64,000 nucleotides of DNA, taken from assembly GCA_948144175.1 (NCBI GenBank), contig CANXME010002275.1, positions 4,649,001 to 4,713,000 on the forward strand, given 5' to 3'. The stretch comes from Closterium sp. NIES-65 (lineage: Eukaryota > Streptophyta > Zygnematophyceae > Desmidiales > Closteriaceae). The position numbers and the translations under genes are program-made. The notes under the pieces are model-generated. The model saw only the letters and a program-made list of their open reading frames with translations. It did not search any database and had not been told where the DNA came from. Positions 1-64,000 of this stretch are shown piece after piece (the stretch's first letter is position 1; each line of letters starts with the position of its first letter).

Positions 1-1290
1 CCAACTCAACCTGAGGCTTGCTGTGTGCGGGGTAGAATATACCTGACTTGACACAACCTTTCAGGTACCTTAGCACTCTCTTGGCAACCTGCAGGTGAAA
101 TGCCTTGGGACAAGACACCACCTTGGACAGCTGTGACACTGCATAAGCAATCTGGGGCTGTGTGGTCGTGCTTGCATACATGAGAGACCCCACAATACTT
201 TGATAGAGCTGGACCAGCTCATCTCGCAGCAAGGGCTCCTCAGCATGTGCATGCACGTCGAACCCTGTAGGGAGAGGGGTACGCACGGGGTTAGCCTCAG
301 AAAGGCCAAAGGACTCAAGCATGTTGAGAATGTACCTCTCCTGATGAATCAAGATGCCACTCTGATCACGCTCAATCTGCACCCCCAAATAGTACTTAGC
401 CTCCCCCAAGTCCTTCATGCGGAAACGAGAGGACAAGAGACCCTTCACCTCGTCCAGCAAGACCATGCTCGAAGACATGAGCAGAATGTCATCCACATAG
501 AGGTAGAGGGACAGCCGGCCCTCATGCCTCACCAAGTGGTACAAGGCGGGGTCACACTCCGACCTCTCAAACCCAAAATCCATCAGCGCCTCGTCAAACT
601 TGAGGTACCACTGCCTTGGAGCTTGCTTTAGCCCATAGATTGATTTCCTGAGTCGGCAAACTCTGCCGGACCCATCATCAAAACCAGGGGGCTGCCTCAT
701 GTACAGCTCCTCCTTCAAGACCCCATGAAGATAGGCAGTGGTCACATCCATGTGATGGATGTGAGACCCCGAGGGTGCTGCCATCCCAAGGGAACCTCTC
801 AGGGTGGTAGGTTTACCCACTGGGGTATATACCTGGTCATAGTGAACGCCTCGTGTTTGAGGGTTCCCCATGGCCACCAACCTGGACTTAGGCCTCTCAA
901 TACTCCCATCAGCCATGTGCTTATACTTCCACACCCACTGACACCTCAAGACCTCCATTCCAGGTGGCACACAAGCTGGATCAACCAGCTCAAAAGACTC
1001 GTTCACCCTATGAGACTCAAGCTCCGCACGCATGGACTCGACCCACTCAGGACGGGACAAGGCCTCCTTGACCGACTTGGGCTCATGCACCTGATCCATG
1101 AGACAGAAATCAAGCCCAAGCTCACCCCCCTCAGCATCCACAAGCATGCACTCCTCCAAGTCATGCACCTCATGATCATGCATGCAAGCATACTGTGCAC
1201 TTGGTGTCAACCTTTCAGGTGGCCGGGAGATGCGTGTGGTGCGGCGCAGAGGTGAAGCCTCCCCCTGCTCCAAACTTTGCAGCTTCTCTT
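1..1290 (-). CDS. Element A reverse transcriptase (partial, runs off window)
   Basis: Copia-type reverse transcriptase, which copies element RNA into cDNA in the virus-like particle. Translating the minus strand from about 1290 down to 1 gives one open frame. It contains the polymerase palm motif YVDD (488-499), the copia signatures YGLKQAPRQW (about 605-640), DLGEAKYYLG (about 395-425) and the start of the connection to RNase H (GSLMYA, YLKGC). No stop was seen in this stretch. The frame differs from the upstream gag-integrase frame, with the break near 1460-1470, so a single indel appears to separate integrase from reverse transcriptase. RNase H is outside the window. Confidence 0.85.
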
Positions 1291-1305
1291 TCCAAGTCAC
1301 TCTCT

Positions 1306-4095
1306 TCATGGGGGACCGTGGTGACTTGGACAGCTGCTGCTGCAGTAGTTGCTGCCACCTACCCACATGAACGGGCGGTGTATGCTCCTGTGGTGGCTGC
1401 TGCGGCTTCTCTTGTTGCTGCTGCTGCTCCTGTGGCTGCTCCGGGTCATGGGCTGGTGCGTTAGGTCAGGGGTAGAACTAGCAGTTGGTGACTCCTCATG
1501 GTGAGGTGCAGCTGCCTTTTGTTCCTCTTGCTGCTCCTCTACCTCCTCTCCAGGGTCCTCCCATGCCCCCTCAAAGATGGAAGAGGTGTAGGGATCCTGA
1601 AGGGAGCTCCCAACTGTACTAGCACCATGCTCCTTCCACCCCTTATAGCTCAGCCCCTCGTGGAAAACCACATCCCTGCTTTCCACCACCCGCTGATCCG
1701 CCACACTCCGCAACATCCAAGCTTTGCTTCTCTCCGACACCCCAAGAAAAATGCCCCATTGTGCCTTAGGATCCAGTTTCCTCCGTTGCTGGTCGGGCAC
1801 TTTGTACTGCGCCATGCACCCCCACACTCGTGCCATGGACACACTAGGCACCTTCCTGGTCCACATGAAGTAAGGGCTCTTGCCCCCTAGCCCCTTGCTG
1901 CCCATTCTGTTCTTAACCCAGTTGGCATATTGCACTGCTGCCCCCCACCAAGTATGGTCCAGCTGCGCATGAGCAAGCATGGCTCGGGCAAGGTCAATGA
2001 GCGTCCGGTTAAGCCGCTCCGCTGCCCCATTTTGCTGCGGCGTGTAGGCAACTGAAAGCTGGTGGGTGATGCCCTTGTCTTCAAGGAAAGACTCCAGATC
2101 CTTCCCCATGTACTCCCCACCCCGATCAGACCTTAGTATCTTCACCTTCGCCCCGGCTTCCCTCTCCGCATAGCGTATCCAACGTTTGAAGACCTTGGCC
2201 ACCTCATCCTTGGTTTTCACCAAGGTAACCCAGCTTAGGCGGCTGAAGTCATCCAAGAAGATGATGAAGTATTTGCTGCCCTTCTCCCTATCCGGTGTTT
2301 GCATGGGGCCACACACATCCGTGTGCACCAACTCAAGAGGTGCGGAGGCTCGAGTGGTGGAGGTAGGGAAAGAGGTCCTTGGCAGCTTCCCGGTCGTGCA
2401 ATCAGGGCACTTGCTTGGCTGCCCACCACCCTCCTTGATCTCCACACCCTTCAGCTCCCCCTTCTTCACACACTCCACAAGTTGTTGCCTTCCTGCATGC
2501 CCCATGCGTAGGTGCAGCAAATCTGCCGTCACCTGCTCCACGTCCCTCCAACAGCTGCTACAAGCGGCTTCCTCGGCTTCAACTCCATGTGCCCTCTCCA
2601 CCTGAGGCACACAAACTGGAACAAGGTATAGGCCCTTCTCTAATTTGGCCTCCATCACCACAGCTCCACCCTTGCGAACCGTGCCACCTTCCATGGTGAA
2701 GGTGCATATGTATTCTTGCCTCGCAAGTTGAGAGCATGAGAGAAGGTTGGCTGCCAAATCAGGAACATGAAGCACACCCTTCACATTCAGCACCTCCCCC
2801 TCCTTCCCCATGACGGTGATGGTGCCGATGCCGATTGCTTGCAGCGTATCTCCGCTCCCCACAATCACATTTCTAGAGTTAGGTGGGAGGGAGTGATAGG
2901 TGGTGAAGAGGTCGCGCCGAGGTACCATTCCACAGGTTGCCCCAGAGTCTAGAATGAGCTGATTGGGGTCAGCCAACACACGACCAGCAAGCGCCGTCTC
3001 CTTCTCCAAGGATAAGAAGGAGAAACCATCATCTGATGAGTCCTCTTTTCCCTTCTTATTCTCGTTTGCCGCCGTTGCTGCCGATTTCTCTTTGCTGCCC
3101 TTCTTGTTCCATGCTCCATTCTTCATCCTCCTCTCCACCCACTCAGGCCTAGTGACAGGTGGAGCCTCTCCTGGGTACCCTTGAGGCTTCCACCCATCAG
3201 GACGGCTCCAACACTCCTTCCAAGAATGCTTTCGGTTGCATCCAGGGACGAGGCACTTGTCGAGCTCCTTCTTCTTCCCCCCACCTCCTTGCCGCTGCTG
3301 GTATTTCTTGGAGGTAGCCCTATCCCCTGCCCCCGTTCCCCCTTCAACTATTCTACCAGCATCCCGTTTGCGAGCCTCATCAGAGACCAACACCTCCCAT
3401 ATCCAGGCCTTGGTCCATTTCTGTTGCTCAAGGTGAAGGTACTGCAGTAGGGCCTCGTTCACCTCTTGGTCCAGCCCCTGGAGTGCGGTGTAGATGATCT
3501 CCTTCTCATCTACAGTGTAGTTCAACTCCTCTAAGGCTCTCACATACTCATCCACCCTCTGGAGATACTGCACCATGGTCTCCCCATCGCCATAGTTGCG
3601 TTCCATGGTGTAGAACCGCTTCCTCCAGGTGAGTATGCTTAGCAACCCCTTTTGCAAATGTCGATCTTGAACTCTCTTCCATGCTAGTGCAGCTGCTCCT
3701 TGCTTGCCCTTCAGGTCAATCAGCATCTTTAGGAGCTCTAGTTGGCCTTCCAAGGCCCAACACAGGTACTGGAACACTTGCTTGTCCTTGCGGTCCCATG
3801 CTTCATGTGCCTTAAGAAGCTCCTCCGCACTAAGCCGTTGCCTTCCGGTTCGCGATGCTGCTGATCCACCTCCACTTCCCTCAGTTATGGATGAACTAGA
3901 GGCTCCCCCAGCCCCTTCTCCCACTTGGCTAGAGACTCCAGTAGATGCTTTTCCTTCATCAGCTTCAGGTCTTCGCTCCAATCCCTCCAAAACGCCTTCT
4001 AGGTCTTTGATACCTAGCCAAAGCGTAAACTGGAACCGCCATAGCGAAAAATCCGAGCCAGTGAACCTAGCAGGGCCATCTAATTTCTGGGCCAT
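1306..4095 (-). CDS. Element A Gag-protease-integrase polyprotein
   Basis: Copia polyprotein. The first in-frame ATG is at 4093-4095 (MAQKLDGPARF); the frame stays open further upstream only from a TTG. In order: a UBN2-like gag domain, a basic segment with a Cys/His cluster (CLVPGCNRKHSWKECW, about 3210-3260), protease active site LILDSGA (about 2943-2965), the GAG-pre-integrase His/Cys zinc site (HLRMGHAG), and the integrase core with DVCGP, SDRGGEY and TPQQNGAAERLN (about 2330-2020). Beyond about 1465 the frame turns into Ser/Arg-rich nonsense, while a Gln/Pro-rich linker continues in another frame. The true polyprotein is therefore broken there by one frameshift. Otherwise it looks well preserved. 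Confidence 0.88.
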   Translation of the reverse strand: MAQKLDGPARFTGSDFSLWRFQFTLWLGIKDLEGVLEGLERRPEADEGKASTGVSSQVGEGAGGASSSSITEGSGGGSAASRTGRQRLSAEELLKAHEAWDRKDKQVFQYLCWALEGQLELLKMLIDLKGKQGAAALAWKRVQDRHLQKGLLSILTWRKRFYTMERNYGDGETMVQYLQRVDEYVRALEELNYTVDEKEIIYTALQGLDQEVNEALLQYLHLEQQKWTKAWIWEVLVSDEARKRDAGRIVEGGTGAGDRATSKKYQQRQGGGGKKKELDKCLVPGCNRKHSWKECWSRPDGWKPQGYPGEAPPVTRPEWVERRMKNGAWNKKGSKEKSAATAANENKKGKEDSSDDGFSFLSLEKETALAGRVLADPNQLILDSGATCGMVPRRDLFTTYHSLPPNSRNVIVGSGDTLQAIGIGTITVMGKEGEVLNVKGVLHVPDLAANLLSCSQLARQEYICTFTMEGGTVRKGGAVVMEAKLEKGLYLVPVCVPQVERAHGVEAEEAACSSCWRDVEQVTADLLHLRMGHAGRQQLVECVKKGELKGVEIKEGGGQPSKCPDCTTGKLPRTSFPTSTTRASAPLELVHTDVCGPMQTPDREKGSKYFIIFLDDFSRLSWVTLVKTKDEVAKVFKRWIRYAEREAGAKVKILRSDRGGEYMGKDLESFLEDKGITHQLSVAYTPQQNGAAERLNRTLIDLARAMLAHAQLDHTWWGAAVQYANWVKNRMGSKGLGGKSPYFMWTRKVPSVSMARVWGCMAQYKVPDQQRRKLDPKAQWGIFLGVSERSKAWMLRSVADQRVVESRDVVFHEGLSYKGWKEHGASTVGSSLQDPYTSSIFEGAWEDPGEEVEEQQEEQKAAAPHHEESPTASSTPDLTHQPMTRSSHRSSSSNKRSRSSHHRSIHRPFMWVGGSNYCSSSCPSHHGPP

Positions 4096-4170
4096 GACCA
4101 ACCCTAGATCTGGAGGTCCTTCAACCAATTCGAAATATGATGAAAAGAGGGAATGTCGCAGGCCTAACCA

Positions 4171-4182
4171 GCTCTGATACCA
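4171..4182 (-). other. Element A primer-binding site
   Basis: On the minus strand this reads TGGTATCAGAGC, the usual plant copia primer-binding site matching the 3' end of initiator methionine tRNA. It begins one base inside the LTR end. It fixes the orientation of A and the inner LTR border. Confidence 0.85.
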
Positions 4183-4183
4183 C

Positions 4184-4691
4184 TGATGGAAAGCGAGCGA
4201 ATCTGGAGAGCGTACAAGAGATTAAGTCCGCCGACTTCGACGGAACATTGCGTGCAGCTCACGTAACCTTAAACTATGAGCAGGTACGCGTTAGAAAGGT
4301 CTTAATCTCTACTTTCCAGAATAGTAACGCACGCTTTCAACAAAGATCTAGGCCGATCGCTATCGCGATCTAAGTGCGACGGTGTATCCTGGCGGAATTA
4401 CTAGGCAGCCATGGATTAGTTCAAGAAAGTAGCTTTAGCAAGAGTTCAGATCTGAAAAAGTGACGAGTTGTTCAAACCCTACCAACCCAACCCTCGCCCT
4501 ACAACAATCCCCAACAACCCACAGTGCTAAACTAGCAACACCAAAGTTGTTGTAGTGAATAGCAAAGGTTTGTTGGTGCTTGTTGGGTGCGAGAACAATT
4601 CCAGCCCGCAACAAGTCTAACCACCACATTTTGCCCAAACCCTTAGCCCACAACCAGCTAGAGCAAAATACAACAACCACCTACACAATCA
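4184..4691 (-). repeat. Element A 5' LTR (508 bp)
   Basis: In sense the LTR starts TGATTGTG and ends CCATCA, giving TGAT/ATCA terminal inverted repeats. It lies between the primer-binding site and the point where element B coding sequence resumes (4692). It has no counterpart in the window because the 3' LTR is off the left edge. Confidence 0.8.
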
Positions 4692-6606
4692 ATAGAGACG
4701 CAGTGGTCAGTGTGTACAGGCTCGACCCCGGCGGACGTGTAAACGTGGCAAGGTGTCGGCCTGTCCGAGCGTCCGTGCAGTGGGTCACCCGCTGACTCGC
4801 AGGAGTGAACTGGTGAGCCCCCGCATCCTGTAGGTCAGCACCACTCACCAAATTCGTAGAGAACGAGGGGAGGTAAAGGCCAGACAGGGTGCCAGAGGGG
4901 GCCGCCGGACACGGGAGGACAGTGGAGAAGTGAGCAAGGACATGACCCCCAGAGGGGTCTGCCCGAGAGACTGCAACTGGCCGGCCAAGCGGCGTGAGTA
5001 TGGTGCGGTCTCGAAAGAAGGAGCGAGAAGCCCGCGAGTCAAGGGTGAAGGTGTGGGAGGCCGAAGCCGACACAGTACCTGAGAGAGCAGACTCACCAGC
5101 ACCTGAGGGAGCACACGCACGAGCACCTAGAGCAGCAGCCTCGCTAGCACCTAGAGCAGCAGCCTCAACAGTACCTAGAGCAGCAGTCTCAATGCCCGGG
5201 TCGGGCGGAAAACACCGGTAACAGTCACCCTCATCACTAATAGTCACAGCATACATGGCAGCAAGAATAGCATCAAATTCAAGGTCAAAGACAGCTACTC
5301 CCGCCCTTGACAGCTCGCCCCAGCGGGGGATCTCAGCGGCCTCCGGGAACTGGTGACGCGAAGCGTCCGTCAGGCGGCCAAAGCAGCGCTGGGTGGAGTG
5401 CGCACCCCCGCACTGCTCACCCGCGCGGTCGTCGGTGCGTAGGACGTAGGTGCACTGACCAGTACCCCCACCCCGCTGGCGTGCAGCGTACCACTCACGG
5501 AGCTGCTGAGGGGGGGGGATGTCACGAGTGCGCTGCTGCTGCTGCTGCTGGCGGTGACCACCACCGGAGCCGACCCTCTGCGCAGCGCCACCCTGACCAG
5601 CTCCACCTCCTCCGCCACCGCCTCCTCCGCTCCCACCGCCGCCACCTCCGCCACCTCCGCTCCCACCGCCACCACCGCCGCCGCCTCCGCCTCCACTGCC
5701 GCCACCGACACCTCCACCCCCGCCACCACCCCCACCGCCACTCCCACCCCCTCCGCCGCCTCCACCTCCACCTCCACCGCCCCCGCTAGCTCCTCCAGCG
5801 CCCCTGCCCCCCTTGCCCTTGCTAGGGCGGCATCTCCCGCTAGGGGTAGACGCCGCACCGACCGACTCAAGACCAACAAGGTCGGCCGCAGCAGCAGAGG
5901 CAGTAGAGGGCAAAAGGGGGGTAGGGGGAACACCCCTCAAAGATGGGGGTGCGAGGGTCACCACGAGAGGCTCCTATAGCTACTATGCTCTTCTCTGCTG
6001 CTAGGAGGGCCTTCTCGAGGAGGTCAACGGTGAGAGTGGTGGGGCAAACTGAGAGGAAGTGGTCCCTGACTACGCGAAGGGAGTCAGGGAGCCGGGTGAC
6101 TATGTAGTAGAGGGTGATGTACATGGGGGGGGGGGGGGGGGGGGGTTCTTGGCGCAGAACTCAGCAGGAAGCGCAGCGCGGTAGCGAGTGTCACTAGTGC
6201 GGAGGTGCGTAATGAGGTCAGCGACTGTGGGAAAGGCAGCAAGGTCAGGGAAGAGGTACGGTAGCATGAGGCGGCTCAGTGCAGGAGTGGGAGGGGAGGA
6301 GTAGCGTGCAACTACAGCGTCGTACAAGGTCTGAGCACTCTTGTACTGATTAAAGTGCGCACGCTCAGAGGTAGACAGGTGGTGACGCACAGCAAGACGT
6401 GCAGCAGCATCGCGTGTGGCCCACTGTGAGCGAACAGTGGCGTCAGCATCAGTAGCAGGGGCAGGAGAGGCACCAGAAGTGAGGTCAAAGAGGGAGAGAT
6501 CGTCTGCCCTATCGCACTGTAGGAGAAGCTGCATGTCATCTACCTAGACGTCAAAGTCAATGGCCCGACCCTCAGCGACAAAAGCGAGGACACTAGGGGT
6601 AGCCAT
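4692..6606 (-). pseudogene. Element B gag-protease (broken)
   Basis: Gag starts at the ATG at 6604-6606 (MATPSVLAF), the same start as F and C. A TAG at 6541-6543 replaces a tryptophan codon that is intact in F. The frame is lost again in a G run (6127-6145) and shifts near 5915-5935. Then follow a glycine-rich tract (about 5560-5830), the motif QQLREWYAARQ, an unusual zinc knuckle C-x13-C-x3-H-x4-C (about 5385-5455), and the protease region. There the catalytic DSG is DSR (LDSRAS, about 5025-5045). The frame is cut by element A at 4691. With a nonsense codon, frameshifts and a changed protease site, this copy is dead. Confidence 0.85.
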
Positions 6607-7640
6607 GACAGCAGTAGACTAGCAGCGCGAACAATAGGGTAAGGGCAGTGCAGTGACAGAGGCGCTGCTCTTACCGGACAGGACGGCTCGGGCGGCTCGG
6701 CGGTTCGGCGGCTCGGCGGCTCGGGCGGCTCGGCGGCTCGGCGGCTCGGCAGCAATTGCGGCTCGGCGACTCGGCGGCGCTGGCGGCTCGGCGGTACAGC
6801 GGCTCGGCAGCTCAGCGACCCAGCGGCTCGGGCGGCTCGGGCGGCTGAGGTGGCGCGGCGGCTCGGGCGGCTTAGGTGGCTCGGGCGGCTCGGCAGTAGG
6901 TCGACGGCGCCGGCGGCTCGGTGGTGACGGCGGAGCCGCGTGGGGACGGTGGCGGGGCCGGTAGAGAAAGCGCCGGGGCCGGGAAGGGTAGCGCCGGGGC
7001 CGCAGGGTAGGCGACGGGGCCAGCAGAGGCGGCGCCGGGGCCGGGAAGGGCGGTGCCGGGGCCGGGAAGGGCGGTGCCGGGGCCGCAGGGGTAGGCGACG
7101 GGGCCAGCCGAGGCGGCGCCGGGGCCGGGAAGGGCGGCGCCGGGGCCGGGAAGGGCGGTGCCGGGGCCGGAGGGGAAGGCGACGGGGCCGCAGGATAGGC
7201 GGCGGGGCTGCAGGGTAGGCGCCGGGGCCAGCAGGGTAGGCGACGGGGCTGCAGGGTAGGCGACGGGGCCGCAAGGGTAGGTGACGGGGCCACGAGGGCG
7301 GCTTGGAGGGGTCGCTAGGGCGGCTCGAAGAGGCCGCGAGGGCGGCGCGAAAGGGCCACAAGGGCGGCGCGACGGGGCCGGGCCGCGAGGGCAGCGGAAC
7401 GGGGCCGCGTGGGCGACGCGACGAGGCCGCGAGGGCGGCGCGACGTGATGGGGCCGCGAAGGCGGCGCGACGGGGTCGCAAGGGCGACTCGACGGGGCCG
7501 CTAGGGAGGCACGACGCGACGAGGCCGCGAAGGCGGCGCGACGGGGTCGTGAGAGGGGAGCGCGACACGGGCATAGGCTGAGCGCGATCCGGGCAGGAAA
7601 AAAAAACGGTGGGCCCTAGGAACAGTTCCCACAGGGGAAC
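6607..7640 (-). repeat. Element B GC-rich 5' leader
   Basis: Untranslated leader between primer-binding site and gag. It consists of irregular short GC-rich repeats built on GGGGCCG, GCGGCTCGG and related heptamers. It contains the conserved GGTGGGCCC (7608-7616) and an inverted repeat GTTCCC/GGGAAC (7625-7640) beside the primer-binding site. Long Pro/Arg/Ala-rich open frames across it are composition artefacts. Confidence 0.7.
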
Positions 7641-7653
7641 CTGCTCTATACCA

Positions 7654-7779
7654 TGTGAGAATTGAACGAGAATGGAATGACTAAGGGAAAGTTGGGTACA
7701 AGTACAAACCCTAGAAAGCTGTACCCCATATGTGCTACCCCACTATAGCCTACAGTAGCTATGTCATATAAATCTGACA
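7654..7779 (-). repeat. Element B 5' LTR (126 bp)
   Basis: On the plus strand it runs from TGTGAGAATTG to AATCTGACA and shares the core of the other short LTRs (ACCCTAGAAA, GTACCCCATAT, CTATAGCCTAC). It is preceded on the plus strand by CTGCTCTATACCA, the complement of its primer-binding site. Confidence 0.8.
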
Positions 7780-8023
7780 CGCAGCAGCAAAGGGGGTCTA
7801 TTTCGTAAAAACCGGGACCGACCGCATCTGGGTACCAGGGTACACACTACTACGGGAGTTATTCTTACGGGAGGCACACGACGGAGTTACCTCAGGGCAT
7901 TTCGGGGTAGAGAAAACACGGCAGCAGCTGCAGCGGTATTATTACTGGCCCGAAATGTTGACCGACGTTCAACCACATGTCGCATCGTGTCCCACTTGCC
8001 TGATTATGAAATCATCACGGAAG
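7780..8023 (+). pseudogene. Chromovirus D: integrase N-terminal zinc domain
   Basis: Fragment of a Ty3/gypsy pol on the plus strand. It encodes the H2C2 integrase zinc-binding domain: EAHDGVTSGHFG, then RQQLQRYYYWPEM, then CPTC, with His, His, Cys and Cys visible. It is bounded on the left by element B and cut on the right by element C, whose 5-bp target duplication GGAAG is at 8019-8023. The coding sense continues at 15377 after C. Confidence 0.88.
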
Positions 8024-8156
8024 TGTTGAAATGAATTGACAGGAATGATTGAACTAACAGTGAAATCAGTACAAGTACCTAACCCTAGAATTGTGTACCC
8101 CCTATAGGCTAACCCACTGTAGCCTAAACAAGCACAACATATATAATGTTTGACAC
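8024..8156 (-). repeat. Element C 3' LTR
   Basis: 133 bp, TGTTGAAATG to TTTGACA on the plus strand. It has three substitutions and one C-run length difference from the 5' LTR. It is adjoined inside by the polypurine tract (sense ATGGGGGTG). Confidence 0.9.
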
Positions 8157-8389
8157 ACCCCCATAGGCGAAGTGGGGGAGAACTAGGGGTCACAAGACCA
8201 GTCAAGTAAAGCAAAGCAAAGCAAGCTCACGGTGGATCACAAAGTCACCACACATTCCAAGCACAAGTTCAAGGCCACAAGGCCAGTTCACATGCAGGAG
8301 TACATATATTAATATATATATATATATATATTAGGCTAGACAAGCAAGAGCAGGTATATATATATATATATGTAACAGTACAAGCAAGG

Positions 8390-10375
8390 TCAAGAGGTGA
8401 GCAAGTGAGGCAAGACAGGTACAAGACCCAATTGGGTGCAGAAGCGCTGATGATCACAAGGCGCAAGTGCCTTGGTGAAGACATCAGCAGTGTTGGCCTC
8501 AGAGGCCACGTACGCAAGCCGCAACTGACCACGCTGCTGTAGCTGACGAGCAAGGAAGTAGCGGAGAGCAATGTGCTTTGTTCTGTGCTCCAGTCTCTGC
8601 TCTCGACACAAGGCCAGCATGGCCTTGTTGTCTATGTACAGGACTGGAGGAGAACGAGGCGGCTCTCCAAGGTCGGTCAGCAGGTAGGTGAGCCAGCGAA
8701 GCTCCTGAGCAGCCATGGCCCCTGCGTAGATCTCAGCCTCACAACTGGAGCCGAGAACAGAAGACGAGCGAGAAGCCCGCCACGAAACAGAGCCGGAACC
8801 AAGGCTGAAGGTGTAACCCTGTGACGACCGCTGCGTAGCCAGGTCGTCAGCCCAAGAAGCGTCTGCGTGACCAGTGAGGACCACTGGACTCCGCCCTCCA
8901 AGCACTAGCCCCATGCCCGACGTACTGCACAAGTAGCGCAACACCCTCTTCGCTGCAGCCATGTGCTCTGGTCGGTGTCTCCCAGGAGCAACATAGCGTG
9001 CGAGAATGCTAAGAGGGTATGCAAGGTCAGGTCGTGTGCAGGTCATCAGGTACATGAGGCAGCCAACAAGCTCTGGGTACGGGCCACTCGTCTCTACGGA
9101 CTCATCCGAAGGCAGAGCTGAGAGCGAGTGGCGAGTAGGCAGAGGAGTGGCCTGAGGCGAGGAGTACGTGAAGCCGAAGCGCTGAAGGACCTGCTGCACC
9201 ATGTGTGACTGAGTCAGGGTGATGGTGCGGCGTGCTCTGTCCCGGGTGATCTGCAAGCCAAGGTAGCTGCGCAGTTCACCCAGGTCTGTGCACGTGTGTC
9301 TCTTCTTCAGCTCGGACTTCACGTAGGCGAGTCCAGCAGTGTCAGCTGTGGCAAAGACCAAGTCGTCGACGTACACGAGGATGTAGAACGGCGGCAGAGA
9401 AGTGTCGGTGCGTAGAAACAGCGACGGGTTGGCAGTAGAGGGAGCAAACCCAAGAGCCGCAAGCGTAGTCCTCAGTGTGTTGTGCCACTCACGCGGTGCC
9501 TGGCGGAGACCGTAGACTGGCCGCCGGAGGCTCCACTGGGTGCCAGGAGGAAAAGTCCCAGTGAAGCCAAGTGGGCGGCGCAGCCAGATCTCCTCGTGCA
9601 GGCTGCCCTGCAGGAAGGCAGTGCTGAAGTCAAGAGAGTGTAGCTCGTAGTCACGGTGAGCAGCTACGTGCAGTAGTACCCGAAGAGTGGTCATCTTCGA
9701 GGTGGGAGAGAAGGTCTGAAAGTAGTCAACTCCCTGCCGCTGACTGAAGCCACGAGCCACGTAACGCGCCTTGAAGACAGGCGGAGAACCCGGCGGCCGC
9801 TTCACCCTAAAAATCCACATGCCACTAACGATGTTCGCCCCAGGAGGGGGGAGAGCGTCAACGTAGGTGCCTGTGGACTTCCATGAAGCCATCTCTGCAT
9901 CCATAGCTGCCTGCCACTGAGAGGAGTAGGGACCCTCTATCGCCTCCGCGTAAGAGCGCGGAGTCGGGATGTCAAGTGCATCCGGGTCTCCCTCAGGGGC
10001 TAGCACTACAGACGCGAGATGAGGTGAAGCAGCGGCCAGACACTGGAACTCCTCCTGCCTGTCCTCAAGGACGTTCGTGCCAAGGGCACACTCACCCCCG
10101 ACGGACGGAGGACAGGCGGACTCAGACTCAGCGACAAGACTCGCAGCGTAGTCTAGACGACAGCGCGCAGCAAAGTCGACGAGCTCAGTGACAAGGGCAG
10201 ACGCAGCAGAAGACTCGAAAGAAGGGACAATGACAGCAGTAGCAAGGAGACGCGTGACAGTAGGACTGGCATCACAAAGAGAGTCCGACGCCGGGTCAGC
10301 AAGAGCAGGAAGAGAGGAAGCAGGAGGAGAAGGCAAAGGGGCACGCAGAGGAGCAGTGGACGGACGCAGAGACAT
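8390..10375 (-). CDS. Element C reverse transcriptase-RNase H
   Basis: 661-codon open frame covering the end of the linker, copia RT and RNase H. RT motifs: WIFRVKRPPGS, RYVARGFSQRQGVDY, SLDFSTAFLQG, YGLRQAPREW and the catalytic YVDD (9363-9374). RNase H acidic residues appear in GHADASW, SCEAEIYAG and YIDNKAML. The frame ends LPHLLTS with TGA at 8390-8392. It is in a different frame from the integrase ORF because of a frameshift in the linker near 11000, so the polyprotein as a whole is not intact. Confidence 0.9.
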   Translation of the reverse strand: MSLRPSTAPLRAPLPSPPASSLPALADPASDSLCDASPTVTRLLATAVIVPSFESSAASALVTELVDFAARCRLDYAASLVAESESACPPSVGGECALGTNVLEDRQEEFQCLAAASPHLASVVLAPEGDPDALDIPTPRSYAEAIEGPYSSQWQAAMDAEMASWKSTGTYVDALPPPGANIVSGMWIFRVKRPPGSPPVFKARYVARGFSQRQGVDYFQTFSPTSKMTTLRVLLHVAAHRDYELHSLDFSTAFLQGSLHEEIWLRRPLGFTGTFPPGTQWSLRRPVYGLRQAPREWHNTLRTTLAALGFAPSTANPSLFLRTDTSLPPFYILVYVDDLVFATADTAGLAYVKSELKKRHTCTDLGELRSYLGLQITRDRARRTITLTQSHMVQQVLQRFGFTYSSPQATPLPTRHSLSALPSDESVETSGPYPELVGCLMYLMTCTRPDLAYPLSILARYVAPGRHRPEHMAAAKRVLRYLCSTSGMGLVLGGRSPVVLTGHADASWADDLATQRSSQGYTFSLGSGSVSWRASRSSSVLGSSCEAEIYAGAMAAQELRWLTYLLTDLGEPPRSPPVLYIDNKAMLALCREQRLEHRTKHIALRYFLARQLQQRGQLRLAYVASEANTADVFTKALAPCDHQRFCTQLGLVPVLPHLLTS

Positions 10376-10575
10376 CCGGTGCGTGCCAGGGACAGGAGGA
10401 GGATGCTGACGCGAATCGCAACCACTAGTGCGAGCAGTACTGACAGGCGACGCAGGGCAAGACGCAGGCTCACGACGCTCAGCAAGACCTCCAGTAGGAC
10501 CAGTTTAGGGAGAAGGAGCAGGCAGTGGGGAGGCGGGCTGTAACTGTAACCGTGACTGGACAGGCTGTGGACACT

Positions 10576-13500
10576 CTAAGGGAGGAGGAGGACCGAGAGA
10601 AGGCGGGAGACCAAGAACCTGCTGAAGGAGCAGAACGAAGTACGGCCGCTGCCTTGCAGCGACTCCAGAACCAGCAGAGACACCAGCGCCAGGGTCCTCC
10701 ACACCAGCAGCAGCTCAAACGCCCGACTCCAGAGCACAAGCAGCAGCACCAGCTCCAGGGTCCTCAGCACCAGCAGCAGCTCCAACGCCCGGGTCCTCAG
10801 TACCAGCAGCAGCTCCAACGCCCGGGTCCTCAGCACCTGCAGCAGCACCAGTGCCCGGGTCCGCAACACCAGCCGTAGCTCCAACGCCCGGGTCCGCAGC
10901 ACTAGGAACAGCTCCAACCTCTGGGGCCGCAACACCAGCGGAACCAGTAGAGTCTCCAGCACCAGTAGCACCACCAGCAGCAGCGGGGTCCGCGACACCA
11001 GGCCGCCACTCCGAAGAGTGCAGCGCCGCTCGTACCACTCACGGATCCGCTCACGGGAGGGGAGCTCCCGGCTAGGAGGAGAAGCACTAGCACCAGTCCC
11101 AGTAGTACGCCTGGCTCCAGAGGTACCTCTCCTGAGGCTGCAGTACTGGAAGTACCACTCACGCAGCTGCTCCGAGGAGAGGGCTCCGCCAGGTGTAGGA
11201 CCCTCAGGCTCAGGACCTCCAGACTCAGAACCCCCAGACTCCGGACTCTGCGGCTCAGCACCCCCAGGCTCAGTACTCCCAGGCTCAGCACCCCCAGGCT
11301 CCGCACCCCAAGGCTCAGCACCCCCAGGCTCCGCACCCCCAGGCTCCGCACCCCCAGGCTCCGCACCCCCAGGCTCCGCACCCCCAGGCTCAGCACCCCC
11401 AGGCTCCGCACCCCCAGGCTCCGCACCCCCAGGCTCCGCACCCCCAGGCTCCGCACCCCCAGGCTCCGCACCCCCAGGCTCAGCACCCCTAGGCTCTGCA
11501 CCCACAGCAGGGCGAGAGTCGAGAGCTACCTCAAAAGGCTCAACTGGGTCTACCTGAGACACACCTGAGGGAGCGGCACCCTGAGGGGGGAGGGGGTCTA
11601 CGACAGCAGCACCTGGCGCGAGGAAGAGAGGCGGGGGGGGGAGCGGGGCAGTGCGGTAGGGGAAGAGGCAGTAGTAGGGGACGGACTCGTCAAAAGTGAC
11701 GTCCTGAGAGGGCAAGACTCGGCGCGAGGTGGCGTGGTAAAACTGCCAACCAGGCGCGTCCGGGACAAAGCCGAGGAAGACGCAGGGAACAGCACGGGAG
11801 GAGAGCTTGTCCGCAGACGTATCGCGGACAAAAGCTCGAGATCCCCAGACCCGGAAACGCGACGCATCGCCAACCTCCCCCGTCCACAGCAGTGTGGACG
11901 AGGTCTCCGGCAAGGAGACACGGGGCCAGAGGTTGAGCTGATGCGCAGCGTACCGGACCGCAAACGGCCACAGAAAGTGGGGGGCAGCCGCATGGATCAA
12001 GGAGGTACGGGCGACCTCCATGACCAGGCCAATGCGACGCTCTGCAATCCCATTCTGCTGTGGAGAGGCCGGAAGCGTGAACGACTGCTCAATGCCGTGC
12101 TGAGCACAGTAGGCTGCCAAGAGGTCGGAGGAGAACTCACCACCTCTGTCAGAGTGCAAGCGCAGGACAGGAAAGTCCGAGTGGAAACGCTCGCTGAGCT
12201 GGAGACGGGCTCTGTGGATCCAAGGGATCAAGACATCAGGGACTTCACCCTTGGTGCGCAAGGGGAAGACCGTGGTGTAGCGCGAGTAGTCGTCAACAAC
12301 TATCAGGAAGTACCTCTCCTGACCCTGACCACGGACGCGGGCTGGGCCCCACACGTCCATGTGGAGCGTCTGCAAGGGAGCAGTTGTCGGGGGAAACGAG
12401 GAGGAGTGAGGAGCAGCGTGCTGCCGCCCCTCGACGCAGGGAAGACAGGGAGGAGCAGGCGAGGGTGGGAGGGGAGGGAGGACTCTGGGAAGACGTGAGA
12501 CAAGGTACCGGGAGTGCATGGCACGAAGGCGCTGCACAGACGGGTGGCCAAGTCGATGGTGCCAGAGGACAGTCTCGTGCGCCAGAGAGCGACACGAGCA
12601 GGGGGCAGACAGCTGACCTGACGCAGACGCAGACGCAAACGTAGCGACCTGAGGGGACTCAGTGGTCAGTGTGTTCAGGTCCGACCCCGGCTGCCGAGTG
12701 AAGGTAGCCAAGTGGCGGCCCGTACGAGCATACGTGCAGTGTGTCACGCGCTCGTAGGCAGGGGTGAACTGGTGAACACCCACGTCGTGGAGTGCACTAC
12801 CTGCCACCAAGTTCGTAGAGAACGAGGGGAGGTGGAGACCTGACAGTGTGCCCGACGGGACCGCAGGACAGGGAAGGACAGTGGAGGAGGTCGCAATGAC
12901 CGGACCCCCAGAGGGGTCAGCGAGGGAGACAGCAACTGGCCGAGCAAGCGGCTCAAGGGCAGTGCGGTCACGAAAGAAGCAGCGAGAAGCACCTGAGTCC
13001 AGTGTGAAGGTGTGCAGTGCTGCCGTCGACTCAGTACCAGGGGGGGCAGACGCACAAGCACCTAGAGCAGCTGCCTCACCAGCACCTGGGGTAGCAGACA
13101 CGCGAGTACCTGGAGCGGCAGACGCACTAGTCCTAATGCCCGGGTCGGGCGGCACACACAGGTACTCAGCACCCTCTCCACTAGTAGAGATCACATACAT
13201 AGCAGTGAGAATAGCATCAAAGTCTAGAGCATAGATATCAATCCCCTTCTTCAGGAGATCAACCCAGCGGGGCAGCTTAGTGGCCTGAGGGAACTGAACA
13301 CGCCAAGCGTCGTTGAGACGAGCGAAGCAGCGCTGTGTGGCGTGCGGTCCCCCACACGGCTGACCAGTGCGGTCACCAGTGCGAATGACGTACGTGCAGC
13401 TAAAGCCACCCCCCCCCCCCCCCCCGTGCTGAGAGTACCACTCACGGACCTCCTGGGGCGACGGAGTGTGCTGCTGGCTCTGGCCACCGCCAGTGCCTCC

Positions 13501-13889
13501 ACGACCACCACCGCCGCCGCCACCTCCTCGACCACCCCAACCCCTGCCGCCGCCGCGTCCACCGCCATCCCCACCACCGCCTCCGCCCCTGCCACCTCCC
13601 CCGCCGCTGCCGCCACCACCCCCACCGCTGCCACTAGCCCCTCCAGTCGCGCCACCACCCCCACCGCCGCCACCGCCCCCACCACCGCCTCCCCCGCTGT
13701 CACCGCCACCGCCCTTGCCCCCTTTGCCCTTGCCGCTGCGGCGCCCGCTCGAAGCAGACGCAGTCCCGACCTTCTCAGCACCAAGGAGGTCGACAGCAGC
13801 AGCAGAGGCAACAGAGGGAAGAAGGGGGGAAGGAGAACACCCCTCAAAGAACGGGGTACGGGGGTCGCCACGAGAGGCACCTACAGCGA
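10576..13889 (-). pseudogene. Element C late gag-protease-integrase
   Basis: Open from about 13889 to 10576 in one frame, but separated from the gag start by a 13-nt deletion. In order: Gly-rich tract (13480-13730), EVREWYSQH motif, knuckle C-x13-C-x3-H-x4-C (about 13320-13400), protease LDSGAS (about 12990), His/Cys zinc site HHRLGHPS, integrase core (MDVWGPARV, SDRGGEFSS, SPQQNGIAERRIG), then a long GGAEP pentapeptide tract (about 11240-11500) and two REWY motifs. After about 11000 the text becomes Leu/Val nonsense, marking a frameshift before RT. Confidence 0.85.
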
Positions 13890-14489
13890 CTATGCTAGGA
13901 GTTCCTTCTCGAGGAGGGCAATGGTGAGCTCAGTGGGGCAGCGAGCTAGGATGTGGTCCCTGACTGAGCGCAGAGTGTCAGGGAGGCGGGTGACTAGGTG
14001 GTAGAGAGTGAGCCAGAGTGGGGGTGGGTTCTTGGCAAGGAACTCATCAGGCATGGCGGCGCGGAAGCGAGCCTCACTAGTGCGGAGGTGCGTAATGAGG
14101 TCAGCGACTGTGTGGAAAGAGGCTAAGTCGGGGAACAGGTAGGGAAGAGAGAGACGGCCTAGTGCGGCAGAGGCCGGTGAGGAGTAGCGGGCAACGACAG
14201 CAGTGTACAGTGCGTGTGCAGTCTTGTGCTGCCCAAAGTGCTCGCGCTCATCTATCGGCAGGGAGTTGCGAATAGCGAAGCGAGCGTGGGCGTCACGAGT
14301 CTGCCATTGTGAGCGGGCAGTGCTGTCAGCAGTAGCAGCAGGAGCAGGAGCATGGCCTAGGGCGTGATCGTACAGTGAGATGTCCTCCTTGGCAGTGAGC
14401 TGTAGGAAGAGGTGTAGGTCATCTAGCCAGGTTTCGAACTTCACTGGGCGGCCCTCAGCATCGAAAGCCAGTACAGGAGGGCTAGCCAT
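13890..14489 (-). pseudogene. Element C gag N-terminal part
   Basis: ATG at 14487-14489 (MASPPVLAFDAEGRP). About 200 codons of copia capsid-type domain, including FGQHKTAHALYTAVVARYSS and LPYLFPDLASFHTVADLITH. It ends at a premature TAG near 13890. Compared with F, 13 bases are missing just after LLEKELLA. The gap lies between two copies of AGCA, consistent with a deletion between short direct repeats. Without it gag would continue into the 13889-10576 frame. Confidence 0.85.
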
Positions 14490-14519
14490 AGCAGTAGTAG
14501 GAGTAATAGCAGTAGGGGC

Positions 14520-15200
14520 ACCCCAAAAACAGTAGGCAGTGCGACTCAGGTAGGGCGGCTCGGTCCAGTACGGGCGGCGCGGCTCGGTTCTGGTAGGGCG
14601 GCGCGGCTCGGGAAGGGCGGCGCGACTAGGTTCGGGCGGCTCGAGGGGTTCGGTTTGGGCTGGGCGGCTCGTTTCGGGCGGCTCGAGTCGGGCGGCTCGT
14701 TCTGGGGGGGGCCGATCGGGGCCTCTAGGGGCGAGCGCGGGGCCGTAAGGGGCCGCTTAGGGCGAGCGCGAGGCCGATCGGGGCCTCTAGGGGCGAGCGC
14801 GGGGCCGTAAGGGGCCGCTAAGGGCGAGCGCGGGGCCGTTCGGGGCCTCTAGGGGCGAGCGCGGGGCCGTAAGGGGCCGCTAAGGGCGAGCGCGGGGCCG
14901 TCCGGGGCCTCTAGAGGCGAGCGCGGGGCCGTAAGGGGCCGCTAAGGGCGAGCGCAGGGCCGACGGGGGCCTCTAGGGAGGTGAGCGCGGGGCCGACGGG
15001 GCCGTTAGGGGCGATCGCGGGGCCGACAGGGTCGCTAAGGGGCGAGCGCGGGGCCGTAAGGGGCAAGCGCGTGGGCCGACGGGGCCTTAAGGGGCGGCGC
15101 GGGAGTCGCTAAGGGGCGGGTCGCGGGGCCTTAGAGGGCCGTGAAAACCGAGGCGCCCTAGGGCGCAGGTAGGTAGGTAGGTAGGTAGGTAGTGGTGGGC
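14520..15200 (-). repeat. Element C GC-rich leader with about 61-bp tandem repeats
   Basis: The leader holds four to five tandem copies of an approximately 61-bp unit (about 14700-14960), each with GGGGCCGTAAGGGGCCGC and GGGCGAGCGCGGGGCCG. Degenerate copies lie on either side, and a GTAG microsatellite at 15170-15191. Conserved GGTGGGCCC is at 15194-15202. No gene is seen here. Confidence 0.75.
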
Positions 15201-15239
15201 CCTAAAAAATCGGTCCTAGGAAGGACCTGCTCTGTACCA

Positions 15240-15371
15240 TGTTGAAATGAATGAACAGGAATGATTGAACTAACTGTGAAATCAGTACAAGTACCTAACC
15301 CTAGAATTGTGTACCCCCTATAGGCTAACCCACTGTAGCCTAAACAAGCACAACATATATAATGTTTGACA
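15240..15371 (-). repeat. Element C 5' LTR with adjacent primer-binding site
   Basis: 132 bp matching the 3' LTR. Just inside it (15227-15239) the minus strand reads TGGTACAGAGCAG, a one-base-deleted form of the TGGTATCAGAGCAG primer-binding site. GGTCC/GGACC (15212-15227) can pair next to it. Confidence 0.88.
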
Positions 15372-15376
15372 GGAAG

Positions 15377-16468
15377 CGGCCGGCAGGACAGTTGTAGCCG
15401 ATACCACCCCCAGAGCGTGCTTAGCAGCAGGTGACGATGGACTTCGTCACGGGGTTACCGGCCGGAGCGAGTGGGAACCATGCGATCCTGGTCGTCGTTG
15501 ATCGACTAACGAAAATGGCACACTTCGCAGCCTGCAAGAAATCAATCACAGCCGAAGAAACAGCCCGCCTCTTGATCTCCACCGTCGTTCGACTGCACGG
15601 GATACCAGCCGCGATCATCAGCGACCGCGAAACGAAATGCACCAACAACTTCTGGCGGAACTTGTGGCAGCAGTCTGGCACGCGGCTATAGATCCGCTCT
15701 TCGTACCACCCCGAGACCGACGGACTGACAGAAAGGACAAATCAGACCATGGAGCAGCTCATCCGAGCCACGTGCGATGATCCAACCACCTGGGAACGGC
15801 AGCTGCCACTCATCGAGTTCAAGTACAACAATTCGCCTTCCGCTACGACCCAGCAGTCACCGTTTTACTTGAACCACGGATAAGACCCAACAGTACCCAT
15901 GACTCCGAATCCCGACAACCAGGTGCCACGAGCGCAACAGTTCGCCAAAATTTTACAAGCAGCACGAACCCGAGCAACAGACGCTATTAAAAAATCAAAC
16001 ATTATCGCTAAACGCAACGCCAACCGCCACCGCCGACCTCTCACTTACCATCCTGACGACCAAGTTTTACTCGACACCCAGAACCTCCGGCTGCCCATTA
16101 CTCCAAAACTCCGCCCTCGATATTGTGGGCCATTCCGCATGAGCCACATGATCACACCCGTCATCGCCCATCTCCTCCTCCCTGCTGACTGGAACGTCAG
16201 CCCGTCCTTCCACGTCAGCCTGCTCCGCCCCTACGTTCCATCCACCAGACAACTGCCCCGCAACCGCCCAGCCAGCATGACATGATTGCCGACCGAGCCA
16301 ATCATCACGCCCGAGAAAATTCTGAGCCACCGAGTTCGTGACCCACGAGGAGCTCGAAGGATCGAATTCCTAATCCACTGGAGAGACCGTACACCCACCG
16401 AAGACAACTGGGTTCCTCTGGACAGAATCAAAAACCACCCTGTCCTCACCGAGTATCTGCGCAGCTGA
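15377..16468 (+). pseudogene. Chromovirus D: integrase core and chromodomain
   Basis: Continuation of the Ty3/gypsy pol interrupted by element C. The integrase core shows MDFVTGLP (first Asp), ISDRETK (second Asp) and TDGLTERTNQ (Glu). It is followed by the C-terminal GPF region (RYCGPFRMSH, SFHVSLLRPY). A chromodomain follows at about 16286-16468 (EPIITPEKIL, EFLIHWRDRTPTEDNWVP), which in chromoviruses is thought to guide integration to modified chromatin. The reading frame is constant but carries stops, including a TAG after SGTRL (about 15690), TAA after LNHG (about 15883) and TGA before the chromodomain (16283). This copy is dead. Confidence 0.9.
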
Positions 16469-16511
16469 AATTTTCGGGATGTACACGCACTTTCGTAAGG
16501 AGGGCCTCCTA

Positions 16512-16543
<32 letters not shown>
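16512..16543 (+). repeat. G32 homopolymer, chromovirus D polypurine tract
   Basis: An uninterrupted run of about 32 G immediately before the LTR start at 16545. The equivalent place in chromovirus J (63224-63240, complement) also has a C/G run, so this is the expanded plus-strand priming tract. Confidence 0.75.
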
Positions 16544-16544
<1 letters not shown>

Positions 16545-16545
<1 letters not shown>

Positions 16546-16780
16546 GTAAGGAAAATCCCTTTTCCTTACTTCGCATCCTTTTCCTTACTTCGCATCCCTG
16601 TTCAGCGCGTACACCACTGTTCCTGCCAACAGCACCCAACGGTAAACCGTTACCACTCGCGACATTCGCCTCGACACTGTTTCCACCCCTGTTGACAACG
16701 CGACCCAACGTCATGGTTCGGTTGGTAACCCGCGCTCCGGACCTCCGCCTCGGCATTTCCCAACCTCGGCGCCAGGCCCG
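16545..16780 (+). repeat. Chromovirus D 3' LTR, first segment
   Basis: Begins TGTAAGGAAAATCCC directly after the G tract. It is interrupted at 16780 by element E, whose target duplication is GCCCG. The start resembles the J LTR start (TGTAAGGAATTTT at 63223, minus strand). Confidence 0.8.
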
Positions 16781-16912
16781 AGTCAGAATGTTATAATTGT
16801 CTAGCCTGCAGTGGGGTACTCTATAGCGAGTACAACCCAATTAGGGTTTCCTATATGTATGCCAATTGCTGCTAGTGCAACCCCTCTCTTCTTCATTCCT
16901 CATTTCTTCACC
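16781..16912 (+). repeat. Element E 5' LTR
   Basis: 132 bp. It begins AGTCAGAATG (mutated from TGTCAGAATG) and ends TTCTTCACC. The element K LTR at 35293 is a diverged relative. Confidence 0.85.
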
Positions 16913-18373
16913 TGCTATCAGAGCATTTACGCTCCTGGCCTGTGGGCCCACCTAACTGCTTCCGCTGCTACTCTGTGTGCCACTCTTAGCGGCCCCGTCG
17001 CCGCCCTTCTCGGCCCCTCGCGGCCCCTTCGCGGCCCCGTTGTCGCCCTTCCAGGCCCCTCGCGGCCCCTTCGCGGCCCCGTTGCCGCCCTTCCAGGCCC
17101 CTCGCGGCCCCTTCGTGGCCCCGTCGCCGCCCCTAACGGCCCCGTCGCCGCCCTTCTCGGCCCCTCGCAGCCCCTTCGCGGCCCGTCGCCGCCCTTCCAG
17201 GCCCCTTACGACCCCTTCGCGGCCCCATCGCCGCTCGTAGCGGTCCCGTCGCCACCCCTAGCGGTCCCGTCGCCGCCCCTAGCGGCCCCGTCGCCGCCCT
17301 TCGCGGCCACGTCGCCGCCCTTCGCGGCCCCGTCGCCACCCCTAGCGGCCCCGTCGCCGCTCTTCGCGGCCCCGTCGCCGCCTCTAGCGGCCCCGTCGCC
17401 CTTCGCGGCCCCGTCGCCGCCTCTACTGGCCCCGTCGCCGCCCCTATCGACCCTGTCGCGGCCCTGTCGAGGCCCTGCCCCGGCCCTGCCCCGGCCCTGC
17501 CCCGACCCTGCCCCGGCCCCGCCCCGGCCATGCTCCGTCGCCTGGCGCGGCGCACCGGGGACCCGTGCACCGCCCCCCCCCCTCTTTTCCCGTCGCCTGT
17601 CGAGGCGACCTGAGGGGGCCGCCCGAGGGGGGGGGGGGGGGGGGGGGGGGGCGAGCGTCGCCCCTTTTGCCGCCTGTTTTGGCGCCCTGGGAGGCCGCGC
17701 GTCGGCCCCCCCCCCCCCCCGTAACCTCCCTACCCGCCATCCCGCCCTGCCCTGTGTTAGGGTTTGGGGGTGGCGAGTAGGGGGTGGCGGGTGTGTGGTC
17801 TCCCCTGCTCCTCCTCCTCCTCTGTCTCCCACAGCTGCAGCTACCGCTGAGGGGGGTGGGTGTGTGGGAGTCGACGGAGTGGTGCTAGGGGGTGGGGTGT
17901 GAGTGAACCTAGGGTGCAGCAAGGGTTGTGTGAAAGGGGGGTGCTTTGGGAGTAGAACTAGGGTTTGAGCAGGGGGTGTGTGTCGAGAGGTGTGGGGCAG
18001 CTGGAGGAGGTTGTGTGAAGGTAGCTGTCGTGTCGCCTGCAGCGCCTGTAGTTCGTCGCCCTTGCTCCGGTAGCCAGTGAGCCTGTTGCACCAGTCGCCA
18101 GTGGGTCCGTTGCTCCTGCCGCTCGTCTATAGCCGCGCAGCCAGTTACTCCAGCAGTCCGTCGCCCTTGCTTCGGTAGCCACTGAGTCACCCGCTCCTGT
18201 GCCCGTGCCTCTGCAGCTTCAGTCGTTGCCTCCCATCTTCTCTCCCTCCACAGTTCCTCTTCCTCCTCACTTGCCCGCTGTGATTAACTCTAGCTTTGCT
18301 CGCTATTGTGAACTCCTGCTCTATGCCTGCTTGCTCATTGTGCTGATTACACCCCACTTTGGCTATGGGGGTG

Positions 18374-18505
18374 TGTCAGAATGTTATAATTGTCTAGCCT
18401 GCAATGGGGTACTCTATAGCGAGTACAGCCCAATTAGGGTTTCCTATATGTATGCCAATTGCTGCTAGTGCAACCCCTCTCTTCTTCATTCCTTATTTCT
18501 TCACA
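18374..18505 (+). repeat. Element E 3' LTR
   Basis: 132 bp, TGTCAGAATG to TTCTTCACA, followed by the target duplication GCCCG. Confidence 0.87.
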
Positions 18506-18510
18506 GCCCG

Positions 18511-18659
18511 TCGCGCACCCCATTTTCACGCATTACCGTTACCACGGTAGTTTCGCTATATATTATTCGCTCATGCCTTCGCTCATTGGACTCTTGCTTT
18601 GATAGTGCAATTCTCGTTTGATCACTCAATTGCACACATAACAAATACACTGTTATTTT
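18511..18659 (+). repeat. Chromovirus D 3' LTR, second segment
   Basis: Resumes after element E and contains TTCGCTATATATTATTCGCTC. The same stretch occurs diverged in the J LTR (about 62985-63035, minus). It is cut at 18659 by element F (duplication ATTTT, 18655-18659 and 33538-33542). The last part of the LTR would lie just after 33542, but I could not find its end. Confidence 0.7.
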
Positions 18660-18780
18660 TTAGGAAAGTAGAACGAGAATGAATGACTAAGGAATGGAAG
18701 TGATACAAATGTGCAACCCTAGAAATGTGTACCCCATATAGGCTACCCCACTATAGCCTACACAATATTATAATTTGACA
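18660..18780 (-). repeat. Element F 3' LTR (121 bp)
   Basis: Identical to the 5' LTR at 33417-33537 except for the second base. It is flanked inside by the purine tract (CCCCCAT on the plus strand). Confidence 0.9.
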
Positions 18781-18995
18781 CACCCCCATAGGCAAAGTGG
18801 GGGAGAACAAGGGGTCACAAGACCAATCAAGCAAAGCAGACAAAGCTCAGGGTGGATCACAACGTCACCACACAGTCCGAGCACAAGGTCAAGGCCACAA
18901 GGCCAGTTCACATGCAGGAGTACACATATATATATAAGGCTAAACAAGCAAGAGCAGGTATATATATATATATATATGGCGGGGTACAAGCAAGG

Positions 18996-21900
18996 TCAAG
19001 TGGTGAGCAAGTGAGGCAAGACAGGCACAAGACCCAGCTGAGTGCAGAAGCGCTGATGATCACAAGGCGGAAGTGCCTTGGTGAAAACATCAGCAGTGTT
19101 GGCCTCAGAGGCCACGTACGCAAGTCACAACTGACCACGCTGCTGCAACTCACGAGCAAGAAAGTAGCGGAGAGCAATGTGCTTCGTTCTGTGCTCCAGG
19201 CGCTGCTCCCGACACAAGGCCAGCATGGCCTTGTTGTCTACGTACATCACCGGAGGAGAACGAGGCGGCTCTCCGAGGTCAGTTAGCAGGTAGGTAAGCC
19301 AGCGAAGCTCCTGTGCAGCCATGGCCCCGACGTAGATCTCAGCCTCACAACTGGAGCCGAGAACAGAAGACGAGCGAGTAGCCCGCCACGAAACAGAGCC
19401 GGAACCAAGGCTGAAGGTGTAACCCTGTGACGACCGCTGCGTAGCCTGGTCGTCTGCCCAAGAAGCGTCCGCGTGCCCAGTGAGGACCACTGGACTCCGC
19501 CCTCCAAGCACTAGCCCCATGCCCGACGTACTGCACAAGTAGCGGAACACCCTCTTCGCTGCAGCCATGTGCTCTGGTCGGTGTCTCCCAGGAGCAACAT
19601 AGCGTGCAGAAATACTAAGAGGGTATGCAAGGTCAGGTCGTGTGCAGGTCATCAGGTACATGAGGCAGCCAACAAGCTCTGGGTACGGGCCACTCGACTC
19701 TACGGACTCATCCGAAGGCAGAGCTGAGAGCGAATGGCGAGTAGACAGAGGAGTGGCCTGAGGCGAGGAGTACGTGAAGCCGAAGCGCTGAAGGACCTGC
19801 TGCACCATGTGTGACTGAGTCAGGGTAATGGTGCGCTGTGCTCTGTCTCGGGTGATCTGCAAGCCAAGGTAGCTGCGCAGTTCACCCAAGTCTGTGCATG
19901 TGTGTCTCTTCTGCAGCTCGGACTTCACGTGGGCGAGTCCAGCAGTGTCAGCTGTGGCAAAGACCAAGTCGTCGACGTACACGAGGATGTAGAACGGCGG
20001 CAGAGAGGTGTCGGTGCGTAGAAACAGCGATGGGTCAGCAGTAGAGGGAGCAAACCCAAGAGCCGCAAGTGTAGTCCTCAGTTTGTCGTGCCACTCGCGC
20101 GGTGCCTGGCGGAGACCGTAGACTGGCCGTCGGAAGCTCCACTGGGTGCTAGGAGGGAAAGTCCCAGTGAAGCCAGGAGGACGGCGCAACCAGATCTCCT
20201 CGTGCAGGCTACCCTGGAGGAAAGCAGTGCGGAAGTCAAGGGAGTGAAGCTCGTAGTCACGCTGAGCGGCTACGTGTAGCAGCACCCGAAGAGTGGTCAT
20301 CTTCGGGGTGGGAGAGAAGGTCTGAAAGTAGTCAATTCCCTGCCGCTGACTGAAGCCACGAGCCACGTACCGCGCCTTGAAGACAGGTGGAGAGCCCGGC
20401 GGCCGCTTCACCCTGAAGATCCACATGCCACTGATGATGTTCGCCCCAGGAGGGGGAACCGCGTCAACGTAGGTGCCTGTGGACTTCCAGGAAGCCATCT
20501 CTGCATCCATAGCTGCCTGCCACTGAGAGGAGTAGGGACCCTCTACGTCCTCCGCGTAAGAGCGCGGAGTCGGGATGTCTAGTGCATCCGGGTCTCCCTC
20601 AAGGGTAAGCAGTACGGATGGGAGATGAGGTGAAGCAGCAGCCAGACACTGGAACTCCTCCTGCCTGTCCTCAAGGACGTCCGTGCCAAGAGCACACTCA
20701 CCCCCGACGGACGGAGGACAGACACACGCAGACTCAGCAACGAGACTAGCAGCGTAGTCTAGACGACAGCGAGCAGGAAAGTCGACGAGCTCAGCAACAA
20801 GAGCAGACGCAGCAGTGGACTCAAAGGAGGGGTCAGTGACGACAGTAGCAAGGAGACGCGTGACAGTAGGACTGGCAGCACGAAGAGAGTCCGACTCAGG
20901 GTCGGCAAGCGCAGGAAGAGAGGACTCAGGAGGAGAGGGCAAAGGGGCACGCAGAGGAGCAGTGGATGGACGCAGAGACATCCGGTGCGTGCCAGGGACA
21001 GGAGGAGGACGCTGACGCAAACCGCGACCACTAGTGCGAGCAGCACGAACAGGCGACGCAGGACGAGACGCAGGCTCACGACGCTCAGCAAGACCTCCAG
21101 TAGGACCAGTGTACGGAGAAGGAGAGGGCAGTGGGGAGGGCGGCGGTAACTGTGACTGCGACTAGACAGGCGGTGGACACTCTAAGGGAGGAGGAAGACC
21201 AAGAACCTGCTGAACGAGCGGAACAAAGTACGGCCGAGGCCGTGCGGCGACTCCAGACACAGCAGGGACAGCACCAGCACCCCCAGCGGCAGCACCAGCG
21301 CCAACAGCACCTCCAGCTCCAGTACCTCCACCAGCACCAGCAACACCCGCAGCAGGACCGCCGCCAGGACTGGCAGCAGTAGCCTCAGCGCCAACACCCT
21401 CAGCAGCTCCGACTCCAGTAGCACTCGCAGGACTAGCACCTCCGAGACCGGCGGCACCAGCACCCACAGCAGCCGAAGAAGCACCAGCTCCAGCAGTACG
21501 CCTCCAGCGCCGGGCAAACCACTCGCGCAGCTCCTGTGGGGAGAGTGGCTCCCGCTGAGACGAAGCACCCGGAGAACCACCAGGCCCAGCACCGCCAGAC
21601 GCCACTCGAGTAGGTCCAGCGGCCGCGGGCTCCGCACCCCCCGGCTCAGTAACTCCAGACTTAGCACCCCCAGGCTCAGCAGCTCCAGACGCAGCACCCC
21701 CAGGCGAAGGACCCCCAGGCTCAGCACCCCCGATCGTAGCACCCCCAGGCTCAGCACCCCCAGTCGTAGCACCCCCAAGCTCAGCACCCCCAGTCGTAGC
21801 ACCCCCAGGCTCAGCACCCCCAGGCTCAACACCCCCAGTCGCAGCACCCCCAGACTCAGCACCCCCAGGCTCAGCACCCACGCGCGCAGCAACCCCAGAG

Positions 21901-24900
21901 TCAGCACCCGCAGGCTCAGCACCCGCAGGAGTACCAGAGTCACCGGCAACCTCGACCGGCTCGACTGCATCTACCTTGGACACACCTGAAGGGGCACGAC
22001 CCTGAGGGGGGAGGGGGTCTACCGGGGTGGGACCTGGCACAAGGAAGTGCGGTGGCAGGGGGAGGGAAGGAGTGCGGTAGGGGAAGAGGCGGTAGTAGGG
22101 GACTGACTCGTCGAACGTGACGTCCTAGGAGGACAGAACACGACGAGAGGTGGGGTGGTAGAACTTCCACCCAGAGGCGTCAGGGGGGAAGCCAAGGAAG
22201 ACACAGGGAGCAGCACGAGGGGACAGCTTGTCCGCAGACAAGTCGCGGACAAACGCCCGAGATCCCCAGACCCGGAACGCAGACGCATCGCCGACCTTTC
22301 CCGTCCACAGCAAGGCTGGGGAGGTCTCTGGCCTGGAGACCCTGGGGTGAAGGTTGATCTGATGCGCCGCGTACCGAACCGCAAACGGCCACAGAAAATG
22401 GGGGGCAGCCGCATGCATCATGGACGTACGAGCGACGTCCATGACCATGCCAATGCGGCGCTCAGCAATCCCATTTTGCTGTGGAGAGTCTGGAAGCGTA
22501 AAGGTCTGGCGGATGCCTCGCACATGACAGTAGGCTCGCAGAAGGCCAGAGGAGAACTCTACGCCTCGGTCAGAGTGCAGACGCAGAACAGGAAAGTCCG
22601 AGCCGAAGCTCCTCCTGAGCTGGAGACGAGCTGCGCGGATCCAGTCGATCAACACCTCAGTGACATCACCCTTGCTGCGCAAGGGGAAGACTGTGCTGTA
22701 ACGCGAGTAGTCGTCAACCACCAGCACGAAGTAGAGCTCGTGACCCTGTCCACGGACGCGGGCCGGGCCCCACACGTCCATGTAAAGCGTCTGCAGCGGG
22801 GCCTCTGTCGGGGGAAACTGAGAGGAGTGAGGGGCAGCCCGGAGCCGCCCCTCGACACAGGGGACACAGGAAGGACCAGGCCCTGGAGGAAGGGGAGGGA
22901 GGGACCGGAGAAGACCAGAGACAAGGACACGGGAAGCCATGCCTCGAAGACGAGACAGGGAGGGGTGACCAAGACGGTGGTGCCACAGGAGAGTCTCGTG
23001 AGACAGGAGGCGACACGAGCAGGGGGCAGACTCAGGACCAGACCTGGACGCTGCAGCAAACACCTGACCCGACGCAGCTACCTGGCCAGACGCAGGGACA
23101 GGAGGGGACCCAGTGGTCAGGGTGTAGAGGCTCGAGCCCGGCCGACGCGAAAACGTGGCCAGGTGCCGGCCTGGCGTGCATCCGAGCAGTGGGTCACCCG
23201 CTGACTCGCAGGAGTAAACTTGTGAACCCCCGCATCTTGCAGGTCAGCACCACTCACCAAGTTCGTCGAGAACAAGGGGAGGTAAAGACCAGACAAGGTG
23301 CCAGAGGGGGCAGCCGGACACGGGAGGACAGTGGAGAAGTGAGAGAGGACAGGACCCCCAGAGGGGTCTGCCAGGGAGACAGCAACCGGCCGACCAAGCG
23401 GCGTGAGTGTGGTGCGGTCTCGAAAGAAGGAGGGCGAAGCCCTTGAGTCAAGTGTGAAGGTGAGGGAGGCCGAAGCCGACGCGGTACCTGAGAGCGCAGC
23501 CTCACCAGTACCTGAGGGCGCAGACGCGCTGGCACCTAGAGCAGCAGCCTCACTAGCACCTAGCGTAGCAGTACCAATGCCCGGGTCGGGCGGGAAACAC
23601 CGGTAACAGTCACCCTCATCACTAATAGTCAAAGCATACATGGCAGCAAGGATAGCATCAAAGTCAAGATCATAGATAGCAGCACCTGCCCTAGACAGCT
23701 CTCCCCAGCGGGGGATCTCACTAGCCTCCGGGAACTGCTGACGCCAAGCGTCCGTCAGGCGGCCAAAGCAGCGCTGGGTGGGGTGGGCACCCCCACACTG
23801 CTCACCAGCGCGGTCGCCGGAGCGAAGGACGTAGGTGCACGGACCGAAACCCCCACCACGCTGACGCTGCGTGTACCACTCACGGACCTGCTGAGGAGGG
23901 GGGATGTCCCGAGAACGCTGCTGCTGCTGCTGCTGCTCCTGGCGCTGACCACCACTGGGGCCGCTCCGCTGCGAAGCACCACCCCGACCAGCTCCACCTC
24001 CTCCACCACCGCCGCCTCCACCTCCGCCACCACCGCCGCCTCCGCTCCCACCGCTACCGCCTCCGCCTCTGCTGCTGCCACCGCCACCTCCACCCCCGCC
24101 GCCACTCCCACCGCCACCCCCACTCCCTCCGCCGCCTCCACCGCCACCTCCACCACCCCCGCTAGCTCCACCCGCGCCCTTGCCCCCCTTGCCCTTGCCA
24201 GAGCGACGTTTCCCGCTAGGGGCAAATGCCACACCGACCGACTCAAGACCAACGAGGTCGGCCGCAGCAGCAGAGGCGACAGAGGGCAACAGGGGGGAAG
24301 GGGAACACCCCTCAAAGATGGGGGTGCGAGGGTCACCACGAGAGGCTCCTACAGCGACTATGCTCTTCTCCGCTGCTAGGAGGGCCTTCTCGAGGAGGTC
24401 AACAGTGAGAGTGGTGGGATAGACTGAGAGGAAGTGGTCCCTGACTACGCGAAGGGAGTCAGGGAGGCGGGTGACTATATAATAGAGAGTGATGTACATG
24501 GGGGGGGGGGGGGGTTCTTGGCTCAGAACTCAGCAGGAAGCGCGGCGCGGTAGCGAGTGTCACTAGTGCGGAGGTGCGTAATGAGGTCAGCGACTGTGGG
24601 AAAGGCAGCAAGGTCAGGGAAGAGGTACGGTAGCATGAGGCGACTCAGTGCAGCAGTGGCAAGGGAAGAGTAGCGCGCAACTACAGCATCGTACAAGGTC
24701 TGAGCACTCTTGTACTGACTAAAGTGCGCGCGCTCAGTGGTAGGCAGGTGGCGACGCACAGCAAGACGTGCAGCAGCATCGCGTGTGGCCCACTGGGAGC
24801 GAACAGTGGGGTCAGCATCAGCAGCAGGGGCAGGGGAGGCGCCAGAGGTGAGGTCAAAGAGGGAGAGACCGTCTGCCCTATCGCACTGTAGGAAGAGCTG

Positions 24901-24975
24901 CAGGTCATCTACCCAAACCTCTAAGTCAATGGCTCGACCCTCAGCGTCAAAAGCGAGAACACTAGGGGTAGCCAT
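18996..24975 (-). pseudogene. Element F gag-pol (broken)
   Basis: Gag begins at 24975 (MATPSVLAFDAEGRAIDLEV). A TGA at 24520-24522 interrupts PAEF-AKN, and a G run at 24500-24513 shifts frame. It then proceeds through the Gly-rich tract, QQVREWYTQR, knuckle C-x13-C-x3-H-x4-C, and protease with DSR in place of DSG (about 23430-23450). A frameshift lies near 23170. Integrase follows (WGPARVRG, SDRGVEFSS, SPQQNGIAERRIG), with TAG at 22122-22124, then the GGAEP-type linker with LSPQELREWFARRW, TAG at 21159-21161 and RT with YVDD (19968-19979). RNase H is cut by TGA at 19122-19124 where relatives have CGA. The three downstream stops keep the same frame. Confidence 0.88.
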
Positions 24976-25573
24976 GACAGCAGTAGACTAGCAGGACCAA
25001 CTGTAGGACAGGGGCAGTGCAGTGACAGAAGCGCTGCTCTCACCGGACAGGGTGGGTCGGGTAGCTCAGCAGTGCAGTAACACGGCAACACGGCTGCTCG
25101 GACGGCACAGCAGCGACTGCGGCTCTGCGGCACCAGCGGCTCGGCTGATCAGGCGGCTTGGGCGGCTCGGACGGCTCGGGCGGCTCGGGCGGCTCGTGCG
25201 GCTCGAGCTGGTCGGGCGGCTCGGGCGGCTCAGGAGAGTCGGGCGACTCGGGCGGCTCGGGCTGGTCGGGCGGCTCGGGCGACTCAGGAGAGTCGGGCGG
25301 CTCGGGCGGCTCGGGCAGCTCGAGCAGGTCGGGCGGCTCGGGCGGCGTAGGGCGGCAGGGCCGCTGGTGAAAGGGGTGGCGGGGCCGCTGAGGAGGGCGG
25401 CGGGGCCGCAGTAGAAGGGCGGCGGGGCCGCTGAGTAGGGCGGCGGGGCCGCTGAGAAGGGCGGCGGGGCCGCAGTAGAAGGGCGGCGGGGCCGCTGAGT
25501 AGGGCGGCGGGGCCACAGGAGAAGGGTGGCGGGGCCGCTGAGGAGGGCAGCGGGGCCGCAGTAGAAGGGTGGC
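24976..25573 (-). repeat. Element F leader, part near gag
   Basis: GC-rich repeats of GGCTCGGGC and GGCGGGGCCGC type. The array is interrupted at 25574-25578 by the GGGGC target duplication of element G and resumes at 33039. Confidence 0.7.
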
Positions 25574-25578
25574 GGGGC

Positions 25579-25711
25579 TGTGAGAATAAGCGAACAGGAA
25601 TGGATGAACTAGCAGTGAAGATGAGTACAAGTAGGAAACCCTAGAATTGTGTACCCCCTATAGGCTAACCCACTGTAGCCTACACAAGCAGAACATATAT
25701 AATGTTTGACA
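25579..25711 (-). repeat. Element G 3' LTR (133 bp)
   Basis: TGTGAGAATAAG to TTTGACA on the plus strand. No difference from the copy at 32906-33038 was seen. In sense a TATATAT box lies only about 10 bases from the LTR start. Confidence 0.93.
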
Positions 25712-25917
25712 CACCCCCATAGGCAAAGTGGGGGAGAACAAGGGGTCACAAGACCAGTCAAGCAAAGCAAAGCAAGCTCAGGGTGGATCACAAAGTCACC
25801 ACACAGTCCGAGCACAAGAGCAGGGCCAGAGGCCAGTTCACATGCAGGAGTACAGACATATATATAAAACTAGACAAGCAAGAGCAGGTATATATATATG
25901 TCACAGTACAAGTGAAG

Positions 25918-28900
25918 TCAAGAGGAGAGCAAGTGAGGCAAGACAGGCACAAGACCCAGCTGGGTGCAAAAGCGCTGATGGTCACAAGGCGCGAGTGCCT
26001 TGGTGAACACATCAGCAGTGTTGGCCTCAGAGGCCACGTACGCAAGTCGCAACTGACCACGCTGCTGCAGCTCACGAGCAAGGAAGTAGCGGAGAGCAAT
26101 GTGCTTCGTTCTGTGCTCCAAGCGCTGCTCTCGACACAAGGCCAGCATGGCCTTGTTGTCTACGTACAGCACTGGAGGAGAACGAGGTGGCTCTCCAAGG
26201 TCAGTCAGCAGGTAGGTGAGCCAGCGAAGCTCCTGTGCAGCCATGGCCCCGGCGTAGATCTCAGCCTCACAACTGGAGCCGAGAACCGAAGACGAGCGAG
26301 TAGACCGCCACGAGACAGAGCCGGAACCAAGGCTAAAGGTGTAACCCTGTGACGACCGCTGCGTAGCCTGGTCGTCAGCCCAAGAGGCGTCCGCGTGGCC
26401 GGTAAGGACCACTGGACTCCGCCCTCCAAGCACTAGCCCCATGCCCGACGTACTGCACAGGTAGCGCAATACCCTCTTCGCTGCAGCCATGTGCTCTGGT
26501 CTGTGTCTCCCAGGAGCAACATAGCGTGCAAGAATGCTCAGAGGGTATGCAAGGTCAGGTCGTGTGCAGGTCATCAGGTACATGAGGCAGCCCACAAGCT
26601 CTGCATACGGACCACTCGACTCTACGGACTCATCCGAAGGCAGAGCTGAGAGTGAGTGGCGAGTAGGCAGAGGAGTGGCCTGAGGCGAGGAGTACGTGAA
26701 GCCAAAGCGCTGAAGGACCTGCTGCACCATGTGTGACTGAGTCAAGGTAATGGTGCGGCGTGCTCTGTCCCGAGTGATCTGCAAGCCAAGGTAGCTGCGC
26801 AGTTCACCCAGGTCAGTGCACGTGTGTCTCTTCAGCAGTTCGGACTTCACGTAGGCGAGTCCAGCAGTGTCCGCTGTGGCAAAGACCAAGTCGTCGACGT
26901 ACACGAGGATGTAGAACGGCGGCAGTGAAGTGTCGGTGCGCAGAAACAGCGACGGGTCAGCAGTAGAAGGAGCAAACCCAAGAGCCGCAAGCGTAGTCCT
27001 CAGTGTGTCGTGCCACTCACGCGGTGCCTGGCGGAGACCGTAGACTGGCCGTCGGAGGCTCCACTGGGTGCCAGGAGGGAAAGTCCCAGTGAAGCCAGGT
27101 GGACGGCGCAGCCAGATCTCCTCGTGCAGGCTACCCTGCAGGAACGCAGTGCTGAAGTCGAGAGAGTGAAGCTCGTAGTCGCGCTGAGCGGCTATGTGCA
27201 GCAGCACCCGAAGAGTGGTCATCTTCGGGGTGGAAGAGAAGGTCTGAAAGTAGTCAACTCCCTGCCGCTGACTGAAGCCACGAGCAACGTACCGTGCCTT
27301 GAAGACAGGTGGAGAGCCCGGCGGCCGCTTCACCCTGAAGATCCACATGCCACTGACGATGTTCGCCCCAGGAGGGGGAACCGCGTCAACGTAGGTGCCT
27401 GTGGACTTCCAGGAAGCCATCTCTGCATCCATAGCTGCCTGCCACTGAGAGGAGTAGGGACCCTCTACGGCCTCCGCGTAAGAACGCGGAGTCGGGATGT
27501 CTAGTGCATCCGGGTCTCCCTCAGGGGCAAGCAGTACAGACGCGAGATGAGGTGAAGCAGCCGCTAGACACTGTAACTCCTCCTGCCTGTCCTCTAGGAC
27601 GTCCGTGCCAAGAGCACACTCACCCCCGACGGACGGAGGACAGACAGACGCAGACTCAGCAACAAGACTAGCAGCGTAGTCGAGACGACAGCGAGCAGCA
27701 AAGTCAACGAGCTCAGCGACTAGAGCAGACGCAGCAGTGGACTCAAAAGAGGGGTCAGTGACGACAGTAGCAAGCAGACGCGTGACAGTATGACTGGCAG
27801 CGCGAAGAGAGTCCGACTCAGGGTCGGCAAGCGCAGGAAGAGAGGACTCAGGAGGAGAAGGCAAAGGGGCACGCAGAGGAGCAGTGGACGGACGCAGAGA
27901 CATCCGGTGCGTGCCAGGGACAGGATGAGGACGCTGACGCGAACTGCGACCACTAGCGCGAGCAGCACGAACATGCGACGCGGGACGAGACGCAGGCTCA
28001 CGACGCTCAGCAAGACCTCCAGTAGGACCAGTGTAAGGAGAGGGAGCAGGCAGAGGAGAGGAAGGCTCCAACAGTGACTGCGACTGGACAGGCTGTGGAC
28101 ACTCTACAGAAGGAGAAAGACCAAGAACCTGCTGTAGGAGTGGAACGAAGTACGGCCGAGGCCGCGCGGCAGCTCCAGACTCAGCAGGGACAGCACCAGC
28201 ACCCTCAGCGACAGCACCAGCGCCACCAACACCTCCAGCGGCAGGACCTCCAGCAGCACCAGCAGCAGAACCACCGCCAGGACAGACAGCAGTAGTCTCA
28301 GCACCAACACCCTCAGCAGCTCCAGCTCCAGTAGGACCCGCAGGCCCAGCAGCTCCGGGACCGGCACCACCAGCACCCTCGACGGTCGACGAAGCTCCAG
28401 CTCCAGCAGCACTCCTCCAGCGGCGAGCAAACCACTCGCGCAGCTCCTGTGGAGAGAGGGGCTCCCGGCGAGACGCAGCAGCAGGAGAAACCCCAGGCTC
28501 AGCAGCTCCAGACTCAGCACCCCCAGGCACAGCAGCTCCAGACGTAGCACCCCCAGGCTCAGCAGCTCCAGACTCAGCACCTCCAGGCTCAGCAGCTCCA
28601 GACTCAGCACCCCCAGACTCAGTAGCTCCAGCTCCAGTAGGACTCGCAGGCCCAGCAGCTCCGGGACCGGCAGCACCCTCAGCAGGCGAAGAAGCTCCAG
28701 CTCCAGCAGCACGCCTCCAGCGGCGAGCAAACCACTCGCGCAGCTCCTGTGGAGAGAGCGGCTCCCGCCCAGCAGTCGCAGGCTGCGCACCTCCAGGCTC
28801 AGCACCCCCAGGCTCAGCAGCTCCTGACGTAGCACCCCCCGACTCAGCACCCCCAGCAGCAGCACCCCCAAGCTCAGCACCCCCCGGCCTCGCACCCCCA

Positions 28901-31167
28901 GGCTCAGCACCCCCAGCAGCAGCACCCCCAAGCTCAGCACCCGCAGGCGTAGCACCCCCAGACTCTGCACCCGCAGCAGGACCAGACTCAGCAGCAACCT
29001 CGACTGGCTCGACTGTGTCTACCTGGGACACACCTGAAGGGGCAGGAACCTGAGGGGGGAGGGGGTCTACCGGGGGGGGAACTGGCACCAGGAAGTCCGG
29101 TGGGGGGGGGAGGGAAGGAGTACGGTAGGGGAAGAGGCGGTAGAAGGGGACTGACTCGTCGAACGTGACGTCCTGGGAGGACAGAACACGACGAGAGGAG
29201 GGGTGGTAGAACTGCCACCCTGGAGCGTCAGGGGGGAAGCCAAGGAAGACACAGGGAGCAGCACGGGGGGACAGCTTGTCCGCAGACAAGTCGCGGACAA
29301 ACGCCCGAGATCCCCAGACACGGAACGTAGACGCATCGCCGACCTTCCCCGTCCACAGTAACACTGGGGACATCGCGGGCCGAGAGACCCTGGGGTGAAG
29401 GTTGAGCTGATGCGCCGCGTACCGAACCGCAAACGGCCACAGAAAATGGGGGGCAGCCGCATGCATCATGGACGTACGAGCGACATCCATGACCATGCCA
29501 ATGCGGCGCTCAGCAATCCCATTTTGCTGTGGAGAGTCCGGAAGCGTAAAGGTCTGGCGGATCCCCTGTGCACGACAGTAGTCTCGCAGAAGGCGAGAGG
29601 AGAACTCCCCACCTCGGTCAGAGTGCAGACGCAGAACAGGAAAGTCCGAGCCGAAGCTCCTCCTGAGCTGGAGACGAGCCTCGCGGATCCAGTCGATCAG
29701 CACCTCAGTGACAGCACCCTTGCTGCGCAAGGGGAAGACTGAGGTGTAACGCGAGTAGTCGTCAACCACCAACAGGAAGTAGCGCTCGTGACCCTGCCCA
29801 CGGACGGGGGCCGGGCCCCACACGTCCATGTGAAGCGTCTGCAGAGGAGCCTCTGTCGGGGGAAACTGGGAGGAGTGAGGAGCAGCCCTGAGACGCCCCT
29901 CGACACAGGGGACACAGGAAGGTCCTGGTCCTGAAGGAAGGGGAGGGAGAGACTGGGGAAGACCAGAGACAAGGACACGGGAAGCCATGCCCCGAAGACG
30001 GGGCAAGGAGGGGTGGCCTAGACGGTGGTGCCACAGAAGAGTCTCGTGAGACAGGAGGCGACACGAACAGGGGGCAGACTCAGGACCAGACCTGGACGCA
30101 GCAGCAAACACCTGACCCGACGCTGCTACCTGACCGGACGCGGGGACAGGAGGAGACTCAGTGGTCAGGGTGTAGAGGCTCGACCCCGGCCGACGCGAGA
30201 ACGTGGCCAGGTGCCGGCCTGTGCGTGCGTCCGTGCAGTGGGTCACCCGCTGACTCGCAGGAGTGAACTGGTGAACCCCCGCATCCTGTAGGTCTGCACC
30301 ACTCACCAAGTTCGTCGAGAACGAGGGGAGGTACAGGCCAGACAGGGTGCCCGAGGGGGCAGCCGCACACGGGAGGACAGTGGAGAAGTGAGCGAGGACA
30401 GGACCCCCAGAGGGGTCAGCCAGGGAGACAGCAACCGGCCGACCAAGCGGCGTGAGTGTGGTGCGGTCCCGAAAGAAGGAGCGAGAAGCCCCAGAGTCAA
30501 GTGTAAAGGTGAGGGAGGCCGAAGCCAACGCGGTACCTGATAGCGCAGCCTCACCCGCACCTGAGGAAGCAGACTCACTAGCACCTAGAGCAGCAGCCGC
30601 ACCTATACCTGGAGCAGGAGACTCACTAGAACCCAGAGCAGCAGCCTCACCAGTAGCTAGAGCAGCAGGTCCTATACCTGGGTCAGGCGGGACGCACAGG
30701 TGACCGGCACGGTCAGCACTAGTAGGCAATGCATACATGGCAGTGAGAATAGCATCATAGTCAAGAGCATATATATCTACCCTCTGCCTAAGCAACTCCA
30801 CCCAGTCGGGAAGCTCAGCCTCGTCGCCAAACACGGTACGCCAGGCGTCGCTCAGACGGGCGAAGCAGCGGGACGGTGTATGACTACGCGTCCCACAAGG
30901 CTGACCAGTCCGAGTACCAGTGCGAATCACGTAAGAGCAGCGAACAGCACTGAGAGACCCTCCACTCTGAGCGTACCACTCACGAAGCTGGCGAGGCGTG
31001 AGAGACACGCGAGAGGGTCGCGGGAGCTGCATCTGGCCGCCACCACGAGTAGAAGCAGCAGGAGTGGAAGTAGGAGTAGCGTCGCCACCCCTACATCCCC
31101 AACCAGCGTACCACTCACGCAGCTGCTGGGGCGTGAGGGACTCACGCAGGCGTCGCTGGGGCTGCAT
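25918..31167 (-). CDS. Element G Pol polyprotein (intact, lacks capsid gag)
   Basis: About 1749 codons from ATG 31165-31167 (MQPQRRLRESLTPQQL); the frame also has an upstream TTG at 31179. N-terminus: two LTPxQLREWYA motifs, then a knuckle C-x13-C-x4-H-x4-C (about residues 75-100). Protease LDSGAS is near residue 225. The His/Cys zinc site is HHRLGHPS...CVPC. Integrase has MDVWGPAPV, LHSDRGGEF and SPQQNGIAERRIG (residues about 445-560). A 500-residue GGAEPGGAES linker contains two LSPQELREWFARRW motifs. RT follows with YVDD at about residue 1423, then RNase H (GHADASW, CEAEIYAG, YVDNKAM). It ends LPHLLSS. All catalytic signatures are present. The UBN2-like capsid domain found at this place in B, C and F is absent. 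Confidence 0.92.
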   Translation of the reverse strand: MQPQRRLRESLTPQQLREWYAGWGCRGGDATPTSTPAASTRGGGQMQLPRPSRVSLTPRQLREWYAQSGGSLSAVRCSYVIRTGTRTGQPCGTRSHTPSRCFARLSDAWRTVFGDEAELPDWVELLRQRVDIYALDYDAILTAMYALPTSADRAGHLCVPPDPGIGPAALATGEAAALGSSESPAPGIGAAAALGASESASSGAGEAALSGTALASASLTFTLDSGASRSFFRDRTTLTPLGRPVAVSLADPSGGPVLAHFSTVLPCAAAPSGTLSGLYLPSFSTNLVSGADLQDAGVHQFTPASQRVTHCTDARTGRHLATFSRRPGSSLYTLTTESPPVPASGQVAASGQVFAAASRSGPESAPCSCRLLSHETLLWHHRLGHPSLPRLRGMASRVLVSGLPQSLPPLPSGPGPSCVPCVEGRLRAAPHSSQFPPTEAPLQTLHMDVWGPAPVRGQGHERYFLLVVDDYSRYTSVFPLRSKGAVTEVLIDWIREARLQLRRSFGSDFPVLRLHSDRGGEFSSRLLRDYCRAQGIRQTFTLPDSPQQNGIAERRIGMVMDVARTSMMHAAAPHFLWPFAVRYAAHQLNLHPRVSRPAMSPVLLWTGKVGDASTFRVWGSRAFVRDLSADKLSPRAAPCVFLGFPPDAPGWQFYHPSSRRVLSSQDVTFDESVPFYRLFPYRTPSLPPPPDFLVPVPPPVDPLPPQVPAPSGVSQVDTVEPVEVAAESGPAAGAESGGATPAGAELGGAAAGGAEPGGARPGGAELGGAAAGGAESGGATSGAAEPGGAEPGGAQPATAGREPLSPQELREWFARRWRRAAGAGASSPAEGAAGPGAAGPASPTGAGATESGGAESGAAEPGGAESGAAEPGGATSGAAVPGGAESGAAEPGVSPAAASRREPLSPQELREWFARRWRSAAGAGASSTVEGAGGAGPGAAGPAGPTGAGAAEGVGAETTAVCPGGGSAAGAAGGPAAGGVGGAGAVAEGAGAVPAESGAAARPRPYFVPLLQQVLGLSPSVECPQPVQSQSLLEPSSPLPAPSPYTGPTGGLAERREPASRPASHVRAARASGRSSRQRPHPVPGTHRMSLRPSTAPLRAPLPSPPESSLPALADPESDSLRAASHTVTRLLATVVTDPSFESTAASALVAELVDFAARCRLDYAASLVAESASVCPPSVGGECALGTDVLEDRQEELQCLAAASPHLASVLLAPEGDPDALDIPTPRSYAEAVEGPYSSQWQAAMDAEMASWKSTGTYVDAVPPPGANIVSGMWIFRVKRPPGSPPVFKARYVARGFSQRQGVDYFQTFSSTPKMTTLRVLLHIAAQRDYELHSLDFSTAFLQGSLHEEIWLRRPPGFTGTFPPGTQWSLRRPVYGLRQAPREWHDTLRTTLAALGFAPSTADPSLFLRTDTSLPPFYILVYVDDLVFATADTAGLAYVKSELLKRHTCTDLGELRSYLGLQITRDRARRTITLTQSHMVQQVLQRFGFTYSSPQATPLPTRHSLSALPSDESVESSGPYAELVGCLMYLMTCTRPDLAYPLSILARYVAPGRHRPEHMAAAKRVLRYLCSTSGMGLVLGGRSPVVLTGHADASWADDQATQRSSQGYTFSLGSGSVSWRSTRSSSVLGSSCEAEIYAGAMAAQELRWLTYLLTDLGEPPRSPPVLYVDNKAMLALCREQRLEHRTKHIALRYFLARELQQRGQLRLAYVASEANTADVFTKALAPCDHQRFCTQLGLVPVLPHLLSS

Positions 31168-31179
31168 CTGGCTCCGCAA

Positions 31180-32890
31180 GTAGAAGCAGGAGCAGGACTA
31201 GCAGCAGGAAGGCAGGCAGCCAGGCAAGCCAAAAGGCAGGCAGGCAGGCAAGCAGGCGACGCGCAGCGTGCTAGCAGGGCAAGAGCTCACCAGTGGTGGG
31301 AAGAGTAGGCTCGGCGTCTCGGCGGCTCGGCGGCTCGGGCGACTCGGGCGGCTCGGCGGCAAGGCGGCTCGGCAGCAACTGCAGCTCAGCAGCTCGGTGA
31401 CTCGGCGGCTCGGCGGCAGGGCGGCTCGGCAGCAACTGCAGCTCAGCAGCTCAGCGACCCGGCGGCTCGGCGGCAGGGCGGCTCGACTGCTGGGCGGCTC
31501 GGGTGCAGGGCGGCTCGACGGTGGGGCGGCTCGGCTGCTGCAGGTGAGCGATGAAGGAGGAGGAGAAGCAGGGGAGGTCACGCACCTACCACCCCTCTGC
31601 GGGCCTCTCCCGTCGCCTGTCGAGGCGACCTGAGGTCGCCTCGACAGGCGACGGGAAAAGGGGGGGTGGGTGGTGGGGGCCGGTAGGTGCAGCGGCGGGG
31701 CCAGCAGGTGCAGTTGCGGGGCCGGTAGAAGGGGACGGCAGGAGCCGTCAGGAGGGGACGGCGGGGCCGTCAGGAAGGGATGGCGGGGCCGTCACGAAGG
31801 GACGGCGGGGCCGTCAGGAGGCGACCGGGCCGCGACGGGGGCAGGCGGCGGGGCCGCGTAAGGGCCTGGGCGGGGCCGCGACAGAGCCGTCGGCGGGGCC
31901 GCGTGAAAGCCGGGGCGGGGCCGCGTAGAAGCCGGGGCGGGGCCGCGCGAGAGCAGGCGGCGGGGCCGCGAAGGAGCCGGGGCGGGGCCGCGTGAGAGCA
32001 GGCGGCGGGGCCGCGTAAGGGCCTGGGCGGGGCTGCGACAGAGCCGTCGGCGGGGCCGCGTGAAAGCCGGGGCGGGGCCGCGTAGAAGCCGGGGCGGGGC
32101 CGCGCGAGAGCAGGCGGCGGGGCCGCGAAGGAGCCGGGGCGGGGCCGCGTGAGAGCAGGCGGCGGGGCCGCGTAAGGGCCTGGGCGGGGCCGCGACAGAG
32201 CCGTCGGCGGGGCCGCGTGAAAGCCGGGGCGGGGCCGCGTAGAAGCCGGGGCGGGGCCGCGCGAGAGCAGGCGGCGGGGCCGCGAAGGAGCCGGGGCGGG
32301 GCCGCGTGAGAGCAGGCGGCGGGGCCGCGTAAGGGCCTGGGCGGGGCCGCGACAAAGCCGTCGGCGGGGCCGCGTGAAAGCCGGGGCGGGGCCGCGTAGA
32401 AGCCGGGGCGGGGCCGCGCGAGAGCAGGCGGCGGGGCCGCGAAGGAGCCGGGGCGGGGCCGCGTGAGAGCAGGCGGCGGGGCCGCGTAAGGGCCTGGGCG
32501 GGGCCGCGACAAAGCCGTCGGCGGGGCCGCGTGAAAGCCGGGGCGGGGCCGCGTAGAAGCCGGGGCGGGGCCGCGTAGAAGCCGGGGCGGGGCCGCGCGA
32601 GAGCAGGCGGCGGGGCCGCGAAGGAGCCGGGGCGGGGCCGCGTGAGAGCAGGCGGCGGGGCCGCGTAAAGGCCGGGGCGGGGCCGCGACAGAGCCTGCTG
32701 CAGGGCCGCGTGAGAGCCGGCGACGGGGCCGCGTAAGGGCCGGCGGCGGGGCCCCGTCAGAGAGGGCGGCGGGGCCGCGTCAGTGAAAGCGGCGGGGCCG
32801 CAGGGAAAATGACGACCCGAGGGGTCGCTAAAAAAAATCGCGCCTCGGGGGGCGCTTCGGTGGGCCCAAAAAAAAACGGTCCGTAGAAGG
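31180..32890 (-). repeat. Element G leader with 157-bp satellite
   Basis: GC-rich leader. From about 31850 to 32690 it is a tandem array of about five 157-bp units, themselves made of 20-22-bp GGGGCCGCG-containing subunits. The last copy has an internal duplication near 32560-32590. Because 157 is not a multiple of three, the open frames over it are not evidence of coding. Nearer the pol start (31310-31560) are GGCGGCTCGGCGGC repeats and a perfect inverted repeat (about 31606-31660, TCGCCTGTCGAGGCGACC and its complement). Confidence 0.8.
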
Positions 32891-32905
32891 ACCCGCTCTA
32901 TACCA

Positions 32906-33038
32906 TGTGAGAATAAGCGAACAGGAATGGATGAACTAGCAGTGAAGATGAGTACAAGTAGGAAACCCTAGAATTGTGTACCCCCTATAGGCTAACCCAC
33001 TGTAGCCTACACAAGCAGAACATATATAATGTTTGACA
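32906..33038 (-). repeat. Element G 5' LTR
   Basis: Identical in sequence to the 3' LTR. It is followed on the plus strand by the target duplication GGGGC and the resumed leader of F. Confidence 0.93.
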
Positions 33039-33403
33039 GGGGCCGCTGAGTAGGGCGGCGGGGCCGCTGCAGAAGGGCGGCGGGGCCGCGGAGTAGGGCG
33101 GCGGGGCCGCTGAGTAGAAGGGCGGCGGGGCCGCTGAGTAGGGCGGGGGGGCCGCTGAGTAGGGCGGCGGGGCCGAAGTGTGGGGCGACGGGGCCGCCAG
33201 AAAGGGCGGCGGGGCCGAAGCGACGGGCGGCGGGGCCGCTAGGGGAAGGGGCCGCTAGGGCGATAGGGCCACTAGGGCGTAGGGGCCGCTAGGGCGGCTC
33301 GACGAGGTGAGAGCCCGAAGCGCGACTCGGGCGGAGCGTGCTTCGGGCAGGAAAAAAAGAGAGTCGATGTGGTGGGCCCTAGGCACAGTTCCCACGCGGG
33401 AAC
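33039..33403 (-). repeat. Element F leader, part near its 5' LTR
   Basis: GGCGGGGCCGCTGAGTAG repeats, then GGTGGGCCC (33371-33379) and the pairing segments GTTCCC/GGGAAC (33388-33403) beside the primer-binding site (33404-33416). The same repeats occur at 25380-25570, which confirms the G insertion point. Confidence 0.75.
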
Positions 33404-33416
33404 CTGCTCGATACCA

Positions 33417-33537
33417 TGAGGAAAGTAGAACGAGAATGAATGACTAAGGAATGGAAGTGATACAAATGTGCAACCCTAGAAATGTGTACCCCATATAGGC
33501 TACCCCACTATAGCCTACACAATATTATAATTTGACA
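33417..33537 (-). repeat. Element F 5' LTR
   Basis: 121 bp, TGAGGAAAG to TTTGACA on the plus strand. It is followed by target duplication ATTTT (33538-33542). Confidence 0.9.
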
Positions 33538-33542
33538 ATTTT

Positions 33543-35148
33543 CTGTAAGGGTTGTCATCATTACCTACCAGCTCGGTTTATGTGCAGAGGTTTTCCTGTA
33601 CAACTTTCGTGCCCTTGGATGAGGGCCCCCATTACACATGCATGGTGTCGCCTTTGTGTCACGCAGGAAAACCTCAAGCGTGAAACTGCTTTTGAAACAG
33701 GTCCTCCTAGATTGAGACCCCCCCCAATATCGCGAACCATGTTGAATGTGATTCGGGATACGAGTTTTGTGTGAGCAGAGTGCTGAGTCCGCATGGTGCA
33801 ACTTCGTTTGGTGTAGTGCTGACGGGCTGCGTGTTTTTTTTTTTTTTTTTTTTTTTTTTTTTCCGTCATAGTGCACATAACGCTGCTTTGTCGAAGTTAC
33901 GTAACAATTACGAGTTTTTCCCAAATGAACTCATGGGACACGCCCTAAGGCTTGTGTTGCGTCATTGTCGGTGGTTTCCCACGCAAAGCCCTGCCCGAAA
34001 TGGGACCAAGCTGTACTGCTGCTGACTCTGGCAGGGTGTTTGATCCGTCCGAGCTGTCATTGATCCGTCCACACATCCATCCAGCCAAATTCTCTCCGCT
34101 GACGTGCAGATTTTGTCGAGCCGAGAAGGAATTTCCTCCTTCCTCCGCCTCGATCCAGTTTGCCCTACTGTTCACTTCGAGATGAGCCAAATACACCCTG
34201 TTTCGCGCCACACTGACATTCGCAATATTGACAAGCCAGTTGTACTGACATCAATGCGTCCAAATTGGTCCCCGAACATATCGTATAAGCACTTTTGCCG
34301 CACGAAACCGAACTCAAAAGCACGTTTGTTTCATAAACCGTTGTCTACCGTTCTCCTGAAGTGCATTTCGGTTGCAAGCACCAGCCCGCTGAATCCAAGC
34401 ACACGTGCGCACTGTAGCCGGGGCTCCCGATTGTTCAAACATCGTGAAACAAGGTGTACTTGCAGCCAGCATCATACATACTCAGGTTACTCCCGAGCAG
34501 TTTCTCAGGTGCAATCAAACTGGGCTTCCTCAACGCTGATTGATCGTTTCTTTTAAATCACATTTTTCACGCTGGTCGAAATCTTTAGGAAGTAACAAAA
34601 ATAGAACCATCCACTTTACCTCCCGGCCTGGATATGTTAGATTAAAGTACGAAAATTTACAACAGGGCAGAAAAAATAAATCCCTAGAGAATCTGGACGC
34701 ATTTTTGTGAGGGATCAGTCCTAATTACTGGAAAGGGCAATATTTTTAGGGTTAATGTCTCCCGAGCCGCATCCCTTTCCGATTGGGTTTCATTATTGGG
34801 TCAGGTGGAATGCATTTCCGAAATATAGGGCGGCTTTTTGTAGTTAGGGTTGATCCATTCCAAAATTCGTATAGGTTTGCGATATGTTATATATACATTT
34901 TTTCAATTGCTGGAATTGTTTTAGCAAATATATATAGAAAATAACACGAATAAGTTAATAATATATAGGAAAATCATGTTTCTGTTGGTGATTATACATG
35001 AGAAACTATTCAGGAATAATTTGAGTATGTATGATTTTGGCCAAATTTCTTGCAATCCTTGTCGTAGTAATCTGCCCCACTAACCTGCCAGCAAGTCATA
35101 TCGGCCAACTTTATTGATACTAAAATTATGTGAGAGACATTTTGCATT
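33543..35148. other. Host intergenic sequence, no gene recognised
   Basis: AT-richer sequence following the F insertion. Its first part may be the end of the chromovirus D LTR. It contains a T run of about 30 bases (33833-33862). Open frames are short, overlap on both strands and show no recognisable domain. No tRNA or rRNA was recognised. Confidence 0.5.
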
Positions 35149-35290
35149 GGTACTCAACCTTGATTTGTCATCGCTGATTGGTGCTCGCATTTCAATCACA
35201 ATTTTCAAACTAATATCATCCCCAAAATGTGACAGAAACATAATGCAATTACCGAACTCAGAAATTCACAATTGTGTCGAGATGCTACTT
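35149..35290 (+). repeat. Imperfect direct repeat, copy 1
   Basis: About 142 bp beginning GGTACTCAACCTTGATTTG and ending GAGATGCTACTT. It recurs at 35711-35850 with scattered substitutions and small indels. Element K lies exactly between the copies. Confidence 0.85.
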
Positions 35291-35292
35291 AC

Positions 35293-35710
35293 TGTCAGAA
35301 TGTTATCATCTAGCCTGTAGTGGGGTGCTCTATAGCGAGTTTAACCCTGTTAGAGTTTGATATATGTATCCCAACTGCTGTTAGTGAAAGCCCTCCCTTC
35401 TTCCTTCAGGATTTTCACATGATATCAGAGCATCTACGCTCCTGGCCTGTGCGCCCACCTAACTGCTTCCGCTGCTACTCTGTGTGTTGCACGCACCGTG
35501 GCGTGCGACGGATTTTTTCTTCCCGTCGGCCGCCCTCTTGTCGAGCCCTCCTAGAGGCCCCTCTCACGGCCCCTCGCGCGACCCTTAGCGGCCCCGTCGC
35601 CACCCCTAGCGGCCCCATCGCCGCCCTTCTCGGCCTCTCGACGCCCCTTCGCGGCCCCATCGCCGCCCCTAGCGGCCCCGTTGCCGCTCTTCCAGGCCCC
35701 TCGCGGCCCC
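35293..35710 (+). mobile_element. Element K: truncated E-type element
   Basis: A 5' LTR (35293-35419, TGTCAGAATG to TTTTCACA) with primer-binding site TGATATCAGAGC (35420-35431). The start of an E-like interior follows (CTCCTGGCCTGTG, CGCCCACCTAACTGCTTCCG), then about 200 bp of CGGCCCC-rich repeats. No second LTR follows. The interior stops at 35710, where the second direct-repeat copy starts, so the 3' half has been lost. It is clearly related to element E but more diverged. Confidence 0.8.
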
Positions 35711-35850
35711 GGTATTCAACCTTGATTTGTCATCGCTGATTGGTGCTCGCATTTCAATAACAATTTTCAAACTAACATCATCCCCACTATATGACAGAAA
35801 CATAATGGAATTACCGAACTCAAAAATTCACAGTTGTATCGAGGTGCTAT
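35711..35850 (+). repeat. Imperfect direct repeat, copy 2
   Basis: About 140 bp matching 35149-35290. It starts abruptly after the GC-rich interior of element K and ends GAGGTGCTAT before an A-rich stretch. Confidence 0.85.
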
Positions 35851-38201
35851 TTTCAAATATAAAAAAAACATTAATTATTAAAAATATTAAATTTGTATCA
35901 AACGCGAATCGTGTAAATGTTAAAAAATATCCACTGAGAAAAAGGATGCCAAATGAGAATAACTAAATATATTAGGGTTAATGACACCATTAACCCTCTA
36001 TCGAGTGTGGACCTGCTAACTTCGTAAACCTCCTCGGATGGCATTAATTCTAAAACATCATGCGACAATGTGTTTAGGTTTAATGCCATTCTGATTGGAT
36101 GCCTTTTAGCAGGAGGGTTATTTTTAATTGCTTGCGGGTAGCAGGCTCCATTATGCGGTGTCGTTTGTCCAAGCAGATAATCATAAGGACTTGACAACTC
36201 CCTGTATTAAGGGTTAATATTTTCAAATTCCGTCCTGGTTATCCAAGCGTTTTAGTATATTTCCTTTTTTGTTTGGTATGTGCGGAGCTGCTGGTGGCGA
36301 CATTGTTTCAAAACTGTGCTTATAAAGAAATAACGGTATTTGTAGTTACTATACTGCGAGATAGTTGGTTGTTTACGTTCGCAAACCGCTTTTGGCATAA
36401 TTCGAGTATCAATGAAGTTGGCCGCCAGCCCTATGGCACAAAATATGATCGACGAGTCGCGCATTCTCGAAGCCAATGTGCGGCTTGGGCGAACAAGCTG
36501 GCCACTGGCCACAGACGGATCCCTCCTCACCCCCACAGTCCCCCCTCCCGTTGACACCACCCCATGCCCCTCGGACCCTCTAACCAACTCCCCTTCCTCA
36601 CACTTTCGGCCTTCTGCGTCGGAACAAGATATCTTCCCCCAACAATCCCCCCAACCATCCCCCAATCCCCCTCCCATCACTTTATGGCCCCGCCAATAGC
36701 CCTTTCCGCCCCCACCACTTGCCTCACCCCGCCTTGCTCACAGCCAAATTTATCCCATCTACAGTTGTAGGTGGAACTGTATTATAAACATTCGCTCATG
36801 GAATGCCTGGTCCGTAAATAGCAGCGCGACGGAACCCTAAGAATTGCAGTTATTGACAACCCATGAGCTCCCGCACCATCCCTAGAACTGCTAGGGTGTA
36901 CCGACCACAGACACTTGGATTTCAAAGCGGGCTTTGACCCTGACATCCCTGGAAAGACTGTTCCACTTCCTCTTCTCTCCCTCTCTCGACCAATCTTTCC
37001 CAACCGTTTCTGTGGAATGCGTATCTGAGGACGAGTCGTGCCTTCCCTAACTGTTTAGAACGTTGGAAACACGGTACGAAACGCTTAAAATCGTACACCA
37101 CCGTATTGCCTGAACTAGCTCACATCTCCTGACTTCTGCTTCCACGCTCTCTACATCCACTGAGCGGAGTTCGTTTTGGGTTCATGTACCAATTTTCAGA
37201 ATGCTTAGCAGTGGTTCACAGCAATGAAGAGCCCCCAAGCTCGAAATGCATGTACACATGACGCTCAACCCCTGCGCGTGAATTCTCCCTCTACAGGATG
37301 GAAAGTCTACACCCGTGTTTTTTTAACTAGCCAGTTGCACCTACATTACAAGCCCCTCCAGCCAGCTGCAGTTGTTATGAACCAATACGAACCACAGAAA
37401 CCGAAGTCAAGCAGAAAAGACCCAAGTCAAAATGTCAACGAGGAGTTACAGAGTTATTATATGCCATTTTTTGCTAGGTGCGACGTTGATGAATTTTGCA
37501 AGCGGACCAGAGTAAATTAAAAGCTCCCTTCACAAGGCAACCTTGGGTTAGTCAAACGAGCATCACGTGTGCTGTATCGCCCTTGGCTGCGTTGTCTGGA
37601 CTGAGTAAAATCTCGCGACACGCCGACAGTGCAAGCTGACGAGAGCTTACTAAGCGATGTATTTCATCCTCCTTGACTTCCAAAATCTTCATGCTGTGCG
37701 TGATCGTAGTATGTTGAACTTGTTGAGTGGAAGCTTTTCTAACCCCAATTGCCGTGCGAGGAGGAGTCCGTAGCGCGGTTCGTTACAAAAAAACTCGTGA
37801 GTTCAGAATCCGAATTTACGCCTTTGTTCTTTGCTGGAAACGTGTTTGTGCCGCATCATAGATTACCCGTCTTCAAGCGAATCCCGACTTGAAGCTCGTG
37901 CAAACATGTCTTTTGATCTTCAAAGCCGTCTCAAAATAAGAATGACCCGAACTATATGCAGTGTACACGTCTGACTACTGTAGTACACGTTCTTAACTCG
38001 CTCAAAATCCCGACGGAAACGCATACTACTGTCCACTTTCTTGCAAGGAGTAATTTCTAGGAGTATTTCCTAAAGAGAGTACCAGAGCTCGTTGTACGAG
38101 CAATACTATTGGCACTACCCCTCCGCCGCGTCACGTACTTAGTAAGCAGGGCTGCCTCGCTTCAAACTCCTCGCCGTGTCGTTGACGCTGTGCTGGTGAC
38201 A
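35851..38201. other. Intergenic and upstream region of the BAT1-like gene
   Basis: AT-rich host sequence with no recognisable gene, RNA or transposon. A C-rich stretch lies at 36520-36700. Promoter and 5' UTR of the transporter gene presumably lie in the right part, but I see no diagnostic element strong enough to place a start site. Confidence 0.45.
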
Positions 38202-41189
38202 ATGGTCGCAACACCAGTGATACTAGCTGCTGAATGCGGCGAGATAGAAGCGTCGCTCGGCGACGGTTGCGGAGCGACGAAACAGTGCCACCACGACGCG
38301 TGCGACCACCACGCGACAGATTCCGCCATCGGCGACGGCCGCCGCGCTCTGACTGACACGGATTACGACCGTCGTGACGGCGACGACGAACCTTCGCAGA
38401 AGCTTCCGCCGCACGGCGAGGAGATGAACCTGTACACGGAGGCGTCCGCGTTTGAAGGCGCCGCGATAGTGGCGATGATTCAGCGGCGCGACGAGGAGGT
38501 GGGAACGGAGCAGAAGATCCTTCAGATCACCATGGAGGACGGAATCACGCTCTCCGTGGAGCTAGACCCCGCTGAGAAGCGCCTGAACGAGCTGGGCTAC
38601 CGGCAGGAGCTCCACCGCTCTCTGGTGAGTTCTCGGCTCTCCCTATCACTCAAAGTAAACGGAGCAGAAAATAATTTGTCCCATCTCCCACCTCCCATCT
38701 GCCATCTGCCATCTGCCACCTCCCACCTCCCATCTGCCACCTCCCACCTCCCATCTGCCACCTCCCACCTCCCATCTCCCACCTCCCATCTCCCATCTCC
38801 CACCTCCCATCTCCCATCTCCCATCGCCCATCTCCCATCTCCCACCTCCCATCTCCCATCTCATCGCAAGCCCGTGTCCATCCCTCCAACCCCTCTCCTC
38901 CCCTCAGCGTCTCCTGGCGCCCTACGCAGTGGGCGTGTGCTTCATGACTGTCCCCATCCCCCCATCCCCCCATCCCCCCATCCCCCCATCCCCGTGCTTC
39001 AACTCTCAGCGTTTCCTCGGCCTCTACGCAGTGGGCGCCATTACGCGGCCTCTACACGGCGTGTCTTTCATGACTGTCCCCATTCACCCCCCATCTCTCC
39101 CTCTCCCCCCCATGCCCCCAACCTCTCTCCCTCCCCACAGCGTTTCCTCGGCCTCTACGCAGTGGGCGTGTCTTTCATGACTGTATTCGCCGGATTCGTC
39201 CCCACCTACGCGTACGTCCCTTTCCCTCCCCTCCCCATTCGCATGCCCCATGCATGCATGTTCGTACGTCCCCACCTACGCGTATGTCCCTTTCCTTCCC
39301 CTCCCCACTCGCATGATCCTGCGTGTGTGCCGTATAAAACAAGTACAAAGGGTAAAAACGATCGGCGCCCACCTTGGGCTATTTCGGTACTGGTGGATCA
39401 CCGCCCTCTTCCCTCCCTTCTCCCCTTCCTATACCCTCCCCTCACTCGATTTTCACACACGCTCTTCTCACTCTCTTCCTTGAACTCTGTACCAATGGAC
39501 AAGGGTTCATCAACGGTGGGCCAGGGGGGCTCATCTGGTACTGGTGGATCACCGCCCACTTCGTCCCTCCCCTTTCCCCTCCCAATCCCCCCCACTCACT
39601 CCCTCCTGTCCCCTGTCACTCGCCATTTCCTCTCCCTCACTCCACAATTCATTCCCTCCACTCCCCCGTCCCTCCCCCTTCCCCTCCCCTGCTGCAGCCA
39701 GGGCTTCATCAACGGCGGCCCAGGAGGGCTCATCTGGTACTGGTGGATCACCGCCCTCTTCGTACACCTTATAGGCCTCTCCATGGCCGAGATAGCATCC
39801 TCGTTCCCAGTAAGACTACACCCTGTGTTACATTGTTTGGCAATCAGTGGTATCACAGATCACAGCCCTCTTCGTACACCTTATAGGCCTCTCCATGGCC
39901 GAGATAGCATCCTCGTTCTCGGTTAGAGAGTTTATTCTATACTGCATTGTTGCCGGTCAGTGGTGCCACTCATAAACAACTTTCTTCGTCCACCTTATAG
40001 GCTTCTCCATGGCCGAAATAGCATCTCCATTTCCAGTGAAAGTACACTCTTTACTATACTGTTGTCAGTCAGTGGTGCCACTCATAACAATTCTCTCTGT
40101 CCACCTTATAAGCCTCTCCATAGCCCAGATAGCCTCCTCTCATTCCCAGTAAGAAAGTAATGCTCCACTATCTTCTTTTACCACACTTTACCGCACTGCA
40201 CTGCAACCAACACATCCACCCGCTTAACCATTGCATTCCTCCATCATTCATCATTCCCCCACTCACACACCAAGTTCACAATCTTTCGTGTCTCCAACCT
40301 AAAGGCGCGGCTTATCCACCTGTGACATGAAGAAAGCAGCCGCTGTGACATGAAGAATTTTCCTAAGCTGCAGCTCGCCTAGTCTCATGGCTAAAGGCGC
40401 GGCTTAACTACCTTTCCTTTTGTGACATGAAAGACCAAGTGTGCCAGCCACCTGTCCTTGCCACCTGTCCTTGCCAGCTGTCCTTGCCACCTGTCCTTGC
40501 CACCTGTCCTTGCCACCTGTCCTTGCCACCTGTCCTTGCCACCTGTCCTCCTTCTGATTTCACTATCCTCTTCCTCCAGACAGCTGGCTCGCTCTATTTC
40601 TGGGCGGCAGCACTGGCAGGGCCGAAGTGGGGGCCACTGGCTTCATTCATCACGGTGAGATGCGATCTGATTTGATTCACGGTGAGATGCGGTCTGATTT
40701 GATTCACGGTGAGATGCCATCTGATTCGATTTACAGTAAAACGCAATCTGGTTTTCCTAGTGCCCGTTGCGCTTGCCTTGCTCTGGCCGGGGTGGATGCT
40801 GCGTCTAGGCTTGTTTGTGTGCGAATGCGACTTTTGAGTCGACTCCAATTTTTTAGGCGCCTCAAAAATCGTGCGAATGCGACTTTTGAGTCGACTCAAA
40901 CGTCTCTCATGCGCCGCTGTGTGACTGACTGATGCCGCTTGCCCGTTCTCCCCTGTGGCAGGGATGGATGGAGTTCCTGGGCCTGGCTGTGTGTCGAAGC
41001 AGCGTCTCTCATTGCTCCCCTGTGCTCCCCTGTGCTCCCCTGTGCTCCCCTGTGCTCTGGCAGGGGTGGATGGAGTTCCTGGGCCTGGCAGTGTGTGGCG
41101 CCAACGTCTCTTATGGAGGCTCCGTTATTCTGCAAGTGCTCATCCTCATCTCAACAGGTACACTCACTCACATTGCCGGATTAAACACA

Positions 41190-41253
<64 letters not shown>

Positions 41254-44200
41254 TGCACACGCACATGCACACGCACACGCACACGCACGCGCACACGCAC
41301 ACGCACACACACGCACACATGCATGCGCACGTTGATGAGATGAATATACACGGTCGGTTGGAATCTCTGGGGTTTCACATACACATGCAGAGTTGCGTTG
41401 AATAAGGCGAAGAGTTTTGGGGAAGGATGGTGTGCACATGCATACTGGGGAAGGGGATGGTGTGCACATGCATACTGGGGTTTCCATCCATTGGTATACG
41501 CACGTGCCATGCAGTGCCATGTGTCATGCCATGCTGTCACATGCCATGCCATACCATACCATACCATACCATACCATACCATACCATACCATACCATACC
41601 ATACCATACCATACCATACCATACCATACCATACCATACCATACCATACCATACCACACCACACCATACCATACCATACCATACCATACCATACCAAGCC
41701 ACCGCATGCCATCTCATGCCATCCCTTGCCATTCCATGCCATACCTCCCTGCCACCCAAACACCAGGCGGTGCTGATGGGGGTGGCTACCTCCTCAGCAA
41801 GTACGCTGCCTCTGCCATTACATGCCATGCCATCCTGCCTTCCTTTTCCCTGCAACCCATATAACAGGCGGTGCTGATGGGGGTGGCTACCTCCTCAGCA
41901 AGTACGCTGTTTTCGCCATTGCGTGCGGCTTTGTGCTTATCTGCTTCCTCATCAACTGCTTATCAGTGCGCACTGTAGCAACAGTCATGGTCGTCTCTGC
42001 TGCCATTCAGGTGAATCCTCAGGTGGTCTTCTCAAGATGAGTCCTTCGTTGTTCAGGTGATTTTCACACCGTACTGCTCAGGTCATTTTCCGCTTGGCAC
42101 CTGTGCTACCTTGGAACCTTGTTGCCATGTTGCAAGGTGACTTTTGAGTCGACTCAAAAGCTTGACTTCTCAGGTGACATACCATACCAGCACCGATGCT
42201 CTCGCCGCGTGTGATGAGTTTATTTTTGAGTCGTTCATTTCTGAGTTGACTCAAAAATGGAACCTTGTTACCATGTTATTTTGAAAGAAGAGTGTATCTG
42301 AGACGTCTCAAGAACACTCAGAAATGGAACCTTGTTGCCATATTACTAAACTTCTTAGGTCACATACCAGCAGTGATGCTCACGCCTTTGACTTTCCCAG
42401 TTCTCCTCTTCTGGCCTTTCCCCTTTACCCTCATATAGCCACGTGTGGGGAGGGTGTTTTTTGAGACGTCTCAAAAACACCCTCTCTACACGTCACTTTG
42501 ACTTTCCCATTTCTCCTCTTCTGGCCTTCCCCCTTATACCCTCACATAGCAGTAGAAGTCGTTCTCATCGTCATGCTGATTCTAGGGACATCCACCCACC
42601 CATCAGACCCTTGTTTCGCCCTCATCCCGCCCTCATCCCGCCCTCATCTCCCGTTCGCCCCATGTATCGCAGATAGCAGCAGCAGTGGTGCTCATCGTCA
42701 TGCTGCCTCTAGTGGCGCCCACCCATGAGCCCGCATCCTGGGTGTTTGGGGACTTTGGCAACAACAGAGACATCACACTCACGCCCAGCAATGTGAGTCT
42801 GGACACGCTGGGTCAGAAAAAATACAGCCTACCAGCGTTGTGAGTTTTTTCACGCACTTTGGGTCTACGCACGTGGGGTCTACGCACGTGGGGTCTACGC
42901 ACTTGGGGTCTACGCACTTGGGGTCTACGCACGTGGGGTCTACGCACTTGGGGTCTACGCACGTGGGGTCTACGCACTTGGGGTCTACGCAGTGAGAAAG
43001 TCGATTTGTCTCAAGGAGATATGACTTCTCAATTTGTGTCAATTTGTGTCAATTTGTTTCCGTTGTCACAACTCCTCTTGCTCCCTCCCGGACCTACTCC
43101 CGGACCCACACCCTATCCACCCCCCTTCATCAGGCCTACTCCTTCCTCATCACTCTCTTCGTCTCCCAGTGCTTCCTCAACAGCTACAACTGCTTGTCTC
43201 GGCTGCTAAACAGTCCCCATTCCCTCCTCTCCCTCGTCTTTCTCCTGTCCCTCGTATTCTCCTGCCCCCATCCTTTCCAGGCCTATTCCTTCCGCAGCAC
43301 GCTCCTCGCATCCCAGTACTCCCTCTACGGCCACGACTGCTTCTCTCGGGCTGCTGAACTGTCCCCATTCCCTCCTCTCCCTCGTATTGTCCCTCTTCTC
43401 CCTCCCCTTGCCCCTCTTCCCAGGCCTACTCCTTCCGCATCACGCTACTCGTCTCACAATACTACCTTTACGGCTACGACTGCTTGGCGCACCAGTCCCC
43501 ATTCCCTCCTCTCCCAACTCCCCTCCTATTCTCCCGCCCCTCATCCTTCCCTCCCTCCCAGGCCTATTCCTTCCTCATCACTCTCCTTGTCTTCCAATGC
43601 TCCCTCAAATCCTACAACTGTGTGTCTTGGGCTGCTACCACGTCCCCATTCCCGCTTCTTCCACTTCTCCCTCCTCTTCCTACTCTCGTTCTTACTGTCC
43701 CGCCCAGGCCTATTCCTTCCTCATCACCCTCCTCGTCTCCCAGTACTCCCTTGATGGCTATAAAACAGCCGTTCCTTATCAACCCCCTTCCCCTCTCTAT
43801 CCCTCGCCTCCTTCCTCTTCTCCCACCGTCACCCTACCAATCCTCCTTCCCCAGGCCTGTTCCTTCCTCATCACTCTCCTCGTCTCCCAATACTCCCTCT
43901 ACAGCTACGACTGCGTCTCTTGGGCGTCTAACACGTCCCCATTCCGTTCTCTCCCTCCTGCCTCTCCTTTCCCTCCTCTTGCACCCGCCCAGGCCTACTC
44001 CTTCCTCATCACTCTCCTCGTCTCACAGTACTCCCTCTACGGCTACGACTGCGTGGCGCATCTCGCAGAAGAGACAAAGAAGGCCGACCGGACGGCGCCG
44101 CTCGCAATCATGTCCTCTCTGACCACAGTGACCGTGCTGGCGTGGCTGCTCGTGGTGGTGCTGACGTGGAGCATCCAGGATCCAGCTCATCTGTTCGTGG

Positions 44201-47200
44201 CAGAGAGTGTGACAGGTGGCATGCAACCAGTGGTGCAGATCATGTGGGACGTGTTTTACACTCGGTAAGAATGAAGGGTGGGGCGGGGAGGATGGGAGGG
44301 GGGGGGGGGGAAGGAGATGGGGGGACGCGGGAAAAGGGGAATTACGGAAGGAGAAGGAAGATGGCTGTTGTCTTGCACTCGCTCTTACTAACATGCCGGT
44401 ACTGAAAGAATGCACTGAAAAGAAGTTTCTGTCCCGTGGCACTTGCAAGCCAAGTTTTCCCTGCCACCCCAGCCACCAGGAATGCACTTGCAAGAAAAGA
44501 GGTCTTTGTCCCATGGCACTTGCAAGAAAAGAGGTCTTTGTCCCATGGCACTTGCAAGAAAAGAGGTCTTTGTCCCATGGCACTTGCAAGAAAAGAGGTC
44601 TTTGTCCCATGGCACTTGCAAGAAAAGAGGTCTTTGTCCCATGGCACTTGCAAGAAAAGAGGTCTTTGTCCCATGGCACTTGCAAGAAAAGAGGTCTTTG
44701 TCCCATGGCACTTGCAAGAAAAGAGGTCTTTGTCCCATGGCACTTGCAAGAATAGAGGTCTTTGTCCCATGGCACTTGCAAGAAAAGAGGTCTTTGTCCC
44801 ATGGCACTTGCAAGAAAAGAGGTCTTTGTCCCATGGCACTTGCAAGAAAAGAGGTCTTTGTCCCATGGCACTTGCAAGAAAAGAGGTCTTTGTCCCATGG
44901 CACTTGCAAGAAAAGAGGTCTTTGTCCCATGGCACTTGCAAGAATAGAGGTCTTTGTCCCATGGCACTTGCAAGAAAAGAGGTCTTTGTCCCATGGCACT
45001 TGCAAGAAAAGAGGTCTTTGTCCCATGGCACTTGCAAGAAAAGAGGTCTTTGTCCCATGGCACTTGCAAGAATAGAGGTCTTTGTCCCATGGCACTTGCA
45101 AGAAAAGAGGTCTTTGTCCCATGGCACTTGCAAGAAAAGAGGTCTTTGTCCCATGGCACTTGCAAGAAAAGAGGTCTTTGTCCCATGGCACTTGCAAGAA
45201 AAGTGGTCTTTGTCCCATGGCACTTGCAAGAAAAGAGGTCTTTGTCCCATGGCACTTGCAAGAAAAGAGGTCTTTGTCCCATGGCACTTGCAAGAAAAGA
45301 GGTCTTTGTCCCATGGCACTTGCAAGAAAAGAGGTCTTTGTCCCATGGCACTTGCAAGAATAGAGGTCTTTGTCCCATGGCACTTGCAAGAAAAGAGGTC
45401 TTTGTCCCATGGCACTTGCAAGAAAAGAGGTCTTTGTCCCATGGCACTTGCAAGAAAAGAGGTCTTTGTCCCATGGCACTTGCAAGAAAAGAGGTCTTTG
45501 TCCCATGGCACTTGCAAGAAAAGAGGTCTTTGTCCCATGGCACTTGCAAGAAAAGAGGTCTTTGTCCCATGGCACTTGCAAGAAAAGAGGTCTTTGTCCC
45601 ATGGCACTTGCAAGAAAAGAGGTCTTTGTCCCATGGCACTTGCAAGAAAAGAGGTCTTTGTCCCATGGCACTTGCAAGCCTTCGCACACCCTTCCCACCT
45701 CCCCCCACCCCCTCACTTCCAGTCACTGCAGTTACTATGGTCATCTGCACTTGGTTCTTCCTCCTACCCTTCCCAATTACCCTCCCCTCTCCTCTACTTT
45801 GCCGCTTCTCTCTTCTCTCCTCCCCGCACCTCTTCCTCCCCCAACCCCCCCGCAGTTACGGCTCTGGGTTGGGAGCGCAGGTCTTAACAGTCGTCATCTG
45901 CATCTCTTTCTTCGGAGCAACTCTTTCATGCCAGCTGGGGGCATCTCGTGTGGTGAGTAGGCTGAATGCTGCTGTGCGGTACTGTGTGGTGCTGTGTGGT
46001 GCAGCAAGCACTGTGTACCATCTGTGCTACTGAGCGATCAAGAGTTCTCAAATGCGACTGCGTTCTTCGGAGCCACGCCACTCTCTCGTGCCAAATTGGG
46101 CCATCTCGTGTGGTGAGTCGGCTGCGTGTTGCTGCGCGCTGCTGCGTGTTGCTGCGTGCTGCTGCGTGCTGCTGCACAGAGTGCGTTCCTGTACTGTGGG
46201 CTACTGAGTGAGTGATCAAGGGTTTTTGAAAACGATTGTGTTTCTTCGGAGCCACTTTCTCGTGTCAGCTGGGGGCATGTCGTGTGGTGAGAGGGCAGTG
46301 TGGGACCTCTCAAACCTTGTTCCAGTGTGGGACCTCTCAAACCTTGTTCCAGTGTGGGACCTCTCAAACCTTGTTCCAGTGTGGGACCTCTCAAACCTTG
46401 TTCCAGTGTGGGACCTCTCAACCCCACTCTTCTCCCCCCCTTTTCCCTCCTGGTCAAACACCCCCCCACGCCTACTCCACACCCCCCCACGCCTACTCCA
46501 CACCCCCCTAGCAGCCTCTCCCTTCCCCTTGCTCTGGCGGCGCCTGGCATCAAACCGTCAGAGCCAGGCATCCTCCACGCTCTGCTCCACGCTCTGCTCT
46601 TATTTTGAGTCGACTCAAAACACGAGTCGACTCAAAACACGACTCAAAACACGAGTCGACTCAAAACACGAGTCGACTCAAAACACGAGTTGGCTCAAAA
46701 CACGAGTCGACTCAAAACACGAGTCGACTCAAAACACGAGTCGACTCAAAACATGAGTCGACTCAAAACACGAGTCGGCTCAAAACACGACTCAAAACAC
46801 GAGTCGACTCAATACATCAAACCGTCAGAGCCAGGCATCCTCCACGCTCTTCTTCGGCCTCGCTTCCATCTCCACCATCGCTTGGATCTCCCCCACCACC
46901 CCACCCCCCTTCCCCCTTTCCCCGCCCCCCTGCCCTCTACTCTCACAGGCCTATGCCCTAGCTAGGGATGGTGGCCTGCCCTTCTCCTCGCTCTGGCGCT
47001 GCTTGGCACCCAACCGAGTGCCAGTGTGACCACTGACACTCTCCGTGTTCGTCGGGCTGCTCTTCCTGCTGCCTGTGCTCGCCTCCTCCACGCTCTTCTC
47101 CACAATCGCTTGGATCCTCTCCCCCACTCCCCACCCCCTACTCCCCCAGGCATATGCCCTGGCTAGGGATGGTGGCCTGCCCTTGTCCTCCCTCTGGCGA

Positions 47201-47929
47201 CGATTGGCACCCAACCGCGTTCCAATATGGGCACTCACGCTCTCCGTGCTCGTGGGGCTGCTCTTCCTACTGCCCGTGCTCGCCTCCTCCACGCTCTTCT
47301 TCGCCCTCGCATCCATCTCCACCATTGCTTGGATCTCCGCCTACTCCATCCCCATCCTCTTCCGCACCCTGCAAGATGAGAGAAATTTTCCGCCCGGCCC
47401 GTTTTATCTGCCCAACTACGTCGGGTTCACCGCTGGGTAGGTGAATCGAAAAGAAAAAAAAAGAAAAAAAAAGGTTTGGAAGGGGTGAGGGGGAGGAGAG
47501 GAGTGAAGAGGGGTGGGGTGGAGGGGAGGTGTGGATGGGAAAGGGCAACGACAGGTGAGGCCAAGGTATTGACACCTTAGTATTGGTCTGACATACATGG
47601 CTAGTTCCCATTGCCCCTCTTTCACATCTCCTTACATTTTGCAGTGAAAATTAATTCCTCATTCTGCATCCCCCAACACACCCCCTTCTAATCGTTTTTA
47701 CAGGAAAATGGTCCACGTGGTTGCTCTGCTCTGGGTGCTCTACACCCTCGTCGTATTCAACCTCCCGACGATGTTTCCTATCACGGTGGAGAATTTCAAT
47801 TGGGCACCGGTCGCCATAGCTGTGTGGATGAAGATGTTTATTGCGTGGTGGCTGCTGCATGCTAGGTATTGGTTCAAAGGCCCTGTTAGAGAATTTGAAC
47901 CTGTTGATGAAAATTCTGTAACAAAATAA
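38202..47929 (+). CDS. BAT1: BAT1/GABP-type amino acid transporter, 11 exons
   Basis: Exons that join in one frame with GT-AG introns: 38202-38624, 39141-39211, 39698-39809, 40580-40654, 41064-41157, 41868-42010, 42673-42792, 43993-44264, 45856-45952, 47150-47436, 47704-47929. Total is 1920 nt (639 residues). The product is an APC-superfamily permease like plant BAT1/GABP, a multi-pass carrier for amino acids and GABA. Family text: KRLNELGYRQEL (exon 1), GGPGGLIWYWW and MAEIASSFP (exon 3), LYFWAAALAGPKWGP (exon 4), SQYSLYGYDCVAHLAEETK (exon 8), AYALARDGGLPLSSLWRR (exon 10), NFNWAPVAI and WWLLHARYWFKGPVREF (exon 11). The first in-frame ATG gives a hydrophilic N-terminal extension. The next, at 38424, gives 565 residues, nearer the usual 510-530. 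AATAAA overlaps the stop. The introns are full of partial exon copies and minisatellites. Exon limits are my reading, not cDNA. Confidence 0.88.
38683..38865 (+). repeat. Intron 1 minisatellite (7/14-bp)
   Basis: Tandem CCCATCT, CCCACCT and GCCATCT heptamers, about 25 copies. Confidence 0.85.
38908..39314 (+). repeat. Partial copies of exon 2 around the real exon
   Basis: Two 5' copies precede real exon 2 (39141-39211): 38908-38951 and 39010-39077. Each follows CAG and each runs out at CATGACTGTCCCCAT. The second has an internal duplication of about 22 bp. After the real exon, its last bases and the intron start (CCCCACCTACGCGTACGTCC, 39201-39246) recur at 39268-39314. Only the middle copy has both splice sites in a usable frame. 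Confidence 0.85.
39376..40148 (+). repeat. Partial copies of exon 3 on both sides
   Basis: 5' copies lie at about 39376-39410 (TACTGGTGGATCACCGCCC) and 39502-39563. The full exon is 39698-39809. Three 3' copies carry the second half of the exon plus its donor: about 39859-39922, 39977-40035 and 40088-40148. All retain CACCTTATAGGC-like text followed by GT. Confidence 0.85.
40443..40552 (+). repeat. Intron 3 minisatellite (13-bp)
   Basis: About eight copies of CACCTGTCCTTGC directly before exon 4. Confidence 0.85.
40645..40750 (+). repeat. Tandem copies of exon 4 donor region
   Basis: The exon 4 end and donor (TTCATCACGGTGAGATGC) are followed by three more copies of a roughly 27-bp unit, GATTCACGGTGAGATGC and variants. 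The last is diverged. Confidence 0.75.
40964..41015 (+). repeat. Partial copy of exon 5
   Basis: GGATGGATGGAGTTCCTGGG after GGCAG matches the start of exon 5 (41064). It decays after about 50 bases into a CTCCCCTGTG decanucleotide repeat. Confidence 0.8.
41187..41330 (+). repeat. CA microsatellite in intron 5
   Basis: A long (CA)n run grading into CACACG, ACATGC and CACGCA variants. Confidence 0.95.
41545..41700 (+). repeat. CCATA pentanucleotide repeat in intron 5
   Basis: About 30 tandem CCATA units with CCACA variants near 41655-41665, flanked by CATGC variants. Confidence 0.95.
41765..41825 (+). repeat. Partial copy of exon 6
   Basis: After CAG, GCGGTGCTGATGGGGGTGGC and about 30 further bases match the start of exon 6 (41868). 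The copy then diverges into CATGC repeats. The preceding CACCAG keeps an acceptor. Confidence 0.85.
42549..42600 (+). repeat. Partial copy of exon 7
   Basis: GCAGTAGAAGTCGTTCTCAT and the following CGTCATGCTG resemble exon 7 start (42673, GCAGCAGCAGTGGTGCTCAT). The match fades after about 50 bases. Confidence 0.7.
42858..42992 (+). repeat. Intron 7 minisatellite (15-bp)
   Basis: About nine copies of TGGGGTCTACGCACG/T. Confidence 0.9.
43134..43992 (+). repeat. Six tandem partial copies of exon 8
   Basis: Copies start at 43134, 43281, 43424, 43562, 43708 and 43855. The real exon starts at 43993, so spacing is 138-147 bp. Each has CAG followed by GCCTAYTCCTTCC and about 75 bases matching the exon 8 start, then the tail TCCCCATTCC. 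The copies stay largely open in the exon frame, but none carries the rest of the exon or its donor. Confidence 0.9.
44485..45678 (+). repeat. Intron 8 minisatellite, about 37 copies of 32 bp
   Basis: Near-perfect tandem array of a 32-bp unit containing AGAAAAGAGGTCTTTGTCCC and ATGGCACTTGCA. Variant units with AATAGAGG occur near 44752, 44944, 45072 and 45360 (6, 4 and 9 units apart), and one AAGTGG variant lies near 45201. The standard unit contains no stop in any frame, so it creates open frames of several hundred codons on both strands. None is regarded as a gene. Confidence 0.97.
45732..45765 (+). repeat. Internally deleted copy of exon 9 start
   Basis: CAG then TTAC followed by GGTCATCTGCACTTGGTTCT resembles exon 9 (45856) with its middle missing. 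Confidence 0.6.
46060..46287 (+). repeat. Two 3' copies of exon 9 end with donor
   Basis: 46060-46112 and 46240-46287 repeat the last about 50 bases of exon 9 (TTCTTCGGAGCCAC, CATCTCGTGTG) with GTGAG donors. Confidence 0.8.
46306..46425 (+). repeat. Intron 9 minisatellite (27-bp)
   Basis: Four to five copies of GTGTGGGACCTCTCAAACCT plus TGTTCCA. Confidence 0.9.
46605..46815 (+). repeat. Tandem palindrome array GAGTCGACTCAAAACAC
   Basis: About a dozen 17-bp units, each holding the perfect palindrome GAGTCGACTC. A few units are shortened (ACTCAAAACAC) or changed (GAGTTGGCTC, GAGTCGGCTC). Confidence 0.9.
46949..47125 (+). repeat. Long defective copy of exon 10
   Basis: After CACAG, the text GCCTATGCCCTAGCTAGGG and what follows parallel exon 10 (47150) for about 175 bp. 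An in-frame TGA follows GTGCCAG (about 47027-47029) where exon 10 has TGG. The distal part (CTCCACGCTCTTCTTC) has further short echoes at 46527-46590 and 46818-46895. Confidence 0.85.
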
Positions 47930-48249
47930 ATCAGAGATGAGTTATGACTTTTTTCATATGAAGTTGCTTATGTATATATGTTACGGGTGCAATGAATGAG
48001 GTAGCGAGGATTGCACCAAGTGTCAAAATTACAAATTTTAAACACAATGATGTTTTTCAAAATTGTGTAATGCCTATACCGAATATTTGGCAGCATCGAA
48101 GCGAAGCGTGCTAAACGCCCTTCTCCAACTACACAAACCGTGGGTTGGAGTTCATTCCCTCCACCCACGTTTCTCGTTTTCCAACGGCTCAATCAACATC
48201 CCCACCACCCACCCCGGACCAATTACAGGACCAGAGCTGCTTGGACGGA
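47930..48249. other. 3' flank of the transporter gene / end of chromovirus J LTR
   Basis: Probable 3' UTR, then sequence up to the target duplication CGACT of element H. The terminal segment of the chromovirus J LTR should end somewhere here, since its interrupted sequence resumes at 55790. I could not find the exact border. Confidence 0.5.
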
Positions 48250-48254
48250 CGACT

Positions 48255-48379
48255 TGTCAAACTCATATGCTATAGTCTGTGTAGGCTGTAGTGGGGTAGA
48301 CAATATGGGTTACAACACTTTTAGGTTTTCCTACTTGTACCCACCTGTTTGCCAGTGCATTCATTCTTCGTTCTTTCAC
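48255..48379 (+). repeat. Element H 5' LTR (125 bp)
   Basis: TGTCAAACTCAT to TCTTTCACA. It differs from the 3' LTR at about three bases plus the missing start of the latter. Confidence 0.87.
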
Positions 48380-48429
48380 ATGGTATAGAGCAGGTTCCCT
48401 AGTGGGAACGTTTCATAGGGCCCACCGAA

Positions 48430-50148
48430 TATCAATTTTTTTTGCTGCCCGGAGCGCGCTTCGCCCCTGCCCGAGTCGCGCCCCGTGTGCCTACCCTCCC
48501 GTCGCGTCCCCTGCCCTTAGTGGCCCGTCGCGCTCCCCTACGGCCCCGTAGCGGCCCCTCTCACGGCCACTCACGGCCCCTCTCACGGCCCTTCGCGACC
48601 CCTTCAGGCCCCTCGTGGCCCCTTCGCGGCCTCCCTTCGCGGCCCCTTCGCGGCCCCTTCACGGCCCCTTCGCAGCACCTTCACGGCCCCTTCACAGCCC
48701 CTTCACGGCCCCTTCGCGGCCCCTTCACGGCCCCTTCGCGGCACCTTCACAGCCCCTTCACGGCCCCTTCACGGCCCCTTCGCGGCCCCTTCACGACCCC
48801 TTCGCGGCCCCTTCGCGGCCCCCTTGCGACCCCCTCACGGCCCCTTCGCGGCCCCTTCGCAGCCCCTTCGCGGCCCCTTCACGGCCCCCCTCGCGGCCCC
48901 CCTCACGGCTCCCTTTGAGGCCCCTTCTCGGCCCCCTCGCGGCCCCCCTCGCGGCCCCTTCGCGGCCCCTTCGCGGCCCCCTCACGGCTCCCTTCGCGGC
49001 CCCTTCGCGGCCTCGCCCCGTCGCCAGTCGCGGCCCCGCCGCGTCGCACCCGCCTCGTCGCGTCGCCCCTGCGGGACCCGCGAGGCGCGGCTCCTGTGCG
49101 TCGCGACGCCCCTGCGGGACCCGCGTGGCGTCACCCCTGCCCGCCGCGGCGCCCTGCCCTAACCTGAACCTGGAGCAGCCGCCACTGCAGCAGCCGCCCC
49201 TGGAGCAGCCTCCCCTGCAGCAGCCGCCCCTGAAGCAGCCGCCCCTGGAGCAGCCGCCCCTGAAGCAGCCGCCCCTGGAGCAGCCGCCACTGCAGCAGCC
49301 GCCCCTGGAGCAGCCACCCCTGCAGCAGCCGCCCCTGGAGTAGCCGCCCTTGCAGCAGCTGCCTCTGGAGCAGCCGCCACTGCAGCAACCGCCCCTGGAG
49401 CAGCCGCCACTGCAGCAGCCGCCCCTGGAGCAGCCGCCACTGCAGCAGCCGCCCCTGGAGCAGCCGCCACTGCAGCAGCCGCCCCTGCAGCAGCCGCCCC
49501 TGCAGCAGCCGCCCTTGGAGCAGCCGCCACTGCAGCAGCCGCCCCTGGAGCAGGCTCCCCTGCAGCAGCCGCCCCTGGAACAGCCGCCCCTGAAGCAGCC
49601 GCCCCTGAAGCAGCCGCCCCTGGAGCAGCCGCCCCTGGAGCAGCCGCCCCTGGAGCAGCCGCCACTGCAGCAGCCGCCCCTGGAGCAGCCACCCCTGAAG
49701 CAGCCGCCCCAGGAGCAGCCGCCACTGCAGCAGCCGCCCCTGGAGCAGCCACCCCTGCAGCAGCCGCCCCTGGAACAGCTGCCCCTGCAGCAGCCGCCCC
49801 TGGAGCAGCCACCCCTGCAGCAGTCGCCCCTGGAGCAGCCGCCACTGCAGCAGCCGCCCCTGGACAGCCACCCCTGCAGCAGCCGCCCCTGGAGCAGCCG
49901 CCCCTGCAGCAGCCGCCCCTGGAGCAGCCGCCCCTGGAGCAGCCGCCCCTACAACTGCTGTCCCTGGAGCAGCCGCTCTGCAGCTGCCGCGGAGCCCTCG
50001 CCCTACAGTAGTAGCGGGCTCGCCGTTCCCGCCGTCGTACGCTTGCCCTTCTCGACACTGGTGAGAACTGCCCTGCCCGTACTACTGTTAGTGCTGCTCT
50101 TGCTGCTACTGCTCTTTCTACTGCTACTGCTGCTCCTGGCGTGGCCAG
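48430..50148 (+). repeat. Element H leader: GGCCCCTT and 15-bp repeat arrays
   Basis: 48530-49020 is made of GCGGCCCCTTC and ACGGCCCCTTC repeats. 49170-49975 is a tandem minisatellite of a 15-bp unit, GCCGCCCCTGGAGCA and variants with CTGCAGCA (about 54 copies). The repeat reads as Gln/Pro-rich or Ala/Gly-rich open frames on both strands. No gag domain is present before the pol start at 50149. Confidence 0.85.
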
Positions 50149-53100
50149 ATGCAGCTCCAGCGTCGTCCGCGTGAGTCCCTCACCCCCCAACAGCTTCGTG
50201 AGTGGTACGCTAGTTGGGGTTATAGGGGTGGCCGCGCTGCGACTACTTCTATTGCTACTGCGGCTACCACTGCTCCTGCTGCTCCTGGCGGTGGCCAGAT
50301 GCAGCTCCAGCGACGTCCGCGTGAGTCCCTCACGCCCCAGCAGCTTCGTGAGTGGTACGCTACTTGGGGTTGTTGGGGTGGCCGTAGTGGGAGTCGTCCA
50401 GGAGTGAGTAGTTTGGCAGCTGCTTGTAGTGGCCAGGTGCAGCTGCAGCGTCGTCCGTGCGCGGTCCTTTCGCCCTAGCAGCTTCGTGAGTGGTACGCTC
50501 AGCGTGACGGGTCACGGGGTACTGCTCGCTGTCCGTACGTCATTCGCATTGGTGCTCGGACTGGTCAGCCTTGCGAGACGTTTGGTCACGCAGAGTCCCG
50601 CTACTTCGCCCGTCTGAGCGACGCCTGGCGTACGGAGTTTGGCGACGCGGCTGAGCTCCCCGACTGGGTGGAGCTGCTTAGGCTGCGGGTGGATATCTAT
50701 ACTGTTGACTATGATGCTATCCTCACTGCCATGTATGCATTGCCTACTAGTGATGAGGGTGACTTTTACCTTTGTGTTCCGCCTGACCCGGGCATTGAGG
50801 CTGCTGCTCTAGGTGCTGGTGAGGTTGCTGCTCTAGGTGCTAGTGCGTCTGCTGCCCCAGGCGCTGATGAGTCTGCTCTCTCAGGTACCACGTCGGCTCA
50901 GACCTTACACACCTTCACCCTTGACTCGGGTGCTTCCCGCTCCTTCTTTCGAGACCGCACCACGCTTACGCCGCTTATTCGGCCAGTTGCGGTCTCCTTG
51001 GCGGACCCCTCTGGGGGTCCTGTCCTTGTCCCACTTCTCCACTCTCTTGCCGTGTCCGGCAGCCCCCTCTGGCACCCTGTCAGGTCTCTAACCCCCCTCG
51101 TTCTCTACGAACTTGGTGAGTGGTGCTGATCTACAAGATGGGAGGGTGGACCAGTTCACTCCTGCGAGTCAGCGGGTGACCCACTGTACGTGTGCTCGGA
51201 CGGGCCGACACTTGGCCACGTTTACCCGTCGGCCGGGGTCGAGCCTGTACACACTGACTACTGAGTCTCCTCCGGTTGCTGAGTCTGGTCAGGTAGCTGC
51301 GTCGGGTCAGGTGTTTGCTGCTGCGTCCAGGTCTGGTCCTGAGTCTGCTCCCTGCTCGTGTCGTCTCTTGTCCCACCAGACTCTCCTCTGGCACCACCGC
51401 CTTGGTCACCCCTCCCTGCCTCGTCTCCGAGGCATGGCCTCCCGTGTCCTTGTCTCTGGTCTCCCCCGGTCCCTCCCTCCCCTCCCTCCGAGGCCTGCCC
51501 CTGCCTGCGTTCCCTGCGTCGAGGGGCGGTAGCGCGCCGCCCCCTCACTCCTCCGAGTTTCCTCTGACAGAGGCTCCGCTTTAGACTCTTTACATGGACG
51601 TGTGGGGCCCTGCCCGCGTCCGTGGCCTGGGTCACGAGCGTTACTTCCTGTTGGTGGTTGACGACTACTCGCGTTACACCACGGTGTTCCCCTTGCGCAG
51701 CAAGGGTGACGTCACTGAGGTGTTGATCGACTGGATCCGCGCAGCTCGTCTCCAGCTCAGAGAGAGTTTCGGCTCGGACTTTCCTGTTCTGCGTCTGCAC
51801 TCTGACAGGGGCGGGGAGTTTTCCTCTGCCCTTCTGGGAGCCTTCTGACGTGCACAGGGCATCCGCCAGACCTTCACGCTTCCGGCCTCTCCACAGAAAA
51901 ATGGGATTGCTGAGCGCCGCATTGGCATGGTCATGGACGTCGCTCGTACGTCCATGATCCATGCGGCTGCTCCCCATTTTCTGTGGCCGTTTGTGGTTCA
52001 GTACGCAGCGCATCAGATCAACCTTCAGCCCCGGGTCTCCTTGCCAGAGACCTCCCCCACCTTGCGGTGGATGGGGAAGGTTGGCGATGCGTCTGCGTTT
52101 CGTGTCTGGGGATCTCGGGCGTTTGTCCGCGACTTGTCTGCGGACAAGCTGTCCCCCCGTGCTGTTCCCTGCGTCTTCCTTGGCTTCCCCCCTGACGCGC
52201 CTGGTTGGCAGTTTTACCACCCCACCTCGCGCCGTGTTCTGTCCTCCCAGGACGTCACCTTTGACGAGTCGGTGCCTTACTACCGTCTCTTCCCCTACCG
52301 CACTGTGCCCCTCCCCCCGCCACCGCTCTTCCTTGCGTCAGGTCCCCCCCCGGTAGACCCCCTCCCCCCTCAGGGTCCTGCCCCGTCAGGTGTGTCCCAG
52401 GTAGACGCAGTCGAGCCTTTTGAGGTAGCTGTTGACTCTGGTGCTGCTAGGGGTGCTGAGCCTGGGGGTGCGGAGCATGGGGGTGCGGAGCTTGGGGGTA
52501 CGGAGCCTGGGGGTGCTGAGCCTAGGGGTGCGGAGCCTAGGGGTGCTGGGTCTGCTCGTGTGGCCTCTGACGGTGCTGGGTTTGGGGTCCCTTCGGGTGC
52601 TTCGTCGAGGCTGAAGCTACCCTCTCCACAAGAGCTGCGCGAGTGGTTTGCCCAGCGCTAGAGCCGTGCTGCTGGAGCTGGAGGTGCTGCTGTTACTGCT
52701 GACCCTGGGGTCGGCACTCGAGTTACTGGAGCCACTGATCTTGGAGGTGCTCGTACTGGTGGTACTAGAGCTGCTGGGACTGGGGGTGCTGCTGGGGCTG
52801 CTGGAGTTGGTCCTGCTGGAGGTACAGCTGGAGCTGCTGGCGGTACTGGAGCTGAGGGTCCTGCTGGAGTTGGTGCTGCTGGAGCTGCTGGAGTTGGTGC
52901 TGCTGGAGCTGGAGCTGCTGGGGGTGTTGGCGCTGGTGGTGCTGCTGGCGCTGGTGCTTCTGAGGTGCTGGAGTTGGCGCTGTTGGAGCTGGAGGTGCTG
53001 CTGGCGCTGGTGCTGCCGCTGGGGGTACTGGTGCTGTCCCTGCTGGTTCTGGAGGCGCTGCGCGGCAGCGGCCGTACTTAGCTCCGCTCCTTGAGCAGGT

Positions 53101-55474
53101 TCTTGGTCTCTGGCCCTCTACTGGTCCTGCTCCTCCCTTAGAGTGTCCACAGCCTGTCCAGTCGCGGTCACAGTTACAGCCCGCCTCCCCCCTACCTGCT
53201 CCTTCTCCCTACACTGGCCCTACTGGAGGTCTTGCTGAGCGTCGTGAGCCTGCGTCTCGTCCTGCGTCGCCTGTTCGTACTGCTCGCACTAGTAGTCGTG
53301 CTCCGCGTCCGCGTCCTCCTGCGGTCCCAGGCACACACCAGATGGCACTGCGTCCTTCCACTGCTCCTCTGCGTGTCCCGTTGCCGTCTCCTCCGGAGTC
53401 TTCTCTTCCTGTTCTTGCTGACCCGGAGTTTGACTCTCTTCGTGCTGCCAATCCTACTGTCACGCGTCTCCTAGCTACTGTTATCACTGACCCTTCCTTT
53501 GAGTCCACTGCTGCGTCTGCCTTGGTTGCTGAGCTTGTCGACTTTGCTGCTCGTTGTCGCCTAGACTACACTGCTAGTCTTGTTGCTGAGTCTGAGTCTG
53601 TCTGTCCTCCGTCCGTCGGGGGTGAGTGTGCTCTTAGCACGGACGTCCTTGAGGACAGGCAGGAGGAGTTCCAGTGCTTTGCAGCTGCTTTGCCCCATCT
53701 CGTGTCCACGCAAATTGCCCCTGAGGGAGACCCGGATGCACCTGACATCCCGAGTCCTCGATCGTACGCTGAGGCGATCGAGGATCCCTACTCCTCTCAG
53801 TGGTAGTCGGCCATGGACGCAGAGATGGCTTCCTGGAAGTCCACAGGCACCTACGTCGACGAGGTTCCCCCACCTGGGGCAAACATCGTTAGTGGGATGT
53901 GGATCTTCAGGGTGAAGCGGCCGCCGGGCTCTCCGCCTGTCTTCAAGGCGCGTTACGTGGCACGAGGCTTCAGTCAGCGGCAGGGAGTTGACTACTTTCA
54001 GACCTTCTCTCCCACCCCGAAGATGACCACTCTTCGGGTGCTGCTGCACATAGCCGCTCAGCGCGACTACGAGCTTCACTCTCTTGACTTCAGCACAGCT
54101 TTCCTGCACGACAGCCTGCACGAGGAGATCTGGCTGCGCCGCCCACCTGGCTTCTGTCAGAATCCCAACCACTAGACCATTGGGATAAAAGGGCTTGTTT
54201 CAGTAGCGGGTCAGTGCGCCCATAACCCCCTAGGCAAACGCGCCTGTAACCCCCCCTAGGATCGATCGGGGATCTCACAGTGTAGCTCTACTAACAGCTT
54301 CACTGGGTCGTTTCCCCCTGGTACCCAGTGGAGCCTCCGGCGGCCAGTCTACGGTCTCTGCCAGGCGCCCCGTGAGTGGCACGACACACTGAGGACTACA
54401 CTCGCGGCTCTTGGGTTTGCTCCTTCTACTACCGACCCGTCGCTGTTTCTGCGCACCGACATCTCTTTGCCGCCGTTCTACATCCTCGTGTACGTCGACG
54501 ACTTGGTCTTTGCCACAGCTGACACTGCTGGACTCGCCCACGTGAAGTCCGAGCTGCAGAAGAGACACACGTGCACAGACCTGGGTGAACTGCGCAGCCA
54601 CCTTGGCTTGCAGATCACCCGGGACAGAGCATAGCGCACCATTACCCTGACTCAGTCACACATGGTGCAGCAGGTCCTTCAGCGATTCGGCTTCACGTAC
54701 TCCTCGCCTCAGGCCACTCCTCTGTCTACTCGCCATTCGCTCTCAGCTCTGCCTTCGGATGAGTCCGTAGAGCCGAGTGGCCCGTACACAGAGCTTGTTG
54801 GCTACCTCATGTACCTGATGACCTGCACACGACCTGACCTTGCATACCCTCTTAGCATCTTGGCAAGCTATGTTGCTCCTGGGAGACACCGACCAGAGGA
54901 CATGGCTGCAGCGAAGAGGGTGTTGCGCTACTTGTGCAGTACGTCGGGCATGGGGCTAGTGCTTGGAGGGCGACGTTCAGTGGTCCTCACAGGTCACGCA
55001 GACACTTCTTGGGTTGACGACCAGGCTACGCAGCGGTCGTCACAGGGTTACACCTTTAGCCTTGGTTCCGGCTCTGTTTCGTGGCGGTCTACCCGCTCGT
55101 CTTCTGTTCTCGGCTCCAGTTGTGAGGCTGAGATCTACGCAGGGGCCATGGCTGCACAGGAGCTACGCTCGCTCACCTACCTGCTGACTGACCTAGGGGA
55201 GCCGCCTCGTTCTCCTCCACTTTTGTACGTAGACAACAAGGCCATGCTGGCCTTGTGTTGGGAGCACAGACTGGAGCACAGAACGAAGCACATTGCTCTT
55301 CGCTACTTCCTTGCTCGTGAGCTGCAGCAGCGTGGTCAGCTGCGCCTTGCTTACGTGGCCTCTGAGGCCGACACTGCTGATATCTTTACCAAGGCACTTC
55401 CGCCTTGTGATCATCAGCGCTTCAGTACGATGCTAGGTCTTGTGCCTACTTGGCCTCACTTGCTCACTTCCTGA
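50149..55474 (+). pseudogene. Element H pol (broken, no capsid gag)
   Basis: Starts ATG at 50149 (MQLQRRPRESLTPQQLREWY), like element G. Two full motif copies and one degenerate copy precede the knuckle region, where the final Cys is Tyr. Protease LDSGAS is intact (about 50920). Frameshifts lie near 50450, 51030 and 51530, with stops at 51528-51530 and 51846-51848. Integrase retains VVDDYSRYTTVF, SDRGGEFSS and NGIAERRIG. A TAG at 52659-52661 replaces Trp in the REWF motif. RT-RNase H is 53342-55474, with TAG at 53804-53806 and 54632-54634, YVDD at 54491-54502, CEAEIYAG and YVDNKAM. RT is split by the solo LTR at 54155-54296. Confidence 0.88.
54155..54296. mobile_element. Solo LTR inserted in element H reverse transcriptase
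   Basis: A 142-bp insert beginning TGTCAGAATCCC and ending CTACTAACA (TG...CA). It is flanked by the 5-bp duplication GCTTC (54150-54154 and 54297-54301). It splits the codons for PPGF/TGTFPPG that are adjacent in relatives. Size, ends and duplication fit a solo LTR left by recombination. Its parent element is not in the window. Confidence 0.82.
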
Positions 55475-55671
55475 CCTTGCTTGTACTGTTATCTTTCTAT
55501 ACCTGCACTTGCTTGTTTACCTTTATATATATGATCTTGCATGTGAACTGGCCTTGTGGCCTTGAACTTGTGCTCGGAATGTGTGGTGACGTTGTGATCC
55601 ACCCTGAGCTTGCTTTGCTTTGCTTGACTGGTCTTGTGACCTCTTGTTCTCCCCCACTTTGCCTATAGGGG

Positions 55672-55784
55672 TGCTATAGTCTGTGTAGGCTGTAGTGGGG
55701 TAGACAATATGGGGTACAACACTTTTAGGTTTTCCTACTTTTACCCACCTGTTTGCCAGTGCATTCATTCCTCGTTCTTTCACA
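55672..55784 (+). repeat. Element H 3' LTR (truncated start)
   Basis: 113 bp beginning TGCTATAGTC directly after the polypurine tract CCTATAGGGG. The first bases present in the 5' LTR (TGTCAAACTCATA) are missing. Confidence 0.85.
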
Positions 55785-55789
55785 CGACT

Positions 55790-55840
55790 CTATAGCTAGT
55801 AATTTTTGCATGTACTAGCATGTGTTTACGAACGATGCAT
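55790..55840 (-). repeat. Chromovirus J LTR, middle segment
   Basis: About 50 bp between elements H and I, bounded by their target duplications CGACT and ATGTT. In minus sense it continues the LTR interrupted at 62934. Confidence 0.75.
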
Positions 55841-56138
55841 ATGTTTGTCAAGAATGAAAGTGTTAGTTCATTGATGTGGGTTGGGGTACATATAACAAAC
55901 CCTAACATCTGTACCCCCTAAGACAAACCTCACTACAGGCTACAACATTTGACACACCCCCATAGCCTAAGTGAGGGGTGTCAAGCAAAACCAAAAGTGT
56001 ACGAACATAAGACAAGTCACAAAGAAACAAAGCTCAGGGTGGATCATAACGTCACCACACACTCTGAGCACAAGCAACAGGGGCCACAAGGCCAGTTCGA
56101 GAGTTCACAAGTGTGTATAGCAAGAGTACAAGCAAAGC

Positions 56139-59100
56139 CTATACACGACTAGAAACTGTGTCAACAAGGCCTAACTGCACACAACACCTCTGGTGGTCAC
56201 AAGGCGGAAGCGCCTTGGTGAAGATGTCTGCAGTGTTGGCCTCGGACTCCACAAACTCGAAGCGAGCCTGTCCACGTCTCTGCAACTCTCGCAGAAGAAA
56301 GTACCTGACGTTAATGTGCTTCACTCCGCTCTCCAGTCGCGGCTCTCGACAAAGGAGAATCGACGCCTTGTTGTCAGTGAACAAGGTCGGTGCAGAGCTC
56401 GGCCGCTCACCAAGGTCGGCGAGCAAGAAGGTCAACCAACGCAGCTCCTGTGCCGCCATGGCACCAGCGTAGATCTCAGCCTTAGCTGTAGAGGTCGAGA
56501 TTGAAGAGAAGCGCGTGGACCGCCACGAAACAGCTCCAGAACCCAAGCTGAAACAGTACCCCTGAGTAGACCTATGAGTCTCAGCGTCGTCACGTAAGAA
56601 GAGTCACAGTGACCAGTAAGTACGATAGGCTGCTGCCCTCCAAGAACTAGCCCCACGCCCGATGTCGTCGCTAGGTACTTCGCCACCCTCACAACTGCCG
56701 TCCAGTGAACAGGACGGTGTCTCCCTGGCGCAACAAAGCGAGCAAGGATGCTGAGAGGGAAGGCGAGGTCCGGGCGAGTGCAAGTTATCAGGTACATGAG
56801 GCAGCCCACCAGCTCTACGTAGGGACCACTAGAATCAAACGGCTTGTCAGGAAAGGGTCCAGTAAGTCTATGGTCAACAGCAAGAGGTGTGCGCTGTACT
56901 GTGGAGTGCTGAAGCTCGAACCGCTGAAGGACCTGCTGCACCAAGTGTGACTGTGAGAGTGTAATGGTGCGACCAGCTCTGTCCCTGGTGATCTGCAGGC
57001 CAAGGTAGTGGCGCAGCTCACCAAGGTCAGTGCACGTGTGTCTCTTCTGCAGTTCGGACTTCACGTCTCCCAAGGCAACCCTGTCAGCAGTGGCGAAAAC
57101 CAGGTCGTCGACGTAGACCAGAACAAAGAACGGTGTAGAGTTACGACAAACGAACAGCGACGGGTCGGCAGAAGACGGCTGGAACCCAAGGTCAGAGAGG
57201 GTAGAACAAAGAGTGTTGTGCCACTCACGAGGAGCCTGACGAAGACCATAGACAGGTCGCCTCAGCCTCCACTGGGTCCCAGGAGGGAAAGTGTCAGTAA
57301 AGTCAGAGGGACGACGCAGCCAGACCTCCTCGTGTAAGCTACCCTGAAGGAAAGCAGTGGAGAATTCGATAGAGTGTAACTCGTAGTCTCTCTGTGCTGC
57401 TATGTGCAGTAACACCCGAAGAGTGGTCATCTTCGGGGTAGGCACGAAGGTCTGAAAGAAGTCAACTCCCTCGCGCTGACTAAAACCTCTAGCCACGTAG
57501 CGCGCCTTGAATACCGGAGGAGATCCCGGTGGCAGCTTAACCCTGTAGATCCACATGCCATCAGAGATCCCGTTCGCCCCAGGGGGGGGAACCTCGTTGA
57601 CGTAGGTGCCTGTGGATCTATAGGAGGCCATCTCTGCATCCATGGCAGCTCTCCACTGAGAGGCCCAAGGCCTTGACACTGCCTCAGCGTAAGTGCGAGG
57701 AGTCGGTATGTCAAGGGCGTCGGGGTCTCCCTCAGGGGCGAGCAGCATGGCACAGAGATGTGGGGAAGCGGCTGCCAGGAACTCTAGCTCAAACTGCTTG
57801 TCCTCTAGGGCGTCACAGCCAAGGGCAGACTCACCCCCGACGGCCAGAAGACCAATAGGAGGAGCAGCCACAAGACCGGTGGCGTAGTCAAGGCGGCGAG
57901 TGGAGGCAAACTCAGTGACTGCGGCAGTAAGGGTGGAGACAGAGGAGACAGAGGCACAAGGGTCGGAAACAAGAGAGGCGAGAACACGAGAGAGAACAGG
58001 ACGGTACGTGCGGTAGTAGTCAGTGACAGGAGTAGAGAGAGAAGCAGTGAAGGCCAGCTCACGAGGAGACGGAAGGAGAGACGGAGACGAACGAGGCGGA
58101 CTAGAACGAAAGAGGGCAGTACGAAGGTCAGTAACGAGAACAGGAGACGAGGGACGAGCACGAGGGGAGCAACGAGAGGCCCAATTCTGAGGAGGAGGGG
58201 ACAACGGAGGCTGAGAACGAGGGAAAACAGCCGAGGAGGGGTCAGGAGGAGGAAGCGGAGGACCCGAGACGGGAGGAGAGGGGGAGGAGGAAGGAGAGCA
58301 GGAGGGGAGACCGAGGGCCCGAAGACCAGAGACAGGAGGAGGAGGCGGCGGCCGCTGCTGCTGCTGCTGCGGCGGCGGCTGCTGCTGCTGCGGCGGCTTC
58401 TGCTGCTCCTCCTGCTGCTGAAGCGGCTCGAGCTGCTGCGCCTCCTGCTACTGCGGCGGCTCCAGCTGCAGCTGCTCCTGCTGCTGCTGCTGCTGCTGCT
58501 CCTCCAGCCGCTGCAACTCTCTCTCGTCTCTCTCCAACTCCAACTGCTCCTCACGGGCACGGCAAACACGAGCCTGGTGCCGGGTCGGGTAGGGGTGGGG
58601 GGGAGGAGTAGTGTCGGGGGTTGCGGCAGCCCCGGGACCGCCCTCCAAAGCACCCGGCGCACCACCCCCAAAGTCAGCACCACCAACAGCAACACGACCA
58701 GGCTCACCAGGACCCGAAGAGGGTGCACCCGCACCCCCAGACGTAGCACCCCCAAAGTCAGCAGGACCAACACCAGCTCCCGGAAGACAAGAGTCTCCTG
58801 CAACCACTGGCTCAGCTCCAACTCCAGCACCCCCAGAGCTAGCACCTGTAGGGCCCTCTCCACGAGCACCGGCTCCCGCAGGGTCTGCAGTAGGTTGCGA
58901 GGAGGACTGCAAGGAAGGTCGCTGCACCTGAGGGGCTACCGAGGGGGGAGGGGTAGCGTGGGACACACCTGACGGGGCGGGACCAAGGGGGGGAGGCTGT
59001 ACCGGGGGAGCAGGAGGGGGAGCGGAAGTCAGGAAGAGAGGGGGAGGAGGAACCGGGAGACCTTGACTGGGGTACCTGACGTAGTAGGGGGTGGACTCCT

Positions 59101-62068
59101 CGAAACGGATGTCATGGGAGTCAAAGAACCGGTGAGAGGGAGGGTGGTAAAAGGTGAAGTCAGAGGAGTCCTCAGGGAAACCAAGGAAGACAGAGGGAGC
59201 GGCGCGAGGCGAGAGCTTGTCCGCAGAAGTGTCGCGGACAAGAGCCAAGCAACCCCAGACACGAAACCTCGACACAACACCAAGGGACCCGGTCCAAAGA
59301 CTGGTCGGTGAAGCCTCTGGCCGAGAGACGCGTGGCCAGAGGTTCAGCTGGTGAGCGGCGTACCTACCCGCGTAGGGCAACAGAAAATGGGGGGCACGGG
59401 CGTGAGTCAAGGAGGTGCGGGCAATCTCTATGACCAAGCCTATGCGGCGCTCAGCAACCCCATTCTGCTGTGGGGACTCTGGAAGCGTCCAGGACTGACG
59501 AATGCCCTGCTCGCGACAGAATCCAGCAAGAATGCCGGAGCAAAACTCACCCCCATGGTCAGAGTGAAGACAGCTGACACGACGACCATGAGTGCCCTTA
59601 GTGGTAAGCAACCACCTTATCAGCGTAGAAGTCACCTCAGACTTCTTCGCCAGTGGGAACACTATGGTGTAGCGGGATTAGTCGTCAACGACCACAAAAA
59701 AGAAACGCTCGCGCTTAGGGCCAAGGCAAGGGGCGGGGTCCCAGACGTCCAAGTGGAGCGTCTCAAAAGGCTCGGTGGCCGGACGAAGGGAGGAGGAGTG
59801 AGGGGTGGCGCGCAGCCGACCCTCGACGCAGGGACCGCACGGCGGTGCAAGCGAAGGCGGCAGCGACGGCAAGACACGCGGGAGGCCTAAGACAAGACGC
59901 TGACGAGACATAGCGCGCAGATGAGGGAGGGACGGGTGCCCCGTCCGGTGGTGCCACAGAACGGTGGGGTGTGCAAGCGACCAGCAGGAGCACGACGCAG
60001 CAACTGGACCAGACACGGGAACTTGACCAGACACAGCTACCTGGGGGGACGCAGCAACCTGGTGAGACGCAGGGACCAGACTGGGGGAAGTAACCGGGGC
60101 CGGGGGCAGGAGTCGCTGCTGCTGCTGCTGCCGCTGCTGCTGCTGCTGCTGCTGCCCACCAGTGCCAGTGTGAAGTGTGTAGAGACCAGAGCCCGGCTCG
60201 GCACTAAAGGTGGCAAGAGGCGAGTAAGTGTCGCCGTCAACACAAACCGCCGTCTCACCAGAGGGCTCAATCCACACACCCACGTGCTGACTCACAAGAG
60301 GCCTCACGCCCACCAAGTTCCTCGAGAACGAGGGGACCTGGAAGCCAGTTAGAGACCCAGAGGGAACAGCAGGGCAAGGAAGAGTAGTAGTGTAGCGAGC
60401 AGTGACTGGTCCTGAGGTGGGATCAGCCAGGGCCACAGAGACTGGCGCAGGAAGTGGAGTAAGTGTCGTGTAGTTGCGGAAGAAGCAGTGCAAAGCCCCA
60501 GAGTCCAGAGTGAGAGACAGTGAAGCGTCCTCCGAAGTAGCGCCTGGACTAGTGTCTACACAAGTGCCTACACTAGCAACAGGCAACTCAGCAAGACCAG
60601 CACCTAAGCTAACAACACACGAGTAAACAGAGTCAGAAGCACTAGAATCAACAACAGCATACAAAGAATGAGGAGTTCCTAAGAGATCAAGCAACTGAGA
60701 AGCAGACATGCCCCAAAGAGTGGAGCCGTACGTCTGAACAAGAGGTAACTAGTCAGAGGCAGGGCCGCCAACGCCAAAGGCCAAGCGAACCGTGTCAGTG
60801 AGCTGAACAAAGCACTGACCAGGAGGGTGGGTGCGACCACAAGGCTGGCCTCGGCAAGCACCTGTCAGAACCTGATAGGTGCACGAAGGGTGAACAACAC
60901 CTCGCTGGGGCGGACGCTGTCCCAGCCCCAAAACCTGCTGCTGCCGCTGCTGCTGCCGCTGCTGCTGCGAGGGCTGCTGCAAGGGGAGGGGCTGCTGCTG
61001 CTACACCTGCTGCTGCTGCTGGGCCAGGTACCACGCCGCTGCTCCACCCACCACGGCCGGCAGACCAGGAGGAGGCTGACGAGTCTGGGTGTCGCCTCCA
61101 CCAGCTGCAGTAGGGGAGTCATTGGCTGCTGCACGAGACGCCTCTCCAGGCCCTGCGCTCCCGCCGCCACCGGTCGGCACGCCACCCCCACCACCTCCGC
61201 CGCCAACGCCACCACCGCCGCCGCCGCCTGCACCCTGACCGCCCCTCCTGCCACCCCTACCTCGAGACCGCGACGTAGTCGTAACAGCAGCTGCGGTCAC
61301 GTCAGTAGTGGCAGTGGCTAGCGAGGCAGTAAAAGTGGGCAACTGAGGGACAGTGCACCCGTGAAACAGTGGAGGGGGCACAACACCATCGGCAGAGGCT
61401 ACTGAGCGGAGGTTGCTCTCGACGTCCTTGAGCGCAGACTCAAGGACCTCGATAGTGAGCTCACTAGGGTGCTTCAGAAGAAGCGTGTCACGAACCGAGG
61501 CAAGGCGATCAGGGAGGATAGTGGCAATGAAGTAGATAGTAATCGCCATAGGAGGGGGAAGCAGTACAAGCTGTGCGTCAGTGCAAGCAGTGCGGTAGCT
61601 AGAATCGAGCGAGCGGAGGTGAGCAATCAAGTTAGCAGAGCGCTCAAACGAGGCGAGGTCAGGGAACAAGAACGGTAGGAAGAGGCGGCCAAGGGAGACA
61701 GTGGTGGGAGTAGCGTAGCGGGCCTTGATCGCAGTCAGGAACTCACTAGCAGTGCGAACCTGAGTGAAGTGGGCCTCCTCAGACTCAGGGAGGAGGCTGC
61801 TAACAGCGATGCAGGCCGCAGCGTCACGCGACTTCTACGCCGTCAGGTCAGCACGCTGGCGGGTAAAGCGGTCTCTGGCGGCGTCGTCAGGGGCAGAGCC
61901 TAAAGACGTAGGGTCGTCGGGCGCAGGAAGGTCACCAGTAGCGTGCGCCCAGAGGGACTCGCCTGCCTGGATCTGGATCTCTAAAAGGCGATGCGCGCGT
62001 AGGAGCCAGACCGGAAACTCGAGCGGCCTACCGTCAGCATCAAAACGAAGAACCCTAGGGGTCGCCAT
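56139..62068 (-). pseudogene. Element I gag-pol (one frame with scattered stops)
   Basis: ATG at 62066-62068 (MATPRVLRFDADGRPLEF). Gag is interrupted by TAG at about 61835 and again at 61000, with another TAG at about 60748. The Gln-rich region holds the knuckle C-x13-C-x3-4-H-x4-C (about 60830-60890). Protease LDSGAL is near 60500. Integrase is interrupted by TAA at 59678-59680 (a Tyr codon in relatives), then SDHGGEFCS and SPQQNGVAERRIG. A TAG lies at 58448-58450. RT has YVDD at 57104-57115. All segments from 62068 to about 56580 share one frame. A frameshift near 56580 then separates RNase H, which shows AKAEIYAG and FTDNKAS. Confidence 0.88.
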
Positions 62069-62109
62069 AGCAAAAGCAAAGAGGTGGGAAGTGCTGCTGC
62101 TGAAACCCT

Positions 62110-62765
62110 AATCACTGAGAGCGACTCAGTAGGGCGCTACGGGACATAGGGTAGGGCGCTACGGGACACAGAGTTGGGCACAACACTGCTGAACTAGGAG
62201 GGCGCAGCGCCACGGGCAGGGGTAGCGCGACGCCACGCAGCGGGACAGAACGGGCAGCGCGACACAAAGCGACGCGACGGGACGGAACGGACTGCGCGAC
62301 GGGGACGGGCAGCGCGACGCGACGCGGAGGGACGGGACGGACGGCAGCGCGACGCGAACGGACGGGACGGACGGATGGGACGGGACGGGATGGGACGGAC
62401 GGCGCGACGCGGACAGGCAGCGCGACGCGGACGGACGGGACGGGACTGAAGGCGCGACGCGGATGGGCAGCGCGACGCGGATGGGCAGCGTGACGCGGAC
62501 GGACTGCCAAGGACGGACGGCGCAACGCGGACGGACAGCGCAGCGGGTGCTAGGGCACGAGAGCGACGTAACGGCAGGCACAGCGGGCGCTAGGGCACGA
62601 GAGCAACGTAACGGCAGGCGCATCGGGCGCTAGGGCACAAAAGCGATGTAACGGCAGGCGTAGCGGGCGCGAGGGCACAAGAGCGACGTAACAACATGCG
62701 CAATAGGCGCTAAGGGACAGTACGAGCGTAACGGGCACTAGGGTACGGGACAGGCTCGGGCGTTA
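62110..62765 (-). repeat. Element I leader repeats
   Basis: GC-rich repeats of GACGGGACGG, GCGCGACGCGGA and, at 62530-62720, an approximately 47-bp unit containing GCTAGGGCACGAGAGCGACG. No gene is seen. Confidence 0.7.
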
Positions 62766-62933
62766 CGGACGTGAACGAGAGGAACAGAATCCCACAGGAT
62801 CCTAACCTAGGTGATTCCATGTCAAGAATGAAAGTGTTAGTTCAGTGAGGTGGGTTGGGGTACATATAACAAACCCTAACATATGTACCCCCTAAGACAA
62901 ACCTCACTACATGCTACAACATTTGACAATGTT

Positions 62934-63223
62934 GTAATAAGCCAGTTGCAATCTTTCTCAATCGAGTACAAAATGTGAGCGAATGCATGAGCGAACATTT
63001 ATACGCGAAACATGCAAACGGTAACGCAGTGCGTGCAAGCTAGCTAGTGCTACACTGGCAGTGAGGTTCGAGCTGGCCACGAAGCGTAGGCCAACACGGC
63101 CAGGCCAGCAGTGCGAGGTTTGGTGAAACAGTACACGCGAAGTCGGCAAAGCCCCGTTAGCAGTAACGAGCGAAACAACGGCTGCTGCGGTACGCGATGT
63201 TGCAGTCGAGAAAATTCCTTACA
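62934..63223 (-). repeat. Chromovirus J 3' LTR, first segment
   Basis: In minus sense it starts TGTAAGGAATTTTCTCGAC right after a G-rich tract and runs to 62934, where element I is inserted. It shares TTCGCTCATGC-containing text with the chromovirus D LTR. Confidence 0.8.
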
Positions 63224-63255
63224 CTACCCCCCCCCCCCTCAAGAAGCCCCCTCCG

Positions 63256-63579
63256 CTACGCGAGTGCGTGTATATCGCGGAAACCCCGGCTCCTCATGTA
63301 CACTTGCAGGGCAGGGTGGTTTTCGATGTTGGCCAGGGGCAACCAGCTATCCTCAGTTGGCGTGCGGTCCTTCCAGCAAACGAGGAATTCAATCCTCCTG
63401 ATTCCCGTGGGGTGTCGAATCAAATGGCTCAGAATATTTTCGGGCTTGATGATCGGCTCCGATGCAGGGCGAGTCATGGATGGCGGGCGGTGACGAGGTA
63501 GTTGGCTTGTGGTTGGGATGTAGGGTCGAAGCAGGCTGACGTGGAACGATGGGCTGATGTACCAGTCCGTCGGCAACAA
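63256..63579 (-). pseudogene. Chromovirus J: integrase C-terminus and chromodomain
   Basis: Minus-strand frame ending the Ty3/gypsy pol: YISPSFHVSLLRPYIP, then a chromodomain with SEPIIKPENILSH, EFLVCWKDRTPTEDSWLPL and HPALQVYMRSRG. It closely parallels the D chromodomain but is in the opposite orientation. Sequence upstream in sense is cut by element L at 63590. Confidence 0.88.
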
Positions 63580-63589
63580 TAAGCGTGCA

Positions 63590-64000
63590 TGTCAAACTAT
63601 ATATGTGTTAGTTCTGTGTAGGCTATAGTGAGGTAGCCGGTATGGGGTACAATCCAAAGTTAGGGTTAGTACTTGTACCCACATTTCATTCAATGCAATC
63701 ATTCCTGCTTGCTATCTTGACATGGTTTCAGAGCAGTAGGTTCGTAGGACCGTTTGTTTTTTCCGGGCCCACTTTACTTGGCTTGCGACTATGGTTACCG
63801 CGTTACCCCACTACCTTGCGTCGCGCTCTGCTGCAGCCCGCGCGTCGCGTCGCGCTCTGCTGCCCCTCACGTCACGCACTGCTGCAGCCTGCGCCAGCGC
63901 CCTGCCCTGCGCGCGCTGGCGCCCTGCCCTGCGCCAGCGCCCTGCCCTACGCCCGCGACCTGCCCTGCGCCAGCGCCCTACTAAACCCTAAATGAAATTA
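63590..64000 (+). mobile_element. Copia-type element L (5' end, runs off window)
   Basis: 5' LTR 63590-63722 (TGTCAAACTATATATG to TATCTTGACA), primer-binding site TGGTTTCAGAGCAG (63723-63736), GGGCCCACT at about 63766, then a GC-rich leader of CGCGCTCTGCTGCAGCC and GCGCCAGCGCCCTGCCCT repeats to the window end. No coding sequence is reached. The LTR resembles that of H in its first 45 bases. Confidence 0.85.

Follow-up and report, generated by a model that had tools for sequence, protein, structure and literature searches.

The BAT1-like gene and the partial exon copies in its introns

The window analysed here, a 64,000-nucleotide stretch of the Closterium sp. NIES-65 genome (874 Mb in 2400 contigs as searched by us; 876 Mb in PMC10407611), contains a BAT1-like permease gene with 11 exons, in which every intron is GT–AG and a single open frame encodes 639 amino acids (Table 1). 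The product falls in the Pfam family AA_permease_2 (9.1e-52), and the exon chain matched the best database match, a partial Closterium protein from strain NIES-64 (P0001), through exon 10 with 1 residue different. The GC content of the gene is 58% in the exons and 53% in the introns. Ty1/copia elements with RVT_2, integrase and gag-pre-integrase domains flank the gene on both sides (1306–31179, 51927–52661 and 56432–60709), and Rfam and tRNA scans gave no matches.

Most exons of this gene are accompanied by diverged partial copies, or echoes, in the adjoining introns. To detect them, each exon was aligned to all introns of the gene by the Smith-Waterman method and segments scoring at least 44 were kept. 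Twenty same-strand segments, from exons 2, 3 and 5–10, reached this score, and all of them lie in an intron adjoining the source exon. When the introns were shuffled 20 times with dinucleotides preserved, the best scores of the exons averaged 22.4 and never exceeded 38, and the reverse strand gave at most 24; the echoes are thus closer to the exons than random intron sequence is, and we regard them as confirmed to be real and beyond chance. The original prediction of about 20 echoes held as well: two of the 20 segments (39010–39037 and 39046–39077) belong to a single copy that is split by a 24-nt insertion, and a few shorter copies lie beyond the 20, namely an exon 9 donor-side copy at 46040–46112 (score 93 with its flank, shuffles at most 53), one short copy from the donor side of exon 2, and three of 27 bp from the donor side of exon 4 that contain 8–10 nt of exon each.

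Table 1 The BAT1-like gene, its exons, the echoes and the intron 8 satellite (positions in the window)
Feature	Position	Strand	Details
BAT1-like amino-acid permease gene, whole	38202–47929	+	first ATG may be 38424
Exon 1	38202–38624	+	
Exon 2 acceptor-side array	38850–39140	+	copies 38908–38951 and 39010–39077, each with intron flank and AG
Exon 2	39141–39211	+	
Exon 2 end, donor-side copy	39272–39334	+	10 nt of exon plus intron flank, GT kept
Exon 3 interior, truncated copy, acceptor side	39363–39411	+	
Exon 3 nt 2–66, acceptor-side copy	39500–39564	+	91%, AG lost (GG)
Exon 3	39698–39809	+	
Exon 3 donor-side array	39858–40154	+	unit ~112 bp; 39858–39921 (98% over 61 nt), 39983–40035, 40093–40148; all with GT
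Exon 4	40580–40654	+	
Exon 4 end, short donor-side copies	40655–40754	+	27-bp unit; GT at 40682, 40709, 40736
Exon 5 start, acceptor-side copy	40898–41012	+	copy 40962–41012, AG kept
Exon 5	41064–41157	+	
Exon 6 start, acceptor-side copy	41709–41825	+	copy 41767–41825, first 42 nt identical, AG kept
Exon 6	41868–42010	+	
Exon 7 start, acceptor-side copy	42494–42598	+	copy 42546–42598, AG changed to AC
Exon 7	42673–42792	+	
Exon 8 acceptor-side array	43065–43992	+	six units of 138–147 bp at 43134, 43281, 43424, 43562, 43708, 43855; tail common to most; every AG kept
Exon 8	43993–44264	+	
Intron 8 satellite, purely intronic	44484–45678	+	32-bp unit x 37, near-identical
Exon 9	45856–45952	+	
Exon 9 end, donor-side copies	46040–46302	+	46040–46112 and 46241–46286, GT kept
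Exon 10 acceptor-side copies	46835–47126	+	46949–47126 (nt 1–175, 201-bp period); truncated 46835–46913
Exon 10	47150–47436	+	
Exon 11	47704–47929	+	

Copies were found at 11 of the 20 internal splice borders and in 8 of the 10 introns. Upstream copies had been predicted for exons 2, 3 and 5–10, each behind an AG; they are present on the acceptor side of exons 2, 3, 5, 6, 7, 8 and 10, and 11 of the 13 copies that carry an exon start keep the AG, the exceptions being the exon 7 copy and the exon 3 copy at 39500. The claim did not hold for exon 9, where the upstream copy was of borderline strength, with p 0.033 in one of nine permissive tests. On the donor side the predicted copies of exons 2, 3, 4 and 9 were all found, and GT is retained in 9 of 9. 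Exons 1 and 11 gave no echo above the threshold of 44. A donor copy of exon 1 (p 0.013) gave a fragmentary alignment and was left uncounted, and candidates at the exon 9 acceptor, the exon 6 donor, the donors of exons 1, 7 and 10 and the acceptors of exons 4 and 11 were unconvincing (p 0.013–0.77).

As foreseen, none of the intron copies in this gene completes an exon, and none carries both exon ends. Most of the repeated units run on into the intron (78.8% over 306 nt on the exon 3 donor side, 72% over 819 nt at exon 8), and the copies are on the same strand as the exon and adjacent to it, as expected from the proposed serial tandem duplication across exon–intron borders. Of the 7808 intron bases, 5672 belong to satellites or to border arrays, the limits of the latter being placed by hand. 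The 32-bp satellite of intron 8 has more units in a second copy of the locus on another contig (C440). A palindromic motif around GAGTCGACTC is repeated across several introns (40836–42480 and 46607–46816), and the GAGTCGACTC motif forms a 17-bp array in intron 9.

Drift of the echoes and decoy splice sites

All 21 echo segments of a list drawn up without the short exon 4 copies are present in the second locus copy on C440. In an alignment of the two copies outside the 32-bp satellite array, we counted 9 substitutions in 1920 exon bases, 16 in 1315 echo bases, 52 in 3433 other intron bases and 41 in 1619 satellite bases. The divergence of the echoes differs from that of the exons (p 0.023) and not from that of other intron (p 0.50). 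No indel was seen in exons or in echoes; other intron had 6 (3433 aligned bases) and satellites had 11. Because the echoes are present on C440 and diverge like intron, they are old, shared and drifting.

An excess of third-position differences had first suggested selection on the echoes. Exons and echoes differ at 37 of 416, 34 of 418 and 83 of 415 first, second and third codon positions, 78 differences being synonymous and 76 not; a conserved exon with a drifting echo would give about 43% synonymous differences by a hand calculation, and the observed share is near that. The exon 8 echoes, compared with each other, show 6, 9 and 12 changes by codon position. Selection was rejected on these grounds and on that of the intron-like drift against C440. 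In the exon 8 echoes the exon-derived part is 79% alike, against 60–66% for the intron-derived part, and the unit tails are 66% alike. The exon part also looks too fresh in three copies (39010, 39858 and 41767), and in two exon 3 echoes the exon and intron parts have diverged to the same extent (18.5% and 21.6%). The sharp step in identity at the border is partly explained by rapid turnover of the polypyrimidine stretch.

We also asked what the retained splice sites would do. If used, 17 of the 20 decoy sites would give a frameshift or a premature stop and 3 an in-frame insertion of 34, 46 or 95 residues, in a computation that placed one exon 3 donor a base off. At 43708–44264 a single open frame runs through exon 8 and the two echoes nearest to it, so that 95 or 46 residues would be added in frame if either of their acceptors were used.

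It could be supposed that the echoes are kept as splicing decoys, with acceptors and donors that bind parts of the spliceosome and bring about regulated intron retention, as the decoy exons of OGT do. The 20 decoy sites that keep AG or GT speak for this, as do the greater likeness of the exon parts than of the intron parts and the echo peptides found in some annotated Closterium proteins; in the human OGT gene, intronic exon-like decoys with splice sites are reported to be needed for intron retention (PMC12017769). However, the OGT decoy has both a 5' and a 3' splice site and a demonstrated effect (PMC12017769), whereas the echoes are half-exons with one site that drift like intron. By a hand estimate, the 20 of 22 dinucleotides kept are about what is expected at ~13% divergence, and copies occur also in housekeeping genes of two further families. 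We therefore consider maintenance as decoys improbable. The decoy sites that had been proposed are real as sequence; the regulatory role proposed with them has no support.

Echoes in other genes and in annotated proteins

A look at other genes of this genome had been suggested, and echoes were found in 15 of the 16 genes sampled, the window gene included: 4 of 4 genes of the BAT1 family (the window gene and three paralogues) and 11 of 12 unrelated genes, with 7 of 8 for chaperonins and 4 of 4 for RNA-polymerase subunits. Controls overall were the reverse strand, shuffles (for the BAT1-like gene and five chaperonin genes) and a published figure for chicken. At five BAT1 paralogue loci, echoes accompany 3 of 4, 6 of 6, 4 of 6, 5 of 7 and 3 of 4 segments (21 of 27 in total), the segments being crude protein matches and two of the loci near-duplicates of others; the three distinct genes give 13 of 16. 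At two of the paralogue loci (L010 and L011) the segments come from weak protein matches (24–71% identity).

Among chaperonin (PF00118) loci available ready-made, 12 of 16 have echoes; counted as distinct matches, these are 6 of 9, or 6 of 8 with L017 and L026 treated as a single one. No echo was seen in the 3.3–3.8 kb examined of the chaperonin gene on C1103 and C1667 (L017 and L026). Five chaperonin genes, drawn from about eleven loci, were fetched at length and have echoes at 21 of 25 coding segments, with 63 copies and control scores of at most 27 on the reverse strand and 29 in shuffles; the figure of 21 of 25 is biased upward because three of the five genes already showed repeated profile positions. 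Four genes for RNA-polymerase second subunits (PF00562) with scattered exons, fetched in part and from one contig each, have echoes at 11 of 13 segments with 30 copies, or 10 of 12 with 26 copies if one doubtful segment, itself partly an echo, is set aside. The polymerase counts are exclusive of intronless matches on C165 and C841 and of plastid-type rpoB copies, and locus L013 stands outside the counts. Segments of both families are profile matches with inexact exon limits; 4 of the 25 chaperonin and 2 of the 13 polymerase segments have no echo. About 20 near-identical copies of a plastid rpoB-like sequence were seen (C824, C1622, C1848 and others), often as inverted pairs on one contig; these may represent concatemers of plastid DNA or fold-back artefacts of the assembly.

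In 62 of 63 chaperonin and 28 of 30 polymerase cases, a copy upstream of its segment carries the 5' half and a copy downstream of it the 3' half, a side rule that tandem duplication across the border must produce. At one chaperonin exon start (L033, 5620–7038 on C1794), 12 units including the exon repeat at ~124 bp with 98–100% identity, and the near-duplicate contig C43 has the same number of these units, 11 upstream plus the exon.

Tandem exon duplication is common in eukaryotes, and the echoes could be complete duplicate exons, mutually exclusive or tandem, that decayed and lost one end. Some copies are long: one in a chaperonin gene reaches 215 nt, and at L040 three upstream copies span 91–93 of the 99 nt of a segment, so that a whole-exon copy is possible there. 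However, none of the 93 chaperonin and polymerase copies covers 95% of its segment, just as none is complete in the window, and copies with 100% identity are already partial at L033 (57 of 171 nt) and L014 (108 of 144 nt), so that partiality is original there. This makes decay of complete exons very unlikely.

Echo peptides, which may be annotation errors, were recognized by reading in 7 of the 19 Closterium records from a BAT1 search; in the Naga37s-1 record the peptide lies in a neighbouring gene fused to the permease. The strains concerned are NIES-53, NIES-54, NIES-64, NIES-65 and Naga37s-1. Among the best 8 of 97 non-Closterium records, the top self-match was a fused double gene and the next scores were low. 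The Naga37s-1 permeases P0005 and P0013 are annotated as fusions with a neighbouring HhH-like gene, and the start of P0013 matches intron 5; these fusions and this start are likely annotation errors. P0013 has a 9-of-13-residue repeat in its HhH part, and no further echo peptides were seen in the neighbouring HhH gene (one Closterium record, P0121) or in TVP38. The TVP38 test, in which four Closterium records were free of echo peptides by eye, is a weak one because well-annotated genes skip echoes.

False tandem copies could also be produced by long-read mis-assembly or error, and the inverted rpoB pairs of plastid type on several contigs may be fold-backs of that kind. As a source of the echoes this is more doubtful still, since the echoes are 0–21% diverged and common to separate contigs whose introns differ by 1.5%, the copies are direct with none inverted, and echo peptides occur in the annotations of NIES-53, NIES-54 and NIES-64. 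An origin by way of RNA (cDNA patches) or of a transposon (Pack-MULE or Helitron capture) has the Ty1/copia elements around the locus in its favour. It is extremely unlikely for copies that include intron flank with AG or GT, are confined to the vicinity of the exon they derive from, all point the same way and are arranged head to tail.

Probable duplication across splice borders and its relation to exon stuttering

We conclude that the echoes very probably arose by serial tandem duplication across splice borders and grew by unequal exchange between echo and exon, a process of the same kind as exon stuttering. The reading draws on the observed topology of the copies, on units that include intron flank, on intron-like drift, on the recurrence in 11 of 12 unrelated genes and on one exact-unit difference in copy number. 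That difference lies between two near-duplicate paralogues: on C1691 one old echo precedes the exon, and C1766 has the same echo plus one extra exact 173-bp unit, with an exact repetition of 203 nt. The extra unit joins the first 108 nt of the true exon to the tail of the old echo, the outcome to be expected if echo and exon exchanged unequally within the sequence that they share. A recent gain in C1766 is favoured because the identity is exact (a loss in C1691 is possible). Another near-duplicate pair, C1640 and C2400, differs by one echo.

The process would begin with frequent short tandem duplications that have one end in an exon and the other in the neighbouring intron; the units in the BAT1-like gene are ~70–200 bp. 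Each duplication would leave an intact exon and a half-exon that initially has its own AG or GT, and unequal exchange between the two would then add or remove exact units, so that arrays grow beside the exon. Duplications that alter the message, whether they fall within an exon or take in a whole one, would presumably be purged by selection, while half-exons that cross the border, with a single splice site, would survive by being removed with the intron, as exon definition suggests. The echoes would subsequently diverge about as fast as intron sequence, in the end beyond recognition, and their decoy sites would seldom be used.

In the BAT1-like gene 10 of 12 long-unit duplications lie at borders by our own count (two of six intron-only pairs being counted as separate long-unit duplications), compared with 25–32% predicted by a uniform model. 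Such an excess would be explained if intron-only copies fade faster, or if the constant exon re-seeds exchange. That this gene lacks whole-exon copies is statistically insignificant (10 arrays, P 0.30), and the half-exon sieve is unproven from this gene alone because the numbers are too small. Microhomology at breakpoints was also looked for, but gapless extension was too crude for diverged units, and only the C1766 event gave a clean junction.

The pattern had been thought to be an undescribed one; exon stuttering, however, has been described for chicken dot chromosomes (Hron et al. 2026), where it was found in 190 of 5572 introns, or 3.4% (PMC12954441). In the parts of that paper used here, stuttering is reported for birds, with gerbil genes mentioned as data not shown; it is linked to GC-rich dot-chromosome genes as an association without a GC cut-off, the copied source lies within 1 base of the exon border in more than 90% of cases, intron length varies extensively within the species, and the authors speculate on replication stress, G-quadruplexes or meiotic conversion (PMC12954441). 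Applying its thresholds (BLASTn-short, at least 20 nt and at least 42.1 bits, without its multiple-source-range rule; PMC12954441) to the BAT1-like gene gave 18 proximal hits in 7 of 10 introns, 0 distal and 0 on the minus strand, against a maximum of 24.3 bits in 20 intron shuffles. The source was within 1 base of the exon border in 8 of 18 hits and within 10 bases in 15 of 18, the alignments being trimmed by mismatches.

The Closterium case thus falls within the main definition of exon stuttering as given in that source (PMC12954441). As in chicken, the copies are direct tandem copies of exon edges with the splice site, strictly local and with the exons intact, and the introns are full of other tandem repeats (PMC12954441); imperfect tandem repeats, which are part of the stuttering definition, account for the intron coverage given above. 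Unlike the published case, the host is a streptophyte alga, 7 of 10 introns of one gene are involved instead of 3.4%, and echoes occur in 15 of 16 genes on many contigs instead of one chromosome class (PMC12954441). Exon GC is 58% in Closterium, and length differences are seen only between copies within one genome: near-duplicate loci vary in their satellites, by one unit between C1766 and C1691 and by one echo between C1640 and C2400, and most echoes are shared.

Other known systems are more distant. In the potato RdRp gene a duplicated block likewise crosses an acceptor and copies an intron end and an exon start, but there a new intron arose with a recruited cryptic donor (PMC4974935), whereas the Closterium copies lie serially inside existing introns. 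The BAT1-like gene model needs no new intron, and P0001 follows the simple exon chain. Intron creation of the Rogers type by AGGT duplication (PMC4974935) resembles the echoes in that tandem duplication gives spare splice sites; it differs in that the block duplicated in Closterium includes intron and is not purely exonic.

The main text of the Closterium genome paper makes no mention of exon copies in introns at the six places where 'exon' or 'intron' occurs, and PMC12954441 was the sole closely relevant work found in the literature, so far as it was accessible, on Closterium or zygnematophycean introns and on exon copies in introns. As far as that search reached, the Closterium echoes are the first stuttering outside vertebrates, and apparently genome-wide. 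We put forward more tentatively the wider possibility that stuttering is the main form of intron growth throughout this genome, with the exon, kept constant by selection, as an evergreen template that goes on seeding half-exons to both sides through unequal exchange, and with splicing by an exon definition strict enough to pass over thousands of half-exons with real splice sites.

Since it is found in 15 of 16 genes sampled of an alga related to land plants, at a density per gene far higher than in the chicken description, stuttering is neither special to birds nor bound to a single class of chromosomes. The 7 of 19 Closterium records with echo peptides, which may be errors, are a warning for annotation. 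The Closterium genes offer a direct view of intron growth, and they allow one to test in a natural setting how the splicing machinery distinguishes a true exon from numerous half-exons with a proper AG or GT.
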